A DNA stretch of 64,000 bases, from NCBI GenBank assembly GCA_937864365.1, contig CALMJT010000215.1:1-64000 (forward strand), written 5' to 3'. Under the pieces are notes generated by a model. The model was not told the origin of the DNA. It saw only the letters and a program-made list of their open reading frames with translations, and ran no database searches. Positions 1 to 64,000 of the stretch are shown one piece after another; positions within the stretch are counted from its first letter, which is position 1, and the number at the start of each line of letters is the position of its first letter. The stretch comes from an uncultured Alteromonadales bacterium. Lineage in GTDB: Bacteria; Pseudomonadota; Gammaproteobacteria; Pseudomonadales; Cellvibrionaceae. A program made the position numbers and the translations under genes.

Positions 1-190
1 CAAGTGCAGTTGTTATAACATAGACTGTGAAGAAAATGATTGCAAAAGTTAGAGCTGATTCTGCACGCCATGCCTGCAATGCATCAAGGTTATTTTTAAT
101 ACCTTCTATCGAAAGGTACTGAGAGAGATCAAACGCGAAGAACAACCCCACCAAAATCGCGATCGCAATCACGATAATAATTTTTTTCAT
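1..190 (-). CDS. TVP38/TMEM64 family membrane protein, N-terminal part (runs off the window)
   Basis: The first 63 residues of a minus-strand gene begin at ATG 190-188, with an AAGG Shine-Dalgarno about 6 bases upstream; the rest lies outside the window. The protein opens with MKKIIIVIAIAILVGLFF, a membrane segment. A stretch containing LDALQAWRAES follows, then a second hydrophobic segment (FAIIFFTVYVITTAL). This order (short helix, amphipathic LxxWR stretch, helix with VTTAL) is typical of TVP38/TMEM64 (SNARE-associated/DedA-like) inner-membrane proteins. Their transport role is poorly defined. It lies downstream of the ArsS-like gene on the same strand with a gap of about 200 bases, so the two could share a transcript. 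I recall this family occurring near ArsS genes in other bacteria, which fits. Function here is inferred from family resemblance only. Confidence 0.75.
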   Translation of the reverse strand, partial: MKKIIIVIAIAILVGLFFAFDLSQYLSIEGIKNNLDALQAWRAESALTFAIIFFTVYVITTAL

Positions 191-291
191 GTCACTACCT
201 TCTTTGCCAAAACGGCGTATAAAACAAATATTGTTCTTTTATAAAAGCATTACGCATGCTCAATAAAGCATTGGGATCAAAACAACCTCAA

Positions 292-335
292 TTGCTGGCA
301 CACTAGCATCAAATTTTTACAGGTTTTGCCAGCAA
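292..335 (-). terminator. Inverted repeat between the ArsS-like and TVP38 genes
   Basis: TTGCTGGCA (292-300) and TGCCAGCAA (327-335) form a perfect 9-bp inverted repeat with a 26-base spacer. It lies about 60 bases past the ArsS stop codon. The stem could attenuate transcription into the TVP38 gene. No clean U-tract follows, so an intrinsic terminator is not certain. Confidence 0.4.
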
Positions 336-393
336 CCCGAGCAAAGTATTTAATAAAGAGAAATACGAATAAGATAAAAGAATAAAAATTCAA

Positions 394-1359
394 TTAACTC
401 AGTGATCCACCACAGCTCGAACCCGAACCCGCAATACAGCCATAGCAGTGATCCGCTACTTTAATCGCACAACCTTGCAAATTATTTTCAAGCAGATCTT
501 TAAGCTGTGCGTGAGCGCCGTTGGAATCAATAACAACCGGCATTTCTAACTGTTGGTTAAAATCGCAATCGTACAAATTACCTAGCCAATCAACGCTAAC
601 CAGATTCTTGCACATCACATGATCAAGATTCCCGAAGTTAGCATTAGTTTTTAACAAATTCATATAATCTGCGAACTTGCCTTTGGAAATGAGCGTAGAA
701 CCAAACCGCTTAATCGGCATATTGGCTAAGGCAAACAATTGATTGAAGTGAATGCCGAAATTATCAAACAAGTGCTTTTTATATTCTTGCTCGAGAGCTT
801 CTTGATTGGGCGGTAGTGTCGCACCCAAAGGGTTGTAGACTAAATTCAAGGAAAGCTCCGAATCTGGTAAGCCATAACCCAATTTATTCAACATCTGCAA
901 ACCGAGAATACTGCGATCAAAAACACCATCACCGCGTTGGCTATCAACATTATCTTGGGAATAACACGGTAACGAAGCAACGATATCAACCTTATGTTCG
1001 GCTAAAAACTCCGCAGTACCTTCGTATCCGGGTTCCGTTAGGATTGTCAGATTGCATCGATCAATCACACGTACACCCATCGCCCGTACTTTCGCCACAA
1101 GCTCTCTAAATTGCTGGTGCATTTCTGGCGCACCACCGGTCAGATCGAGGGTATTAATGCCGCGAGCTTTAATCACTTCAGGGATCAATTGAATCAGCTC
1201 TTCAGACATCATTTCCTTGCGATCAGGGCTGGCATTTACATGGCAGTGTAAGCATCGCTGATTACACAAATAGCCGATGTTGACTTGAAGCGTGGTCAAT
1301 TCAGCGCGGTTAATCTCGGGAAAGTCCGTAACTTCTAACAACGGCAAGGTAGCGTGCAT
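394..1359 (-). CDS. arsS: ArsS-like radical SAM protein (arsenosugar biosynthesis family)
   Basis: Radical SAM enzyme whose family is implicated in making arsenosugars from methylated arsenic and SAM. The cluster-binding motif CNQRCLHC sits near residue 35 of the chosen start. It is followed by HVNASPDRKEMM and the LDLTGGAPE motif, both typical of this family. The C-terminal half (DUF3641-like) ends in a cysteine-rich tail, CYGC...GSGSSCGG; some relatives are reported to carry selenocysteine, but here the codons are ordinary Cys. The frame is open to ATG 1449, which has no visible ribosome binding site. ATG 1359 has GAGGG 4 bases upstream and gives the usual N-terminus (MHATLPLLEVTDFP), so I prefer it (321 residues). 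No ArsM methyltransferase is visible in the window. The family call is strong; the substrate is from family knowledge. Confidence 0.88.
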   Translation of the reverse strand: MHATLPLLEVTDFPEINRAELTTLQVNIGYLCNQRCLHCHVNASPDRKEMMSEELIQLIPEVIKARGINTLDLTGGAPEMHQQFRELVAKVRAMGVRVIDRCNLTILTEPGYEGTAEFLAEHKVDIVASLPCYSQDNVDSQRGDGVFDRSILGLQMLNKLGYGLPDSELSLNLVYNPLGATLPPNQEALEQEYKKHLFDNFGIHFNQLFALANMPIKRFGSTLISKGKFADYMNLLKTNANFGNLDHVMCKNLVSVDWLGNLYDCDFNQQLEMPVVIDSNGAHAQLKDLLENNLQGCAIKVADHCYGCIAGSGSSCGGSLS

Positions 1360-1715
1360 AATGCCCTCAGGTTCTTTATATGCGGAATTTATTGGCTTAA
1401 CAAAACTTAATCGGTCGAATATGACAGGCACCTTGCGAACTAATTCCATAGGTACTGAGCGAAAAAGCTCAATCGTCGGACACGATTTACGGAACTGGCT
1501 GTGGATACAAGGGCTTTCGAGAAAGTTAATAGCAGAAGTTAAAAAAAATTTAAGATTTGTACAAGCTAGTATTATTTCTCAACCGTACAACTAGCTTTAG
1601 CTCAAGCAGAACGCTTAGACGGAATTTAACAAACATAAAAACAATCTGCGATTAATCTTGATGGTATCTAGAAGTACACAAGCATGCCTATTTTGCCAAT
1701 CTTTAATTAAAAAAA

Positions 1716-2150
1716 CTCTTTACTAAATTAAGCATTAACGGTGCTTATGAATTTAACCACAAAAATAGATTTATTTCCGCTGATGAGGTTTCAGACCTCA
1801 AAGAAGAATCGTATACGCCTAGCAAAATATAAACATTAAATATCGCAAAAATTACCAAGGAAAAGGATTTTGTCACGGATAAAACCCATAAAATAAACTC
1901 CGCTAAATTCTCACTTTTCGTTAAAATTTTGTGGCTCGAAAAGTAACTATAACAGTGAAGCTACTGAATGAGAATTATTGTTAAATGAAAAAGGCGACAT
2001 GTCGATTATGCTCAGCGCAAATACAGCAACTTAGCCCACCGATAGCAACCGTTTCAATCTGCAATTAGTATGTCTAGAAGACAAATTTTCATCAAAGATA
2101 ATGAACCATACAGACGTAACAATACCCAATGGTTTAATTTAATAATCGCA
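1716..2150 (+). pseudogene. Possible decayed coding sequence of unknown family
   Basis: Protein-like reading is spread over two frames with several stops. From 1716 a frame reads about 38 residues (containing INGAYEFNHKNRFISADEVS) to a TAA at 1830-1832. It continues in frame (KITKEKDFVTDKTHKIN...) to a TAA at 1944-1946. A neighbouring frame then carries NSEATE, a TGA, ELLLNEKGDMSIMLSANTAT, a TAA and PTDSNRFNLQLVCLEDKF. Residue use looks like real soluble protein and unlike the low-complexity AT-rich sequence around it. I do not recognise a family. It could be chance; comparison with related genomes would settle it. A Fur-box-like sequence (AATGAGAATTATTGTT, 1967-1982) lies inside it. Confidence 0.3.
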
Positions 2151-2179
2151 CTCAGTTTAGGAGTGCTTTCGGAGAACTC

Positions 2180-3058
2180 ATGCCAACAACATTGCCACAG
2201 GCTGCTATCGGTATTTTAGGTGGAAGCGGACTTTACCAAATGGACGCATTGGAGAATGTCACTGAACATTTGGTGGATACACCATTTGGTAAACCATCAG
2301 ATGCGTTGATTTGCGGAACTATTAATTCTGTTCCCGTTGTGTTTATCGCGCGTCATGGCCGAGGCCATCGTTTACTACCGACAGAAGTCCCCTATCGAGC
2401 CAACATTTTCGCGCTAAAACAATGTGGTGTGAAATACCTTATTTCCTTATCTGCTGTAGGGTCGTTACAAGAGCAACTTGCACCCAAACACATGGTTATT
2501 CCAGATCAGTACATCGATTTTACCAAAAAGCGTGACAGCAGCTTTTTTGGATCGGGCGCTGTTGCACACGTACCAATGGCACAACCGGTATGCCCTAATT
2601 TAGCGGATGTTTTAGCTCAGTCGGTAAGTAGCCTTGATGAACAAAGTCAGGTAACCCTGCACAGAGGTGGAACCTACGTTGCCATAGAGGGGCCGCAATT
2701 TTCGACCCTGGCAGAATCTTTGTGGTATCGATCTATGGGTGCGAGCATTTTAGGCATGACTAATATGCCAGAAGCAAAACTGGCTATGGAAGCGCAAATG
2801 GCTTACGCGTCTTTAGCGATGGTTACCGATTACGATTGTTGGCACCCGCACGAAGAACAAGTTTCTGCCGATATGGCAATCCGCAACCTAATGGAAAACG
2901 CCGCCAAAGCGCAGAAAATTGTTATTGATTTAGTAAAGCGAATTGATCAACAAAAACCGGTATCCAATGCGCACTCCATTTTGAGCACATCTTTAGTTAC
3001 ACCATTGGATGCCATGGACGAAGGCACAAAAGCCATTGTTGATATTTTAAGAAAATAA
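2180..3058 (+). CDS. mtnP: S-methyl-5'-thioadenosine / thioinosine phosphorylase family
   Basis: Purine-nucleoside phosphorylase of the MTAP class. It cleaves methylthioadenosine, or in some gammaproteobacteria methylthioinosine, with phosphate, salvaging purine and methylthioribose-1-phosphate. The sequence shows the phosphate loop GILGGSGLY at residues 11-19, the ARHGRGH motif near residue 58, IEGPQFST near residue 168, GMTNMPEA, and the base-site stretch MVTDYDCWH near residue 213. At 292 residues it is of normal length. A GGAG lies 5 bases before ATG 2180. It stands alone; no mtn pathway partners are adjacent. Deaminated versus adenine substrate cannot be decided by eye, so the gene name is given at family level. 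Confidence 0.9.
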   Translation: MPTTLPQAAIGILGGSGLYQMDALENVTEHLVDTPFGKPSDALICGTINSVPVVFIARHGRGHRLLPTEVPYRANIFALKQCGVKYLISLSAVGSLQEQLAPKHMVIPDQYIDFTKKRDSSFFGSGAVAHVPMAQPVCPNLADVLAQSVSSLDEQSQVTLHRGGTYVAIEGPQFSTLAESLWYRSMGASILGMTNMPEAKLAMEAQMAYASLAMVTDYDCWHPHEEQVSADMAIRNLMENAAKAQKIVIDLVKRIDQQKPVSNAHSILSTSLVTPLDAMDEGTKAIVDILRK

Positions 3059-3073
3059 CGACTATTAATTAAC

Positions 3074-3206
3074 GGGAATTGTTCAACACAAGGATGTGTC
3101 ATCGATACTAAGAACAGCAAGTGATCAAAATAGTGACAACATTGGAAATCGTGTTTTCCAGTTCGGCGCTCTGATTAAATCATGGCAGAGATAATCAGAG
3201 GCTGTT
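3074..3206 (+). repeat. Multi-hairpin interspersed repeat, copy A
   Basis: This is the most diverged of the five clear copies. The core ACACAAGGATGTGT hairpin (3086-3099; 5-bp stem, AGGA loop) is intact. The terminal hairpin CTCTGATTA/TAATCAGAG (near 3170-3199) is also kept. The first, left-end hairpin is lost. It lies in plus orientation in the 3' region of mtnP, so mtnP mRNA could carry it. Confidence 0.7.
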
Positions 3207-3403
3207 AAAAATCAACCAGCAAATAAATTCGTTTTTATAAAAATCAAAACAACGTATTTAAAAAGTAAACGTATTTAAACAATATTTGAAAAAAAACAGC
3301 TCAAGTAAACACATTTTAAAAAACACAATCCAAAGCAATACTTTTTAAAACGCTACAATTTAAATACTGGCCAATCTACAAAACGACACCAACATGTTAA
3401 TGA

Positions 3404-3664
3404 TTACGGACGATCTGGATAATCACCCTCAAAACAAATAATATAGTTTAAATCATCGTATGGCTCTGAGGTTTCCGCCCCGAGCAAAGGCGCGATATTT
3501 GGCAAAGCAAAAGTTTGATGACCATCGCCACCATAACGATTACCAACTATCGAGTACAACACTTGGTATTCATAAATATTTAGCTGCTGCCCTTTACACG
3601 CCAGCCAATTACGCGGCGCAAATGTACCCGCAAAACACTTAATCTCTCCCACATAACCTTGCAT
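3404..3664 (-). CDS. Small tail-collar (Mdp-like) domain protein
   Basis: An 86-residue protein that is almost entirely one phage tail-collar domain, like the N-terminal domain of microcystin-dependent protein MdpB. It shows the typical start GYVGEIKCFAGTFAPRNWLACKGQ, then LYSIVGNRYGGDG and FALPNIAP. Full family members are often near 170 residues; here only the collar domain is present, with a short acidic tail. GAGGA lies 8 bases before ATG 3664. No phage genes are nearby, so it is probably a solitary chromosomal homologue, not a prophage remnant. Role unknown. Confidence 0.75.
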   Translation of the reverse strand: MQGYVGEIKCFAGTFAPRNWLACKGQQLNIYEYQVLYSIVGNRYGGDGHQTFALPNIAPLLGAETSEPYDDLNYIICFEGDYPDRP

Positions 3665-4061
3665 AAATACATCCTCTATAGGTAATTTTTAATCAAGCTT
3701 ATGATTCACCGATTCTTGATTTAATTAAAAGCAACTGAATATATTTCGGACGAATTAAAAAATTCATTAAAATATAAAAGCTCAGGGATTTTATTTTTAG
3801 AAAAATACGCTGAAAATCGACAGCGACTAGCAATAATGACAGGATTCAACGCGTCAATTCATTAATTTTACATCGTTGAATTAAATTTTAAGGTGAAACT
3901 AGCGTTAATATAACTATTAGAAATCTCAGATTAACTGACATTAGATTAAGACAAAACTTACAAGAGTGAAAACACCCAAAAGCTCTGCAATACAATCTCT
4001 TAATACAAAAACACAAATATCCCATCGATCACTAAATTAGGTTTAACCATTCAGTAAACAG
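3665..4061. other. AT-rich non-coding gap
   Basis: No convincing gene, hairpin terminator or repeat copy is visible in these 397 bases, which separate two minus-strand genes. Confidence 0.5.
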
Positions 4062-7000
4062 CTAAGTTTTAAAGGCCGGATTTTTTGACCATTCAGAATC
4101 TCGAACCCATTGCTCAAAGTTTTCTACGGTCATAGGGCGACCAATAAAATAACCCTGCGCCATATCACAATTCATCAAACCTAGACGATTTAGAATTTCC
4201 TTAGTTTCCACACCCTCTGCAACCACCTGCAAACCCAAGTTATGGGCGAGATTGACCGTTGAATTTACGATAACCGCGTCGTACTCATCGTTCATCATAT
4301 TTATAACGAAAGAGAAATCGATTTTTAAGGTAGAAACTGGCAGTTGTTTTAAATAGGCCAACGACGAATAACCTGTACCAAAATCGTCGATAGAAAGTGA
4401 AATACCCATATCATGCAATTCTTGCAAGGTGGCCAAAGCACCTTTAGGATCAACCATGATGGCACTTTCGGTAATTTCTAATTCTAAATTTTTTGCAGGG
4501 ACACGATATCGAACCAACGCATCACGAATAAAGTCCGATAAATTCCCGGCAACGAGATTACGCGCGGAAAGATTCACCGCAACCGTAATATTTTTACCCT
4601 CATTCATCCAGACTCGACATTGACGCAACGCATTGCGAATAACCCATAATGTCAGTGGATGAATTAAATCTGTCGCCTCAGCTAATGGAATAAATTCCGC
4701 CGGAGAAACAATTCCGTAGGTTTGATGATGCCATCGTAATAAAGCTTCACAACCAATTAATCTAGATTCATACAGACAAATTTTGGGTTGATAAAACAGC
4801 GTTAAACCATCATCGCGAATGGCCTGTGCTAAGTCATTCATTAACGCTAGGCGTTTATGAGTATATTGATCGAAAACAGGATCGTATTCTTGAATACCGA
4901 GCATTTCGGCCTTTGCTTGATACATCGACATATCGGCAAAGCGCATTAAGCTCGATATATCTCGACCATGTTCAGGGCAATAAGCAATTCCTAAACTCGC
5001 TCGAATTTCAACACCAATTTTTACCACCGTCACCCGCTGTTGAATTTCACTTAAAACAAGCTTTGCTAGGCTCAAACCTTCTTCTCTAGATTCTACATAA
5101 ACGGCCACGGCAAATTCATCACCGCCGAGACGTGACACTAAAGCCGGTTGATCTCTAAAAGCATTTTCAAGGCGTACTGCAAACGCTTGGAGTAACGCAT
5201 CACCCACATGGTGGCCCAAGGTATCGTTAATTTCTTTGAAGCGATCAAGATCGATGAGCATTAATGCGAGATTTCCGCCCTGATCAGTTTTGCTAATCGC
5301 CTCATCGATAAATTCGTAAAGGCGCTTTCTGTTGGGTAAATTCGTTAGCGAGTCGTGATTAGCTTGATATTCCAACTCTTCTAAATGAAGTTTGCGTTGT
5401 GTATCATCGCGGTGAAACGTCCAAAAACCATAAACGTAATCATCAATAATGACAGCATCGGTATTGATTGTGACCCAAATTTCCCGATCACTAACGCTTA
5501 AATTTTTAACTTCTAAGCAATTGAATTGAAAGTCATGAGTCTCAAACGCAGTTCTCAAGCTCTGTAACTGCTCTGCGGTAGCAATTTCCACCAAGGGTAA
5601 ATCTACGACATCGACATAAAAATCGTAACCGTTCTGGCGGGCAAACTCGTGATTACAATCAGCAATTTTGGCCGACGAAATAATTGCATCCGAATTATGT
5701 TTAGAAATATCGTCTAGGTGAATTCGGGTTTCAAGCTCAATAAAAGCAATACCGTCGTGGCTGTTTTGAATAAAACTGCGATAACGTTGTTCACTGCGTT
5801 TTAATTCAAGCTCACTTTCTACACGTTCGGTAACATCTTGATAAAACCCCCATATTTCAATGACAGCATCACCATCGAAACAAGCGTGTGCACTTAATTC
5901 GAGCCAAATTAAACGACCATCACTCAATCGCTGACTGAATAAAATAGAATCGAGCGAAAAATTATTATCAATTAATTGATAAATATATTTTTCTATACGA
6001 CTACTGGCCAATGGATAAACAGGTTTATCCAAAAGGTCTTTGCAATCAACACCAAGCCCTCTCGCATAGGAGTCATTAGCCTCGGTATACCGTAAGTACT
6101 CGCGAATCCATTGTGCTTTTGCTTCTCGACTTAACGACATTTGCATGGGGCGATCTAATTTTGCACCAAAAATTGCCCCTGAACTGTTAGCGATAAAATT
6201 GCGATAGCTAAGCTCTGCCCTTAAAGCATTAAATTCTTTTTGTTTAGCATCTGTAATATCGGCGATAATGACCATAACACCCATTAACTCGCCAACATCA
6301 TTTTTTAACGGTAAATGGTCATAACGAAACCATTTATTATCGCCTGAAGATAAATTGGACTCTACATTTAAAACAGCTTCTCCAGACTTAAGTACCTGCA
6401 AATTGTTACGATCGCAATACGACATAGCCTGCGATGCAGGGAAAATCTCTGCCAAGGTTTTTCCGGTTAAACTTAATGGCTGAGCATTTAAGTTCGAAAA
6501 TGCACAATAATTAGCGACCGTATAACGGCCATTGGCATCAACACACCAAACCGCACAGGGCAGGGAATTAATAATATTAACAACTGATTGCCAGTAATCA
6601 GATTCAAACCGCGAGTGACTCTTGGCTGATGCCGGTCGAGAGGTAGGATTAATGTTGTTTTCGGACATTAAATCATCATTGCCCAAAAATATGGCTGTAT
6701 TTTCGCTGCTGTGACAAAAATCCAGACGAGCTTCTAACAGCTCTCCATCGATGCATTCATCATCAAAAACTAACCCAACACCGTGCAGTTTATTCTCACA
6801 CAAACTTGCTGCTTCATCTGCCACAGACAGTAATGCATCAGTTTTACCAGCAAGCCGTGCTTTGGCGAATTGATTAGGATCGGTTTCTATTTGTTCTGGA
6901 TCATTAATATCGGCTTCAAGACTCAGTAACTCTTGATTCACAGACAACTTGACGGCGGTCCAGCGAGAGACTAAAGAGCCATGAGAGAAAAATAATGTTA

Positions 7001-7298
7001 GCTGCCATTCATATAACAAGCGCTGATCATCGTCAAAGCTATCGCTGGTCGGTTCATTCAGAACACCCAGAATTATCTCGGCATCTTTATTGGAAAGCTT
7101 TTTTAACCATACTTTAGGATCGAGACAATGCTGAACATCGGCAGGTATTAAGGAGTCACCTGAATAGTTAAATAAGCGCTGAGACGGACACCAATGCCAA
7201 GTGTAAAAACCAAATTTAATTGGAGAACGCTCTAAAACAGTTTTAGCCATAGACTTAGAACTTCTAACATTAGCATTTGGAAAAATAACCTTTTCCAA
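4062..7298 (-). CDS. PAS-GGDEF-EAL c-di-GMP signalling protein
   Basis: Large cytoplasmic c-di-GMP enzyme of about 1078 residues. A sensory N-terminal region of some 240 residues is followed by three PAS-like segments, with ITDAKQK and DVTERVE exits typical of PAS/PAC. Next is a GGDEF domain with intact RLGGDEF, then an EAL domain with EALLRW, NLSARN, EITES, DDFGTG, LKID and AEGVE all present. Both the cyclase and the phosphodiesterase sites look intact, so the net activity cannot be predicted. No membrane segment is obvious. The frame is open to a TTG at 7349 with no ribosome site. The TTG at 7298 has GAGAGG 7 bases upstream and is chosen; ATG 7250 is the alternative. The gene stands alone on the minus strand with no terminator seen. 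Confidence 0.92.
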   Translation of the reverse strand: MEKVIFPNANVRSSKSMAKTVLERSPIKFGFYTWHWCPSQRLFNYSGDSLIPADVQHCLDPKVWLKKLSNKDAEIILGVLNEPTSDSFDDDQRLLYEWQLTLFFSHGSLVSRWTAVKLSVNQELLSLEADINDPEQIETDPNQFAKARLAGKTDALLSVADEAASLCENKLHGVGLVFDDECIDGELLEARLDFCHSSENTAIFLGNDDLMSENNINPTSRPASAKSHSRFESDYWQSVVNIINSLPCAVWCVDANGRYTVANYCAFSNLNAQPLSLTGKTLAEIFPASQAMSYCDRNNLQVLKSGEAVLNVESNLSSGDNKWFRYDHLPLKNDVGELMGVMVIIADITDAKQKEFNALRAELSYRNFIANSSGAIFGAKLDRPMQMSLSREAKAQWIREYLRYTEANDSYARGLGVDCKDLLDKPVYPLASSRIEKYIYQLIDNNFSLDSILFSQRLSDGRLIWLELSAHACFDGDAVIEIWGFYQDVTERVESELELKRSEQRYRSFIQNSHDGIAFIELETRIHLDDISKHNSDAIISSAKIADCNHEFARQNGYDFYVDVVDLPLVEIATAEQLQSLRTAFETHDFQFNCLEVKNLSVSDREIWVTINTDAVIIDDYVYGFWTFHRDDTQRKLHLEELEYQANHDSLTNLPNRKRLYEFIDEAISKTDQGGNLALMLIDLDRFKEINDTLGHHVGDALLQAFAVRLENAFRDQPALVSRLGGDEFAVAVYVESREEGLSLAKLVLSEIQQRVTVVKIGVEIRASLGIAYCPEHGRDISSLMRFADMSMYQAKAEMLGIQEYDPVFDQYTHKRLALMNDLAQAIRDDGLTLFYQPKICLYESRLIGCEALLRWHHQTYGIVSPAEFIPLAEATDLIHPLTLWVIRNALRQCRVWMNEGKNITVAVNLSARNLVAGNLSDFIRDALVRYRVPAKNLELEITESAIMVDPKGALATLQELHDMGISLSIDDFGTGYSSLAYLKQLPVSTLKIDFSFVINMMNDEYDAVIVNSTVNLAHNLGLQVVAEGVETKEILNRLGLMNCDMAQGYFIGRPMTVENFEQWVRDSEWSKNPAFKT

Positions 7299-7349
7299 AA
7301 TTTTACCTCTCAACCAACAACAAACACTTGGCGAAACCACCCAATTCAA

Positions 7350-7698
7350 CCCAAAATACGAACAGCAACAATTCGAGAAAGTCGAGATTCAACAATATCT
7401 AAGTCTAAAATTGCAGCCCCATTTAAATTCTAACGAAAGATTCTTAATGCGCTAGTTTCTGGCATTAAAATCACTAAAAAATAGCGGTTGTTATTTTTTT
7501 AGAATATATAAGCTGATTTTTTTTTACTGCCCACAAAACTTATCCACCGCTATTTATTCCTCCTTCAAAGTAGTAGAAGATTCATAATCAGCAAGTTGAA
7601 TTCTAAGAAAATTTAAAGGGTTTAATACTGATTCGGAATGGAAAATTCAGAATTCAAAGAATAATGTCAATGAAGTTAATGCGTAAAATCATTACCAT
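7350..7698. other. Non-coding gap upstream of the PAS-GGDEF-EAL gene
   Basis: AT-rich, with runs of T near 7495 and 7518. It should hold the promoter of the c-di-GMP gene and the end of the helicase transcript. I see no clear hairpin or repeat copy. Confidence 0.4.
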
Positions 7699-10392
7699 CT
7701 AATCTGCACACCAAAAACTACGCAAGTGAGAACATATATCATCGAGATTTGAGCAGGTACGAGACTGCCAGTGACCGGGTAACAGCCCTAGATAAGGCTG
7801 CTGCGAAAATCGCGAATCTGCAAGAACCACAACGCCCCGATCGGTTTCGGTACGAATTACCCGACCAGCCGCTTGTAAAATTTTGGTAACACCGGGATAA
7901 ATAAATGTTGTAGCGAATCCATCGTAACCCGATTCATTCAACCACATCGATTGACGAGTTAAACCTTCCGAGGGAACCGGCGCACCGGATCCTAATATAA
8001 TAACGCCATGAAGTTTATCGCCGTAAAAATCTAATGCTTCTGCGAAATAACCACCCAACACCACAAAACCCAGCGTCTGATTACCGGGTTCGAACATTGC
8101 GAACAGTGTTTCTCTTGCGGCTTGAGAATCAGACCGCGACTGTTTTACCGACGAAATATTCAGCTCTCTGTCAATAAAAGAATCATAAACCTTATCTAAT
8201 TGATCAAACGAAGCAGCAAACACCAAATAGTTACCGGGCTTATGACTAATTACCGAAATAATTAAATCAACAACGTCGTCGATAACTTTATCGCGATTGT
8301 TCCAGCTAAGATCTAAATAACGTGAAATTAAGACCAATTGATTCTCTCTGGGAAAAACACTCGGTAATCTTAAATTAATGCTGGATAGTTTTTCGGCTTT
8401 TGGAGCACGACTTAAAGACGCAGAAAAAGCGATTTTTTTAGGTGTTTTTTGTAAAATCACTCGATGAATGTCAATCCCCAACTCATCCGTAGTATTTTCT
8501 GTAGCCTCTAAAACGTTGTTGGATGTAATGCTATCGACCATAGCAGAATCGCCTAATACACCAGACTCGCTGCCAAATCCAATTTGATGGGCGTAAAAAT
8601 CCAGCGGCGATAGTGTTGCTGAAAATGCTGCTACCGAGCGTGCCCGTTTCAAATAAAATGCACTTACGGCGTTTGTATCAGCACATTCTATTAACACAAC
8701 ACCCGAAGACTCTATCGTGAGCATGATACCACTGGGTTTTATCTCGCGATAAAACAAGATAATTTCGCAATAACGATACAGTGCCAACAAAATATCTAAG
8801 ACCGGTGATTGACTATCGTTTGCAACCAAAGACGCTCCGTTTACAGCTCTTGTATTTGCATTCAGATACAATCCCAGCTCTGAAAAATAAGTCGTGTAAA
8901 ACGCTTCAGAAAATTGAGTGACTTCTGATAAGAGCGTTTGGAAAATCTTATCGAGGCTCTGACCGTCTAGATTCTGACCTCCTGGATTCTGACCACCTAG
9001 ATGCAGTGTCGTAGGATTTTTGACAATCTGAACCTCAGATCGAGAAGAAGGCATTGGCTGTTTAAACGCTGCTAAATCGTCCGTGAGTTTTTCTAAGGAA
9101 CTCAATAAGGAAGATACCAACCTAAAACTCTCTTTAAAGAACTTCCGTTGCTTTCTTAAAAAATGTTTCGCTACAGAAATTTCTTTCGGTACAAATTTTA
9201 TCAAATGCGCTTGGCGAATTCGTTCGGGTAGATTGTGTGCTTCATCCACTAAAAATAGGCGTTCATTTTTATCGGCTGAAGTTTCTAATTTAACCTCTTG
9301 ATTTAACGTTAAAATATAATTGATATCACCTACCACTATATCGACCCAGGGTTTTAACTCCAACGCCAATTCATGTGGGCACAAAGTAAACTGCTCCGCC
9401 AAAGCGCAAAGTGTGTTTGCGTCCAAGCATTCCAAACCTAAAGCTGCGTGCATGGCTGGGTATAACCGATCGTAAAAACCTTCTAATCGACAACAGCTTT
9501 CTTCATCACTATCGCCATTTAAACACGAGCACAGTTTTTCTCTGGCTTGAAGTTGCAATAAAGATGCTTTTAAACCCGAGTTAAGCCGTAGTGTGTTATA
9601 GGCATCGATCGCGGATTTTTGGCAGGAATTTCGAAAGGTTAAATAATAGATCTGGCAGACCTTTTCCACCGATGCATCGGTTAAAAATTTAATCGCAGGA
9701 AAGAGTACACTTTGGGTCTTGCCAATACCGGTTGGTGCTTCAACCAAGCATGATTGTTTGTTCCGGAAATTTTGATACACAAATCGAGAAAAATAACGCT
9801 GGTTATCTCGAAACTGTTCAAATGGAAATTTAAGATCCAGTATGGTTTTACGGGAATCTTCTCGATGCTCTTCAACCAGAGCAGACCATTTTAGATAGCG
9901 ATCTAAAACGGTTTCAAAAAAAGTGCCAGCCTCGGACAGAGAGATTTCTTTCTCTATAATGGTACTACGTTGATCCGACATACTGTACAAATTCAACCGC
10001 AATATATAGCTGTCGCTTTGCCACTGTGAATCTTGACTAAGCAGATACGCGTAGATTTTTGCCTGCGCCCAAAACAGTGATAATTTAGCGTCGGATACGC
10101 TGTCGCTTTTCAGTTGCAGGGTTTTTATTTCTTCGATAATAATCGGACTGACCATGTCCGCTGGTTTCACTAAATCAATTCGTCCCTGAACAATAATTTT
10201 TCGGCAATTTTTGATAACTTGAGTCGTTACGGAAACTTCCGTATACCAAGATGGGTCGCGTTGTTTTTGTATAAATTGATGTATACGAATGCCGTCTTTG
10301 GCCTGTACACGCGGTTGAATTTGACCGCGAACAAGATTGCCGCTGCGAGCAAAGTCCAGCAGTTGCGAAACACTTAACCTAATCGTTTGCAA
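7699..10392 (-). CDS. PD-(D/E)XK nuclease fused to an XPD/DinG-type iron-sulfur helicase
   Basis: An 897-residue DNA repair helicase of superfamily 2, XPD/DinG/Rad3 branch. The first 150 or so residues carry Cas4/RecB-like nuclease motifs: IHQF, GRIDLV near 70, EEIKT near 90 and QAKIYAYLL. The helicase part has Walker A APTGIGKT near 220 and a cysteine-rich region (CSCLNGDSDEESCC and later Cys) able to hold a 4Fe-4S cluster. It also has Walker B VDEAHN and the C-terminal motif QAAGRVIR. Its start overlaps the FAN1-like gene by 14 bases. The TTG start at 10392 has AGGTG about 7 bases upstream, pointing to translational coupling. Family knowledge links such helicases to VRR-NUC nucleases; joint action on DNA crosslinks or flaps is inferred. 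Confidence 0.88.
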   Translation of the reverse strand: MQTIRLSVSQLLDFARSGNLVRGQIQPRVQAKDGIRIHQFIQKQRDPSWYTEVSVTTQVIKNCRKIIVQGRIDLVKPADMVSPIIIEEIKTLQLKSDSVSDAKLSLFWAQAKIYAYLLSQDSQWQSDSYILRLNLYSMSDQRSTIIEKEISLSEAGTFFETVLDRYLKWSALVEEHREDSRKTILDLKFPFEQFRDNQRYFSRFVYQNFRNKQSCLVEAPTGIGKTQSVLFPAIKFLTDASVEKVCQIYYLTFRNSCQKSAIDAYNTLRLNSGLKASLLQLQAREKLCSCLNGDSDEESCCRLEGFYDRLYPAMHAALGLECLDANTLCALAEQFTLCPHELALELKPWVDIVVGDINYILTLNQEVKLETSADKNERLFLVDEAHNLPERIRQAHLIKFVPKEISVAKHFLRKQRKFFKESFRLVSSLLSSLEKLTDDLAAFKQPMPSSRSEVQIVKNPTTLHLGGQNPGGQNLDGQSLDKIFQTLLSEVTQFSEAFYTTYFSELGLYLNANTRAVNGASLVANDSQSPVLDILLALYRYCEIILFYREIKPSGIMLTIESSGVVLIECADTNAVSAFYLKRARSVAAFSATLSPLDFYAHQIGFGSESGVLGDSAMVDSITSNNVLEATENTTDELGIDIHRVILQKTPKKIAFSASLSRAPKAEKLSSINLRLPSVFPRENQLVLISRYLDLSWNNRDKVIDDVVDLIISVISHKPGNYLVFAASFDQLDKVYDSFIDRELNISSVKQSRSDSQAARETLFAMFEPGNQTLGFVVLGGYFAEALDFYGDKLHGVIILGSGAPVPSEGLTRQSMWLNESGYDGFATTFIYPGVTKILQAAGRVIRTETDRGVVVLADSRFSQQPYLGLLPGHWQSRTCSNLDDICSHLRSFWCAD

Positions 10393-12487
10393 CCCATTGC
10401 ACCTGTATCAACTTATGAGGAATATTTTTTTGCGAAAAATATTTTAACCACCGTCGCTGATGATCTTGTAGCTTATCATTAGGTGCTTTAACTTCAATAA
10501 AACAATAGGTATTCTCAGGCGACTCTAACGTGGGAAAACAAATTAAGTCTGGCATACCGCGACGATGCTCGTTGAGATTCCCCCAAAGACGATTAAACAA
10601 ACTTAACCAATCTTCAGTTTTGATTCTGGTTAACGCAAGCTCTAAACATCTATTATCTACAAACCGCAAATCAATCAACGGTTGCTTGAGTATTTGTACC
10701 GCAGAGTATTTTTCGAAGAAAGATGAGTAGTCAATAAACTCTGCTGTTAATAATTCATTTTCAATTGCCTGTTTAACAGCCCGTCTTCGACTGGTAAATT
10801 CAGCATCAAAAATATCGTGGGGTCGATGCTGAAATGGCTGTGTGAATGCACCGGGAATATTGGCGTATATTAAATCCCAATAAACGACCGAGAATACCGT
10901 TAACACTAAATAATTTTCGACAAAAAAGCAGCTACCAGCGCCGGAAAAATATTCAATAACACAGTCTTCGGCACCGGAATTAAAACGCGGCTGCTCGGGT
11001 TTTACGCAACTAATAATCTCCACGGGAGGCTCATAACGCTTGGGTTTTGGCCAATACAGATAACGTATTTTTTTCGTCAGCTTGTGCCCAAAACTCTCGG
11101 CAAATTCCAATTCAGATTCGTCGCTGCGAATATTATTAGCCACTGACACAGTAGCATCAAATTCACTGGCGTTGTTTTTAATCGATTGACAAATTGCCAA
11201 CGCAAGTTGTGTTTGCTTTAAACGCTCGTGAATTCTTGCCCTTCGTTCTCTGGCATAGGCGGTATCAATTCCGGTGTATAGATCTAACGCTATTTGGAGA
11301 AAGTCTGCGCGTTCAAATTGATAAGCCAGTTTTTCGGTAATGGAAATTAATTGCCGATGAATTTTTGCCGCCGCCAAAGACTGCTCTATCGATAAGTCTT
11401 CGCGTATTTTGCGCTGCATAATTGAAACAATAATCGACAAGGTCAACCACAATAGGTGCGACAATGATTTTGATGGTCGTTGATCGCGTCCCGCCCGAGC
11501 AAGCAGTTCTAGTTGTTGGATAATCTCGGCACCGGCAAGCTCACGCCAACGCTTGAAAAACAGAAATATTTTCCAACAATTAAGATGAAGACTTAAATAA
11601 TGCAAAAGACTGTCGAAGACAAATACTTCGTTATGCTCGAAATGCACCGAGAAAATTTCAAGATCTACATTTATTGCATTGATTATTGTTTTTATGTTGT
11701 GCAACTCAATGAATAGGTTGATGCTATTACTGTGTAAAAACAGACGATTTTCACGGTCAATAATGTAGGACTGAAATTCTTGCAGTTGTAAATCGCGCAA
11801 TACGAACTGCGATAAATCTTGGCGTAAATTACCAAAATACATCACTCGTAAACGTGTAATCCAGTCGCCACAAATAAGCGTAATCGTTTCAAAAGGGAGT
11901 GGTGTTAAAAGTTCATCCGTTAAATGTGCTCGGGCGTATTCAAAAAATAATTGCCCTAACTGCGCTCGCTTGAGTTTTTTCAAAGAAAACTGCTCTGGTT
12001 GTGGATGCGCGGCAACCATTCCTAATTGACCTTGTGTCTCGGTCGCGAGCTCTTCACGCTGACGTGATTTTGAAATGACCGGAATCAACCCTTGAACCGA
12101 GACCAAGTCTGAAATTTTTTGAGCCTCAAGCCATGTTGCTAATTCTTCTTGTGAGAACAAAGGTTCAAGTTCTGTTGCTGCTCGTTCAGATTGATTGGCG
12201 ACAAAACCATGGCAATGCAGATCAGCAAGAGCAGCATTTATGTCTGCGATTTCTGGGTATTGCAGTTTATCGATACGAAAAACTGTCGGCGCTCGCGACA
12301 CCAAACGCACCAATAAACATTGTGCATCGAAACTGAGCTTACGAAAATGTTGATTAAAGGTTCTTTCTTGCGGTGTGAATAGATCGTCGTACTGACGCTC
12401 AACCAAATCCAGCAGTTCAAGAAAGTTTCGCCTGTAATAATCCGATGCCAAAGGCTGCGTTAATAAATTAGCTTGGGACGGACTCAC
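10379..12487 (-). CDS. FAN1-type VRR-NUC structure-specific nuclease
   Basis: Bacterial homologue of FAN1, a 5'-flap endonuclease and exonuclease for interstrand crosslink repair. The protein is about 702 residues. The C-terminal VRR-NUC domain shows GMPDLICFP, FIEVKAPND and QRRWL, giving the D...ExK catalytic set and the Q of the family. The long helical N-terminal part (FRKLSFDAQCLLVRLVSR...) matches the DNA-binding region of bacterial FAN1. The frame opens at TTG 12505, but GTG 12487 has AAGGG 5 bases before it and is preferred. It is first in a two-gene overlapping operon with the nuclease-helicase. No LexA box is recognisable upstream. Confidence 0.9.
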   Translation of the reverse strand: MSPSQANLLTQPLASDYYRRNFLELLDLVERQYDDLFTPQERTFNQHFRKLSFDAQCLLVRLVSRAPTVFRIDKLQYPEIADINAALADLHCHGFVANQSERAATELEPLFSQEELATWLEAQKISDLVSVQGLIPVISKSRQREELATETQGQLGMVAAHPQPEQFSLKKLKRAQLGQLFFEYARAHLTDELLTPLPFETITLICGDWITRLRVMYFGNLRQDLSQFVLRDLQLQEFQSYIIDRENRLFLHSNSINLFIELHNIKTIINAINVDLEIFSVHFEHNEVFVFDSLLHYLSLHLNCWKIFLFFKRWRELAGAEIIQQLELLARAGRDQRPSKSLSHLLWLTLSIIVSIMQRKIREDLSIEQSLAAAKIHRQLISITEKLAYQFERADFLQIALDLYTGIDTAYARERRARIHERLKQTQLALAICQSIKNNASEFDATVSVANNIRSDESELEFAESFGHKLTKKIRYLYWPKPKRYEPPVEIISCVKPEQPRFNSGAEDCVIEYFSGAGSCFFVENYLVLTVFSVVYWDLIYANIPGAFTQPFQHRPHDIFDAEFTSRRRAVKQAIENELLTAEFIDYSSFFEKYSAVQILKQPLIDLRFVDNRCLELALTRIKTEDWLSLFNRLWGNLNEHRRGMPDLICFPTLESPENTYCFIEVKAPNDKLQDHQRRWLKYFSQKNIPHKLIQVQWVAND

Positions 12488-12741
12488 TGAAACCCTTCTG
12501 AACAATATTTGAACGTTTTTGTGGCATTCGATGTTTATGGATATAATTTAAACACGTATGGTCTGATTAGTTTACCGCAAGAATAGAATATCTGGCATCT
12601 CTATGAATCACCCCGAAGCCTAGCGACCTTAGTTCTTCCGGTGATGACCTCTTAACTTGAGGTTATGCTCGTTATCGCGAAAGTTCGATGAATCACTCAA
12701 AAGGTGCTTTCATTAGATACAACCACCGCAAGGAGCTCGGC

Positions 12742-13962
12742 TTGAAAATCAAAGACAAACTAGCAAACCTTTACACCATCCGCAGTGATGTGGATCTGAA
12801 AAAATCTCGCAGAAAACAATCAACACCATCGGATTCCAACACTATTCCCGGTTTTGACTTCTTTAAAAACTCTCTCAGCAAAAGCTTCAACTCAACCAGC
12901 ACGTTTCTTAAAGACTGCTGCACGTCTGCCACCGAAAAAGCCAAAAGCTTGCAACGCGGCATAAGCCTTTCGAAAGTAAAGCGTAAAACAGAAGTACTGA
13001 AAGCCAACATTCAAGCATTCACCACCAGCGAACCGCAGATCTACGATCGACAATTTGAATCGCGCGCCTATCGAGGCTCACGCACGCGCGACTACCGCTT
13101 AGTTATTCCAAGTAAAGTATCGTCCCACCCAACCAAACCCGTACCGTTGGTGTTAGTGCTGCACGGCTGCAAACAAGATCATCTCGATATTGAACACATT
13201 TCTGAATTTTCAAAACTTGCTGAAAAAGAAGGTTTTATCGTTGTTTATCCATTTATTACTAGCTACGCCGGGTTGCGATTTCGCAATTGCTGGGGCTGGT
13301 GGATGCGCAGTCAACGTGAAGCAGGTTCTGGCGAAGTTGAAGATTTGCACCAGCTCATTCTGGAGCTTTGTGAAGAATTTCCCGTTGATCAAAACCGAAT
13401 TCACGTAACGGGCTTATCGTCGGGCGCGGGCATGACCGTGGCATTGATGGTGACACGCAATTCATTGATCGCCTCCGGTGCTCCGGTCGCAGGTGTTTGT
13501 TACGGAGAAACCGCTCGGGCGATTAATTTGATGGGCAACTTTGTGCAGCCGGGTTTTCAATCGGTGGAGGAAAGTCGTTCGTCCATGACGGAAGCTCTAG
13601 AAGATCCACAACGCCCTATTCCAATTTTAATAACCCATTCCAAACAAGACGGCACGGTGCACTTTCAATCCGGTGAAAATCTGCGAGATACCTGGGCACA
13701 AGCTTATGGTATTGATACTCAACATCCTGCTGCGTCTAAATTTGGGCAAACCAAGGGCTGCCAATGGCACTTTGAGAGTTTCAATTACCCTAAATCCTAT
13801 GGCAGTGAATCGGGTAAGTCGCGAACGTTAATCGAAACTCTTTGGTTAGATGGGCCCGATCACGGCTGGTATGGTGGCGAAAAAGGTGATTTTAGTTATC
13901 CAGATGCGCCAAATATCAGTGAACAAATTTGGTCTTTCTTTAAATCTCATCCCAAACAATAA
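12742..13962 (+). CDS. PHB depolymerase-type esterase
   Basis: Alpha/beta hydrolase of the short-chain PHB depolymerase/LpqC esterase family. The core starts near residue 100 of the product with RDYRLVIP, then LVLVLHGCKQ (oxyanion region) and the RNCWGWW motif. The nucleophile elbow is GLSSGAGM and a C-terminal GPDHGW supplies the histidine. The first 100 residues are basic, without a signal peptide, which is unusual for a family usually described as secreted. An upstream ATG at 12688 has no good ribosome site. TTG 12742 has a perfect AAGGAG 6 bases away and is preferred (406 residues). Substrate could be PHB oligomers or another ester such as acetylated or feruloylated xylan. Confidence 0.8.
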   Translation: MKIKDKLANLYTIRSDVDLKKSRRKQSTPSDSNTIPGFDFFKNSLSKSFNSTSTFLKDCCTSATEKAKSLQRGISLSKVKRKTEVLKANIQAFTTSEPQIYDRQFESRAYRGSRTRDYRLVIPSKVSSHPTKPVPLVLVLHGCKQDHLDIEHISEFSKLAEKEGFIVVYPFITSYAGLRFRNCWGWWMRSQREAGSGEVEDLHQLILELCEEFPVDQNRIHVTGLSSGAGMTVALMVTRNSLIASGAPVAGVCYGETARAINLMGNFVQPGFQSVEESRSSMTEALEDPQRPIPILITHSKQDGTVHFQSGENLRDTWAQAYGIDTQHPAASKFGQTKGCQWHFESFNYPKSYGSESGKSRTLIETLWLDGPDHGWYGGEKGDFSYPDAPNISEQIWSFFKSHPKQ

Positions 13963-14592
13963 ACTTTTTTTGCCTGTGTGATTTAAGAGCACAGGCGCCT
14001 CGCAGCGCTCAACTCGTTCTTAAAAAAAAGCCGTCAATCAATATGCTGCAATGCAATATTACGTCTTCTAAAATTCCAATTTAAGTGATTAAAAAAGATT
14101 ATAAAAAAAACGGTTTTTCATAAATTCACGAACACAAAAATTTTAATTCACAATATCATCAAATTCTTGATGGGTGGATTCATACACAAAATAATAGGGG
14201 CACAGGATAAAAGCATGCAGAAATTGTAACATTTTCACGTTCAGATCAAATGTATGGACACAATTACAATGCTATTTAACGCAGGAAATTTGATACATCT
14301 TTTAGAGAAATACACTTAAATGCGTAGGTGTGAGCAAATGATCAACCGTTGAAGTAAATACGGATTAAAACGCAAGAGCGTCAACAAGCTAAGCAATTTC
14401 TGTCAACAAAAAATCCAGCGCCTAAATATTTTTTGGCTTTGCGTAAATTTAAATTCGGTAAATGTTGTTTAAAACATCACTAAAATTGCCTTTTTTTGCA
14501 ATAAAAGCCGATAAATTATTAAAGCTGCTATTTTAAATAACTAGAATAGAAGGTCACACAGAAAAACTGTCGACAATAATGAAAATTCACCC
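13963..14592. other. Non-coding gap with a weak hairpin
   Basis: GCCTGTG (13972-13978) and CACAGGC (13990-13996) form a 7-bp hairpin just after the esterase stop, but no T-tract follows. The rest is AT-rich, and I see no gene or repeat copy in it. Confidence 0.4.
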
Positions 14593-15498
14593 TTATTTTT
14601 GTCGATAAGGAATTCGACAATAGCTGATTTTCTCGGTTGGACTGCAACCTTGCCTTTGTAAGTACAGCGCCACGGACTTCATTGACAATTCGCTGTTACT
14701 GGTTGGGCCGACAAAAACATGTTGCAATTGCAGCGTATGCTCTGGGTTATTACGTGTAAAATCAAAGGCATAGTAAGGCACTAGCATCGATAAACTTTCG
14801 CGAAAATAAATGGGTGCTTGATTGCTCTGAGTAAATATTGGCGAAACCACACGCCATTCTTGCTCTTCCTCGAATGAGGGATGCTTTAAGATGGCTGCGA
14901 TTTTTAACAGATCACCTTCAATAAATTCAAAGATTGGAGTGAAATCGGGTATTGCAGCTTGGACGTAGTCTGCGTGGTTACTTTTTGCCGTATTTTCCAC
15001 GGAATTTACGATTTGGCGAGCGATTTGCTTTTGCTCTTCGGGATTGTAGATGCACTTACCAACCGAAAAATCGTGGTAGGCAGCGCAATCGAGTACGTAT
15101 GTTGGATTAAACCCTAAACTAACGCCTTTGCCGTGCGTACTGTAACCACGCCATTGGCTTAACAAATTACCATTAGCGCGAAAGGAGGCACCAAATAACA
15201 TAGGGCCATCAACAATTCGATGAGAAAGCCACTGCGAAAACTGGTTAAGTAATTGGGCAAAAGCGGAACCAGCGTTTAGACGAATATTTATTTCGTCCGA
15301 TAATAAAACTAACAAATGTTTCAGCTCAGTTGAATCATTCATATAGCGAATATCGCTAGCGCGGAGCATTTTCGATTCGACGATACCCATTAGACCGGTC
15401 AAAGAGGTGTAGTGATACAGAGTATCTTCGGGAGTTTGTGCGTATAATTGCTGAGATATTTTCGTAATCATGAATTTTGCAGAACTGATTCTTGTCAT
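14593..15498 (-). CDS. DUF2971 protein
   Basis: A protein of about 301 residues matching DUF2971. It shows the N-terminal LYHYTSLTGLMGIVES and the diagnostic LRASDIRYMNDSTELKHL. Later come LSQWRGYSTHGKGVSLGF and FEEEQEWRVV near the C-terminus. The family is widespread, often near defence or toxin loci, with no settled biochemical role. The frame opens at TTG 15507; ATG 15498 and ATG 15471 are both possible and neither has a strong ribosome site. The neighbours are unrelated housekeeping genes, so there is no context for function. Confidence 0.8.
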   Translation of the reverse strand: MTRISSAKFMITKISQQLYAQTPEDTLYHYTSLTGLMGIVESKMLRASDIRYMNDSTELKHLLVLLSDEINIRLNAGSAFAQLLNQFSQWLSHRIVDGPMLFGASFRANGNLLSQWRGYSTHGKGVSLGFNPTYVLDCAAYHDFSVGKCIYNPEEQKQIARQIVNSVENTAKSNHADYVQAAIPDFTPIFEFIEGDLLKIAAILKHPSFEEEQEWRVVSPIFTQSNQAPIYFRESLSMLVPYYAFDFTRNNPEHTLQLQHVFVGPTSNSELSMKSVALYLQRQGCSPTEKISYCRIPYRQK

Positions 15499-15749
15499 GT
15501 GAATCAAGATAAACTAACTAAACAAAAAAAATAACACTGTTTTTGCTGCACCTGCAAAAAGAGTGTAGCCCGTGTTAATTTTTTGGCACAGTAAAAATCC
15601 TTATAATGTCGTGGACATACAATAATTTTCTTCTGCTAAATTAAAACTAGCTTCTCTAAGTTAATGTATATCTGTCTATCGTTTTACTGTATTTCCCATT
15701 AATATCACGACCCCCGGATCGACTCCAAAAAAAATCAAGGAGAGGGTGA

Positions 15750-18056
15750 ATGTCCGACAAGACTCCAGAAGAAATTTTTAAAGAAGCATCGCTTGCGTAT
15801 CACCGCTTACCAAGACCCGGTAAATTGGAAATTACGCCTACAACAACTCTAGAAACACAATCCGATCTTGCAAGAGCATACTCTCCCGGTGTGGCTTACG
15901 CATGTCAGCTTATCGAAGAAAATCCTGCGGCGGCGGCAGAAGTAACTGCGCGCGGTAATCTCGTGGGTGTTATTTCAAACGGTACCGCGGTACTTGGCCT
16001 TGGTAATATTGGTCCATTGGCCTCTAAGCCAGTAATGGAAGGCAAGGCCGTTCTATTTAAGAAATTCGCCAACATCGATGTATTTGATATTGAAGTCAAC
16101 GAGCCGGATGTAGACCGTTTCGTTGATCTTGTATGCGCGCTTGAACCAACCTTCGGCGGCATTAACCTAGAAGATATTAAGGCACCTGAGTGTTTTGAGA
16201 TTGAACGTCGATGCCGTGAGCGCATGGATATTCCAGTCTTCCACGATGACCAACACGGTACTGCAATTGTTGCCGCAGCAGCGGTTTACAACGGCTTAAA
16301 AATCATCGGTAAAAAAATTGAAGATGTCATCTTGGTTGCCTCTGGCGCCGGTGCGGCCAGTCTTGCCTGTGTAAACCTAATGGTGAGCATGGGTCTTCGC
16401 AAAGAAAATGTTTATATTTGTGACAGCCGCGGCTTGATCTACAGTGGTCGCCCAGACGGTATGAACAAGTATAAAGAAGAATATGCTCAGGTTACTGACA
16501 AGCGTACTCTTGAAGAATCACTTGATGGCGCTGATATTTTCTTGGGTCTTTCTGGTCCCGGTACATTAACGCCGGAAATGCTTAAGAGCATGGCACCAAA
16601 CCCGTTAATCTTGGCAATGGCTAACCCAATTCCAGAAATTCTTCCTGAAATTGCTAAGGCAGCTCGTCCAGATTGCATCATGGCGACCGGTCGTTCGGAT
16701 TATCCGAACCAAGTAAACAACGTATTGTGCTTCCCGTTCATTTTCCGTGGCGCGTTGGATTGCGGTGCAACCACCATTAACGAAGAAATGAAAATTGCTT
16801 GTGTGAAAGCCATTGCAGAATTGGCAATGCAAGAATCCACACACGAAGTGGCAAAAGCCTATGCCGGTGAAAAGCTGCGTTTTGGCCCTGATTACATCAT
16901 TCCAAAACCGTTCGATTCTCGTTTGATTGCGACCATTCCACCGGCTGTTGTTAAAGCGGCTATGGAATCCGGCGTTGCAACTCGCCCCATCGAAGATCTG
17001 GACGCTTACCAAAAACAACTTAACGGTTACGTTGTTCGCTCAAGCATGTTTATGCAACCCATCGTTGCAGCGGCACAGCGCGGTGAAGAACAACTTGCTT
17101 ACGCCGAAGGTGAAAACGAAATCGTTCTGCACGCAGTGCAAAAAGTCGTTGATGAGCGCGTTGCCACTCCTGTTCTGATCGGTCGCCCTCAAGTGATCGA
17201 AGAGCGAGTCAAACAACTCGGTTTACGCTTAAAAATTGGTGAAAACATCCAAGTTGTTAACCCAGAAGACGAGCAGTTGATCAACTCTTTGAGCGAGCGC
17301 TACCACGCAATTGTTGGTCGCAAGGGTAACTCTTTTGATGCTTGCGTAACCATGTTGCGTACCCACGCCACCGTTATGGCGGCGATGTTGGTTCGCGAAG
17401 GTACCGTCGATGGTATGTTGGCTGGTAAGGTGGGTCGTTACGATTACCACTTACGTCACGTCAGTGAGATCATCGGCCGCAATCCGCAACATCCTCAGTT
17501 GAGCACACTTTCTACCTTAATTATGAAAGACGGCCCACTGTTCTTGGCGGACTGTTTTGCGAACGTTGATCCAACGGCAGAAGAAATTGTTAGCATCACC
17601 GAATCTGCTATTAACCAAGTTAAACGCTTTGGTTTAGAGCCACGCGTATCGCTAATGTCGCACTCAAACTTCGGCACGTCTAACGCGCCGTCGGCGATTA
17701 AAATGCGTAAGGCCGCAGAGATTCTTCGCGTGAAATTTCCAGATGTTGAATTGGATGGCGAAATGCACTCCATGGCGGCACTGGATATCCCTTACCGCGA
17801 AAGTATCTTTAAGCACAGTCAACTTAAAGGCGTTGCTAACTTATTGATCTTCCCAAATATCGATGCAGCGCACATCACGCTTGGCTTGTTACGTCGCAAA
17901 GCCAATGGCTTGATGGTTGGGCCTTTCCTATCCGGCCTTGCCAGACCTGCTCATGTGATTGTGAACTCTGCGTCGCCACGCGCGATCTTCAACATGAGTG
18001 CTCTCGCCTCAGCGGATATTTTGTTGTACAAAGAGCAATTCGCAGAGAAATTCTAA
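15750..18056 (+). CDS. maeB: NADP-dependent malic enzyme MaeB with phosphotransacetylase-like domain
   Basis: Oxidative decarboxylation of malate to pyruvate, giving NADPH. The 768 residues follow the MaeB plan: catalytic malic-enzyme domain to about 420, then a phosphotransacetylase-like regulatory domain to the end. Visible motifs are [24 protein letters not shown], the metal-binding [10 protein letters not shown] and the nucleotide loop [12 protein letters not shown]. The second domain holds [15 protein letters not shown] and [12 protein letters not shown]. An AAGGAG lies shortly before ATG 15750, and codon use is more GC-rich than in the neighbours, as in highly expressed genes. A strong terminator follows, so it is monocistronic. 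Confidence 0.96.
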
Positions 18057-18075
18057 GCGAAGCTACACTCGTACT

Positions 18076-18100
18076 AAACGGCACCTCGGTGCCGTTTTTT
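18076..18100 (+). terminator. Rho-independent terminator of maeB
   Basis: AAACGGCAC and GTGCCGTTT pair around a CTCG loop and run into TTTTTT, 20 bases after the maeB stop. This is a textbook intrinsic terminator. Confidence 0.93.
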
Positions 18101-18642
18101 GTGGGTATCCGATGGCCAGAACAACGCCTTAGTAATGGCGAATCTCCCGCATGTCATAACCATTAGCCGAAAATCGTTTGCAACCTATTTAAGCACTGCC
18201 TGCACGTGTTGAGTGCAAAAATAGCGTCTTTATTTTGAATCTTTAATCACCTTAAGAACGGCTGAAAGTTTTTTTTGCGATTTATGGCGAAAACTTTAAT
18301 GGCTATTCCAAAAAACTTTTCCAATATCTGACCGTCGTCGCAAATTTTCGATACAAAGGCACTAACTCGCAAAACCCTGAAATTACAGTGCTTTTACATA
18401 GAACCTTTATAAAACCTAACACGAAAGTTTGAAATTATTTGGTTTTCGAAACATTATCGATATATAACTTCGCTAAACTCTACGACCAAACCGAATAAGT
18501 AGCGATAAAATTTTTGAACCATGGCAAATATCTTGCTGCTTAACCGTTTAACTTTTCTTTGAATAAAAACAGTGCAGAGTTGGGCGAAGTATCTGACTCA
18601 AAATTTCGATACCGGGAACCAAACAAAAAGGTTGAGTGAAAT
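18101..18642. other. Non-coding gap upstream of the AraC-family gene
   Basis: Low-complexity, AT-rich sequence of about 540 bases between the maeB terminator and the regulator. It presumably contains the regulator's promoter, but no operator or repeat copy can be named. Confidence 0.4.
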
Positions 18643-19629
18643 ATGATTCATTGGGACAAACAATCCAGTTGCAAACTTGGGATCTTATTAACACCGGGAT
18701 TCTGCTCACTTCATTTAACATTAGTGATAGAAGCGCTAAAGCTGGCTAACGAAGCCATGGCCTGCGAAGAGTTCGAATGGCAAACCTATGCACTGAATGA
18801 TCGGATGGTTCGCTCCGACTTGGGCGTCAATGTCATGGCCGATCAAACCTACAGTTCGAATAATCTGCCCGACGCCCATCTCAAACTGATTGTTCTGACC
18901 AGCACAATCGAAACCGATCTATCTGCCAACTCTTCTCAAATCCTCAACCAATTACGTCAGCAGCGTATTGATCACACCATTTTAAACACTCGCACACTCA
19001 TTCCAAATGATACTCAAGCGGCAACCGACAGCTCGCAAGTACTAACCGCAAGCCGCAAACACAATGGTGTGTGCGATACTGTTAAGGTGATTTTGAATTT
19101 GGTCGGCCAGCAAGGTGGTCAAAAGGTCGCACTGTGTGTGCTTAACAAACTCAGCCATCATTTTGATTTGGGTTCGCTGCTACAAAGTTCTCGTGAAATC
19201 CAAAACCAAGTAGAAGGTGCCAGCGCCGAGTACGCTAAGCAACCTAAGCTAGCCGAAGCCATTGCCCTGATGGAAAACAATCTAGAAGAACCTTTACCAC
19301 TGGATGACTTGGCGAACTACATTCATTTATCGCGCCGCCAATTAGAGCGGCTGTTTCAGCGACACCTGCAATGCTCACCGTCGCGTTATTATCTGAGGCT
19401 GCGCGTCGCTCGTGCGCAATCGATGTTGCGCGAAACTCAACAATCGATCGTATCTATTGCCAACAAATGTGGATTCGTATCAATGCCGCATTTCAGTAAG
19501 GTTTATCGCGAGCAAGTCGGTATGGCGCCAAGAGATGAACGCCGTTCAATTAATGTTAAACGTACCGACAAGCAACCCAAAAGCCCCGTCGTATTTCATG
19601 AACAATTGCGATACAGCTCGGCCAGCTAA
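18643..19629 (+). CDS. GlxA-type AraC-family transcription regulator
   Basis: A 328-residue regulator with an N-terminal DJ-1/PfpI-like half and a C-terminal AraC double helix-turn-helix. The first half begins LGILLTPGFCSLHLTLVIEALKLAN and is weakly conserved: the usual nucleophile region is absent or degraded. The DNA-binding half starts near 205 (LAEAIALMENNLEEPLPLDDLANYI), followed by LSRRQLERLFQRHL and the signature IANKCGFVSMPHFSKVYREQVGMAP. The architecture resembles GlxA/GbdR-like regulators of nitrogen and betaine metabolism, but the ligand and targets are unknown. No metabolic operon is adjacent, so its regulon is probably elsewhere. Confidence 0.88.
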   Translation: MIHWDKQSSCKLGILLTPGFCSLHLTLVIEALKLANEAMACEEFEWQTYALNDRMVRSDLGVNVMADQTYSSNNLPDAHLKLIVLTSTIETDLSANSSQILNQLRQQRIDHTILNTRTLIPNDTQAATDSSQVLTASRKHNGVCDTVKVILNLVGQQGGQKVALCVLNKLSHHFDLGSLLQSSREIQNQVEGASAEYAKQPKLAEAIALMENNLEEPLPLDDLANYIHLSRRQLERLFQRHLQCSPSRYYLRLRVARAQSMLRETQQSIVSIANKCGFVSMPHFSKVYREQVGMAPRDERRSINVKRTDKQPKSPVVFHEQLRYSSAS

Positions 19630-19944
19630 AGAATACGGACTCACCTGATGATCTTTGTCGCCTCTGGCTACACGGATCAACTCTCTCGGCAAGGGATTGC
19701 CATCTTCTCCCACAGATATTGTCTTTTAAATTGCTTCTCACTGATCAACACGCTATTAATAAAGCAGTTTGTGTCATAGAGTCATTCGTGACTTCCCTAT
19801 CCAGAAGAAAAGTTGCCAAAAATCCGTTAGTATTCCATCGAACCTTGTTACCGTCTTTGCAATCAGAGATTACATTGGCCATGTCATGACACGCGCTTAA
19901 GTGCGCTAAACTTAATACACACCAACATAAGTTATTTGGGAATT
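19630..19944. other. Non-coding gap
   Basis: About 315 bases between the regulator and the MORN gene. No terminator with a T-tract and no repeat copy is visible. The MORN gene's promoter is presumably here. Confidence 0.4.
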
Positions 19945-21432
19945 ATGCAATCAAGCTCTAATAATGATTTATCGAGCGTAAATAACGGTTTCAAAATCAC
20001 CCGCGCGGTGGCTTCAGCAGCTTTACTAAAGCTCGAAACCAATCAATTATTAGACATCGACATGGCGCCACTGGCTGAAGATTTCTCCTTAGCGATCTCG
20101 GCACCAGGCTCACAACACGAAAAAATCATCGCTCCGGCGTTGGTAGAAATAAAATCTTCGGGTGAACATCAGCCATCTTCTTTGTTATTGGTTTTAGACG
20201 AAGAATTACCAATTGTTAAAAATATCGAACTTCGCTACCACCCTAAGCAGGTTTTGATGTGGTCACAGACCACCGACGAGAGCATTGAACCTTTCAGCGC
20301 TCAAATTACGGTTAAATATTCCGATAAAGCTGCTGCAAAGTCGGCGAAGCTGCTTGAAGCCATTCGCAGTAAAACGCAAAAAAGTGATCAAGCATTGGCA
20401 ATGACAAGCAGTCCACCAGAAATACTGAGCGTCAGCGAAGGCAATACGGTAACCATCGCGTTAAATAAAATCATTGCTACGCATCAAGGTGTATCTGTTG
20501 CGGATTTTAAAGCCGATACCGAAGGCAAATGGCTGGAAATAATCAACGCCGTAGTTAATCAGCCCGAAAACGGCGGCGCTCACCAGATTCAATTGCAACT
20601 CAAACAAAACCTTAAAATCGGCTCTGAAATTAACGTTGTATTTAAAGCCAAACGTCATCCCATTGTTGGTATGGACGGCACACAAATTTCAGGCTTTAAA
20701 TGCACCGCAAAATATATCGACGAACAACGTGTAGAATCTCTCGAAAATACCAGTCAAACCACCGTCGTTAATAATGCTCGAAACCCGCAAGCGCAAAGTT
20801 TTTATTTAAAAGATTTAGAACATTCTGTACACGATACAGACAACACCACCGGCGCCATTAAAGGTTTTTTTAGCGCAGCATTTCTTGGCCTTTTACCAAA
20901 ATCCGTTCGGCAAAAATTCTCAACCAATAATGAATTCGGCGAAAAAGACCAAACAGCATTCCGCTTAAACCTGTGGATGTTAATTCTTGGTGTAATGATT
21001 ATCTTTGTGTTTGTAGGTTTCTCAGTTTCGAATCTAACAACCACTCCAGATACCCCCAACCAAATTACTGCCAACACCCACAATACAATATCTGATAACA
21101 AATGTTCGCTCACTTTTCAAAACGGTGGTTACTACAGTGGCGAATGCAAAAATAATTTACCGCACGGATTTGGCGTATTTGAGTGGTCGTCGGGCAGTCG
21201 TTACGAAGGTGAATTTAAAAACGGTATGCGCTGGGGTTTTGGCAAAATTGTATACGCGAACGGCTCAAAATACGACGGTGCTTGGAAAAACGATAAGAAA
21301 AACGGTATTGGCACCTACTGGAATGCCGGTGGTGATCGCTTTGAGGGTGAGCTCTCTGACGGGCTTATGACCGGGAACGGCACCTGTCATAAACGCGATG
21401 GCACTGAGGTACGCGGCGTTTGCCCACCTTAA
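19945..21432 (+). CDS. Membrane-anchored MORN-repeat protein
   Basis: A 495-residue protein with three parts. Residues 1-335 form a soluble region. Its second half (ILSVSEGNTVTIALNKII... and INVVFKAKRHPIVGMDG) looks like an Ig-like/SwmB-type beta domain. One membrane helix lies near 337-360 (LWMLILGVMIIFVFVGFSVSNL), with positive residues before it. Four to five MORN repeats then run to the end (YSGECKNNLPHGFGVFEW, YEGEFKNGMRWGFGKIVY, YDGAWKNDKKNGIGTYW, FEGELSDGLMTGNGTC). Topology suggests the MORN part is periplasmic. MORN repeats bind lipids or proteins in other systems. ATG 19945 is chosen over TTG 19936. The Sfp-type gene follows 84 bases later on the same strand. Function unknown. Confidence 0.8.
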   Translation: MQSSSNNDLSSVNNGFKITRAVASAALLKLETNQLLDIDMAPLAEDFSLAISAPGSQHEKIIAPALVEIKSSGEHQPSSLLLVLDEELPIVKNIELRYHPKQVLMWSQTTDESIEPFSAQITVKYSDKAAAKSAKLLEAIRSKTQKSDQALAMTSSPPEILSVSEGNTVTIALNKIIATHQGVSVADFKADTEGKWLEIINAVVNQPENGGAHQIQLQLKQNLKIGSEINVVFKAKRHPIVGMDGTQISGFKCTAKYIDEQRVESLENTSQTTVVNNARNPQAQSFYLKDLEHSVHDTDNTTGAIKGFFSAAFLGLLPKSVRQKFSTNNEFGEKDQTAFRLNLWMLILGVMIIFVFVGFSVSNLTTTPDTPNQITANTHNTISDNKCSLTFQNGGYYSGECKNNLPHGFGVFEWSSGSRYEGEFKNGMRWGFGKIVYANGSKYDGAWKNDKKNGIGTYWNAGGDRFEGELSDGLMTGNGTCHKRDGTEVRGVCPP

Positions 21433-21516
21433 TTTAAAGCGAGATTTTTCTCTGGCAAAGTGAATAAACCAATAACTCAGTTTTAATACCTATTTAGGCT
21501 GCACTTTAAGAATTTT

Positions 21517-22287
21517 ATGTTCAATCAACCATTCTGCCTTCTTTATATTTGCCGTTATAGCGACTGGGATATAAACGCAATTACCCAACAATGGATGTAT
21601 TTGTTAAACGATCAAGAACAAGATCGTTATCACCGCATTCGCCACCAAGACACTCAAACACAACATCTTATTGCACGAGTGTTATTACGAAAAAAACTCG
21701 CCGAAATAACCCAAATTGCACCCGAGAACTTATGCTTTAACCGCAACGAGTTTGGCCGCCCGTCACTGGTGAATTCTGATCGTAAAATTGATTTTAACGT
21801 TTCACACACACAAGGCATTGTAATTGCCGCGATAACCAACTGCGGTAAAGTTGGTGTTGATATTGAGATTAAAAAGCGTAAAAACCATTTTATCGACATT
21901 GCCGAACACTACTTTCACGCTAAAGAAGTGCTTGCATTGAAAGAAGCAGGCGCCGAGCAAATAGAATTATTTTTTAAGATTTGGACATTAAAAGAAGCTT
22001 ACGTAAAAGCTTTAGGCGTAGGTTTACAAAAATCATTATCGAGTTTTTATTTTGAAATCAACAGGCAAAACAAGATACATTTAATCGATGAGCAAGAAAC
22101 ACCAGCATCAAAAAAACACAATATTACCGGGTTTAACGCCCCACTGTTTGAAGACTTCTATTTAAGCGTTCTGCAACAACTGCCACCAGAACAATTTTCT
22201 GTAGAGCCGAACATGTATTTCTGTACCGAGAGTTTCGATACACATTTAACCGAAATTAAAGACATCATTTCGGTATCCAAGCAATAA
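21517..22287 (+). CDS. Sfp-type 4'-phosphopantetheinyl transferase
   Basis: Transfers phosphopantetheine from CoA to carrier proteins of non-ribosomal peptide, polyketide or fatty-acid systems. At 256 residues it is close to the Sfp/Gsp length. Visible motifs are FNRNEFGRPSL, FNVSHTQG, VGVDIEIKKR (metal-binding Asp and Glu) and FFKIWTLKEAYVKALGVGL (the WxxKEA motif). No carrier-protein synthase is in the window, so it acts in trans. It follows the MORN gene with an 84-base gap and could be co-transcribed. The Shine-Dalgarno before ATG 21517 is weak (AAGA). Confidence 0.9.
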   Translation: MFNQPFCLLYICRYSDWDINAITQQWMYLLNDQEQDRYHRIRHQDTQTQHLIARVLLRKKLAEITQIAPENLCFNRNEFGRPSLVNSDRKIDFNVSHTQGIVIAAITNCGKVGVDIEIKKRKNHFIDIAEHYFHAKEVLALKEAGAEQIELFFKIWTLKEAYVKALGVGLQKSLSSFYFEINRQNKIHLIDEQETPASKKHNITGFNAPLFEDFYLSVLQQLPPEQFSVEPNMYFCTESFDTHLTEIKDIISVSKQ

Positions 22288-22301
22288 CTGCAAAACCTTT
22301 A

Positions 22302-22342
22302 GAAAGCTCTAATCAACGCTACCGTGATTTAATCAGAGTTTC
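22302..22342. repeat. Inverted repeat resembling the ends of the multi-hairpin repeat
   Basis: GAAAGCTCTAATCA pairs imperfectly with TGATTTAATCAGAGTTTC. Both arms resemble the GGAAACTCTGATTAA terminus of the interspersed repeats, so this may be two ends left after loss of the centre. It sits between convergent genes and may act as a terminator for both. Confidence 0.5.
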
Positions 22343-22344
22343 GT

Positions 22345-22725
22345 TTATACAAACTCTCTTAGGTGAAACACATTACCTTCAGAGTCAAACGCGTTTTTTA
22401 CTGTAAATAACGGTGTTTGCCAAGTTTTTGATAATACGCCGCCGCCCATTTCGATAATTTTCTGTTCTGCTTCGATCATATTGTTGGTACTGAGAAAAAA
22501 CTTCAACGTCGATACTTTTGGCTCGACGGATAAATTAACCTTATCGTTTGGCCGCAAATATTCGGGAACGTCATGAATAATTATCTGAATATCGTTTGAT
22601 GACAACACGTGTAAATCATCGTTTTGATGCAAAATATGCATGGTGAAAACGGTACAATAAAAATCAACCAAAAGCTTGCGATTTAACGCGTAAATTATTA
22701 ACCCGGCTCTAGCTGGTTCTGACAT
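22345..22725 (-). CDS. VOC (glyoxalase/bleomycin-resistance) family protein
   Basis: A small protein of about 126 residues with a single vicinal-oxygen-chelate fold. It starts AGLIIYALNRKLLVDFYCTVF, has the middle strand KVSTLKFFLSTNN and ends with the typical FTVKNAFDSEGNVFHLREF (D.EGN.F). The metal-ligand pattern is partial, so enzyme, binding or resistance roles are all possible. The frame is open to TTG 22761; ATG 22725 begins just before the conserved fold and is preferred over ATG 22740. Repeat copy B lies upstream. Confidence 0.75.
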   Translation of the reverse strand: MSEPARAGLIIYALNRKLLVDFYCTVFTMHILHQNDDLHVLSSNDIQIIIHDVPEYLRPNDKVNLSVEPKVSTLKFFLSTNNMIEAEQKIIEMGGGVLSKTWQTPLFTVKNAFDSEGNVFHLREFV

Positions 22726-22786
22726 GAAGTGTTCCCACATAAAAATAGAGACAATTGCCAATTAATTTAGCGTTACATTTAACTAA

Positions 22787-22939
22787 AGGAAACTCTGATT
22801 AACCTAGAGTTTCTCGCGACACAAGGATGTGTCGCCAATTTCAAGAACTGTAAGTGATTGAAATTGTGAAGAAATTGGAAATCACATTTTCAATTTCTGC
22901 CCTCTGATTAAATCAAGGATGAGTTAATCAGAGGTTCCT
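22787..22939 (+). repeat. Multi-hairpin interspersed repeat, copy B (best preserved)
   Basis: Five consecutive hairpins are visible. (1) GAAACTCT/AGAGTTTC, 22789-22813. (2) GCGACACA-AGGA-TGTGTCGC, 22816-22835, perfect. (3) CAATTTCA/TGAAATTG, 22836-22866. (4) GAAATTGGAAAT/ATTTTCAATTTC, 22871-22897. (5) CCTCTGATTAA/TTAATCAGAGG, 22901-22934, perfect 11 bp with GGA in the loop. The ends AGGAAACTCTGATTAA and TTAATCAGAGGTTCCT form imperfect terminal inverted repeats. It lies between two minus-strand genes, in the opposite orientation to them. Confidence 0.85.
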
Positions 22940-22943
22940 AAAA

Positions 22944-23732
22944 TTAATCCGTCTGGTTTGTGCCTGAACCCAATAGCTCGTCGGTGCCCTTTTCCAGCTT
23001 TTGTTTTGCTTGCTGCCGCGCCAGCATCGCCGCAGGCGTAGCATCCGACTGTCGTACCCATGCGATGGTATCACGCCAAGATTTTTCATCTTCTGGCGTA
23101 ATTTTGGGTAGTTCGTTAATTCCCATACCAGCCTCAACCGCTTTTAAGTAATTTTGCGTATCGCGAATAGTCGCTACAACGGGAATATTTAAACTGGCTA
23201 AGAATTTTTCTAACTTCTGAAAACTCAGCGTGTTGCGTTTAACGCGATTCATGACCACACCCAAACGCACGGGTCGCGCGCGAAATTGTGGATTCAGTAA
23301 AAGCGATTTTACGAACGCCGCTGTGGCGTGAATGTCTATTTGAGACGGAGCCACCGGAATGAGCAGAACATCGGTTTCTTTTAATAACTGATCAAGTTTT
23401 GGAGAACCAAGACCGGCGGGAGTATCACAGACAACGTAACGAACCTGCTGGCTCACCTTATGGGCCATCCATGTGCGCGTTACCTGGCCGCGATCGTACT
23501 CTTTAGAGTTTAAACAGATGATTTTAGGTTCACGCTCACCACGCAGTTGCAACCAAAAACGCGAACTGCCCTGAGGATCGAGATCGAGAATGCCAACCGG
23601 GCCGATAACACTCAAATGTGCGGCCAAATTGGTAGCCAAAGTTGTTTTACCCACACCGCCTTTTCCGTTGGCGATCATAATATTGGTGGCTTTTTCTCGG
23701 CTAATGACTCGTACTGATGATTTTTCAGGCAT
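22944..23732 (-). CDS. Orphan ParA/MinD-type ATPase
   Basis: A 262-residue P-loop ATPase of the ParA family. It has the deviant Walker A GKGGVGKTT near 24, DLDPQGSSRFWLQ (Walker A'-like switch), VVCDTPAGLG (Walker B) and an LIPVAPSQIDIHA stretch. No N-terminal helix-turn-helix and no ParB or parS-like site is nearby, so a role in chromosome segregation is unlikely. Orphan ParA proteins position cellular machinery or plasmid-like cargo; the cargo here is unknown. ATG 23732 opens the frame. Repeat copy B begins just past its stop. Confidence 0.85.
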   Translation of the reverse strand: MPEKSSVRVISREKATNIMIANGKGGVGKTTLATNLAAHLSVIGPVGILDLDPQGSSRFWLQLRGEREPKIICLNSKEYDRGQVTRTWMAHKVSQQVRYVVCDTPAGLGSPKLDQLLKETDVLLIPVAPSQIDIHATAAFVKSLLLNPQFRARPVRLGVVMNRVKRNTLSFQKLEKFLASLNIPVVATIRDTQNYLKAVEAGMGINELPKITPEDEKSWRDTIAWVRQSDATPAAMLARQQAKQKLEKGTDELLGSGTNQTD

Positions 23733-23917
23733 CCCCGTTTACTCATTCCTCTTCTGCTCGTCTAACAATAGACCTAGGCGCTACATTAACACAGGTTATC
23801 ACTAAATAAATTGTGTAAATAAATTCATTGATCGAACACAAACAGGCATTATAAACAACAGTGCTATATTTCAGAGCCTTTGTTTTATTCAGCAGTTTTA
23901 AGGAGAGTTTTAATTTC

Positions 23918-24583
23918 ATGAAGGTTGCGCAATCGAATCAAGTCCAAGTATGGGATGGCGCCACGCGTCTTTGGCACTGGTCTATCGTTCTGTTGATGAT
24001 ATTTTTATGGTACAGCGCTGAAATCGCCGATGATCTTATGGATTGGCATATGAGAGCCGGGCGTTTGTTACTGGGATTAATTGTCTTCAGAATTGTTTGG
24101 GGATTTATCGGCAGTGATACATCGCGATTCGCTAACTTCATCAAATCCCCAGCCGAGATTATTCACTATCTAAAAAATAAATCTCAACACAGTCATGCAG
24201 AGCAAATCGGCCATAATCCAGCGGGTGGCATTATGGTGTTGGTTTTAATAGCCGGATTGATTGTTCAAGCAACAACGGGTTTGTTTACGTCTGACGGGTA
24301 TTTTTACGGTGGTCCATTTGCTGATTCGATCGACGCCGATCTCGGAGAGCTATTCACCAACATTCACCACATTGGCTTCAAACTTTTATTAGCTTTGGTT
24401 GCGATACACATTTTGGCGATAATCGCTTATCTGGTAAAACGCGATAACCTTGTTCGTCCAATGGTGACCGGCAAGAAAACGCTATCGATTCCAGCAGAAG
24501 TTGTGCCTAGGTTAAAATCACCCGTATTGGCTTTTGTTAGCGCCGTAATATGCGTTGGCGCCATTTGGTTTATAACGACTTAG
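23918..24583 (+). CDS. Cytochrome b561-type di-haem membrane protein
   Basis: A 221-residue inner-membrane b-type cytochrome with four predicted helices. Candidate haem ligands are the His residues in RLWHW, MDWHMRAG, NIHHIGFK and AIHILAI. The family passes electrons between the quinone pool and periplasmic c-type partners, or hydrogenases. An AAGGAGAG lies about 10 bases before ATG 23918; the frame extends upstream to 23861 but without a ribosome site. No partner c-type cytochrome is adjacent; the damaged cytochrome c' is about 2.2 kb away. A strong terminator follows. Confidence 0.87.
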   Translation: MKVAQSNQVQVWDGATRLWHWSIVLLMIFLWYSAEIADDLMDWHMRAGRLLLGLIVFRIVWGFIGSDTSRFANFIKSPAEIIHYLKNKSQHSHAEQIGHNPAGGIMVLVLIAGLIVQATTGLFTSDGYFYGGPFADSIDADLGELFTNIHHIGFKLLLALVAIHILAIIAYLVKRDNLVRPMVTGKKTLSIPAEVVPRLKSPVLAFVSAVICVGAIWFITT

Positions 24584-24692
24584 CGTGTGATTTGGTCAGT
24601 GACGTGATTTTTATGAGCGAGTAACGATAAATCTGAATTTATACAAAAAATAACTTGTTAAATCAGATGCTTTTGATTCACAACGCTTTTCT

Positions 24693-24718
24693 AAAAAGAG
24701 GCCAAACGGCCTCTTTTT
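24693..24718. terminator. Bidirectional terminator between the b561 and SDR genes
   Basis: AAAAAGAGGCC and GGCCTCTTTTT pair around an AAAC loop, with a run of T on either strand. It serves the convergent cytochrome and SDR genes. Confidence 0.92.
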
Positions 24719-24720
24719 TA

Positions 24721-25422
24721 TTACCAGCTTTCTGTATTTGCTCGAATATCAACTTCAAATGTCCAAGCGCTTTTGTTTTGTTGGCTCAAGGCATAATAGG
24801 TATCGGCAATATCATCCGGCTGCATAAAGAAATCGTCGGGTTTATCTGGGAACATCGCTCTGGTGCGCGGGATATCGATAATGCCATCAATAATCACCAA
24901 AGCCACGTGAATGCCACTGGGAGCCAGCGAGCGAGCCATGGATTGCGCAAGATTACGTTGTGCAGCCTTTGCCGAGCTAAATGCGGCAAACTTAGCACCA
25001 CCTCGCAATGATGCGGTGGCGCCGGTTACCAAAAGCGTTCCTTTACCGCGCTCCAACATAGAAGGTACTACGGCTTGGGAAACCGACAACAAGCCTAGGG
25101 CGCTGAGTCGCCACGTAGATTCGAAATCTTCGATAGAGGTTTCAAGTGCAGTGCCAAAAACCCCAGAGCCAGCGTTATAAATCGTGACTTCAGGAGTACC
25201 CAGCGACTCGATAATTTGGTGAAATGTATTAGCCACCGCAACCGGGTCTGAAAGATCGCAAGCGAATGGAAAAACCTGTTCATCCATTTGCGCGTATTCG
25301 GTCATTCGCTCTAAGCTGCGCGCCACAATGGCGACCCTAAAACCTTCTTTGAGAAAGCGTTTACAAAATGCTAAACCGTTACCGGGTCCAACACCCGCCA
25401 CAATACATAAGGGTTTGGTCAT
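24721..25422 (-). CDS. Short-chain dehydrogenase/reductase with atypical active site
   Basis: A 233-residue Rossmann-fold SDR. The cofactor motif is altered to VAGVGPGNG near residue 8 (usually TGxxxGxG). NAG is present as YNAGSG, and the catalytic Ser region is LLVTGATASLRG. The YxxxK pair reads FSSAK, with Phe where the proton-donating Tyr is expected; the Lys remains. Some SDR subfamilies share this change, so it may be a specialised or non-classical reductase. It is not obviously a dead gene, since length and the C-terminal half are intact. The substrate is unknown. It is convergent with the cytochrome gene across a shared terminator. Confidence 0.85.
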   Translation of the reverse strand: MTKPLCIVAGVGPGNGLAFCKRFLKEGFRVAIVARSLERMTEYAQMDEQVFPFACDLSDPVAVANTFHQIIESLGTPEVTIYNAGSGVFGTALETSIEDFESTWRLSALGLLSVSQAVVPSMLERGKGTLLVTGATASLRGGAKFAAFSSAKAAQRNLAQSMARSLAPSGIHVALVIIDGIIDIPRTRAMFPDKPDDFFMQPDDIADTYYALSQQNKSAWTFEVDIRANTESW

Positions 25423-25862
25423 TAGAATTTGCCTTATTATCTATTTGCATGAATAAAATAAATGACTGTATTTTTGAGTAACTTATTTGAGCAACTTAAT
25501 AGCGGTATAAAGAAATTTATCGAAGGGATTCTCGATAAAAGCTCTTAACAAACATCCAATTAGATCGCCTTAACGCTACAAAACAGCCATTGTTGATTGA
25601 TTCAAACGATACCGAGGCAAACTCACAAAATCTATGAAAAATAAATTTGAAAAACGGTTCTCCAGATTCGTCAGCTGAAAAACTCAATGTCATCGACCTT
25701 GAGGTAAAAGTGCAAATTCTTACTAAAAGACCTAATCCTGAGCGGTAAACCCATTGGTCAAGTTACGCGTCTATAACCCGGTCGTTTTATCTCCCATAAT
25801 CAGCCACTTTGTCTCGTTTTTTTCTCCGCGATTGTGTTAACGATCGTGTTAATTGGAGCGCC
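25423..25862. other. Divergent intergenic region with a perfect hairpin
   Basis: TTTATCGA (25516-25523) and TCGATAAA (25532-25539) form a perfect 8-bp inverted repeat in the region between the divergent SDR and DUF5694 genes. It could be an operator; otherwise nothing is recognisable. Confidence 0.4.
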
Positions 25863-26690
25863 ATGAACACACTTACACACCAACTTATCAGTAAGACTGC
25901 CCTAGTATTCGCTACACTATTCGGTGCCGTATCGGTGCAAGCAGAACCCATTGCCGATTTTTTATTTGTCGGCAGCTTCCACATGAATAATCCGGGGTTA
26001 GATCTGGTAAATGTAAAGGCAGACGATGTTTTATCCGATAAAAGACAAGCTGAAATACGAGATATTTCTCGTGCTTTAGAAAAGTTTCACCCCACCAAAA
26101 TCATGGTTGAGATCGACGTAACCAAACAATCGGAAGTCGATAAAAATTATCAACAAACCTGCTTAGAGAACACAATCTCAAGGCGAAGCGAAAGCTATCA
26201 ATTGGGTGCTCGAACTGCCTGTGCTCTTTCACTTAAGAACCTGTACGCGGTTGACACTGACGATTCCACGCCAGTGAAAGACATCGATTATCAATCTGCG
26301 GTGAAACGATATCACCAAGAAGATCGATTTAAAAAGCACATAGAATTCATCGAGTCCTACGCGTTTAAAAGCGATTTATTACTGAAACAAGGTACCGTTC
26401 TGGATGCAATCCGCCATTTAAACTCAGAAGAATATTTAAGCCAAGATGCCATCGCTTATTTTCATTTAACACAACTGGGTACCTTGGAAGATCCTGTGGG
26501 TACAAATTGGGTTCAATACTGGTTTGGACGAAATTTAAGGATTTTTAATAACATCGTCAGCCACACCGAAAAAGGCGACAGAGTATTGGTTGTGTACGGT
26601 GCAGGACACGGAAATTATCTGCGTCAACTTGCTAAAGAATCTGGCTTATATCGCGTGCAAAACACCAACGACTGGTTAATAACCGAGTGA
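25863..26690 (+). CDS. Secreted DUF5694 protein
   Basis: A protein of about 275 residues with a signal peptide: residues 1-27 end in VSVQA before EPIADFLF. The mature part matches DUF5694, a family distantly related to the TraB/EreA fold. It shows DFLFVGSFHMNNPG near the start, HPTKIMVEID near residue 70, and the C-terminal VLVVYGAGHGNYLRQL. Members are usually called hypothetical, periplasmic or secreted. GGAG lies 5 bases before ATG 25863, which fixes the start even though the frame opens earlier. It converges on the cytochrome c' gene. Confidence 0.83.
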   Translation: MNTLTHQLISKTALVFATLFGAVSVQAEPIADFLFVGSFHMNNPGLDLVNVKADDVLSDKRQAEIRDISRALEKFHPTKIMVEIDVTKQSEVDKNYQQTCLENTISRRSESYQLGARTACALSLKNLYAVDTDDSTPVKDIDYQSAVKRYHQEDRFKKHIEFIESYAFKSDLLLKQGTVLDAIRHLNSEEYLSQDAIAYFHLTQLGTLEDPVGTNWVQYWFGRNLRIFNNIVSHTEKGDRVLVVYGAGHGNYLRQLAKESGLYRVQNTNDWLITE

Positions 26691-26786
26691 TTTTCGCTAA
26701 GTTCTCAAGCAGACGAAGCTCTGATTCAATAGAACCTAGGGTAGAATTAAAAGAAGAATTAGGTCGGGAAATTGATGTGTAAATGT

Positions 26787-26805
26787 GAGGCCCTTGGCGG
26801 GCCTC
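26787..26805 (-). terminator. Hairpin just beyond the shifted cytochrome c' stop
   Basis: GAGGCCC (26787-26793) and GGGCCTC (26799-26805) form a perfect 7-bp GC-rich stem with a TTGGC loop. It lies 17 bases past the stop codon used when the cytochrome c' frame is restored. This placement supports 26822 as the ancestral gene end. The U-tract is weak. Confidence 0.55.
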
Positions 26806-26821
26806 TGTACGACAATACAAA

Positions 26822-27270
26822 TTAGTCTTTGTATTTGTTGTGACAGCTTTTACAGGTTTTAGTAACTGTGCTATAAAGTTACTTTTAAAGCCTGACTCAG
26901 TGCCGGCATTTTCCGCTAATTTAGCACTGGTATCAATAAGCGCTTGAAGCTCATTATTAAAGTCGTCTTTATTTTTCCAAATGTCTGGTAGCGCATCAGA
27001 ACCTTCAACGGCGCTTTCTAATACAAAACCTTCACCGGCTATTTTTGCTAAAGCGGCAACAACTTCGGCACTGGTAAGAATTGAATCTTTATCGTAATCG
27101 GCTTCGCCTTTCATTACCGCACCCATTTTACCAACGTGGTGGTTGATCAAACTAAAGGTAGAATGGCGATACTGAACTTGATTTTTGATGGGGTCTTTTG
27201 AACTGTGCGCGAATGTCGGCAGAGAAAATCCCAATATTAAACCTGCCGTAACGGCGACTAATTTTTTCAT
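26822..27270 (-). pseudogene. Cytochrome c' with a one-base frameshift before its haem motif
   Basis: Periplasmic c'-type cytochrome. It has a signal peptide (MKKLVAVTAGLILGFSLPTFAH), then QVQYRHSTFSLINHHVGKMGAVMKGEADYD, SDALPDIWKNKDDF and AENAGTESGFKSNF, all typical of the family. The reading frame then loses the haem site. One frame over, on the same strand, lies TKTCKSCHNKYKD followed by TAA (26822-26824). The join is at about 26873-26874, where one base appears to be missing. Without the shift the protein would be about 149 residues, the normal length. As it stands, translation runs on to 26632 without CxxCH. Either a recent mutation or an assembly error. A good AGGAG precedes ATG 27270. 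Confidence 0.85.
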
Positions 27271-27368
27271 AGAAACGACTCCTAATGATTCTATTTATTT
27301 GGCTAAATCCGATCTGTAAGAAATTCTGGCTCGTGAAAACCTGTGTTATTCGAAGCGTCTAAAAAAAC

Positions 27369-28025
27369 TTACGATGATACTGAACCTGTGGACGAAGCAG
27401 TTATTTTTCGCCAGTAACGCATTAATTTTTCCCATCTGAAAAACAACATTACGGCAAGTATTCCCATATACAACAGTGGTTCTGTAATGTCGGCTTTTAC
27501 CGACCACAAAAAATGCACGCAAATCAAAATGGCTGCTAGATAAATAAAGTTATGCAACGTTTTCCAACGCTTACCCATTTTTTTCATAATGCTCGGAATA
27601 GATGTAATCGCCAGAGCGGTTAAAATAATAAAGGCCACAAATCCCACGGTGATGTACGGTCTTTTAATAATTTCTTCAACCAATAAAGACCAATTAAAAA
27701 TTAGGTCGTAAGCTAAATAAACGTATATGTGACAACAGGCATAAGCAAACGCATAAAGCCCCAAAAGCCTGCGCATTCGCATCAGTTGACCTTGACGGAG
27801 ATAGCGCGTTAGCGGCGTTACGGCCAAGGTTATAAGCATTAAGATCAACCCGCCTAATCCCGTAAAATGCGTCAACGATTGCACGGGATCGCCACCAATC
27901 TGATCGGTGAACGCTAAATAAAATGCCTCAATTAACAAATACAAACACACAACATGGGTGGTTATTTTTAAACCAATAATATGAGGCGTTTTAAATGAAT
28001 TAGGCCTCAACCAGCTTAACAACAT
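27369..28025 (-). CDS. msrQ: MsrQ, haem-binding membrane subunit of periplasmic methionine sulfoxide reductase
   Basis: A 218-residue membrane protein of the MsrQ (YedZ) family. It brings electrons from the quinol pool or flavin reductase to MsrP. Six hydrophobic segments are visible, beginning KTPHIIGLKITTHVVCLYLL. Features include SLTHFTGLGGLILMLITLAVTPL, RRLLGLYAFAYACCHIYVYL and LHNFIYLAAILICVHFLW. His residues in LTHF, CCHIY, LHNF and CVHF are likely haem ligands. It lies downstream of msrP on the same strand but 410 bases away, which is wide for this pair. Confidence 0.93.
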   Translation of the reverse strand: MLLSWLRPNSFKTPHIIGLKITTHVVCLYLLIEAFYLAFTDQIGGDPVQSLTHFTGLGGLILMLITLAVTPLTRYLRQGQLMRMRRLLGLYAFAYACCHIYVYLAYDLIFNWSLLVEEIIKRPYITVGFVAFIILTALAITSIPSIMKKMGKRWKTLHNFIYLAAILICVHFLWSVKADITEPLLYMGILAVMLFFRWEKLMRYWRKITASSTGSVSS

Positions 28026-28391
28026 AATTTTTATCCAATATTAGTAACTTATTAGGCAATTTCGGCACCAATAATCGTGCCCTGAGAATATAAATCCCTA
28101 TTCATTAGGATAAAAGCTCACAAATAGCGTTGGTCGAATTTAATTTGTAATTCATTCTCATTTCGAGCCAATTGCAACGCCTCAAATCACTTTCCTTTAG
28201 TCTCTATAACTTATTGCTAAATTCGCCAATAAATGTGGATAAAGTATGGATTTGTATTTCTTTGCGTGAACCTTAAAAATGGGCCTTTATTGTTTCTGAG
28301 ACTGAATGCTTTGAGGCTAAAACCCAAACCGTCTTAGCTAGGCACTAATCTGAGAACAATAAATCATTATTCTGAAGAAAATCTGAAGAGA
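28026..28391. other. Non-coding gap between msrP and msrQ
   Basis: No open frame, repeat copy or strong terminator is visible between the msrP end hairpin and the msrQ start. An AT-rich stretch near 28140 vaguely resembles a Fur site but is too poor to call. Confidence 0.4.
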
Positions 28392-28410
28392 GCGGCAGAA
28401 AAACTGCCGC
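28392..28410 (-). terminator. Hairpin after msrP
   Basis: GCGGCAG and CTGCCGC pair around AAAAA, 26 bases past the msrP stop, followed on the minus strand by a moderately T-rich stretch. It suggests that msrQ may need its own promoter. Confidence 0.65.
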
Positions 28411-28435
28411 CTTAAGAAAATGAGCGAAAATACTC

Positions 28436-29446
28436 TTAATAGAATTTTTTAAGATCAAGGTTTGCGTAAAGGTGTGCAACCTCTTCGGCGTAACCATTAA
28501 ACATTTCCGTTGGAATACGTTCGTCGGCGCCTAAACCACCCGTAGTAATTCTGCGCTCACTGGCCTGACTCCAACGAGGGTGATCAACCTGAGGATTCAC
28601 GTTTGCGTAAAAGCCATATTCGTGAGGCGCAGAAATATTCCAAGTTGTTGGTGGTTGTTGATCGGTTAAACGAATTCGCGTAATGGATTTAATACTTTTA
28701 AAGCCGTATTTCCAAGGCACCAGTAATCGCAAAGGTGCGCCATTCTGCGGAGGAAGGGCTTTTCCATACACACCAACAGCAATAAATGCCAAAGGATTCA
28801 TGGCCTCATCTAGGCGTAAACCTTCAACATAAGGATATTTAATACCGCCGCCGAAGAAACGACTGCGTTGACCGGGCATCTGGTCTGGATTGTAGACGGT
28901 TTCGAATGCGACGTATTTCGCTTTACTGGTTGGTGCCGCCTTCTCAAGGATTTTTGATAGCGAATAACCCACCCAAGGAATGACCATCGACCAAGCTTCT
29001 ACACAACGGAGTCGATAAATGCGCTCTTCAAGACCAAATTTATAAAGATCGTCTAAATCTAAGGTGATAGGTTTTTCAACCTCACCAACAATTTCTACTT
29101 TCCACGGATCACTAACAAACTTCGCTGAATTTGCTTTCGGATCGGATTTGCTCAATCCAAATTCATAAAAATTATTGTAACTGGTAACTTTGTCTTCACT
29201 GGTCAGCTTTTGGTTAGATGCACTCGCTTTTTTAAAATCTAACGCTTTTAAGCCGGAGGTATCCTCTGCATTGCTTTGATCATCTGAGAGAAAATCAAAA
29301 ACACCTGCATTACTGGAGCTGGCTAGCAAACTACCTGCACCTATAAAACCTAAATTACGTAACAACTGACGACGATTTTTAAAGACGGATTCATCGGTAA
29401 CTTTTGCTTCAGATAAATCACTTTTACGGAAACTTTTTATCAACAT
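28436..29446 (-). CDS. msrP: MsrP, molybdopterin catalytic subunit of methionine sulfoxide reductase
   Basis: Periplasmic Mo-cofactor enzyme that repairs oxidised methionine in exported proteins. The 336 residues start with a twin-arginine signal ([18 protein letters not shown]). The sulfite-oxidase-type fold shows [18 protein letters not shown], where the Cys ligands molybdenum, and [12 protein letters not shown]. Later come [24 protein letters not shown] and [21 protein letters not shown], the usual family landmarks. It is encoded upstream of msrQ on the same strand. The damaged cytochrome c' lies beyond msrQ. Confidence 0.95.
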
Positions 29447-29730
29447 AACTGAAATTCAACTTCAATGTTTTGATTAACTTTTATCACTGCGCGGGTGATC
29501 GTTGCGTCTGTTCATTGCGACTGAAGACTAACCTATTGGTTCCAATTTTGAACCTGCCTGAAAAGTCACTTTTTTGTGACGCAATGTTTCAGAATTAATT
29601 TGTTTAACAATTCCAAATATTCACTACCAGCGTGCTTTAGAGGTTTAGCCTTCAGCAGCTTTTTCTTGTGCTAGAGTTGAATTAACCACCTAATTTACTT
29701 ATTCAAATTTTCAGTTGGATTAGTTCAACA

Positions 29731-31152
29731 ATGTATGTAACCGAAGATGAGCTTGCTAGGTTATTTCCTTTCTACTTCTGCTTGGCACCACAGGGACATA
29801 TTGTCTCTACTGGCCCAAGCTTAAACCGCTATCTTGGCGAAAGTAACGGCGAAGAATCACTATTTCATCACTTTGATTTTGATACACCCGAAGTCAGCAA
29901 TATTGAACAGATGCATGACCATCTAGAAGAGGTGTTCATTTTACGACCTAAAAATCACCCAAAGCTCATATTGCGAGGTCAGTTCATTCAGCTCAAAGAA
30001 GAAGGCATTCTTTTCTTTGCCGGTTGTCCGTGGGTTTCCGACTTTAAAACCTTAGAAGAAACCGGCCTAACCATGGAAGATTACGCACTTTATGAACCAA
30101 TCACCTACTTCTTGTTACTCATGGAGGCGCAGCAAAACTCCCTCGAACAAAGTGAATCCAGCACCGAAGAATTGACTAAACTGAATGTTTTATTAGAAAA
30201 ACGTGTAGAACGCCGAACGGAGCGCCTCACTGAAATCAACCAAGAATTAATTCTCTCGCGACAAAAATTACAAGAAGAAATGCAGCAGCGCGAAGCTGTT
30301 GAAAAAGAACTAAGGTTCGCGCAAAAAATGGAAGCTCTGGGGCAAATTTCTGCGGGTATTGCGCACGAAATTAATACACCGATTCAGTTCGTGGGCGATA
30401 GCATTTTTTTCTTAAAAGAATCTATTTACGATCTACAACGTGGATTATCTGAATACGAAAGCCTTATCGATAAAACCAATCCAGAAAATCAACGCCGTAT
30501 TGAAGAAATTAATCAAATATTAGACTTGGATTATTTAAACGAGCGCGTTCCCGAAAGCTTAGAGCGAGCATCCCAAGGCATCCAGCGGGTGAGCGACATC
30601 ATCAAGGCAATGAAGTCCTTTAGCCGCCAAGAAAACAAACAAAAAACTCTCGCCAGTATTAACGAAGCCATCGACAACACACTGCTCGTAGCTAGCAGCG
30701 AATATAAGTACAACGCTCAAGTTGATAAGGATTTGGGCGATATACGAAAAATATACTGCCATATTAGCGATATCAACCAAGTGCTTCTCAATATGATCGT
30801 TAATTCGGCGCATGCCATTGAAGAACGTTTTGGCGACAAACCGGCCAAGATCATGGGCAAGATTGCGATAACAACGCGAGATATCGACGACTATATTGTG
30901 ATTACCATTTGGGACAACGGCGCCGGAATCCCTAGGGAAATTATCGAAAGAGTATTTGATCCGTTCTTTACTACCAAACCGGTTGGTAAAGGCACCGGAC
31001 AAGGACTATCGCTTTGTCATCGCATCATTCACGAAGGTCACAACGGCAGCATCAAAGTTTCAAGCGCACCTAACGAGGGGACACAATTTGAAATATTTAT
31101 TCCAGTTGTCGAAACATTAGAAGCCGCGGAGAAGGGGAATGAATCGACATAA
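29731..31152 (+). CDS. Histidine kinase with an H-NOX-associated (HNOBA-like) sensor domain
   Basis: A 473-residue soluble histidine kinase. Residues 1-130 ([28 protein letters not shown], then [31 protein letters not shown]) resemble the PAS-like HNOBA domain that partners H-NOX haem sensors in guanylate cyclases and NO-responsive kinases. A coiled coil follows ([17 protein letters not shown]...). The H-box is GIAHEINTP near residue 214. The ATPase domain shows [15 protein letters not shown] and [10 protein letters not shown]. No H-NOX gene is in the window. The response regulator start overlaps its end by 14 bases (AAGGGG before ATG 31139), so the pair is translationally coupled. The HNOBA assignment is by eye. 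Confidence 0.85.
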
Positions 31153-32293
31153 AGTCTTGCTGGTTGACGACGAACCGAATGTCTTAAGCGGTTTAAAAGA
31201 TATTCTACGTAAATATTTTAATATCTACACCGCCACAGGCGCCGCCGATGGTCTCAAAATTCTGAGCGCCGCAGGTCCGTTTGCCGTGGTGGTTAGCGAC
31301 ATGAGAATGCCTGAAATCGATGGCGCTCAATTTTTATCAGAGGTTAAAGAAAGATACAGCGATTCGGTGCGCATACTCCTGACCGGCCAAGCGGATACCG
31401 AATCTGCTAGCCGAGCCGTCAACGAAGGCGGTGTATACCGATTTTTAACCAAACCCTGCCCGCCGGAAGAACTGATCGACATCGTCAGCAAAGCGGCGGA
31501 GGAATATCAAACACGTTCCATTGAATCCGATCTACTCAAAACCACGCTGTTTAAATGTGTCGAAGTGATGAGTGAAGTATTGAGCTTAGTGAATCCTGTG
31601 GCATTTAGCCGCGCGGGGCGCTTAAGCCGTACCATTTCAAAAATGTCGAAGAAGCTGGGTTTGAACAACGCATGGCAGTATGAAATTGCCGCGCTAATGT
31701 CACAGCTCGGCTGTGTAACGCTATCGCACGATCTGCTCGAAAAAGTGTATACCAGAACCAAGTTGACCGATGACGAGCTGGATTTGGTTAGAAATCACCC
31801 CGAAGTCACCTACCATCTGTTACACAAAATTCCACGTTAAAAAACTGTTGCCAAAATCGTGCGCTACAAAAATACCGCCGATAACCCTAACAACGAACTT
31901 AAGCAAGGTGAATCCAAACTCAGTGATGAAGTCGTGGTCGGCTCAAGACTGCTATACCTCGCTGGCCTCTACGAAGATGTCATTATGGCTGGCGGCAGCC
32001 ACAAACAAGCCATTGATAAACTTCGTAAACACTTTAAAGGTAAATACGGCATACAGATTGATGCCCTAGAAGCCACCGCCGACAAAGGCCGCGAAATGAT
32101 GATTCCTAAGAACATCAGTCTTGCGGAGTTGGCGCCAGGTATGGTGTTTTCGGAAGATATCTACTCAAATACGGGCACCTTACTCATGGCCAAAGGCCAA
32201 CGTGTATCGCAAACCGTGGTAGGTAGATTAATGGGATTTGACGAAAGAATTGGCGTGAAACAACCCTTTAGAGTGCTGGTTGCCAAAAAATAA
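31139..32293 (+). pseudogene. Response regulator with HD-type output, split by an in-frame stop
   Basis: The receiver domain is complete: VDDEPN at the start, phosphoacceptor in VVVSDMRMPE, LLTGQAD and KPCPPEE. The output is an HD/HD-GYP-like domain whose metal site is degraded: AALMSQLGCVTLSHDLLEKV stands where ALLHDIGK is normal. NHPEVTYHLLHKIPR is then followed by TAA at 31838-31840. The same frame continues at once as KTVAKIVRYKNT... to 32293, which is the expected continuation of the HD domain. One substitution would restore a protein of about 384 residues. Restart at GTG 31859 has no ribosome site. Options are a nonsense mutation, a sequencing error or readthrough. A truncated receiver-plus-half-HD protein of 233 residues could still be made. 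Confidence 0.85.
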
Positions 32294-32315
32294 AGGCCCA
32301 CAACTGTGAGCCTTT
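32292..32315. terminator. Terminator between the response regulator and trxA
   Basis: AAAGGC and GCCTTT enclose a CACA/TGTG inner stem with one mismatch, followed by T's on either strand. It lies between two convergent genes. Confidence 0.75.
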
Positions 32316-32342
32316 ATTGCGATGTTTGAATCAAGCATGAGC

Positions 32343-32663
32343 TTAGATGTTTTGATCTAACCATTGCTTGATTTGGCTTTGCATCATAGCACCGGATTTC
32401 TTAGCGACTAATTCACCACCTTTGAAGATCATTAAGGTTGGTGTTGCGCGAATTTCTAGCTGCTCAGCGGTTTTTTCAAACTCTTCCATGTTGGCCATAA
32501 CCAACTTGAAGCGATCGGTGTTCTCTGCATGAATGCGCTCAAGTGCTGGACCAACCATTTTACAAGGTCCACACCATGGCGCCCAAACGTCTACTAATAC
32601 TGGACGATCAGCAGAAATCACTTCGTCTTGCCAGTTGGCATCTGTAGCATTTACATCAGCCAT
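32343..32663 (-). CDS. trxA: Thioredoxin
   Basis: A 106-residue cytoplasmic thioredoxin. The active site is WAPWCGPCKM near residue 30 and the cis-proline loop is RATPTLMIF near 75. An upstream in-frame start at 32696 is rejected: ATG 32663 has GAGGAG about 7 bases before it and gives the normal length. Role: reduction of protein disulfides, for example of ribonucleotide and methionine sulfoxide reductases. It ends at the shared terminator with the regulator gene. Confidence 0.95.
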   Translation of the reverse strand: MADVNATDANWQDEVISADRPVLVDVWAPWCGPCKMVGPALERIHAENTDRFKLVMANMEEFEKTAEQLEIRATPTLMIFKGGELVAKKSGAMMQSQIKQWLDQNI

Positions 32664-32840
32664 AAAAATCTCCTCGACAGTGTCAAAAATATACAAATAA
32701 GATCGATCAAAAGTTGGTTGTTCGACACGTAAAAAAGAAAAAGCTCTACTGATTTTTTCTATTCTAACGATAAACTAAAGCAATAAAAGACAACCAAACT
32801 ATAGCCTTAATACTATCAGCTTTAATACTATCGCAGAAAA

Positions 32841-33455
32841 CTACTTGATCAAAGGCTCAAACTCTCCCGTTTGATCATTAAGTACCAATACGCCACCAGT
32901 TTCAATCTGATACAACCATCCGTGTAATTTTAACTGATTAGTTGCTAGCTTTGCAGCGACCTCAGGATGGGTGCGCAGATGCTGTAATTGCAGCTTGATA
33001 TTCTCCCGCGTTAACTCTTCGGTGTGCTCCAAGCCAAGGCAACCACGCTTCTCTTTAACAACCGCAGCCGCCGCCCGACAATGACCCAGCCACTCTCTTA
33101 CGTGCGGTAAGTCGGCGATGGTATCGGGCAACACGGCGCCCTTTATGGCACCACAGTCGGTATGCCCGCACACTATAATGTGACCGACCTTCAAAACCGC
33201 AACGGCGTACTCAATGGAAGCAGTCATGCCGCCTGTTTGGTTGGTATGAGGCGGAACCACATTACCAGCATTACGACAGATAAAAAGCTGCCCTGGTACG
33301 GTTTGGGTTAGCAAACAAGGGTCGATACGTGAGTCCGAGCAGGTGATAAACAGCACTTCTGGCGCCTGGCCAGACGCCAGTTCAACGAACTCATTTTTAC
33401 GCGCAGGGAAAATCTCACGCTGAAACTTTTCAACACCCTTGATAATGTCTTGCAT
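32841..33455 (-). CDS. Beta-class carbonic anhydrase
   Basis: Reversible hydration of CO2 to bicarbonate. The 204 residues have the zinc ligands in CSDSR near residue 39 and HTDCGA near 98, plus RNAGNVVPP, typical of the beta class. No signal peptide, so cytoplasmic. It stands alone on the minus strand. The gene could be called can or cynT-like, but without a cyn operon I leave the symbol blank. Confidence 0.94.
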   Translation of the reverse strand: MQDIIKGVEKFQREIFPARKNEFVELASGQAPEVLFITCSDSRIDPCLLTQTVPGQLFICRNAGNVVPPHTNQTGGMTASIEYAVAVLKVGHIIVCGHTDCGAIKGAVLPDTIADLPHVREWLGHCRAAAAVVKEKRGCLGLEHTEELTRENIKLQLQHLRTHPEVAAKLATNQLKLHGWLYQIETGGVLVLNDQTGEFEPLIK

Positions 33456-34263
33456 GAATATTCCTCAAAAATATCGATACGCCTTTAACACTTAGAACTC
33501 TTGGCGCAATAAACTCCCAATATACCACTCAACACCTGGGTCAGTCCGTTGAAAAAAGACCCAATATTGAAAGAAGTGTTTCCACTTAGCACTCAATCTC
33601 CAAAATCACCAACCAGAAAGTACGACTGAAATAACAATCGGGTTCGAATTCAATAGATTTTTTTCAACTGAACCGATTGACAAAAAAGTATTTTCTATTA
33701 AATTTGGCTTTTTACGACAAATACATCTACAAAAAAGATAGGAGTTAAGCAGTTAGAGTGTAAACCGAAAGGGGTTTTTCCATCAAAAGAACGAAAATTC
33801 ATAATTTTGTTTATTTCTTTACTTCATTAGCAAAACAATTTTTACGACAAATACAACAAACAACGATTCAAAATAAAAATTAATTTGATTTAACACATTA
33901 AAACAGCGGTTTCTTAAATTAGTTTTTCCATAAAATATTGCCAATAAAATAATTAAGGCTATTTTCGGCACTGTATTTGATAACGAATAGCCAATTTAGA
34001 CCTTAAGCATGATTTACATGATCACGAAAAACACATCAAATAGCCCGTTTGGAGACATTCCTTTTTATTAACGCAATTTAAATTCTCTAGTTCTTCTTAT
34101 TTTTTTCATCACTATTATATTTATTTCAAATTTTATTCAGCGTTCTAATTTTTTATTAGCAACGCAAATAAAGTGCAAGCTACGTTTTGTGCGCAGAGAA
34201 TTACTTAAATTAAAAACAAAAACCGGTGCAACTGGTTAGGTGATCACAGTTGGGGAAATACAA
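33456..34263. other. Long AT-rich region upstream of pntA with a 17-bp direct repeat
   Basis: TTTTTACGACAAATACA occurs at 33709-33725 and again at 33839-33855, 130 bases apart, in the divergent region between the carbonic anhydrase and pntA genes. This could be a pair of regulator sites for pntAB. There is otherwise no gene and no multi-hairpin repeat here. Confidence 0.45.
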
Positions 34264-35817
34264 ATGAAGATCGCAATACCTAAAGAAATAAAAGCGGGAG
34301 AGAAACGCGTAGCGACTACGCCTGAAGCCGCACAGCATCTCATTAAACTGGGCTATACAGTGCAAATTGAAAGCTCAGCTGGCAATCACGCCAAATATCG
34401 AGATGAAGATTATCAAGCCGTTGGTGTAGAAGTTATTACCGACACTCGTGAGCTTTGGAGCAATGCCGACATTATTTTGAAGGTTCGCGCGCCGGAATTT
34501 AATGAATCTCTTGGCATCAACGAAGTTGATCTTTTAAAAGAGGGTCAAACGCTAATTTGCTTTATTTGGCCTGCACAAAATGCGGAATTACTAGAAACAC
34601 TTGCGGCAAAAAAAGTAAACACACTTGCCATGGACATGGTGCCCCGAATTTCACGCGCTCAAAAAATGGATGCGTTAAGTTCGATGTCGAACATTGCTGG
34701 CTATCGCGCAGTGGTCGAAGCATCCCAACATTTTGGTCGATTTTTTACCGGTCAAATCACCGCGGCAGGAAAAATTAATCCCGCTAAAGTATTAGTAATT
34801 GGGGCGGGTGTTGCCGGTTTATCGGCAATTGGATCGGCAAAAGCTATGGGCGCAATTGTGCGCGCATTCGATACTCGACCTGAAGTAAAAGAACAAGTTG
34901 AGTCGATGGATGCCGAATTTTTAATGCTCGACTTTAAAGAAGACGGCAGCGGCACTGGCGGTTATGCCAAAACCATGTCGAAAGAATTTATCGAAGCCGA
35001 AATGGCATTGTTCGCCGAGCAAGCGAAAGACGTTGATATTATTATCACTACCGCACTAATTCCTGGCCGGCCAGCGCCCGAATTAATTACCGAAGACATG
35101 GTTAAATCCATGAAAGAAGGTAGCGTAATTGTCGATTTGGCGGCGGAACAAGGTGGTAACTGTAAATTAATCGAACGCAATGAAGTGGTTGTTAAACATG
35201 GCGTTACCTTAATTGGTTACACCGATATGCCAAGTCGATTGGCCAGTCAGGCGAGTCAATTATACGCAACCAACCTACGTCATTTATTAACCGACATGAC
35301 GCCTGAAAAAAATGGCGAACTTGTTATTAATTTCGACGATGAGGTCGTGCGTGGCGCAACCGCTGTGCTTGGCAGCGAAATCACCTTCCCACCACCACCG
35401 CCAAAATTGTCAGCCAAACCTGCAGAGAAAAAAGAAGAGCCAAAACCTGCTGTAGAAGCAACCGAAACAAAGCCCGCCAAGAATCACACCTGGATTTGGG
35501 TGCTGCTTGGTGCACTTGCCTTGCTGGGTATCGGTGCCGGCGCGCCTGCATCGTTTATGTCCCATTTTACAGTGTTTGTTTTATCGTGCTTTGTTGGTTA
35601 TATGGTTATCTGGAACGTATCCCCTGCCCTGCACACGCCATTAATGAGTGTTACCAACGCCATTAGTAGCATCATTGTAATTGGTGCATTAATTCAAATT
35701 TCGTCACCCAGCACTTGGGTAATTGTTCTTGCAGCAGTCGCAATTTTGATCACCAGTATTAATATTTTTGGTGGTTTCGCGGTTACACAGCGCATGCTGG
35801 CTATGTTTAGAAAGTAA
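34264..35817 (+). CDS. pntA: NAD(P) transhydrogenase alpha subunit
   Basis: Proton-driven hydride transfer from NADH to NADP+, part of the inner-membrane PntAB complex. It is about 517 residues from ATG 34264 (GGGGA upstream); an earlier in-frame start at 34240 is less likely because [21 protein letters not shown] is the family N-terminus. The NAD-binding dI domain shows [22 protein letters not shown] and [11 protein letters not shown] proline- and lysine-rich linker near 375-405 leads to four membrane helices, as in the single-chain alpha subunit of E. coli. It is followed 12 bases later by pntB. Confidence 0.96.
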
Positions 35818-35829
35818 GGGGCACTGAAT

Positions 35830-37239
35830 ATGACTCAAGGTATGATTAATGTTGCTTACATCGGTGCCACTATTCTTTTTATTCTGGCATTAGGTGGATT
35901 AAGTAAACAAGAAACAGCTCAACGCGGTAATTATTTTGGTATCGTCGGTATGGCGATCGCGTTAATCGTCACTTTTATTGGCTCTGTTACCGATAATTAC
36001 GCGCTGTTATTGGCTGCTTTAGCTGGCGGTGCAATTATTGGCTTCGTCTTGGCCAAAAAAGTCGCTATGACTCAAATGCCAGAATTAGTGGCCATTCTTC
36101 ACTCGGGCGTTGGTTTGGCGGCTGTTTTAGTCGGCTACGCAAACTTCCTAGAACACGATCCTAATTTAATCGGTGTCGAAAAAAGCATTCACGATGTCGA
36201 GACTTATATTGGCATTTTAATTGGTGCAATGACTTTCTCAGGATCAATCATCGCGTTCTTAAAACTCAGCGGCAAAATCGGCGGCAGACCACTGCTGCTT
36301 CCGGGACGCCATTACTTAAATCTCATTTTGCTGTTGGCGGCAATTTGGTTAGGTTTCAGTTTTGTCGACCAATCAGCCCAAGGTTTAGGCTTAACTCCGC
36401 TCGTTATCATGACGATCATCGCACTGATATTTGGTGTACACATGGTAATGGCCATCGGTGGTGCCGATATGCCCGTCGTTGTTTCGATGCTCAACAGCTA
36501 CTCCGGCTGGGCCGCGGCCGCCACCGGCTTTATGCTCGCCAACGATTTGTTAATCGTTACTGGTGCGCTTGTTGGCTCTTCGGGAGCAATCTTAAGTTAC
36601 ATTATGTGTAAAGCTATGAACCGTAAATTTATCAATGTTATTGCTGGCGGATTTGGTACCCCTAAAAAATCATCGAGCGGCGCTCAAGCCGGACCTGCAG
36701 GTAACGCTGAAGATATTAAATCTGTAGACGCCGAAGAAGCAGCAAACATGCTGACTTCTGCAAAAGAAGTGATGATTATCCCCGGCTACGGAATGGCGGT
36801 TGCTCAAGCACAGCACACGGTTTATCAAATCACCAAGAGCTTGCGCGAAAAAGGTGTCAATGTTCGCTTCGGGATTCATCCGGTTGCTGGCCGTATGCCG
36901 GGGCACATGAACGTACTTCTCGCTGAAGCAAAAGTCCCTTACGACATTGTGTTTGAGATGGAAGAAATTAACGAAGACTTCCCCAAGGTCGATGTTTCAA
37001 TCGTCATTGGAGCTAACGACATTGTTAACCCGGCAGCTCAAGAAGTACCAGATAGTCCAATTGCCGGCATGCCTGTATTGGAGCCTTGGAATGGCAAAAC
37101 AACCATCGTTCTCAAGCGCGGTATGAGTACCGGTTACGCAGGTGTTGATAATCCTTTGTTCTATAAAGAGAACACTCGAATGCTATTTGGTGATGCTAAC
37201 GACTCTTTAGAATCTGTCTATAAACACATCAACGCTTAA
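35830..37239 (+). CDS. pntB: NAD(P) transhydrogenase beta subunit
   Basis: A 469-residue partner of PntA. The N-terminal half forms the membrane domain (about eight helices, with [18 protein letters not shown] and [21 protein letters not shown]). The C-terminal dIII domain binds NADP with [33 protein letters not shown] and [21 protein letters not shown] precedes ATG 35830. A strong terminator follows, so pntAB is a two-gene operon. It supplies NADPH, complementing MaeB in this window. Confidence 0.97.
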
Positions 37240-37248
37240 CAGCTCCTC

Positions 37249-37275
37249 AAAGCCCGCACCTGCGGGCTTTTTTAT
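37249..37275 (+). terminator. Terminator of pntAB
   Basis: AAAGCCCGCA and TGCGGGCTTT pair around CC and run into a T-tract, ten bases after the pntB stop. Confidence 0.95.
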
Positions 37276-37874
37276 ACCCAGTCAATTGGCATCGAGAGTC
37301 AAAGTCAGTTCAGGCTCTACAAATGCTTCCAAAACCTGAACTACCAGTCAAAAAATACTGTCATCTTTGGCGCGAAAGTTTCTTTAAGTAACAAGAAAAG
37401 AGTGTTTAAAGGCAACATCTTTCATTTTTTTGTGTTTTTTATAAGAAAATATTTTTATTCAATTGCGCGTTTGAAACTTTTTTTTGAATATGAGGACTTT
37501 GTGAAGTTAGGACGCAAATCCGCAGCCTTGCGCCAACCTATTCAAAATAGATGACGTATTTCAACCATAACAAAGGTCATCGCTGCTCTGTTTAGCACCA
37601 TTAGCTATTTACTTTTCAGCACTAGATACAAATTCACATATCGAGCGCAAAAATTTGCCAACTGAACGGTGTAGAGTATAAACTTTGCTGCATTGCAGCA
37701 TGCTGTAATTAGACTACTTGATTACCGCTGTTTATAGAGAGCTAATTAATAAAGTAAGAATCTTTGCGCCATAATTGTAGAAATGTTAATCACAATCTAT
37801 AAATCTTAACTGTGACGGATGAATAGAATGACGCTACCAATTAGGCATTATGGGCGCGTCCGTTGGAGATACCG
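37276..37874. other. Non-coding gap upstream of phaZ
   Basis: About 600 AT-rich bases. I see no gene, repeat copy or operator that I can name; the phaZ promoter is presumably in the last 150 bases. Confidence 0.4.
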
Positions 37875-39194
37875 ATGTTATATTACTTATACGAACTCAA
37901 TCATGCGGCCTTAAAACCCTTCCGTGACGCCGCAGGCCTTGGCAAAAAAGTCTTTGATTCTAAGCTCAACCCTTTGGCCTATACCTATCCTGGTAAAATC
38001 ATTGGGGCAACCTGCGATCTGTTCGAATCGATGACTCGACGCTACGGCAAACCCGAATTTGGTCTAAACCAAACCAAAATTAACGGCCAGCCTGTCGCAA
38101 TCGAAGAAGAAGTTGTCTGGTCTAAGCCCTTTGCCAACCTTGTTCACTTCAAACGTAAAGAAGAAGACATGCTCAAAGCTTATGGAAAAGAGCATGTAGA
38201 TCCACGATTAGTAATTGTTGCGCCACTTTCTGGGCACTACGCGACCCTTTTACGCGGCACCGTAGAAGCATTTTTACCAGAACACGAGGTTTACATTACC
38301 GACTGGACTGACGCCCGTGACGTACCACTTTACAAGGGTGATTTTAACCTTAATGACTACGTCGATTATGTTATTGAGATTTTAGAACACGTAGGACCCG
38401 ACGCTCACATCTTAGCCATTTGCCAACCAGGGCCTCCAGTATTGGCCGCGGTATCATTGATGTCGCAAAACAACAACCCCTGCTTGCCGTCGTCAATGAC
38501 TATTATGGGTTCACCCATTGATACCCGTCGCTCGCCAACGGTACCGAATGATCTCGCCAAAAAACGCCCCTTATCTTGGTTTGAGAACAACGTGATCTAC
38601 TCGGTGCCAATGCCTCATTCGGGCGCCTTTAGACGTGTTTACCCAGGCTTTTTGCAGCTCAGTGGTTTTATCTCCATGAACAGTGAATTGCATTTGGATG
38701 CCCACCAGAAATACTTCAATCACCTCGTCGAAGGCGATTGCGATAGCGTTGCAAAACATCGCCAGTTTTATGATGAGTACTTGTCGGTGCTCGATCTCAC
38801 TCAAGAGTTTTATTTACAAACCATCGATGAAGTATTCCAAAAACACAGCCTAGCGGTGGGTAAATTTTACCATCATGGGCAGCGAGTCGATCCGGCAGCA
38901 ATTACGAAAGTTGCACTCATGACGGTCGAAGGTGAAAACGACGATATATCGGGTATTGGTCAAACTCAGGCTGCTCACGACTTGTGTATCAACATTCCAC
39001 AAGATAAGCAGTTTGACTACATCCAACCCGGCGTAGGCCACTACGGTGTGTTCAACGGTAAGCGCTTTAGAACCGAAATCCAGCCGAGACTTCGTGATTT
39101 TATTCGCTCAAACTTCGATGTTAAAAAGGAGTTGGATTTTCAAAAAATGCAAAAGGAAGAACTTGAGAAGAGTCGATCCAAATCAGCCGCTTGA
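37875..39194 (+). CDS. phaZ: Intracellular polyhydroxyalkanoate depolymerase
   Basis: Mobilises stored polyhydroxybutyrate in the cytoplasm. The protein is about 439 residues; ATG 37875 has GGAGA 6 bases upstream. Hallmarks are LYYLYELNHAALKPFRD at the start, VIVAPLSGHYATLLRGTVEAFLPEH, and ITDWTDARDVP. The nucleophile motif is ICQPGPP, where Cys replaces Ser as in the Ralstonia-type PhaZ. GPGVGH-like GVGHYGVF near the C-terminus carries the His. It implies that the organism makes PHB granules, although no phaC synthase is in the window. A perfect bidirectional terminator follows. Confidence 0.93.
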   Translation: MLYYLYELNHAALKPFRDAAGLGKKVFDSKLNPLAYTYPGKIIGATCDLFESMTRRYGKPEFGLNQTKINGQPVAIEEEVVWSKPFANLVHFKRKEEDMLKAYGKEHVDPRLVIVAPLSGHYATLLRGTVEAFLPEHEVYITDWTDARDVPLYKGDFNLNDYVDYVIEILEHVGPDAHILAICQPGPPVLAAVSLMSQNNNPCLPSSMTIMGSPIDTRRSPTVPNDLAKKRPLSWFENNVIYSVPMPHSGAFRRVYPGFLQLSGFISMNSELHLDAHQKYFNHLVEGDCDSVAKHRQFYDEYLSVLDLTQEFYLQTIDEVFQKHSLAVGKFYHHGQRVDPAAITKVALMTVEGENDDISGIGQTQAAHDLCINIPQDKQFDYIQPGVGHYGVFNGKRFRTEIQPRLRDFIRSNFDVKKELDFQKMQKEELEKSRSKSAA

Positions 39195-39260
39195 AACCAT
39201 AGAACGGTGGAGTGAAAGCTCTACCTTCTTAGCGACACTTCTCTAAGATAAACTCAAGAC

Positions 39261-39292
39261 GTAAAAAAGCCCGCTTATGCGGGCTTTTTTAC
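39261..39292. terminator. Bidirectional terminator between phaZ and exbD
   Basis: GTAAAAAAGCCCGC and GCGGGCTTTTTTAC pair perfectly around TTAT. Both convergent genes end within 70 bases of it. Confidence 0.95.
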
Positions 39293-39312
39293 GATAGCGA
39301 GAACGCCAGAAA

Positions 39313-39741
39313 TTATCTCTTTGGCTTCTCGGGAATCAGAGAAACTTGCGCATTTGGATTAGCAGAAATAGCCGCATCAGCGATCGCCACATAAGTACCC
39401 GCTTCTGATTTTGGATCAGCACGAATAATCACCAAAGCTTTAGGGTTCTCAGCAAACTGACGCTCAATAACAGAACGCACCGCGCGTACGTCGACGCGAC
39501 GGTTATCCATTATCACTTCGTTCGCAGCATTCACCTGAACCAAAATGTTTTTCGGTTCATCTGGATCTGGTGGCGGTGGATTCTCAGGCACCTCTGGAAT
39601 GTTAACGTTCAAGCCCGCTTCTTTAATGAAGGATGCTGTAACGATAAAAAAGATTAACATGATAAATACAACGTCCAACATCGGCGTTAAGTCGATGTCT
39701 GCTTTATCTTCGGCCTCGCCGCGCCGTCTTCTTCGGCTCAC
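39313..39741 (-). CDS. exbD: ExbD/TolR-type proton-channel subunit without an ExbB partner
   Basis: A 142-residue inner-membrane protein of the ExbD/TolR family. A short basic cytoplasmic start (SRRRRRGEAEDK) leads to DLTPMLDVVFIMLIFFIVTASF, the single helix with its essential Asp. A periplasmic domain follows (PKNILVQVNAANEV...). The start is GTG 39741 with GAAGGGGG just upstream. These proteins need an ExbB/TolQ/MotA-like partner to use the proton gradient, but none is found in the 850 bases upstream or next to it. The partner must be elsewhere, or lost. It shares its terminator with phaZ. Confidence 0.9.
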   Translation of the reverse strand: MSRRRRRGEAEDKADIDLTPMLDVVFIMLIFFIVTASFIKEAGLNVNIPEVPENPPPPDPDEPKNILVQVNAANEVIMDNRRVDVRAVRSVIERQFAENPKALVIIRADPKSEAGTYVAIADAAISANPNAQVSLIPEKPKR

Positions 39742-40594
39742 TACTGCCCCCTTCTTAACTTGGCAAAATAATTTCTTACATTCAAAGGCCGGATTTTAGC
39801 CCCAAAAGCTTACAAACATATTATCAGCTTCTGCCCAAATGTCCCTAAATTTTTCTAAGTGATCAGAAGACGGATTAGACACTAAGTACCACCAACTTTA
39901 AACACCGAAAAAGTTCTGAAATGATTTCAACCAATCGGTGAAATCCGCTCGCACAACCCCAAAAGTAAATCAAAACCCATTGCAAATTTGACCAGAAATT
40001 CCAAAATAGCCGGGCCAATAACTGACGCCATCAACAATCATCGAGATCGGAATTCTGCTTACATCAAAAAGAGTTTTCCCCCGAGCTTGCAGCGACTGAA
40101 ATTCTCGACCGCTACTTAAGACACCCACAATCCGGGCTCACCGACATTTTTGTACTGATTTTTTACAATAAAGAAGTATTGATCAAAAATACAACCCAGC
40201 AAATTCCACTCTCACTATGCCTATTGGTTCTTGATCGCGCAATTGCAGGACACCAAGCACAAAATTACCGAATGCATTAATTCTGAAAAATTAACATACC
40301 GATTTTCGATCTATAAAAACGCAAGAAAACAAAGCCTTTGATCGAACTTTACAGAGGTTTAGCTTAAATACCCAAACACCCGATGTTAGAAAATTCAGAA
40401 ATTTACTACAAATATGCAGTAAATTAGAAGTCAGCTTGAGCATTGAATCTTAATAGAGCCCCAAGGCAGCAATTCAGACATAGAAAAGACCCCATCAAAC
40501 AACCACTCTCATCGCAGTAATCAGCCAACAGGATTTAACACATCGGTTAATCATCAAGATTATTTGGGATTTATGAGCGGACATTTTTAATAGA
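39742..40594. other. Non-coding gap of 850 bases
   Basis: No convincing gene. A short hydrophobic frame on the minus strand near 39940-40043 lacks a ribosome site. The region could hold a decayed ExbB partner, but I see no recognisable trace of one. Confidence 0.35.
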
Positions 40595-41701
40595 TTACAT
40601 AAATAAATCCGTCTGATTCATTTGTTTTTGATCGCCTTGATGTACTGAAAAACCGAGACCTAGTAAACGTATGGAGGCATTTTTTACGGAAAGAGCCGAG
40701 GTCAATAAAGTTTTTGCCGTGCTGGTCAATTGCAGCTGTTGTTGAGGCGAAAAATGCTCGCCGGAATGAATGTAACCAGAAAAAGCTGATTCTCGGGTCG
40801 TAAGAGAGAAATCGGAATATTTAATTTTAACAAAAAGCGATTTTGCCAAATATCCTGATTTCAGGCGCAACCAACGTTCATCTAATAAACCAACTAACGA
40901 ATTCAATGCGGCACTGATCTCGTCGTCACGAACCAAGTCGTTCGAAAACGTTCGCTCGACACTGATGGATTTCCGAATCCAAGTGTTTTTTACCGTTCGC
41001 AAATCACGACCGCGGCATCGATCAAAAAGTAATTGACCATGCACACCGAAATGTTGCGTTAAGAAATCTAGACTTTGTTGTTGTAAATCCCGACAGGTCA
41101 CAATTCCAAGTTTCGCTAGCTTCTCTTTTGTTTTACCACCAACACTTGGAATTTTACCGACCGCCAACTGCGACATCACCTGAGCGACATCTTCGTCACG
41201 AATAATTTTAAACCCAGCGGGTTTATTCCACTCGCTGGCTAACTTTGCCAAAAATTTATTGCGCGATAATCCGGCTGAAACCGTGATGGCAAGACTGCTT
41301 TCGATTTGTCGCTGAATATCTTTGGCAATCTCTGCACAGATATTCCAATCATCGGAATCTAACTCTAAATAGGCTTCATCCAGCGCAATAGGTTCGATAC
41401 AACGACTGTAGTTGGAAAAAATTCCGTGCATTTCTTCAGAAACTTGCCGATACAAAGAAAAACGTGGCGCCAAAACAATAAGATTTGGACAAAGTTTTTC
41501 TGCCATTGCTGTAGACATTGCAGATCGAACACCAAACTTGCGCGCAATATAGTTGCACGTCGCAATAACGCCTCTATCTGTAGCTCGACCACCAACCGCA
41601 ACCGGTAAATTTTTTAGCTGTGGGCGATCACGTAATTCAATTGCGGCAAAAAAACTGTCCGCGTCGCAATGTAAAACCAATCGTTGATTATTGAATGACA
41701 A
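40595..41701 (-). CDS. dinB: DNA polymerase IV (Y-family)
   Basis: Error-prone translesion polymerase, 368 residues. It opens LVLHCDADSFFAAIE (catalytic Asp), has CIEPIALDEAYLEL (the second acidic pair) and AGLSRNKFLAKLASEWNKPAG. The little-finger region follows, and the C-terminus has QTDLFM, a beta-clamp binding motif. The start is TTG 41701, with GGAAG 7 bases upstream; no nearer ATG fits the conserved N-terminus. No LexA box is recognisable upstream. It stands alone on the minus strand. Confidence 0.95.
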   Translation of the reverse strand: MSFNNQRLVLHCDADSFFAAIELRDRPQLKNLPVAVGGRATDRGVIATCNYIARKFGVRSAMSTAMAEKLCPNLIVLAPRFSLYRQVSEEMHGIFSNYSRCIEPIALDEAYLELDSDDWNICAEIAKDIQRQIESSLAITVSAGLSRNKFLAKLASEWNKPAGFKIIRDEDVAQVMSQLAVGKIPSVGGKTKEKLAKLGIVTCRDLQQQSLDFLTQHFGVHGQLLFDRCRGRDLRTVKNTWIRKSISVERTFSNDLVRDDEISAALNSLVGLLDERWLRLKSGYLAKSLFVKIKYSDFSLTTRESAFSGYIHSGEHFSPQQQLQLTSTAKTLLTSALSVKNASIRLLGLGFSVHQGDQKQMNQTDLFM

Positions 41702-42187
41702 TTTTCTACTTCCAACTCATTTAATACCGAGCGATTTCTCTAATATCAAGGTGTCCTACTAAACAACAACGGCAATTATATTACTCAAGGCGATAAATCC
41801 AGAGATCTAATTGCAGATTTCAACGTTTCACCGTTGTGTTAATCAATATAACGATCAATCGAGAATTTTTTTAGAACCGAATACCGAGTAAATAGAGCCA
41901 ACGCACCCTATAAGAACATAAGATTCTGACCGATAATGGATTTCAAGACAGATCGTTATCTATTTTTTTAAACAGTATGATCTCTAAATTGATTCACACA
42001 GACACAGTTGACGATGGGATAAACAAAAAGATTTTCAATTAAGATCGGCAAATTTGCCTTAATATCGAAAAGTCAATTCAGATATTCCTTAGTTTTCCCC
42101 TACTTTCGACCAAGCTAAGCCAAATTTTTTAACGTCTGCGCATTATCATTGTCAAAAGGCCAAGACAAGGACGCTCAATAATCCTAT
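41702..42187. other. Non-coding gap upstream of dinB
   Basis: AT-rich, with no gene, terminator or repeat copy that I can support. It forms the first half of a 1.1-kb gene-free region. Confidence 0.4.
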
Positions 42188-42241
42188 TTAGTACCATGAG
42201 ACAACTTAGTACCATGAGACAACTTAGTACCAAGAGACAAC
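42188..42241 (+). repeat. Three tandem copies of an 18-bp unit
   Basis: TTAGTACCATGAGACAAC is repeated at 42188-42205 and 42206-42223 without change, and at 42224-42241 with one change (T to A). The unit length is a multiple of three, and open frames on both strands cross it. Neither frame has other support as a gene. Confidence 0.9.
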
Positions 42242-42539
42242 AAAAAGATCGGAACTCACTCGCGAATAAGTTAGCAAAGAGTCTCAAGTGGAATGTTTCG
42301 GCACAAAAATGCCCATCAGAAAGCCGAGAGCACATCATTAAAAAGGGCGATAACGGATTCAATCTCAAAATTCAGGTCGTTATGGCATATTGTTGAATCG
42401 TTTTACCTAAGGTTTGTAAAAAATAATCAAACCTTATCGAATACCCATACTGATTATTTGTTTCGAAATGCTCTGATCGGGAGATTTTGACTATCAACTA
42501 AAAACGCCTTAAAGATTTTCTTTCAAGGCAGTCAAAAAG

Positions 42540-42780
42540 TGAGAATCAAGAAAATTTTTTAAGTTCAGGAAAAATTTTCAGCCCTTCAGAAAATAAAACT
42601 GAGCCGATATTTTTTCTCAAATGAGGTTTTTTTTACTCATGAATCAAAAAAAATTCCAAAAAAGATGAAAATTTATTCCCATTTTTAAAAAAATGGACTA
42701 TTTTTTTACCAAAGAGCTTGAAATTTTTTTTCAAATGCTTATTTTATGTCGCATATTTATATCTAATATTTTCGCCCGCA
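42540..42780 (+). promoter_or_regulatory. A/T-tract-rich upstream region of the histone-like gene
   Basis: About 240 bases dense in runs of 5-8 A or T, including CCATTTTTAAAAAAATGG and TTGAAATTTTTTTTCAA palindromes. Such spacing of tracts usually gives curved DNA. The gene downstream encodes AT-hook motifs, so binding of its own product is a fair inference. No exact promoter boxes can be fixed. Confidence 0.5.
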
Positions 42781-42807
42781 TTATTAATACATTAAAGGAA
42801 AGCAAAT

Positions 42808-43512
42808 ATGGCTGCACGCAAAGCGAAGGCAAAGGCTGTTGATCCTGTCCAGCAGCTAGAACAGGAACTTGCGGCTCTGAAAGCAAAACTTGCAGAAGCT
42901 AGAGCAAAACAAGAAGCTGATCTCGCCAAAGAAGTTGCAAAACTTGCCGTGGCAACTAAAAAAGCAACCGACAACAAAACTAAAGCTCAAGCTAAACTAA
43001 AAGCATCTGCTGGTAAGAAAACTCCAGCTGCTGCCAAGGCCGTTGCTAAAGCTAAAGCTGATCTTGCTGCTGCTGCTGAAGAAATCGCTGCAGCGAAAGC
43101 CGCAGAAGTTACTGCTAAAAACGAATTGAAAGATTTGAAAGCAGCTAACAAAGCAGCTAACGCTTTAGAAAAAGCCGAGAGCCGTGAATTGGCTAAAATT
43201 GCTAAAGCAAAAGCCGCTGAAGCAAAAGCCGCCGCTAAAAAAGAAGCTGTTAAAGCCAAAAAAGCTGCAACTGCGACCAAGAAAAAAACCAAAGCCAAAA
43301 AAGCTCCAGCGAAAGCAGTTAAAACTGTAGCGAAGAAAAAGACAGCTACCGCTAAACCTGCAGCAGCAGCGACTCCTGCAGCTACCGGTGCCGCTCCAAA
43401 GCGTCGCGGTCGTCCTAAGAAAGCCGCAGTAGCCGCACCTAAAGCAGCGCCAGCAGCAGAAGGCACTCCAGCTAAAAAACGTCGTGGACGTCCACCAAAA
43501 GCAACTGCTTAA
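42808..43512 (+). CDS. Histone H1-like, AT-hook DNA-binding protein (AlgP-like)
   Basis: A 234-residue, very Lys/Ala-rich basic protein. An N-terminal coiled-coil part (VQQLEQELAALKAKLAEARAKQEADL) of about 50 residues leads to a long KAAAKK-type tail. The tail ends with two AT-hooks, KRRGRPKK near 195 and KKRRGRPPK near the C-terminus. The composition resembles AlgP/AlgR3 of pseudomonads and other bacterial H1-like proteins, which compact DNA and affect transcription. AAGGA lies 8 bases before ATG 42808 and a strong terminator follows. High Ala content makes the base composition locally GC-richer than the surroundings. The length may vary between strains through tail repeats. Confidence 0.88.
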   Translation: MAARKAKAKAVDPVQQLEQELAALKAKLAEARAKQEADLAKEVAKLAVATKKATDNKTKAQAKLKASAGKKTPAAAKAVAKAKADLAAAAEEIAAAKAAEVTAKNELKDLKAANKAANALEKAESRELAKIAKAKAAEAKAAAKKEAVKAKKAATATKKKTKAKKAPAKAVKTVAKKKTATAKPAAAATPAATGAAPKRRGRPKKAAVAAPKAAPAAEGTPAKKRRGRPPKATA

Positions 43513-43522
43513 GTAGACTCCC

Positions 43523-43550
43523 AAAAAGGCCGACTCTGTCGGCCTTTTTT
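43523..43550 (+). terminator. Terminator of the histone-like gene
   Basis: AAAAAGGCCGAC and GTCGGCCTTTTT pair around TCT and run into further T's, eleven bases after the stop. Confidence 0.95.
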
Positions 43551-43825
43551 ATTTTCGCTCTACAACTACAAATTTAGCTCTCAAGCACGGCAAAAATTGA
43601 TAAATATTGTCGTTAGGCTCAATGCGTATTCTTAAGATGTTTCTGATCAGGCGTTAAGTTCTTAGCGATATTTTAAACAAAAATTCCAAATCAAAGGACA
43701 CGAAGGTAAAACAAGGGCGCCAACTTGTCGAAAGAATGGATCTCGTAGCTCGTCATCACCGCAGGCAGAATAAATGACGAATCGTCTTATTAACGCGGAT
43801 AGACGTTTCTTTTAGTGTATTTTGC

Positions 43826-44488
43826 TTAAGACTCTGCTTTAGGACGTCCTCTCAGCTCAACCGAGAAATTTTTCAGGCTTTGAAATTCGCAATAACCCCG
43901 ATACAGCAAGGGTTGCCCACCAAAACCTTTCGCATCAATATCGATTTCAAAATTTACGTGATCGTCAGAAATTGAAACCGGATCGACGAATCCACCTTCA
44001 GGCCATCGTACACCCGTCATTTTATCGGTCTTTTTTTCAATCTCTTTCCGACAAATTTGCCAGTACTGATGCAAATGACGTTGATGTTGCTGCGCTCTGG
44101 TTTCGCCCTTAACGTTGATAAATTCAAAATTATCGCCATCGATTAATAACGCAAAGGTTTGTTGAGAAGTATTTTTGCAGATAATTCTAAATATTGGTTT
44201 AGATTTATCCGGTTTGATGCTTTTTAATTCACCCCTCACAAAAGACACGCATTCCGTTGATGCAGACGCTATCTCTGCCGCCTGAACAAGTCGAGGCTTT
44301 AAAAAATCTAAACTGCTGGGTAACAACAGCTTGTTGGGATCAATATTGGAATCGGTGTGCATCATATGCTGTTCGATTTCTTGCGCATGCATCGGCTCAG
44401 CCTGATCCGATGACGCAAAAGCCGAGCTGCACGCACATAAAACAAATAACGTTTTCTGACAGAGTAATCGATGTTTATTCAGGTCCAT
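43826..44488 (-). CDS. Exported protein of unknown function
   Basis: A 220-residue protein with a signal peptide: the basic start MDLNKHRLLCQK, a hydrophobic TLFVLCACSSAFA, and probable cleavage before SSDQAE. The mature part has several Cys (ECVSF, RIICKN, QICRKE, GYCEFQS), suggesting disulfide bonds in the periplasm. I do not recognise a family. It has a coherent length and composition, and the AT-rich sequence on either side looks non-coding, so I take it as a real gene. Repeat copy C lies about 270 bases upstream of its start. Confidence 0.65.
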   Translation of the reverse strand: MDLNKHRLLCQKTLFVLCACSSAFASSDQAEPMHAQEIEQHMMHTDSNIDPNKLLLPSSLDFLKPRLVQAAEIASASTECVSFVRGELKSIKPDKSKPIFRIICKNTSQQTFALLIDGDNFEFINVKGETRAQQHQRHLHQYWQICRKEIEKKTDKMTGVRWPEGGFVDPVSISDDHVNFEIDIDAKGFGGQPLLYRGYCEFQSLKNFSVELRGRPKAES

Positions 44489-44754
44489 AACATCACCCGC
44501 ACTTGTGATGTATTCAGTGTAGCAGCTTGAGTCAGACGAGAACCAAGACGAATCTTGTCGGTTGATTGAACGTAGAAACAGCGTCAGGAATTAACGTTCT
44601 TAAACAACTCCCAGACTCTTACAGAGTGATAGAGCCTGTATAAATGACGCCGTTTTTAACAAATTAAGCTTCATTGGAATAGACCAATCACGCGTAATTA
44701 TAGAAACAGTTGATTTACGAGATTCAAGTAATAGTAAAAAGGTTGTGACGGTAG

Positions 44755-44905
44755 AGGAAACTCTGAATAACCTAGAGTTTCCAGCGACACAAGGATGTGT
44801 CGTCAATTTCAAAAACGGTACATGATTGAAATTGAGAAATTAGAAATCGCATTTTCAATTTCTGTCCTCTGATTAAATCAGGAGATGGGCTAATCAGAGG
44901 CTCCT
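44755..44905 (+). repeat. Multi-hairpin interspersed repeat, copy C
   Basis: Same order as copy B: GGAAACTCT/AGAGTTTCC, CGACACA-AGGA-TGTGTCG, CAATTTCA-type and AAATTAGAAAT-type stems, then CCTCTGATTA/TAATCAGAGG with GGA in the loop at 44881-44883. The core ACAAGGATGT is at 44789-44798. The right flank TCCTAAAATTAA is shared with copy B. It is opposite in orientation to the genes on both sides. Confidence 0.83.
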
Positions 44906-44968
44906 AAAATTAAAGGAGAAATAAACACTCTAGAGGAATCTTCAAATCGCTCACCTCTAAATCATTGA

Positions 44969-44991
44969 GAACTCTGAATTAATCAGAGTTC
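44969..44991. repeat. Short palindrome related to the repeat ends
   Basis: GAACTCTGA and TCAGAGTTC form a 9-bp stem around ATTAA. This is the terminal sequence of the interspersed repeat folded on itself, as if two ends had joined. It lies 54 bases past the end of the cNMP-binding gene and might end its transcript. Confidence 0.6.
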
Positions 44992-45044
44992 CGAACGTCA
45001 ATTTAAGAGAGTCTATTCCTTAAGTTGAGCCAATAAAGGATTCT

Positions 45045-45716
45045 CTATTGGGGCTTCTTCAGTAAGGCACTGTTGCCAAACTGACAGAACGACTGATTCC
45101 AAGTTACGAGCAGTGTAGCCAATGCAACAGCCTGCTCATGCAACGACTGTAGCTCCTCTAAAGTACCGTCTTGAGGATGGTGTATTTTCAGTTTTCGGTG
45201 TTCGCCTGCCAAGGAATGATCGGGATGTTGATTGCGATACATTTCTAGCTTCCATCGCAAGCTGTGCACGGCATTACGGTAGAAGACTAACTTGGTGTGC
45301 AAAGTCACCAATGAGAAATCGTTTAGGTAACCAAAAATATTGCAATCTAGACCAAACACCAGTGCTTGCTTGCAATTGGGTGCAACCGTAATTGATGCGC
45401 TTCTGGGGCGTCCAAGCAACATGGCTAAATCACCAAACACTTCGCCAGAATGAATGCTATTGAGGTTTAGAAGTCGATCATTGGTATCTCGCAGCTGCAC
45501 GTTGAGTTCACCGCGTACCAAGAAAAATAGCCAACGATCGTCAGATCCCATAGAGAATATCTCTTCTCCCGTGGAAAGCTGAGCAACTTTCGAAAATGCC
45601 ATTAAAACATGAAATTGCTGCGGTTCTTTGTTTTTCACCTGCCTGAAAAAAGGAATAAACTCCAAGAGTCGTTCGACTTCATTCTGGTTGGCGTCTCTGG
45701 CTAATGAATTTTGCAT
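45045..45716 (-). CDS. Cyclic-nucleotide-binding-domain protein without a recognisable HTH
   Basis: A 223-residue protein with one Crp-like cNMP-binding fold at about 15-145. It shows IPFFRQV, FSMGSDDRWLFFLVRGELNVQL and the phosphate-binding cassette GEVFGDLAMLLGRPRSASI. The C-terminal 75 residues (EHRKLKIHHPQDGTLEELQSLHEQ...) look helical but show no winged helix, so it is probably not a DNA-binding Crp/Fnr regulator. The normal cassette has an acidic residue contacting ribose, and here the pattern GEVFGDLA differs slightly. The ligand is uncertain. It may be a stand-alone sensor acting on a partner protein. Confidence 0.8.
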   Translation of the reverse strand: MQNSLARDANQNEVERLLEFIPFFRQVKNKEPQQFHVLMAFSKVAQLSTGEEIFSMGSDDRWLFFLVRGELNVQLRDTNDRLLNLNSIHSGEVFGDLAMLLGRPRSASITVAPNCKQALVFGLDCNIFGYLNDFSLVTLHTKLVFYRNAVHSLRWKLEMYRNQHPDHSLAGEHRKLKIHHPQDGTLEELQSLHEQAVALATLLVTWNQSFCQFGNSALLKKPQ

Positions 45717-46210
45717 ATTTTCTCACACGAACAGGTACTGAAAATTTTCGCAGCGAGCTTATAACAAGCTATAGCTTAAGGACAATTTGAAAAGAAATTC
45801 AGTTTTAAAAATCAGTAACTGTCCAAAGTTTTTAACAAATTGTCCAATTTTAAAAAAATAACAGCTGATTTTAATATTTCGATTCAGAAAAATCTGGTAA
45901 TCGCTGCGTCTTTGGAGCCAAATCATTCCATCAACTGTTATACCCAGTCTAGCGCTTTTCAACGGATGTATTTTCTCACAGAGGGTGCAGTAGAGGACAA
46001 GATGAACATAATGATTATTTATTCACATTTCACCGACAATAATCACAGGTTTACTTGTTAGCGAATCGAATTCGCCATCTTTTGATGTACCACAAGCATT
46101 TTCAAACGATAAACCGATTAATTTTGCAGCATAACTCACGACCACAGTGGTGTAGATTGCCGGATTCGTAAATCATTCTTATCACTTTAGAAAGAATAAA
46201 GAACACACCA
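45717..46210. other. Gene-poor AT-rich sequence
   Basis: The first part of a 1.4-kb gap. A 73-residue open frame at 45840-46061 has no ribosome site or protein-like pattern. The rest of the gap contains decayed repeat copies, annotated separately. Confidence 0.4.
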
Positions 46211-46311
46211 AATAACTCTGAGTTTCTAGCGATATAAGACAGCATTGTTAATCGTAATAACGATAAGTAATCGAAATACCTCTAAGATGGGTCACAATCA
46301 GAACTTCTCAA
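46211..46311 (+). repeat. Heavily decayed copy of the multi-hairpin repeat
   Basis: AATAACTCTGAGTTTCTAGC and GATAAGTAATCGAAAT line up in order and spacing with the left end and third hairpin of copy C. The AGGA core is lost. The match is by eye and weak. Confidence 0.4.
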
Positions 46312-46850
46312 AATAGGTATTCAAAAAGCACTCCAAAGCCGTTAAGAGCGATTTATGCAGATATTCTCAGAAGGTAGATCACTCCTAAAAAATATAACTG
46401 CGCAAGCCGATCACAATTTGACTTTTTGCGTCACTATCTAACGAGATTTAACAACAACCGATTTTTAGCTAATTGAAATCTGGTTATTATTATTTTTTCA
46501 TAAAATTAAGATTGAATTCTGCCGATCTGAAATTCGGCCAGATCCATTCGCGTTACCTATAAAAAAGAATAAATTTCACAGAAAGCGTCGCTGATAAGGC
46601 ATTTAGGGATGAATTTTTTAAACGCTTAACCAAACGTGTCACTTAGTGACATTGATACAACCAACGGTCGAGTTAATTCGTAAAATCCCGAAACATCGTA
46701 TTTTTAAACGCCATTAGATATTCAGTACTCAGGTGAGCTCAACTTTCACATACGGTTTATCTACCATCGTATTGTTCGAGTTACTAGTGATAGGATCGGA
46801 GGTTCTAACGAACGTATCTAGGGTTTAATCAGCGAAAAAATTTGACAAGG

Positions 46851-46948
46851 TGGCTTTCAATTTCTCTACGACTTCAATCACCTACAGTTCTTGAAATTGG
46901 CGGATACACCGCTGTGCTATTAGAAACACTAGCTTAAGCAGAGTTTCC
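46851..46948 (-). repeat. Decayed copy of the multi-hairpin repeat, reverse orientation
   Basis: On the minus strand it reads GGAAACTCTGCTTAAGCTAG, then a changed core (GCACAGCGGTGTAT), then CCAATTTCAAGAACTGTAGG and GTGATTGAAG, in the same order as copy B. The right end is missing. The AGGA loop has mutated to GCGG. Confidence 0.65.
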
Positions 46949-47100
46949 GAATGTAATTTTCGGATGTGAAGAATATTTGTACTGCCGAGATAAGATGAAA
47001 AAGAATTTATGGAGATTGACTGGGAATTAGCCTAACAGAGGATAGAATTAGCAGCGGATGTTTAGCAGGCCCACCATAGCAGTGCGCCTGCTCAAGAGCA

Positions 47101-47883
47101 TTAGCCCTTATCGAAGAGTGATTTTAATCCTTTCAATTTATCAAGATCTTCTTGATCAACTTTTTCTTTTAATTTGTCTTCGATCTTAGATTTTAATTCG
47201 TCTTCGGCTTTATCTTTAATGGTCTTCTCAACCTGATCTTGCGCTTTCTTTAGCAACGGTTTTAAGGCCGCCTCAGCAAGCTGTTTGGGCGTTAATCCAT
47301 TGCTGGCTGAACCTAGGTTATTCACTTCAAAGCTGGGCACCGTTAGGTCAAAACTTCCCAATTGATCCGATGAAAGACTGAGCTTGGAATTGCTGAAAAC
47401 CAGTTTTTTCACGGCTAATAAAACTTCTTTACCAGGCTCACCCGAACTACCAGAACTCTCCGAGGAAGAACCACCAGCCCCTTGAGTTAGGTTTTTAAGC
47501 ATGGCTTCGATGTTAGTTTCGGTAAGATTTTTATGCTCTGCACGAACATTAACGCCATCGATAGTAACTTCGTCAATAACAATGACATCTTTAGTAATCG
47601 ATGTTGGCTCTATATCTACAACAATCTTGTTAAAGCTAAAAAGCTTTTCCGAACTAAAACCTTGAGGATTGGCAATACTTAAACCGCCCAATTCACCGCG
47701 TCCGGCGCGAATATCGATATCAGCCGAAGACAAAAGTACTTCGGTACGCGTCGCCTCGGTGCCACCTTCTTCAACGGCGTATTTAACAATGTCGTTTAAG
47801 TTTTTAAAAACAAAATAAACCCCAATACCAACAACAATAAGTACCACCAAAATAATGGCCGCGAGTATTTTTACAATCTTCAT
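47101..47883 (-). CDS. AsmA-like membrane-anchored periplasmic protein
   Basis: A protein of about 260 residues. It has an N-terminal membrane anchor (KILAAIILVVLIVVGIGVYFVF) and then a beta-rich part typical of AsmA/DUF748 relatives: EVLLSSADIDIRAGRGELGGLSIANPQGF, KLFSFNKIVVDIEPTSI and VIDEVTIDGVNVRAEHK. A Gly/Ser stretch near 150 and a Lys/Asp/Glu-rich helical tail (KAEDELKSKIEDKLKEK...) follow. The family is linked to outer-membrane assembly and lipid transport; this small member has no defined role. AGG lies 6 bases before ATG 47883; the frame extends to 47934 without better support. Confidence 0.78.
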   Translation of the reverse strand: MKIVKILAAIILVVLIVVGIGVYFVFKNLNDIVKYAVEEGGTEATRTEVLLSSADIDIRAGRGELGGLSIANPQGFSSEKLFSFNKIVVDIEPTSITKDVIVIDEVTIDGVNVRAEHKNLTETNIEAMLKNLTQGAGGSSSESSGSSGEPGKEVLLAVKKLVFSNSKLSLSSDQLGSFDLTVPSFEVNNLGSASNGLTPKQLAEAALKPLLKKAQDQVEKTIKDKAEDELKSKIEDKLKEKVDQEDLDKLKGLKSLFDKG

Positions 47884-47912
47884 AATAAACCTATGTGTTT
47901 TTGATGAACTAA

Positions 47913-48181
47913 AGGAATCTCTAATTAACCTCAAAATTACTCAACGTGATCTCAAGCTCGCAATTGCAAGGCGACATTTACACTTAATAATCGTGACCCT
48001 AAACAAAAACTGTAATGCAGCAAATATGCTGAGTAAAGCGCAGCCCTATTGAACCCTACTCGTTTTTTCTTGCTGTAGTGTTTGCTTTTTCGATTTAAGT
48101 CGTTAGAGCCGAAAGCACACCTTAATAAAAAATAAAAAAACTTGCTGACCTGAATGACCTTGAGGTTAATCAGAATTCCCT
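47913..48181. repeat. 270-bp segment with ends like the multi-hairpin repeat
   Basis: The left end AGGAATCTCTAATTAACCTC and the right end GAGGTTAATCAGAATTCCCT are imperfect inverted repeats of each other, and both resemble the AGGAAACTCTGATTAA terminus of the repeat family. The interior differs from copies A-D and lacks the AGGA core. It may be a related element of another internal type. Confidence 0.5.
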
Positions 48182-48252
48182 AAAGCCATACTACTGAGAT
48201 AAAGACCAAGGCAGTGTAAAAAGTTCTTAAAATTTAAAAGACGAGAAAACAA

Positions 48253-48275
48253 AAGCCCCGGAGACCGGGGCTTCT
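48253..48275 (-). terminator. Terminator of gpmA
   Basis: On the minus strand AAGCCCCGG and CCGGGGCTT pair around TCT and run into TTGTTTT, about 20 bases past the gpmA stop. Confidence 0.9.
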
Positions 48276-48295
48276 TTAGACGCTGTATCTGCTGA

Positions 48296-49042
48296 TTATT
48301 GCTTTTTACCTTGGTTAGCAACCGCGTGCATAGCAGCTTGAAGAGCTTCTTCATCGGCAAGGTAATAGTTTTTAATTGGTTTTAGATTTTCATCCAACTC
48401 ATACACTAAAGGCGTTGCTGTTGGAATGTTGATTTTCATGATCTCATCTTCGCCCATGTTATCAAGATATTTAACCAGAGCACGAATGGAGTTGCCGTGC
48501 GCAGCAACCAACAAACGCTTACCGGCTTTAATTTCAGGAACGATCACTTGTTCATAATAAGGGACAACACGAGCAACGGTATCGGCTAGGCACTCGGTCA
48601 GCGGAATATCGGATTCATCCAAGTCTTTATAACGTGGATCATTACCAGGGTAGCGCTCGTCGGATTTTTCCAGTGCTGGCGGTGGCGTATTGTAGCTGCG
48701 ACGCCAAACCAACACTTGTTCTTCACCGTGTGCCTCGGCGGTTTCTGCTTTGTTCAACCCCTGTAAACCACCGTAGTGACGCTCGTTCAATTTCCAGCTG
48801 TTAATGACGGGTAAATAGCAAGCATCTAGTTCAGCCATGATCGACCAAGCGGTTTTGATCGCGCGAGTTAAAACAGAGGTATAAACTTTGTCGAACTCAT
48901 AGCCTTCTGCCTTCAAGCGCTTACCGGCATCGATTGCTTCCTGCTTACCTTTTTCAGAAAGATCGACGTCTTTCCAACCAGTAAAGCGGTTTTCCTTATT
49001 CCACAAACTTTCGCCATGTCGCACGAGCACCAGCTTATACAT
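48296..49042 (-). CDS. gpmA: 2,3-bisphosphoglycerate-dependent phosphoglycerate mutase
   Basis: Glycolytic interconversion of 3- and 2-phosphoglycerate. The 248 residues carry [10 protein letters not shown] (phosphorylated His), [32 protein letters not shown] and [17 protein letters not shown] with the second catalytic His. Length and motifs are as in E. coli GpmA. Codon use is that of a well-expressed housekeeping gene. It is monocistronic, with its own terminator. Confidence 0.97.
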
Positions 49043-49291
49043 TGTTGTTCCTCAATTTCTCGGTTGAATACAGGACACCGATTATAACAGCTCTGTTGTT
49101 CTGAGAAACCTATCGGAATCTTCGCCTAAGTCATCTGCTCCTGAATCGGTACATTGAAATTGGAAATACGATTTCCAGGTTTTTACTCGATTTTGGCAAT
49201 TTATCATTATCGAAAAATCGACTGTAGATCGCAGACTCATGGACGCAGCAAGTTAATCGGTGCACCGAGCATCATTATTGAGCTTAATGGA

Positions 49292-50392
49292 CTACTTGTC
49301 TTTATCTTGAGAGATACGATGGTTAATATCGGCCGCTGGCTCCATTTTTATCTCTGAAAGATTTACGGGCATCTTTCCTGACCCCAAAATTACCCCAAGC
49401 CAGCGCGTATCATCAAAACTTTCCAGCGCTATTTTTATGGTCATCGTCAGCGGAACCGACAGAAGCATTCCCACAGAGCCTAATACCCAACCCCAAAAAA
49501 CCAATGATAGAAAGACCACCAATGTTGATAAATCAAGGCCTTTCCCCATAGTTTTGGGTTCAATACCGTTGCCAATAATACCGTTGACCAGAATAAAACC
49601 TAACGCGGTAATAGCAGCATCGGTAACACCCAATTGCACCAGCGATAAAAGCGTTGCCGGTATCGCCGCCAAAATGGAACCCAACGTAGGCACAAAATTG
49701 AGTAAAAAGGCTAAGAGTCCCCAAAGAACCGCGTAATCAACACCTTGCACCAACAACCAAATGGTAATAATCACGCCGGTCATAACACTCATTAAAGTCT
49801 TAATGGCCATGTAGCGATTTATGCTTGAAGTAAATCGGCCTAAAGCCTCTAGAGCGTTTTTGTTTTTCGATGTTGCCATCATGTATTTATCACTAAAACG
49901 CACTTCTTCCGCCAAAATAAACACAACGGTCAGCAAAATTAAAAAAGCGTTGGTCATGACGTTGCCGAGCGAGGCGAGAGTATTTCCGACAAAACCTAAA
50001 GCAGCACTCGGATCAAAACTCTCTCGAATTTGCGCAGCATCGAGCTCAATGCCGTAACTGTTCAAGAATTTTATACCGCCGGAGGTGAGCGCTCTTAAGC
50101 GCTCTTGATATTCAGGTAAATCGGATCGAAAACTGTTGATCGACGAACCAACCACGGCGCCAACAACAATCCCCAAAATCATGATGACAACAATAATAAT
50201 TAAAATCGCCAAGCCACTGGGTAGGCCCAACCGTTTTAAAGCCGCTAATGGCGGCGAGCACAATACCGCAATAAATAGCGATAAAAAAAACGGGACTAAT
50301 ATAGCTTCTGCTGATTTCATCCCGGCAACCACTACTACGATTGCCGCAGAAATCACCAAAAAACGTGTTACGGGAGAAACTTCAAAATTCAT
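49292..50392 (-). CDS. AI-2E/PerM-family membrane permease
   Basis: A protein of about 366 residues with some eight membrane helices. It begins with FLVISAAIVVVVAGMKSAEAILVPFFLSLFIAVLCSPPL, typical of this family. A periplasmic loop follows (SFRSDLPEYQERLRALTSGG) and then the conserved GLLAFLLNFVPTLGSILAAIPATLL. Members move varied solutes, including ions and possibly autoinducers, and the name overstates the evidence. AAGGA lies 6 bases before ATG 50392; an upstream ATG is in frame but lacks a ribosome site. Confidence 0.9.
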   Translation of the reverse strand: MNFEVSPVTRFLVISAAIVVVVAGMKSAEAILVPFFLSLFIAVLCSPPLAALKRLGLPSGLAILIIIVVIMILGIVVGAVVGSSINSFRSDLPEYQERLRALTSGGIKFLNSYGIELDAAQIRESFDPSAALGFVGNTLASLGNVMTNAFLILLTVVFILAEEVRFSDKYMMATSKNKNALEALGRFTSSINRYMAIKTLMSVMTGVIITIWLLVQGVDYAVLWGLLAFLLNFVPTLGSILAAIPATLLSLVQLGVTDAAITALGFILVNGIIGNGIEPKTMGKGLDLSTLVVFLSLVFWGWVLGSVGMLLSVPLTMTIKIALESFDDTRWLGVILGSGKMPVNLSEIKMEPAADINHRISQDKDK

Positions 50393-50824
50393 AGCATTCC
50401 TTAGCATTTTTTAATGCTGCGTTGCTGAGTCTTAGAAAGTAGCAATGTACAAGCTTTGTAACGCAACGCCAATCATTGGTTAATGGCGACGTTAATTGCA
50501 GCACTGTGGTTATAGTTTAGGTTGTAAGTTCTGGTGGTAGTTGTGGTAGCAGTTCTTGTAGTAACAGAGCACAGGTGGCTTAACAGCAAACTTCAATTAG
50601 AAAGCGAGAAGCATCTCAGCTGAAATTCCAAACGAACAATGACCTAAAACGACACAGTCACGGCGAAAAGTACTCGTTCGGAGATTAATAATATGGATGG
50701 GTCGCTCTGGCTCAAACAAAAAGAGCAAAGTAATAATGATCGTAGATGGATGTTGCGATTATTAAGATAAAATGAAAGTTATGTATCTTACCGCTCGACA
50801 CAGATATTTTTAGCAAATTAAGAA
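50393..50824. other. Non-coding gap
   Basis: Contains a short run of GGTGGTAGTTGTGGTAGCAG-like imperfect triplets near 50530. I see no gene, terminator or copy of the interspersed repeat. Confidence 0.4.
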
Positions 50825-51181
50825 TCAGCTATCGCGAGACTCTTCATTAAGTGTTGCATTCAACTCCGAAAGTAGCTCGCGAATTTCACCAAGACCCTTC
50901 GATGTAAACAAATATTGATTAGTACCATTGTCTCGGAATTCAGATAAGTCGATTTCAATGCAGCGTTGGCGAATACTGTCGAGATAGTCATTGTCTCGAA
51001 TCTCAAATGCTAGAAACAAATTCCAATCATTACTGGATGCTTGCCCACATAAAATCATCTCTAACAAGTTTTTTATTTGATACGCCTGAACACGATATCG
51101 CGGAGTTTTCACTTTTAACAGTACCCACAGTACTAAAGCAAATACACAAAACGACATAATTAGTGAGACAAAAATTACCAT
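50825..51181 (-). CDS. Small single-pass membrane protein
   Basis: A 118-residue protein. One N-terminal helix (VIFVSLIMSFCVFALVLWVLL) is followed by a cytoplasmic domain: TPRYRVQAYQIKNLLEMILCGQASSNDWNLFLAFEIRDNDYLDSIRQRCIEI. I recall similar uncharacterised proteins in pseudomonads and relatives with the same NDWNLFL...IRQRC pattern, so it is likely a real conserved gene. Role unknown. It is divergent from deaD across 800 bases. Confidence 0.72.
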   Translation of the reverse strand: MVIFVSLIMSFCVFALVLWVLLKVKTPRYRVQAYQIKNLLEMILCGQASSNDWNLFLAFEIRDNDYLDSIRQRCIEIDLSEFRDNGTNQYLFTSKGLGEIRELLSELNATLNEESRDS

Positions 51182-51824
51182 AAAAGCTATCTATTCATAT
51201 ACTTTACAAAACTTAGTGCGACTCTTTTATCATGCATGAAGTTATCTTTTATTACAAAAATCGATGTCGTATCGAAAGATGTCGTACCTAAAATTGAGGC
51301 GATACCTGAAAATCGAAGCCATAACATGAAAAAAGCATGAATAATGATGAAAAATCATGAATAGCAGCGAATGATCTCTTAAGAATCAGCAACCAAGCTC
51401 TCTTCAATCAACGGGTAATCTTTAATCATTACCGATCAAGTTGTGTTTCACAGTGTTATTCCATGTGTTGTCTCAACTGACATTTTCTAGTCAATTCAAA
51501 ACACTGACTATGTCGATACGCTATTCGTGTACACACTAAAAATGCTTTTAATTACAGAAGCTTGACGTTAAAAAGAAAGACTTGAATTGTTACGGTATTT
51601 TTCACCAACGTCTCTCAATGCAAACACTTACCCGCCGCCAGATAAGGAATTACTGATACATCTAACAGCCCGCGCGACAATTTCATAGCTGTTTCTAACA
51701 AATGGGCATTCAAAACGACATAAAAAGGCGATTTTTCTGAATAACACCCAAACACCTTTAACGGTTTATTCGATGGTTATTGCAGCAATTTTTAAAGTGT
51801 TTTATCAGCTTTATAAAAAAAGCG
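51182..51824. other. Non-coding gap upstream of deaD
   Basis: AT-rich, with short scattered CATGAA and GATGTCG words near 51265-51365. No gene or repeat copy can be supported. Confidence 0.4.
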
Positions 51825-51853
51825 TTTTGTTTATACGCGAGCTGGCCTATAAT
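51825..51853 (+). promoter_or_regulatory. Likely sigma-70 promoter of deaD
   Basis: TTTTGT (51825-51830) and a perfect TATAAT (51848-51853) are separated by 17 bases. Transcription from about 51860 would give a leader of some 137 bases before ATG 51997. Long leaders are common in cold-induced DEAD-box genes. Confidence 0.5.
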
Positions 51854-51996
51854 TAGCTTTCTTCACTGGCCCTGCCAAGCAATATGTCCAAGAGTTTCTC
51901 TCTTGTGTGTTGGTAATTTTGAGACAACACTCGTGTGTAGTAACACCCATTATTGGTAAGGGTCCGCAATCGTTTCGTTTTAACAGGCACCCTTAC

Positions 51997-53874
51997 ATGT
52001 CGAATGATTTTTCCGGCGATTTTGCATCGCTTGGCCTTCCTGAAAATTTATGTGAATCTCTTAAAGCCATTGGCTACGAACTTCCATCTCCTATTCAAGC
52101 GCAAAGTATCCCAGTTCTTTTAACTGGCCGAGACTTATTAGGTTTAGCGCAAACAGGTACTGGAAAAACCGCAGCCTTTGCTTTACCGATTCTTGCCAAT
52201 ATTGATCTGAACATTAACAAACCTCAGGCGTTAATTTTGGCACCTACGCGCGAACTGGCGATTCAAGTCGCAGAAGCTTTCCAAAGCTACGCGAAAAATA
52301 CTCCCGGATTCCACATTGCGCCAATTTATGGCGGACAAGACATGCGTGCGCAGTTGCGTCAATTGCAGCGCGGCGTGCACGTTGTGGTAGGTACACCCGG
52401 TCGAGTTATGGATCATTTACGCCGCAACAGCTTGGATTTATCGCGTTTAAAAACCGTTGTTCTTGATGAAGCAGACGAAATGCTTCGCATGGGTTTCATT
52501 GACGATGTCGAGTGGATTTTGGAGCACACGCCTGCAAATCGTCAGGTCGCTTTGTTCAGTGCCACCATGCCTGCTGCCATCAAAAAAATTACGACGAACT
52601 ATTTGAATGACCCTGAGCGAATTCAAATTGAATCTAAGACTAAAACCGTTGATCGTATCGAACAAAACTACGTTATGGTCAGCCCGAGTCGCAAAATCGA
52701 TGCGCTTACGCGTATTTTAGAAGTTGAAGATTTCGATGGCTTAATTATGTTCGTGCGTACCAAAACCGCGACCGTAGATTTAGCACAAAGATTAGAAGCC
52801 CGTGGTTATGCAAGCGCTGCGTTGAATGGTGACATTAATCAGAAACAGCGTGAAATTACCATTGAGCAATTAAAGAAAGGCAAAATCGACATTGTGATTG
52901 CAACCGATGTTGCCGCTCGTGGTATTGACGTACCGCGCATTACTCACGTAGTAAACTACGATATTCCTTACGATAACGAAGCTTACGTACACCGCATCGG
53001 CCGTACCGGTCGCGCGGGTCGCTCAGGTAAAGCCATTCTACTGGTTACGCCACGCGAGAAGCATTTACTGCGCTCAATCGAACGCAGTACCGGTCAAGCT
53101 ATCACAGAAACACGTTTACCAACTTCTGAAGAATTAACCACTCGCCGAGTTTCGCAGTTCCGCGAAAGCATTTTGGAAACCCTTGATGCGCAAGATTTAG
53201 GTGAATTTAAAGATCTAGTTGCAGAAGTACAAAGCGAAGCAAACGTAAGTGCTGACGAGGTTGCCGCTGCATTAGCGTATTTAGCTCAGTCGGATAAACC
53301 GTTATTCGTTGCAAAAGACAAAATGCTCGACGAACCACTAGTAGCAGAACGTCGCGAAGGTCGAGACGGTCGTCGTGACGAGCGTGGCGATAGAGGTTCA
53401 CGTGGTGACAGAGGTGATCGCGGCGACCGAGGAGATCGCGGTGAGCGTCGCGGTTCCAACAGTTTCAATAGCATCCCAATGGATTGTTATCGAGTAGAAG
53501 TAGGTCGCAACGATGGCTTACGCCCAGGTGACTTGGTTGGCGCTATTGCTAACGAAGCCAACATGCGCAGCAACAACATCGGTCAAATTGCGATTAACGA
53601 TACTCACAGCTTTGTACAGTTGCCACAGAATTTATCGAGTGAGGTTAACCAAATCCTCAAGCGTATTTACGTTCGCAACAAGCCATTGAATCTTCATAAG
53701 GTAGATTCTTCTGACTTCCCGGCCAAGCAACGACGTGAGCGTAGCGGCGGTGGCGGCGGCAAAAGCGATCGTGGTAGTAACAGTGGCGGCAGAGGTGATC
53801 GCGGTAGTAACGGCGGTGGTAGAAGTGAACGCAACTTTAAACCACGTGAACGCTTCCAAGCTCGCGAACATTAA
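51997..53874 (+). CDS. deaD: DEAD-box RNA helicase, DeaD/CsdA type
   Basis: ATP-dependent RNA helicase for ribosome assembly and mRNA turnover, often cold-induced. About 625 residues. The core has the Q motif GYELPSPIQAQ, AQTGTGKT, PTRELAIQ, DEADEML, SATMP, ARGIDVP and HRIGRTGRAGR. A C-terminal RRM-like (DbpA) domain near 490-565 starts YRVEVGRNDGLRPGDLVGAI. It is flanked by RG/D-rich segments: a run of about five GDR units near 465-480, and GGRGDRGSNGGGRSERN at the end. The frame opens at 51907, but MSNDFSGDFASLGL from 51997 is the natural start. Confidence 0.95.
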   Translation: MSNDFSGDFASLGLPENLCESLKAIGYELPSPIQAQSIPVLLTGRDLLGLAQTGTGKTAAFALPILANIDLNINKPQALILAPTRELAIQVAEAFQSYAKNTPGFHIAPIYGGQDMRAQLRQLQRGVHVVVGTPGRVMDHLRRNSLDLSRLKTVVLDEADEMLRMGFIDDVEWILEHTPANRQVALFSATMPAAIKKITTNYLNDPERIQIESKTKTVDRIEQNYVMVSPSRKIDALTRILEVEDFDGLIMFVRTKTATVDLAQRLEARGYASAALNGDINQKQREITIEQLKKGKIDIVIATDVAARGIDVPRITHVVNYDIPYDNEAYVHRIGRTGRAGRSGKAILLVTPREKHLLRSIERSTGQAITETRLPTSEELTTRRVSQFRESILETLDAQDLGEFKDLVAEVQSEANVSADEVAAALAYLAQSDKPLFVAKDKMLDEPLVAERREGRDGRRDERGDRGSRGDRGDRGDRGDRGERRGSNSFNSIPMDCYRVEVGRNDGLRPGDLVGAIANEANMRSNNIGQIAINDTHSFVQLPQNLSSEVNQILKRIYVRNKPLNLHKVDSSDFPAKQRRERSGGGGGKSDRGSNSGGRGDRGSNGGGRSERNFKPRERFQAREH

Positions 53875-53899
53875 TAACTGCCATTAATTCTCGACAGCA

Positions 53900-54382
53900 A
53901 TGACCGCAACATCCGATGAGCAAGTGCGTAAACCCCAAATTTGGGTAGACGCAGATGCCTGTCCTGTTGCCGTCAAAGAAGTCATCTACAAAGCCGCCGG
54001 TAGAGCCAAAATACTGGCGGTATTTGTTGCTAACCAGCCTCTCAGCTTACCAAACTCTCCTTATTTAAAATCACAACAAGTCTTTCAAGGCTTCGATAAA
54101 GCCGACGATTACATTTGCGAAGGTGTTGTATCGGGGGACTTAGTCATTACCCAAGATATTCCTTTAGCCGCAGATATTTTAGAAAAGAACGCTTTTGCAC
54201 TTCATCCAAGAGGCGATCAGTACTCGAAGGAAACTATTAGAGCAAAGCTAAAAATGCGCGATTTCAACGAAACGTTAAGAGCCAGTGGCATTCATTCACG
54301 AGGCCCAAAAAGTTTTACGGCTCAAGATAAGCAACAATTCGCGAACAGTTTAGATCGCTGGCTAGCAAAATATTGTCGTTAA
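53900..54382 (+). CDS. YaiI/YqxD family protein (UPF0178, DUF188)
   Basis: A 160-residue member of DUF188, a PIN-like fold. Hallmarks are IWVDADACPVAVKEVIYKAA near the start, VFVANQPL, DKADDYICEGVVSGDLVITQDIPLA (acidic, metal-binding pattern) and HPRGDQYSKETIRAKL. Nuclease activity is suggested by fold only. It lies 25 bases after deaD on the same strand, so the two may be co-transcribed. Confidence 0.93.
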   Translation: MTATSDEQVRKPQIWVDADACPVAVKEVIYKAAGRAKILAVFVANQPLSLPNSPYLKSQQVFQGFDKADDYICEGVVSGDLVITQDIPLAADILEKNAFALHPRGDQYSKETIRAKLKMRDFNETLRASGIHSRGPKSFTAQDKQQFANSLDRWLAKYCR

Positions 54383-54574
54383 CCTAACAATCCAAAACCG
54401 CATTAAATACTTCTAAATCAGCAATTCGTTAATTAACGCAAGTTTCCACACAAATACGCACAGCTGATTGCTAATGCCATTGAGAAATCAATTACTATTC
54501 ACGTAAACTCCTGATCGAGTAGAGGACAATAAAACCGTACTGATTCAGTGCGCAAAACTAACGGAGACATTTTT

Positions 54575-55057
54575 GTGGGAAAACAAAGTAGCGGAATCGA
54601 TACGGTAGAATTTCGAAATACACTTGGAAAATTTGCTACCGGAATTTGTGTTGTAACCACAGATACGGCCGATGGCCCAATTGGAATGACCATCAATTCA
54701 TTTTCGTCGGTATCTCTCGAACCCGCACTTATATTATGGAACATCCAAAAAAGTTCTGAATGCTTTCAAGCTTTTGATACTGCCAACGGCTACGCCATTA
54801 GCATTTTAAGTGATCAACAAATGGATATTTCCAATCAGTTTGCACAACGCGGCTCGCATTTACTGAATAAAGACCAATACATTTTAGGTGAATCTGGCCA
54901 GGCAATTTTAAAAGACGCACTAGCTACCATGGAATGCTCAATTTGGGCAAAATACGAAGGCGGAGATCACATTATTTTGGTGGGCGAAGTTGAGAAATTT
55001 TCTGCTGCCGAAAGCGGCGAACCACTGATATTTTTCTCCGGCGCGTACCGTTTTTAA
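54575..55057 (+). CDS. Flavin reductase-like FMN-binding protein
   Basis: A 160-residue protein of the flavin reductase domain family, usually the small component that supplies reduced FMN or FAD to monooxygenases. It shows FRNTLGKFATGICVVTT near the start, GMTINSFSSVSLEPALILWNI, and a C-terminal HIILVGEVEKFSAAESGEPLIFFSGAYRF. GTG 54575 has GGAG 8 bases upstream and is preferred over GTG 54548. No oxygenase gene is adjacent, so the partner is unknown. Confidence 0.87.
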   Translation: MGKQSSGIDTVEFRNTLGKFATGICVVTTDTADGPIGMTINSFSSVSLEPALILWNIQKSSECFQAFDTANGYAISILSDQQMDISNQFAQRGSHLLNKDQYILGESGQAILKDALATMECSIWAKYEGGDHIILVGEVEKFSAAESGEPLIFFSGAYRF

Positions 55058-55095
55058 ATACGTAGCCACAACTATTTTTGGTGATTTGCGTTTAT

Positions 55096-55740
55096 TCAAA
55101 AAAGCGAAAAGAATAAACGCAACGCAATGGCTAAAAATATCACCGCACTGATTCGCTGTAGCCAAAAATCAAAGCCAGAACTTTTCACCGCAAAGCGTCG
55201 TAAAACACCGGCACCCACCGCAATACCACCAAACACTACCAATGTCTCTGCGATAAATAGAATTCCCAACAAAGCCAATTGCAGTGTTGTAGACAAGTCA
55301 CTTTCTACTTGAACAAACTGCGGTAAAAAAGCGATAAAAAATATTACCACCTTGGGATTAGAGATATTTAAAATAATACCGCGGCGATAAAACGCAAAAT
55401 CAGACATCATGGACTCGGACGGATTAACATCAATACCCCTTTTGAGGTCTGACATTACTGAAGCAGATCGTGATTTTGGCCAACTGAGATAAGCCAGATA
55501 CAACAAATAACAAGCACCTAATATCGCAATTATTTGCCACACCAATTTATTTTCGCCGACCAACTCCCCCAGTCCCAACACCACTAAACTGGTATGTACA
55601 ATTAAGCCCGTACATAAGCCCAGCGTGATCAATAAACCTGCTTTCAGGCCATGACTCAATGCATGACTAAAAACAAACAGATTATCCGGCCCCGGTGCGA
55701 GCGCTAGCATTGTACTGGTGAAAATAAAAAGACTGAGCAT
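55096..55740 (-). CDS. LysE/RhtB-type amino-acid exporter
   Basis: A 214-residue inner-membrane protein with about six helices. The N-terminal FIFTSTMLALAPGPDNLFVFSHALSHGLKAGL is the family signature (APGPD..V). It is followed by LCTGLIVHTSLVVLGLG and, later, the cytosolic loop and GIILNISNPKVVIFFIAFLPQF (NPKA-like motif). It probably exports amino acids or their derivatives; the substrate is not predictable. It converges on the flavin reductase gene, with 38 bases between the stop codons. Confidence 0.92.
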   Translation of the reverse strand: MLSLFIFTSTMLALAPGPDNLFVFSHALSHGLKAGLLITLGLCTGLIVHTSLVVLGLGELVGENKLVWQIIAILGACYLLYLAYLSWPKSRSASVMSDLKRGIDVNPSESMMSDFAFYRRGIILNISNPKVVIFFIAFLPQFVQVESDLSTTLQLALLGILFIAETLVVFGGIAVGAGVLRRFAVKSSGFDFWLQRISAVIFLAIALRLFFSLF

Positions 55741-55838
55741 AGATTAATAATGTAATTTCGTGGCTGAAAGATCATTAATAGAATTCTTAGAAGAATAAAA
55801 TCCTGTAAGAATGTCTAGAAAGCTTTGATATGTATTCT

Positions 55839-55949
55839 AGGAAACTCCGATTAACCGATAGTTTCCAGCGGCACAAGGATGTGTCGCCAATGTCAAGAAC
55901 GGTAAGTGATTGGCACTGTGAATCGCACCGTCAATTTCTGCCCTCTGAT
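55839..55949 (+). repeat. Multi-hairpin interspersed repeat, copy D (right end lost)
   Basis: Left end AGGAAACTCCGATTAACC, then the core GGCACAAGGATGTGTCGCC (ACAAGGATGT at 55873-55882), then CAATGTCAAGAACGGTAAG and a TCAATTTCTGCCCTCTGATA remnant. The last hairpin is cut off. It is in plus orientation upstream of oppA, so it could be part of an oppA leader if transcription starts before it. Confidence 0.78.
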
Positions 55950-56374
55950 ACATTCAATTCAAAGATATTTTCGATTAACTATTATCCAAATTAACCCAAA
56001 TTTTCTACACCAATGGCCACCCATTTAAGTGTAATGATTGCTCATATTTTTTTGATTCGTAGCCAACATCAATAACCGTTGATCCATCTCCCATTGCTAT
56101 ATAAAAAATCCTATATAAAAAACTCTCAGAAGATTTACGATCAAAAATGGAATGTTTGTGTAAAAGTGCTCTCTGAATATAGCTGTAACATTCCCAGTTA
56201 AACTTGCGAGAACTAAGCAATTATGATTGAGAAAATCGATAAAAAACCCAGCTACTCTTAAAACCTGTCTATGAAGACAATTGAAGATCATTCGTCGCTA
56301 TGGGTTATCGGTAAAGATTTCACCGAGAGTCCATGCAAGCCCAATTGACTTGAGAGTAACGCCCGAGAGAATTT
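55950..56374. other. Non-coding gap upstream of oppA
   Basis: AT-rich. Short open frames on the minus strand overlap one another and have no ribosome sites. The oppA promoter should be here, but no clear boxes can be fixed. Confidence 0.4.
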
Positions 56375-58060
56375 ATGCATCCCCCACATTTGAGAGCTAT
56401 TGAGTTGCTGCGAACCCTAATGCGGCAAACATCCCCGAAACAAACACTGCACAGATTGTTGATATCGACACTCGCCTTAACAAGCTTGACCCTGATGGCT
56501 TGCTCAAACGGAGAAACACGAGTTGAATCTGGCAATCGGGATGGAATTTTTCATGTTGAAAACTCTGCTGAACCACAAAGCATTGATCCTCACGTCAGTA
56601 CCGGTGTACCCGAAAACAACATCATTTTGGCCTTATTTGAAGGCTTAGTCAGTAAAGATCCCGCCGACCTCACGCCTGTACCCGGTATTGCCGAACGTTG
56701 GGAAATCAGCGAAGACGGTAAAACCTATCTTTTTTATATTCGTGAAAATGCCCGCTGGTCAGACGGCGAACCTATTACCGCTCACGATTATGTTTGGTCA
56801 TGGAGCCGTTCATTAAATCCACAGATGGCCAACGAATACGCTTATATGTTATTTCCATTAAAAAATGCCGAGCCATATGCTACCGGAAAAATGGATAACT
56901 TTGATGAAGTGGGCGTACACGCAATCAGCGATCGAATCTTAAAAGTTGAACTCGAAAACCCCACCGATTATTTTTTACAATTACTCGACCACCACTCAAC
57001 CTACGCTGTACCTAAACACACCATTTTAAAATACGGTTCAAAAACCGATCGTTTCTCTAACTGGACTCGGCCCGGCAATATGGTGTCTAGCGGGCCCTTT
57101 CGGTTAAAAGAATGGGATATTTACAAAGTATTAAAGGTAGAGAAAAACCCGTATTACTGGGATAAAGACACCGTGTCTTTAAATGAAATTCACTTCTATC
57201 CCATTGAGAATTTCTCAACCGCCGAGCGTATGTTTCGCGTTGGCCAAGTCCACAAAACCTTCGAAATTCCACTCAATAAAGTCGATGTCTATCGCAAAGA
57301 AAATCCCGAAACATTACGAAATGAGCCTTACATTGGCACCTATTACTATCAATTTAACGTAACTAAACCACCCTTTGATGACGTGAGAGTGCGACGCGCG
57401 CTGTCGCTAGCCATTGACCGCGAAGCCATTAATCATTCGGTAATGTTTGGCGTTGTAGAACCTGCATACACTCTCACGCCACCCGGTGCCAGCGGTTATG
57501 AGCCACCAAAGCTGATCAGCTTTGATCCTGAAGAAGCTCGACGATTGCTCGCCGAGGCCGGTTATCCCAATGGTGAGGGCTTTCCTGAAGTAGAGCTGCT
57601 TTACAACACCAACGAATCACACCGCAAAATAGCCGTTGCCGTACAACAAATGTGGAACGAAAACCTGAATTTAAATATTCAATTATTAAATCAAGAATGG
57701 AAAGTGTATCTCGCCAGCCGTAACAACCTCGATTACGACATTGCCCGCGCTGGCTGGATTGGCGATATTGTTAATCCAATTAACTTTTTAGATTTAGGAC
57801 TTTCAAGCAATGGTAACAACCGCTCCGGCTATAACAATCCTGCCTATGATGAATTAATTCTAAAAACCATTCCCGAATCGGCTACCAAAGAAGAACGTTT
57901 GGCGAATTTTGCAAAAGCCGAAGAAATTATCTTAAACGAAATGCCTTTTGTGCCCATTTATACCTACAAAACTAAGTATTTGCTCGATCCTAGCGTGAAA
58001 GGTTTAACCCCGAACTTTATGGATTACTACAGCTATAAACACGTCACACTAGGAAATTAA
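56375..58060 (+). CDS. oppA: Oligopeptide ABC transporter, substrate-binding lipoprotein
   Basis: Periplasmic solute-binding protein of family 5, 561 residues. It is a lipoprotein: the hydrophobic LLISTLALTSLTLMAC ends in a lipobox Cys near residue 43. The mature part shows SAEPQSIDPHVSTGVPENNIILALFEGL, ITAHDYVWSWSRSLNP and DVRVRRALSLAIDREAI, typical of OppA/MppA. MRQTSPKQ at 56423 is an alternative start nearer the signal. It leads the operon oppABC plus a fused ATPase, with 5 bases before oppB. Role: uptake of peptides, possibly murein peptides. Confidence 0.94.
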   Translation: MHPPHLRAIELLRTLMRQTSPKQTLHRLLISTLALTSLTLMACSNGETRVESGNRDGIFHVENSAEPQSIDPHVSTGVPENNIILALFEGLVSKDPADLTPVPGIAERWEISEDGKTYLFYIRENARWSDGEPITAHDYVWSWSRSLNPQMANEYAYMLFPLKNAEPYATGKMDNFDEVGVHAISDRILKVELENPTDYFLQLLDHHSTYAVPKHTILKYGSKTDRFSNWTRPGNMVSSGPFRLKEWDIYKVLKVEKNPYYWDKDTVSLNEIHFYPIENFSTAERMFRVGQVHKTFEIPLNKVDVYRKENPETLRNEPYIGTYYYQFNVTKPPFDDVRVRRALSLAIDREAINHSVMFGVVEPAYTLTPPGASGYEPPKLISFDPEEARRLLAEAGYPNGEGFPEVELLYNTNESHRKIAVAVQQMWNENLNLNIQLLNQEWKVYLASRNNLDYDIARAGWIGDIVNPINFLDLGLSSNGNNRSGYNNPAYDELILKTIPESATKEERLANFAKAEEIILNEMPFVPIYTYKTKYLLDPSVKGLTPNFMDYYSYKHVTLGN

Positions 58061-58065
58061 TCACC

Positions 58066-59001
58066 ATGTTACGTTTTATTTTTACTCGATTACTGCAAGC
58101 AATACCGGTATTGCTGGTGGTAATCACCGTTACTTTTTTCTTGGTGCGATTTGCACCGGGCGGCCCATTCGACGGCGAACGCAAGGTCGATCCTTCGGTA
58201 TTGAAAGCATTAGAAGCACAATACAATCTCGATCAACCGTTAATCACTCAATATTTCTCGTATTTAGGCGATTTGATTCAAGGCGACCTTGGCCCTTCGT
58301 TTAAGTATCCGGGTCGTTCTGTTAACGAATTAATTGGTGCTGGTTTTCCTATCACTGCAGAATTAGGTATTTACGCGATTTTAGTGGCTCTTGCCATTGG
58401 TGGCTGTGCCGGTGTGCTGTCGGCGCTTAAACCCAACAGCACCCGCGATTATGTTTCTATGTCGGCAGCGATGATTGGTATTTGTATGCCAGCGTTTTTA
58501 TTGGGGCCGTTGTTAATTTTAATCTTTGGTATCTGGCTTGAATGGTTACCGGTTTCGGGATGGGGTGATTTACCCGGCGATAAAGTACTACCCAGTTTAA
58601 CCCTGGGCGCAGTGTACGCGGCATACGTAGCTCGTTTAAGTCGCGGCGGCATGCTAGAAGTATTATCACAGGATTATATTCGCACTGCCCGCGCCAAAGG
58701 ATTGCCCGAGCATGTTGTTATTTTAAAACACGGTCTACGCGCCGGTATGTTGCCCGTGGTTGCCTATCTAGGCCCTGCTTTCGCCGGAATTTTATCGGGC
58801 TCATTTGTTATTGAGTCGGTCTTTCAAATTCACGGACTTGGCCGATTCTACGTATTGGCAGCATTCAACCGCGACTACACCTTAATTATGGGCTGTACCG
58901 TGTTTTTGGCTGCTTTAATTATTCTCTTCAATTTATTTTCCGACGTGTTAGCCGCTTACTTAAACCCTCGCCTTCGCAGTCAGCTTGGAGGTAAATCCTA
59001 A
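58066..59001 (+). CDS. oppB: Oligopeptide ABC transporter permease
   Basis: A 311-residue inner-membrane permease. It begins LRFIFTRLLQAIPVLLVVITVTFFLVRFAPGGPFD, the family start. Next come LDQPLITQYFSYLGDLIQGDLGPSFKY and the EAA-like coupling loop YIRTARAKGLPEHVVILKHGLR, which contacts the ATPase. Length is normal. Its stop overlaps the start of oppC by one base (TAATG), a sign of coupled translation. Confidence 0.95.
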   Translation: MLRFIFTRLLQAIPVLLVVITVTFFLVRFAPGGPFDGERKVDPSVLKALEAQYNLDQPLITQYFSYLGDLIQGDLGPSFKYPGRSVNELIGAGFPITAELGIYAILVALAIGGCAGVLSALKPNSTRDYVSMSAAMIGICMPAFLLGPLLILIFGIWLEWLPVSGWGDLPGDKVLPSLTLGAVYAAYVARLSRGGMLEVLSQDYIRTARAKGLPEHVVILKHGLRAGMLPVVAYLGPAFAGILSGSFVIESVFQIHGLGRFYVLAAFNRDYTLIMGCTVFLAALIILFNLFSDVLAAYLNPRLRSQLGGKS

Positions 59002-59894
59002 TGACTTCCCAAGCAGAAAACTTAACAAATATCGATCAATTCGAATCTGGACGCTCACTTTGGCAAGACGCTTGGAGCAGACTTAAGCGAAATAAACTCG
59101 CCATTATTGGCTTATCACTACTCATCTTCATTGGTCTGGTTTGTATTCTGACACCGTGGATAGCACCCTACAGTTACGAACATCAAAATCTCGCGCTAGG
59201 TGCAACACCACCTTCGGCACAGCATTGGTTCGGCACCGACAACCTAGGTCGCGATCTTATGACTCGTGTCATGTACGGCGGTCGTGTGTCTCTGGCGGTT
59301 GGCTTAATCGCCACAGCGGTGGCCTTGACTATTGGTGTGACTTGGGGAGCCATTGCCGGATACACCGGCGGTAAAGTCGATACCATCATGATGCGTTTGG
59401 TCGACATTATTTACGCTCTACCTTTCATGATTTTTATCGTGTTATTAATGGTGGTTTTTGGCCGATCTTTGCTGTTGTTGTTCTTAGCGATTGGCGCGGT
59501 CGAATGGTTAACCATGGCGCGGATTGTGCGCGGTCAGGTGCAAACGCTAAGACAGCTCGAATTCGTTGAGGCTGCTATTTCGATTGGTTTATCCAAAGCA
59601 ACCATTATTCGTCGTCATATTATTCCCAATGCTTTGGGGCCAGTTATCGTTTACACCACACTCACCATTCCAAACGTAATGCTGCTGGAAGCCTTTTTAA
59701 GCTTCTTAGGATTAGGTATTCAGCCACCGCAATCATCGTGGGGGGTGCTTATTTCTAACGGCGTAGAAGGCATGGAAGAATATCCGTGGCTATTAATTTT
59801 TCCGGGTTTGGCACTGTCGATTGTGCTGTTTTCTTTGAATTTCTTGGGTGACGGATTGCGTGACGCCCTTGATGTACGTGCGTCTAAAGATTAA
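59001..59894 (+). CDS. oppC: Oligopeptide ABC transporter permease
   Basis: A 297-residue permease paired with OppB. It starts with a cytoplasmic segment (SLWQDAWSRLKRNKLAIIGLSLLIFIGLVCILTPWIAPY). It contains HWFGTDNLGRDLMTRVMYGGRVSL, typical of OppC/DppC, and the coupling loop FVEAAISIGLSKATIIRRHIIPNALGP. It is followed 10 bases later by the fused ATPase gene. Confidence 0.95.
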   Translation: MTSQAENLTNIDQFESGRSLWQDAWSRLKRNKLAIIGLSLLIFIGLVCILTPWIAPYSYEHQNLALGATPPSAQHWFGTDNLGRDLMTRVMYGGRVSLAVGLIATAVALTIGVTWGAIAGYTGGKVDTIMMRLVDIIYALPFMIFIVLLMVVFGRSLLLLFLAIGAVEWLTMARIVRGQVQTLRQLEFVEAAISIGLSKATIIRRHIIPNALGPVIVYTTLTIPNVMLLEAFLSFLGLGIQPPQSSWGVLISNGVEGMEEYPWLLIFPGLALSIVLFSLNFLGDGLRDALDVRASKD

Positions 59895-59904
59895 GGGGTA
59901 ATCC

Positions 59905-61482
59905 GTGGCATTACTTTCTATTGAAAACCTCGCGGTGAGCTTTTATACCCGCAATGGTATTACTCGCGCCGTGCGGGACATTAGCTTCTCGGTGGAGCTC
60001 GGCGAAACCCTAGCCATTGTTGGTGAGTCTGGCTCTGGTAAATCGGTGAGTTGTTATTCGATGTTGGGATTAATTCCCTGCCCGCCGGGAAAAATAGAAT
60101 CCGGCAAAGCATTATTTGACGGTGTTGATTTGCTCAATTGCAGCGACACAAAATTACGAGAAATTCGCGGCAATAAAATCGCCATGATTTTCCAAGACCC
60201 AATGACCTGTTTAAACCCGTATTTAACCGTGGGTGAGCAACTGGTCGAACCGTTGATTTATCATAAAAAACTCTCCCGTGCCGAAGCCAAAAAGAAAGCC
60301 ATTGATTTGATGACCGAAGTAGGAATTCGCACCCCGGAAGAAAATTTTGATGCTTGGCCCCATGAATTTTCGGGCGGTATGCGTCAGCGTGTGATGATTG
60401 CCATGGCACTCATCGCCGAGCCGCAATTATTAATTGCCGACGAACCTACCACAGCACTTGACGTAACCATTCAAAAACAAATTCTCGATTTAATCGCCGA
60501 TATTCAGAAAAAACGGAACATTGGTGTTATTTTTATCAGCCACGATTTAGGTGTTGTGAAAAACCTAGCCGATAAAGTTATCGTGATGAAAGCCGGTCAA
60601 ATTGTCGAGCAAGGCACCGCGCAAGAAGTCTTATCAAATCCCAAACACGAATACACACAAAAATTATTGGCGGCAATTCCGTCAGGTGCAAAAGATACCC
60701 CTCACCACAACAATTCAGATTCGCAGATTTTGGTGCAGGTTAAAAATTTGGTCACCGACTTTAAAGTCAAAGGTAATGTTTTCCGTGCGGTTAACGACGT
60801 TAGCTTTAACATTTACTCGAAAGAAATATTAGGCTTAGTGGGCGAGTCTGGTTCGGGCAAATCGACCATTGGTCGCAGTATTTTACGTTTGGTGAATGCT
60901 AGCGGCGGCTCAGTAACCTATCACAGTGAAGAGCTGCTCAATAAAAATGCGCAACAAATGAAACCTTTGCGCCGCAAAATGCAGATGATTTTCCAAGATC
61001 CCTATGCATCGTTAAATCCACGCATGACCATTTACGATACATTGGCAGAACCGATGAAATTACACGGCATTGCCAAAGGCGCAGAATTAAATCAGGCGGT
61101 CTTAAAATTAATGGATGACGTTGGCCTTGCCCGTGCGTTTGTGCGCAAATATCCCCACGAATTTTCTGGTGGCCAACGACAACGCATTGCTATTGGCCGT
61201 GCCATTGCGACAAAACCAGAATTTATTGTCGCCGACGAACCCGTCTCGGCATTGGATGTAACAATCCAAAAACAAATTTTAGAATTGATTGGTTACTTAG
61301 TAGATAAACACGAATTAAGCATGTTGTTTATCTCCCACGACCTTGCCGTTGTTCGCAAGCTGTGCGACCGCGTTATTGTGTTAAAACACGGTGTTTTGGT
61401 GGAGTCTGGCGAAGTGGAAACACTTTGGCAAAATCCGCAGCACGATTACACTCGTGATTTGTTACAAGCGGTTATGCACTAA
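59905..61482 (+). CDS. Fused OppD-OppF oligopeptide transporter ATPase
   Basis: A 525-residue protein with two complete ABC ATPase domains in one chain, replacing the separate OppD and OppF. Domain 1: GESGSGKSVSCYSMLG near 37, signature SGGMRQR, Walker B LLIADEPTTALDV. Domain 2 from about 275: GESGSGKSTIGRSILR, SGGQRQR and FIVADEPVSALDV. A short OppD-type tail motif (EYTQKLLAAIP) lies between them. The layout matches YejF/GsiA-like fused ATPases. GTG 59905 has AAGGGG just upstream. It is the last gene of the opp operon, with repeat copy E directly after it. Confidence 0.95.
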   Translation: MALLSIENLAVSFYTRNGITRAVRDISFSVELGETLAIVGESGSGKSVSCYSMLGLIPCPPGKIESGKALFDGVDLLNCSDTKLREIRGNKIAMIFQDPMTCLNPYLTVGEQLVEPLIYHKKLSRAEAKKKAIDLMTEVGIRTPEENFDAWPHEFSGGMRQRVMIAMALIAEPQLLIADEPTTALDVTIQKQILDLIADIQKKRNIGVIFISHDLGVVKNLADKVIVMKAGQIVEQGTAQEVLSNPKHEYTQKLLAAIPSGAKDTPHHNNSDSQILVQVKNLVTDFKVKGNVFRAVNDVSFNIYSKEILGLVGESGSGKSTIGRSILRLVNASGGSVTYHSEELLNKNAQQMKPLRRKMQMIFQDPYASLNPRMTIYDTLAEPMKLHGIAKGAELNQAVLKLMDDVGLARAFVRKYPHEFSGGQRQRIAIGRAIATKPEFIVADEPVSALDVTIQKQILELIGYLVDKHELSMLFISHDLAVVRKLCDRVIVLKHGVLVESGEVETLWQNPQHDYTRDLLQAVMH

Positions 61483-61500
61483 AAATAAATTAATATTTAA

Positions 61501-61922
61501 AGAAACCTCTGATTAACTCTTCCCTGATTTAAATCAGAGGACAGAAATCGAAACGGAAGTCGAAAATGCGATTTCCGTTTCAATACGAATTCAATCACCT
61601 ATCGTTTATTAACGTTTATTCGATCGACATCAACACTTCTGTAATAGCGACATTAACCAATTTTTTCGGTTAAAACTCACAACTATATTTGTGAGCTTTA
61701 CTCGCGATATCGGTAATCTAATGCGATTATTCAACGGCTACTGGCGCTCATCATTACTGTTAAATACATCGTTTTGAAGGCTTTCTCTAGATGTAATTCA
61801 TTCGATTTATATCACATCTAACATTCTTATAGCTTCAGTCGTAACAACGGTAAAAACACCGTAACAATCTTATGGAACACATCCTTGTGTCGCGGGAAAC
61901 TCTAGGTTAATCAGAGTTTCCT
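61501..61922 (-). repeat. Multi-hairpin interspersed repeat, copy E (expanded, reverse orientation)
   Basis: Read on the minus strand it starts AGGAAACTCTGATTAACC at 61922 and reaches the core ACACAAGGATGTGT (ACAAGGATGT at 61888-61879). It ends with the CCTCTGATT...AATCAGAGG hairpin with a GGA loop near 61509-61540. Between the second and third hairpins lie about 266 extra bases (61608-61873) not seen in other copies. These extra bases contain their own stems, for example CTCACAA/TTGTGAG and CGGT/ACCG. Either an insertion into the element or a longer element type. Confidence 0.75.
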
Positions 61923-62304
61923 TATTTTTATAAAAATTAAAATCTGATTTAGCCTTTTACAAGTAAATCTCTGTTGACTGCATATCTGCCTCAGCTCAAG
62001 AAAAAACATAAAATTGTACAGGTTTATGCATTCCAAAATTCATATATTAATACTCCTGTAAACCACCGACTCGTTTAGACAGAACCGATTAAAATAGATT
62101 TTTTCAATTAATATGGGAGGTTATTAACGATTAAAACACTGAAGGGATAAGATCATAAAATCTGACCAAACGTTTCAGATTTATTGGAAACACCAGTTTT
62201 AACATGAAACATTAGTCTTTTATTTTTAACACTAAAGTATAAAATGATGTAACGCTATCTGCCTAATCGATCCTGTTATTTCAATTTGAAATATTTATCA
62301 AAAC
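61923..62304. other. Non-coding gap upstream of hspQ
   Basis: AT-rich, with a TATAAA near 62238 that could serve as a -10 box for hspQ. No heat-shock (sigma-32) promoter can be recognised with confidence. Confidence 0.35.
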
Positions 62305-62631
62305 ATGAATTCTGATAATTTTTTAAGAAGTAAATTTGTTGTCGGACAATTGGTTTTTCATAAACTGATGAACGAAAAAGCCGTTATTTTCGATGTAGAC
62401 CCCTATTTCTCGAAGGATGACGATTGGTACCAGGAGATGGCGACCAATCAACCGGCTAAGAAACAACCTTGGTATCACGTACTGGTCAACAACACGTTGA
62501 ATTGCGCTTATGTGGCGGAAGAAAATCTTGCTATGCCACCGGACAAAGAGCCTATCTTGCATCCGCAAATTTTTGACTATTTCACCAGCTACTACGATGG
62601 CTATTACCGCCTGAAAATGTTGGCTAATTGA
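62305..62631 (+). CDS. hspQ: Heat shock protein HspQ
   Basis: A 108-residue homologue of HspQ (YccV), a small heat-shock factor that binds hemimethylated DNA in E. coli and affects Lon substrate choice. It shows KFVVGQLVFHKLMNEKAVIFDVDPYFS, PWYHVLVNNTLNCAYVAEENL and a C-terminal HPQIFDYFTSYYDGYY. Length matches the family. ATG 62305 begins the frame; the Shine-Dalgarno is weak. The HolD-like gene follows after 45 bases on the same strand. Confidence 0.93.
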   Translation: MNSDNFLRSKFVVGQLVFHKLMNEKAVIFDVDPYFSKDDDWYQEMATNQPAKKQPWYHVLVNNTLNCAYVAEENLAMPPDKEPILHPQIFDYFTSYYDGYYRLKMLAN

Positions 62632-62676
62632 GCGAAAGCCTCTACCATTCGGGTTTACTCGTCTTTCATTCTAAAA

Positions 62677-63588
62677 GTGTCGTCTAAGCCTGTGTTCGAA
62701 AGCCATCGCCACGCCTATTTAAAAGCATTAGGCATTGAAAACTACATGCCTCGCTGGCAACTGCCGGGCGCGCCGATAAGCCCGCAATGCGAGTTTATTG
62801 TGCCTGAGCACAACGCTGACGATATCACCGATACAGCGCTACCAGCGCAGGCTTCGGCGCTTATTGAGTCCGCCGTAGCCTCTACTGTTTCTGCGTCTGC
62901 AACGATCAGCAAGCGTACAATTACCGAATCACCGATTCATACAACCTCGTTAGAATCGAAACCGGCTGTTAAGCGGCACGCTGAAATCGACGATATACAA
63001 TCTCCCAAATTAGGCGTAAGACCTGCTCTTAAAGAAAATTTCGAGCAACCAAAGCCTCGGATTCAGCAAGCCAACACCACCAATACATCGATTAAACCTG
63101 CAACTAAAAGCGAATCAGCACGTCGGCAAAATGTACGTTTCGCGTTGAATTTTTGGCGAGTGTCTGATGATCTTATGGTTGTTGATTCCCGCCATGCAGA
63201 GCTGGCATTGCCTACCGAAAAACTCTTGGTAAACCTGCTTTTTGCCTTGGGTTTTCCTAAAGAGTTACCCAAAAGTGAAATCATTCGCTGGCCGGTTATT
63301 GAAGCACCGCATCAACCTCAAGATGCCAACGCGGCAAGAGACACGCTTAACGCGTTTATGGATGAAAAGTTTTTGTTAGATCCGGGCAAATATATTTTGC
63401 TGATGGGCGAAGACGCCGCGACCTACTTGCTGGACTCCGATACATCTTTTGCTGACAAACTCGGCAAACAATACCCAATGAGCGCGTTTTCGCTAACTGC
63501 CATTGTTACCCCTAGCCTCTGTGATCTGCTCCAAAATCCGAGTTTAAAGCGTGACACTTGGAACGCCGTGCAAGTACTGCGACGATAA
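62677..63588 (+). CDS. Putative DNA polymerase III psi subunit (HolD-like, pseudomonad type)
   Basis: A 303-residue protein immediately before rimI, the position of holD in E. coli. The N-terminus HRHAYLKALGIENYMPRWQLPGA resembles the start of E. coli psi (RRDWQLQQLGITQWSLRRPGAL). The C-terminus VTPSLCDLLQNPSLKRDTWNAVQVL resembles psi's VASPALTDLRANPTARAALW. A long middle insertion rich in Ala, Thr and Lys (about 55-155) looks disordered and explains the size. Pseudomonads are known to have a cryptic, enlarged psi. Psi links chi and the clamp loader to SSB-coated DNA. The start is GTG 62677. This is by-eye similarity plus synteny. Confidence 0.72.
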   Translation: MSSKPVFESHRHAYLKALGIENYMPRWQLPGAPISPQCEFIVPEHNADDITDTALPAQASALIESAVASTVSASATISKRTITESPIHTTSLESKPAVKRHAEIDDIQSPKLGVRPALKENFEQPKPRIQQANTTNTSIKPATKSESARRQNVRFALNFWRVSDDLMVVDSRHAELALPTEKLLVNLLFALGFPKELPKSEIIRWPVIEAPHQPQDANAARDTLNAFMDEKFLLDPGKYILLMGEDAATYLLDSDTSFADKLGKQYPMSAFSLTAIVTPSLCDLLQNPSLKRDTWNAVQVLRR

Positions 63589-63601
63589 AAAGACAACCAC
63601 C

Positions 63602-64000
63602 ATGACTGACTCGACGTTATCGCTGCGACCAATGCGCGAATCCGATATAGACGCTGTGTACGAAATTGAATGCGCTAGCCAATTCCACCCTTGGAGCAAG
63701 CAAGAATTTTTAAACTCGTTAAAACCGCATCGCCGCGCTTGGGTGATTGAGCAAGATAGCCAAGTCTGCGCCTTTGCTATTTTTGGTTTACTGGCCGGTG
63801 AATGCGAGCTGCTGACCATTGCCTGTGCAGCCAATGCCCGAAGAAAAGGCTTTGCTAAGACACTCATCGAGCATGCCCTCAAGGAGATTAATCCGGAATC
63901 AATTTTTTTGGAGGTTCGAGCAAGCAATACCAGCGCACAAGCACTTTACGAACAACTCGACTTTCACGAAGTAGGACTGAGGAAAAATTATTATCCCGCA
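63602..64000 (+). CDS. rimI: RimI, ribosomal protein S18 alanine N-acetyltransferase (runs off the window)
   Basis: The first 133 residues of a GNAT acetyltransferase, from ATG 63602, 13 bases after the HolD-like stop. It shows LRPMRESDIDAVYEIE, FHPWSKQEFLNSL, LLTIACAANARRKGFAKTLIEHAL (acetyl-CoA loop RRKGFA), and IFLEVRASNTSAQALYEQLDFHEVGLRKNYYP, the RimI signature. The final residues lie outside the window. It acetylates the N-terminus of ribosomal protein S18. Confidence 0.93.
   Translation, partial: MTDSTLSLRPMRESDIDAVYEIECASQFHPWSKQEFLNSLKPHRRAWVIEQDSQVCAFAIFGLLAGECELLTIACAANARRKGFAKTLIEHALKEINPESIFLEVRASNTSAQALYEQLDFHEVGLRKNYYPA

Follow-up and report, generated by a model that had tools for sequence, protein, structure and literature searches.

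Bacterial MITEs, as portrayed in the available portions of a review (PMC10969869), are short and geneless, carry inverted repeats and a target duplication, lie between genes at AT-rich sites, form stable folds and are moved in trans by insertion sequences (IS). The repeat that we describe here resembles them in each of these respects, its movement in trans being predicted. What sets it apart is an interior of five hairpins that covaries across genera, whereas those portions of the review describe stable folds rather than conserved structure; the text of the review contains no mention of CsrA. QMITE1 and QMITE2 of Coxiella burnetii are also gammaproteobacterial MITEs, for which the available passages of PMC5896051 give about 50 copies and three derived sRNAs. 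QMITE1 is 300-400 bp long with 2-3 nt repeats and QMITE2 is about 190 bp long with 7-9 bp repeats; the same passages report no orthologues of QMITE1 and leave CsrA unmentioned. We set our element apart from both by these descriptions. The element also has a feature in common with certain regulatory RNAs. In the prevailing view, a small number of dedicated sRNAs keep global regulators such as CsrA in balance. According to the available sections of PMC7652899 and PMC4005645, CsrB/CsrC and RsmX/Y/Z bind CsrA or RsmE through GGA loops on stems, as the element's own loops would, and these RNAs come from single-locus sRNA genes with more sites than the element has (22 GGA in CsrB, 6 in RsmX).

The window, by which we mean the whole stretch of 64,000 nucleotides that was analyzed, holds an intact 153-bp element on the plus strand at positions 22787-22939 (copy B), recognized from its sequence, a genome search and its fold. 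It is flanked by a TAAA target duplication. The left copy of this duplication occupies positions 22784-22787, its last A being the first base of the element as delimited in a preliminary description of this DNA, and the right copy, read from the sequence, occupies positions 22939-22942. Copy B RNA folds into five consecutive hairpins with a z of -8.1, which none of 200 shuffled sequences equaled, and the five-hairpin order given for this copy in the preliminary description is thereby confirmed. Folded as DNA, copy B has a z of -10.5, likewise equaled by none of 200 shuffles. Fold and covariation together place hairpin 1 at positions 22788-22814, with its 5' arm within the left terminal inverted repeat; hairpin 2 at positions 22816-22835, with an ANGGAX loop that is also defined by loop entropies; hairpin 3 at positions 22836-22866; hairpin 4 at positions 22870-22898, with a YCRCR loop that is also marked by its conservation; and hairpin 5 at positions 22901-22934, with its 3' arm within the right terminal inverted repeat, all on the plus strand. 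In contrast to CsrB/CsrC and RsmX/Y/Z, the element is dispersed and transposable and has two sites, and copy B has no promoter or terminator: a scan of copy B found neither a promoter-like site nor a terminator inside it, and the single promoter-like site of that scan lies upstream of the element, at chance level.

All five copies named in the preliminary description are present and stand far above chance. Besides copy B, these are a near-complete plus-strand copy at positions 44755-44905, in which the hairpin 2 motif is intact and the hairpin 5 loop is altered; diverged plus-strand copies at positions 3056-3206 (a model match of 70 bits) and 55839 to about 56006 (75 bits, clear only to 55956); and a single minus-strand copy at positions 61501-61922, found as two partial matches and split mid-way by about 270 bp. 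Several further features had been missed, namely a diverged minus-strand copy at positions 46797-46949 (65.5 bits), fragments at positions 46210-46277 (plus strand) and 49115-49215 (minus strand), a right-end hairpin fragment at positions 22301-22338 (minus strand) and, at positions 47913-48181 on the plus strand, a 269-bp element of a different family that has the same terminal inverted repeats.

The terminal inverted repeats of the element, AGGAAACTCTGATTAA and TTAATCAGAGGTTCCT, are 15-16 bp long, and its 153 bp hold no transposase open reading frame. In 347 kb of DNA picked for matches, 34 of the 57 pairings of facing ends have a spacing of 153 bp. The other spacings are 150-152 bp (5 pairings), 42-44 bp (5), 85 bp, 265 bp, 269 bp and 173-175 bp (3, two of which are shifted readings of nested copies), and the longest pairings join neighboring elements. 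When the element is read as GGAAAC...GGTTCC, a perfect 4-bp TNNA duplication flanks 41 of the 53 intact-ended copies of the own genome, where chance agreement at the two middle bases would give 13.6 of 53. Our first reading, a 2-bp duplication with AGGAAAC ends, was discarded, as moving the boundary by one base yields a 4-bp TNNA duplication, in line with the IS5 partner. At least the 2 middle base pairs of the duplication are kept in 35 of 60 copies from named records (chance, 15.3), 14 of which have the full TNNA; among class representatives the middle base pairs are kept in 19 of 28 (chance, 10.0), and 15 have the full TNNA. Some copies are inserted inside other copies.

A YTAR duplication is the rule of the IS5 group. 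Longer transposons with ends matching those of the element, a search for which had been proposed, were found in relatives as IS elements of 1.08-1.19 kb. Five of these are flanked by TTAG/TTAG (twice), CTAA/CTAA (once), an imperfect CTAG/TTAG (once) and, in one case, no duplication. Against NCBIfam IS5_4 (NF033581), the cut-off of which is 140 bits, the 337-aa transposase of locus L096 scores 349.5 bits and the 313-aa transposase of L101 scores 321 bits. In the own genome, only cut C-termini of IS5-type transposases lie at two contig ends, one of them about 110 bp from a matching end. The transposase search of this genome covered the DDE_Tnp_1 and PF13340 families and gave 4 DDE_Tnp_1 matches, none of them within the window, and no PF13340 transposase, in agreement with the earlier statement that the window holds no transposase. 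Three of these DDE_Tnp_1 matches (L061-L063) have no such ends in the DNA examined. The element is like IS5-family insertion sequences (NF033581) in its ends and its 4-bp duplication and unlike them in having no transposase gene and an unrelated interior; the five-hairpin module gave 0 matches at E values up to 1 in 30 IS5-type loci (84 kb). Given the inverted repeats, the TNNA duplication, the nesting and the IS5 partners with the same ends, "MITE" is the right name: the repeat is a non-autonomous transposable element, as had been suspected. Its ends suggest that an IS5 transposase moves it in trans, in that IS5-family transposases would recognize ends of the GGAACCTCTGATTAA type and leave a target duplication of 4 bp.

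Other families of small bacterial repeats fit less well. REP and BIME sequences are associated with RAYT, a tyrosine transposase, and lack terminal inverted repeats with target duplication, so the inverted repeats and duplication of the element rule them out. MITEs of the ERIC, NEMIS and RUP type duplicate a TA dinucleotide, and this kind is ruled out by a TNNA duplication with varied middle letters. Thiomargarita MITEs differ as well, since they have 10-bp duplications or TATAG ends in the available portions of PMC4853749.

The element is abundant in its own genome (4.72 Mb in 231 contigs), where the right-end motif occurs 513 times with at most one mismatch and a reversed control occurs 0 times. 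Since a single base distinguishes the left end from the right, these 513 motifs correspond to roughly 250 elements. A search of this genome with copy B, in which the best 40 of 751 candidates were scored, returned at least 67 matches, of which 40 are close to full length and 97-100% identical. A covariance model described below (R2) matched all 150 of the candidates scored out of 3126 first-look candidates, and a match-rich sample of 433,575 bases gave 143 matches, of which 87 are almost complete in length. Twenty of the stretches analyzed had been chosen because they contained matches. The genome search that the preliminary description had called for thus revealed hundreds of further copies. 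Among the matches listed, many contigs of the own genome (for example, C7, C12 and C74) start about 35-55 bp inside an element; the element therefore seems to break the assembly, and the copy number is probably underestimated. Gene context was taken from the own genome only, since that of the named-record loci is unreliable, with 34 of 72 copies falling "inside" mechanically called open reading frames. In the own genome, 86 of 87 copies are intergenic and lie closer to stops than to starts, and their orientation to genes is near random, the upstream gene being on the same strand in 43 cases and on the opposite strand in 39.

Beyond this genome, a covariance model built from the own copies and one congener copy (R1) matched 8 of 100 genomes of the family, these being the own genome, the congener and six genomes from other genera. 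In G004, G028, G009, G435 and G007 the hairpin order is kept and the stems are different; the remaining matches in the six other-genus genomes are weak or partial. The second model, R2, was built from 14 members, all from the family of the host, and from no class genome other than the own one. It matched 15 of 390 genomes of the order, including elements with the ends AGCAGGCTGTTGAAA or TTAACCCGGCA, and 68 of 369 genomes of the class, or 52 of 272 genera, with the own genome counted in. The 375 order genomes and 301 class genomes without a match served as its controls. Scoring was limited to 7-8 candidates per genome, so that the R2 matches per order or class genome are lower bounds, and in class genomes often all 8 scored candidates were positive. 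The class is probably Gammaproteobacteria, because the matches in G537 and G778 agree in place and score with those in the named records JALTLT01 and JAHFRV01, respectively. A pattern for the common form of the element found 81 stretches in named records, the hosts of which are Gammaproteobacteria MAGs (several from groundwater), Thiotrichales MAGs and the Olavius algarvensis Gamma 3 endosymbiont. That the hosts are mostly uncultured may explain why the element went unnoticed. With one representative as the query, blastn found no match in plasmids, phages or 5,426 E. coli genomes; viral contigs contained no exact match of one hairpin 2 pattern; and a 32-base stretch of the own element had 0 exact occurrences in named genomes, a collection that may omit the own species.

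The covariance model check proposed in the preliminary description bore out that the stems carry compensatory changes, and it was decisive only across genera. In an alignment of 86 own copies and two congener copies, 91.3% of the pair cells are paired, and there are 53 double changes against 17.5 in shuffled alignments, but controls with the partners slid give 32-43. Watson-Crick pairing is restored by 46 of 90 own-genome double changes, while 4 lead to G.U and 40 are unpaired; most of the double changes come from old, poorly preserved copies. Covariation in the own genome alone, hardly above its slid controls, is weak as proof, and our conclusion does not depend on it. A pairing between the two ends of the element was likewise rejected (6 double changes against 2.9 shuffled, with slid controls of 6-14). 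Single changes in the stems of the 86 own copies produce G.U 147 times and A.C 140 times, and in 40 copies of 60-95% identity the motif positions are changed in 16.3% of cases against 21.0% for matched columns (P 0.07). These counts indicate that old copies decay nearly neutrally, and structure within the single genome looks to be mostly a reflection of inheritance.

For the comparison across genera we aligned 29 class representatives and copy B with MAFFT, blind to structure (alignment A7; identity of 57-96%, median 72%). A7 takes 29 of the 68 matching class genomes, those for which loci were returned, and its members were found with R2. RNAalifold predicted 43 pairs from A7, 30 of them with compensatory changes; they cover hairpins 1-4 and the base of hairpin 5, which is the only part of hairpin 5 present in the alignment-wide structure. 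A7 contains 169 double changes, compared with 44.3 ± 6.9 after shuffling and 15-56 with the partners slid, and 95.7% of its pair cells are paired. Alignments A5/A6 gave 131 double changes against 43.4, a figure that leans toward structure because their rows were picked and aligned with models. The interior is thus no degenerate remnant of a transposon but a conserved five-hairpin module that is kept by compensatory change across many genera. A MITE-like element and a structured RNA family had been put forward as alternatives; the data support both, and the two are not mutually exclusive. The pair of stems cited at that time as an instance of covariation, GAAACTCT/AGAGTTTC against GGAAACTCT/AGAGTTTCC, did not hold up, being merely a stem extension. 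What is under constraint is the lineage of active elements and not the old copies, as would be expected if the element itself, or fresh insertions, profited, and less so if every copy had a fixed role in the host.

A first alternative is that the repeat is an ordinary IS5-derived MITE whose function is transposition only and whose hairpins arose incidentally from palindromic ends and internal rearrangement. The full set of MITE hallmarks, the near-neutral decay of aged copies and their near-random orientation would all be expected of such an element, and the order contains further palindromic MITEs that share these ends and have different interiors. On the other hand, three internal hairpins outside the inverted repeats covary across genera, loop letters stay while stems change, and the IS5-type loci that we fetched carry no such module. 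We consider this alternative unlikely, although it is the strongest of those that we weighed.

The loop of hairpin 2 points to a more specific role for the five-hairpin module. Among the 30 representatives, the columns C-A-N-G-G-A-N-G of hairpin 2 have entropies of 0.21, 0, 1.37, 0, 0.21, 0, 1.30 and 0 bits, respectively; the loop reads CANGGANG, and the two N are its sole freely varying positions. The preliminary description had overlooked this loop. The RsmE consensus in the available part of PMC6849547 is (A/U)CANGGANG(U/A), and its two N are the free columns of hairpin 2. In copy B, ACAAGGATGT at positions 22821-22830 on the plus strand is an exact match to this RsmE/CsrA consensus, and TCAAGGATGA at positions 22913-22922 on the same strand, in hairpin 5, is a second. 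The available part of PMC4005645 describes the high-affinity site as an ANGGAX hexaloop that caps a stem directly and in which N and X are variable and looped out, and hairpin 2 has this arrangement. The corresponding part of PMC7652899 gives RUACARGGAUGU as the CsrA SELEX consensus and CAGGA(U/A/C)G as the CsrB repeat, and mentions a proposal that one CsrA dimer binds a single transcript at two sites. CsrA sites are generally paired, according to the available text of PMC4383904, and the element offers two. The SELEX hairpins mostly have 4 or fewer contiguous pairs (PMC7652899, available part), so the long stems of the element could weaken CsrA binding.

Both hairpins carry these sites widely. 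In hairpin 2, 27 of 30 representatives show the core CANGGANG and 24 show the full 10-letter consensus; in hairpin 5, 9 of 30 show CANGGANG and 15 match the CsrB repeat CAGGA(U/A/C)G, which makes 24 with either and 6 with neither. Both hairpins qualify as CsrA-type in 21 of the 30. On the plus strand there are 33 occurrences of the full 10-letter consensus (one in hairpin 3), compared with 0 on the minus strand and 0.3 in shuffles. These motif counts are not independent across genera, because the representatives are related by descent, and the model that selected them itself contains GGA loops. In 19 order-level members with different ends, a GGA loop is present in 13 hairpins 2 and 17 hairpins 5, compared with 0 hairpins 1, 0 hairpins 3 and 1 hairpin 4. 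A csrA-like reading frame was not found in about a tenth of the own genome that was examined.

A second alternative is that the structure is needed as DNA, with single-stranded or cruciform hairpins recognized by a transposase, a replication factor or a nucleoid protein during transposition. IS5-family DDE transposases act on double-stranded ends, which speaks against this alternative. The stems do fold as DNA (z of -10.5), and a constraint on the active-element lineage rather than on old copies is what this alternative would lead one to expect. However, the stems of the A7 representatives contain 58 G.U against 25 A.C, an excess that is unexpected for a DNA hairpin and favors RNA of the described strand, and the conserved loop pattern equals an RNA-binding consensus. 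We regard a requirement for DNA structure as improbable. The RNA strand of the element would be the plus strand by the G.U excess; when the folds of the two strands were compared, the minus strand was better in 7 of 18 members.

On balance, we favor the explanation that the repeat is an IS5-mobilized MITE with a five-hairpin module, the transcript of which carries two CsrA/RsmA-type hairpins that most likely bind CsrA. In a plus-strand transcript, hairpin 2 would present an ANGGAX hexaloop and hairpin 5 either the same loop or a shorter AGGA; such loops are the kinds of site for which high and intermediate affinity to dimeric CsrA/RsmA/RsmE have been published. The transcripts probably arise by read-through from neighboring genes: with no promoter-like site inside copy B, read-through would produce the sense strand of some copies and not that of many others. 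To judge by the loops, it is likely that CsrA binds these transcripts, whereas a physiological role as a CsrA sponge or in rewiring regulation is a more doubtful step that we propose tentatively. Insertions bound by CsrA could act as decoys or as cis regulatory sites, which would tie the spread of the element to the Csr system.

Extended to its full reach, the preferred explanation becomes speculative. The element may represent a transposon lineage, present in many genera of one class, whose conserved cargo is a two-site CsrA/RsmA-binding RNA that acts as a dispersed sponge and wires new genes to the Csr network, to the gain of the element. With up to hundreds of insertions per genome, the read-through transcripts could constitute such a sponge, and the element might gain, for example, from eased CsrA control of its own spread or that of its partner while single copies stay free to decay. 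If this is true, an element that multiplies CsrA-type sites by hundreds is a separate, evolvable input to regulation, and the interior of a MITE gains a selectable RNA function. The question of whether mobile DNA rewires post-transcriptional regulation in bacteria is thereby made testable. Very improbable, finally, is a host-useful repeat at transcript ends that works in the manner of REP/BIME through mRNA protection, attenuation or RNase III processing without CsrA, because, although the intergenic position of 86 of 87 own copies nearer stops than starts would suit it, the copies have no orientation bias and decay near-neutrally, copy B has no terminator-like site, and CANGGANG is left unexplained.

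The element is absent from Rfam. There was no match at the gathering threshold in the window and none at E values up to 1 in 12 loci, while 13 loci searched at E values up to 1 gave only two sub-threshold MIR1858 matches, outside the element; no covariance match was found to any Rfam family, including CsrB, RsmX, RsmY and RsmZ. In the literature, as represented by titles, abstracts and passages with few subscription journals among them, we found no paper that describes the element or links CsrA to MITEs, and the papers naming both CsrA and MITE, including PMC4383904, use the terms apart in the passages available.

Variants of the element and of its relatives were also seen. In three loci with AGCAGGCTGTTGAA-like ends (L157, L159 and L169), loops 2 and 5 contain no GGA, and these loci offer a natural test of the CsrA idea. 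The YCRCR loop of hairpin 4 is kept in class representatives, and in L131, L153, L154, L158, L167 and L168 this hairpin is extended and has a conserved stretch inside it. A second family of elements of 265-269 bp, with one of 175 bp, has the same ends and another interior (window positions 47913-48181; L046 positions 6180-6444 and 1964-2138), and 265-327 bp elements in G317 and G023 resemble this family by eye. Solo terminal hairpins of 44 bp were found in L043 (5679-5722), L048 (7496-7539) and L049 (7857-7900 and 13687-13730), and one of 42 bp in L042 (17950-17991); because two of these five, those in L048 and L042, have identical flanking 2 bp, the hairpin alone may transpose. Finally, G199, a genome of the same family as the host (L068, L081 and L093), has 88 exact end motifs with no R2 match and carries a different, nearly fully palindromic element of 215 bp.
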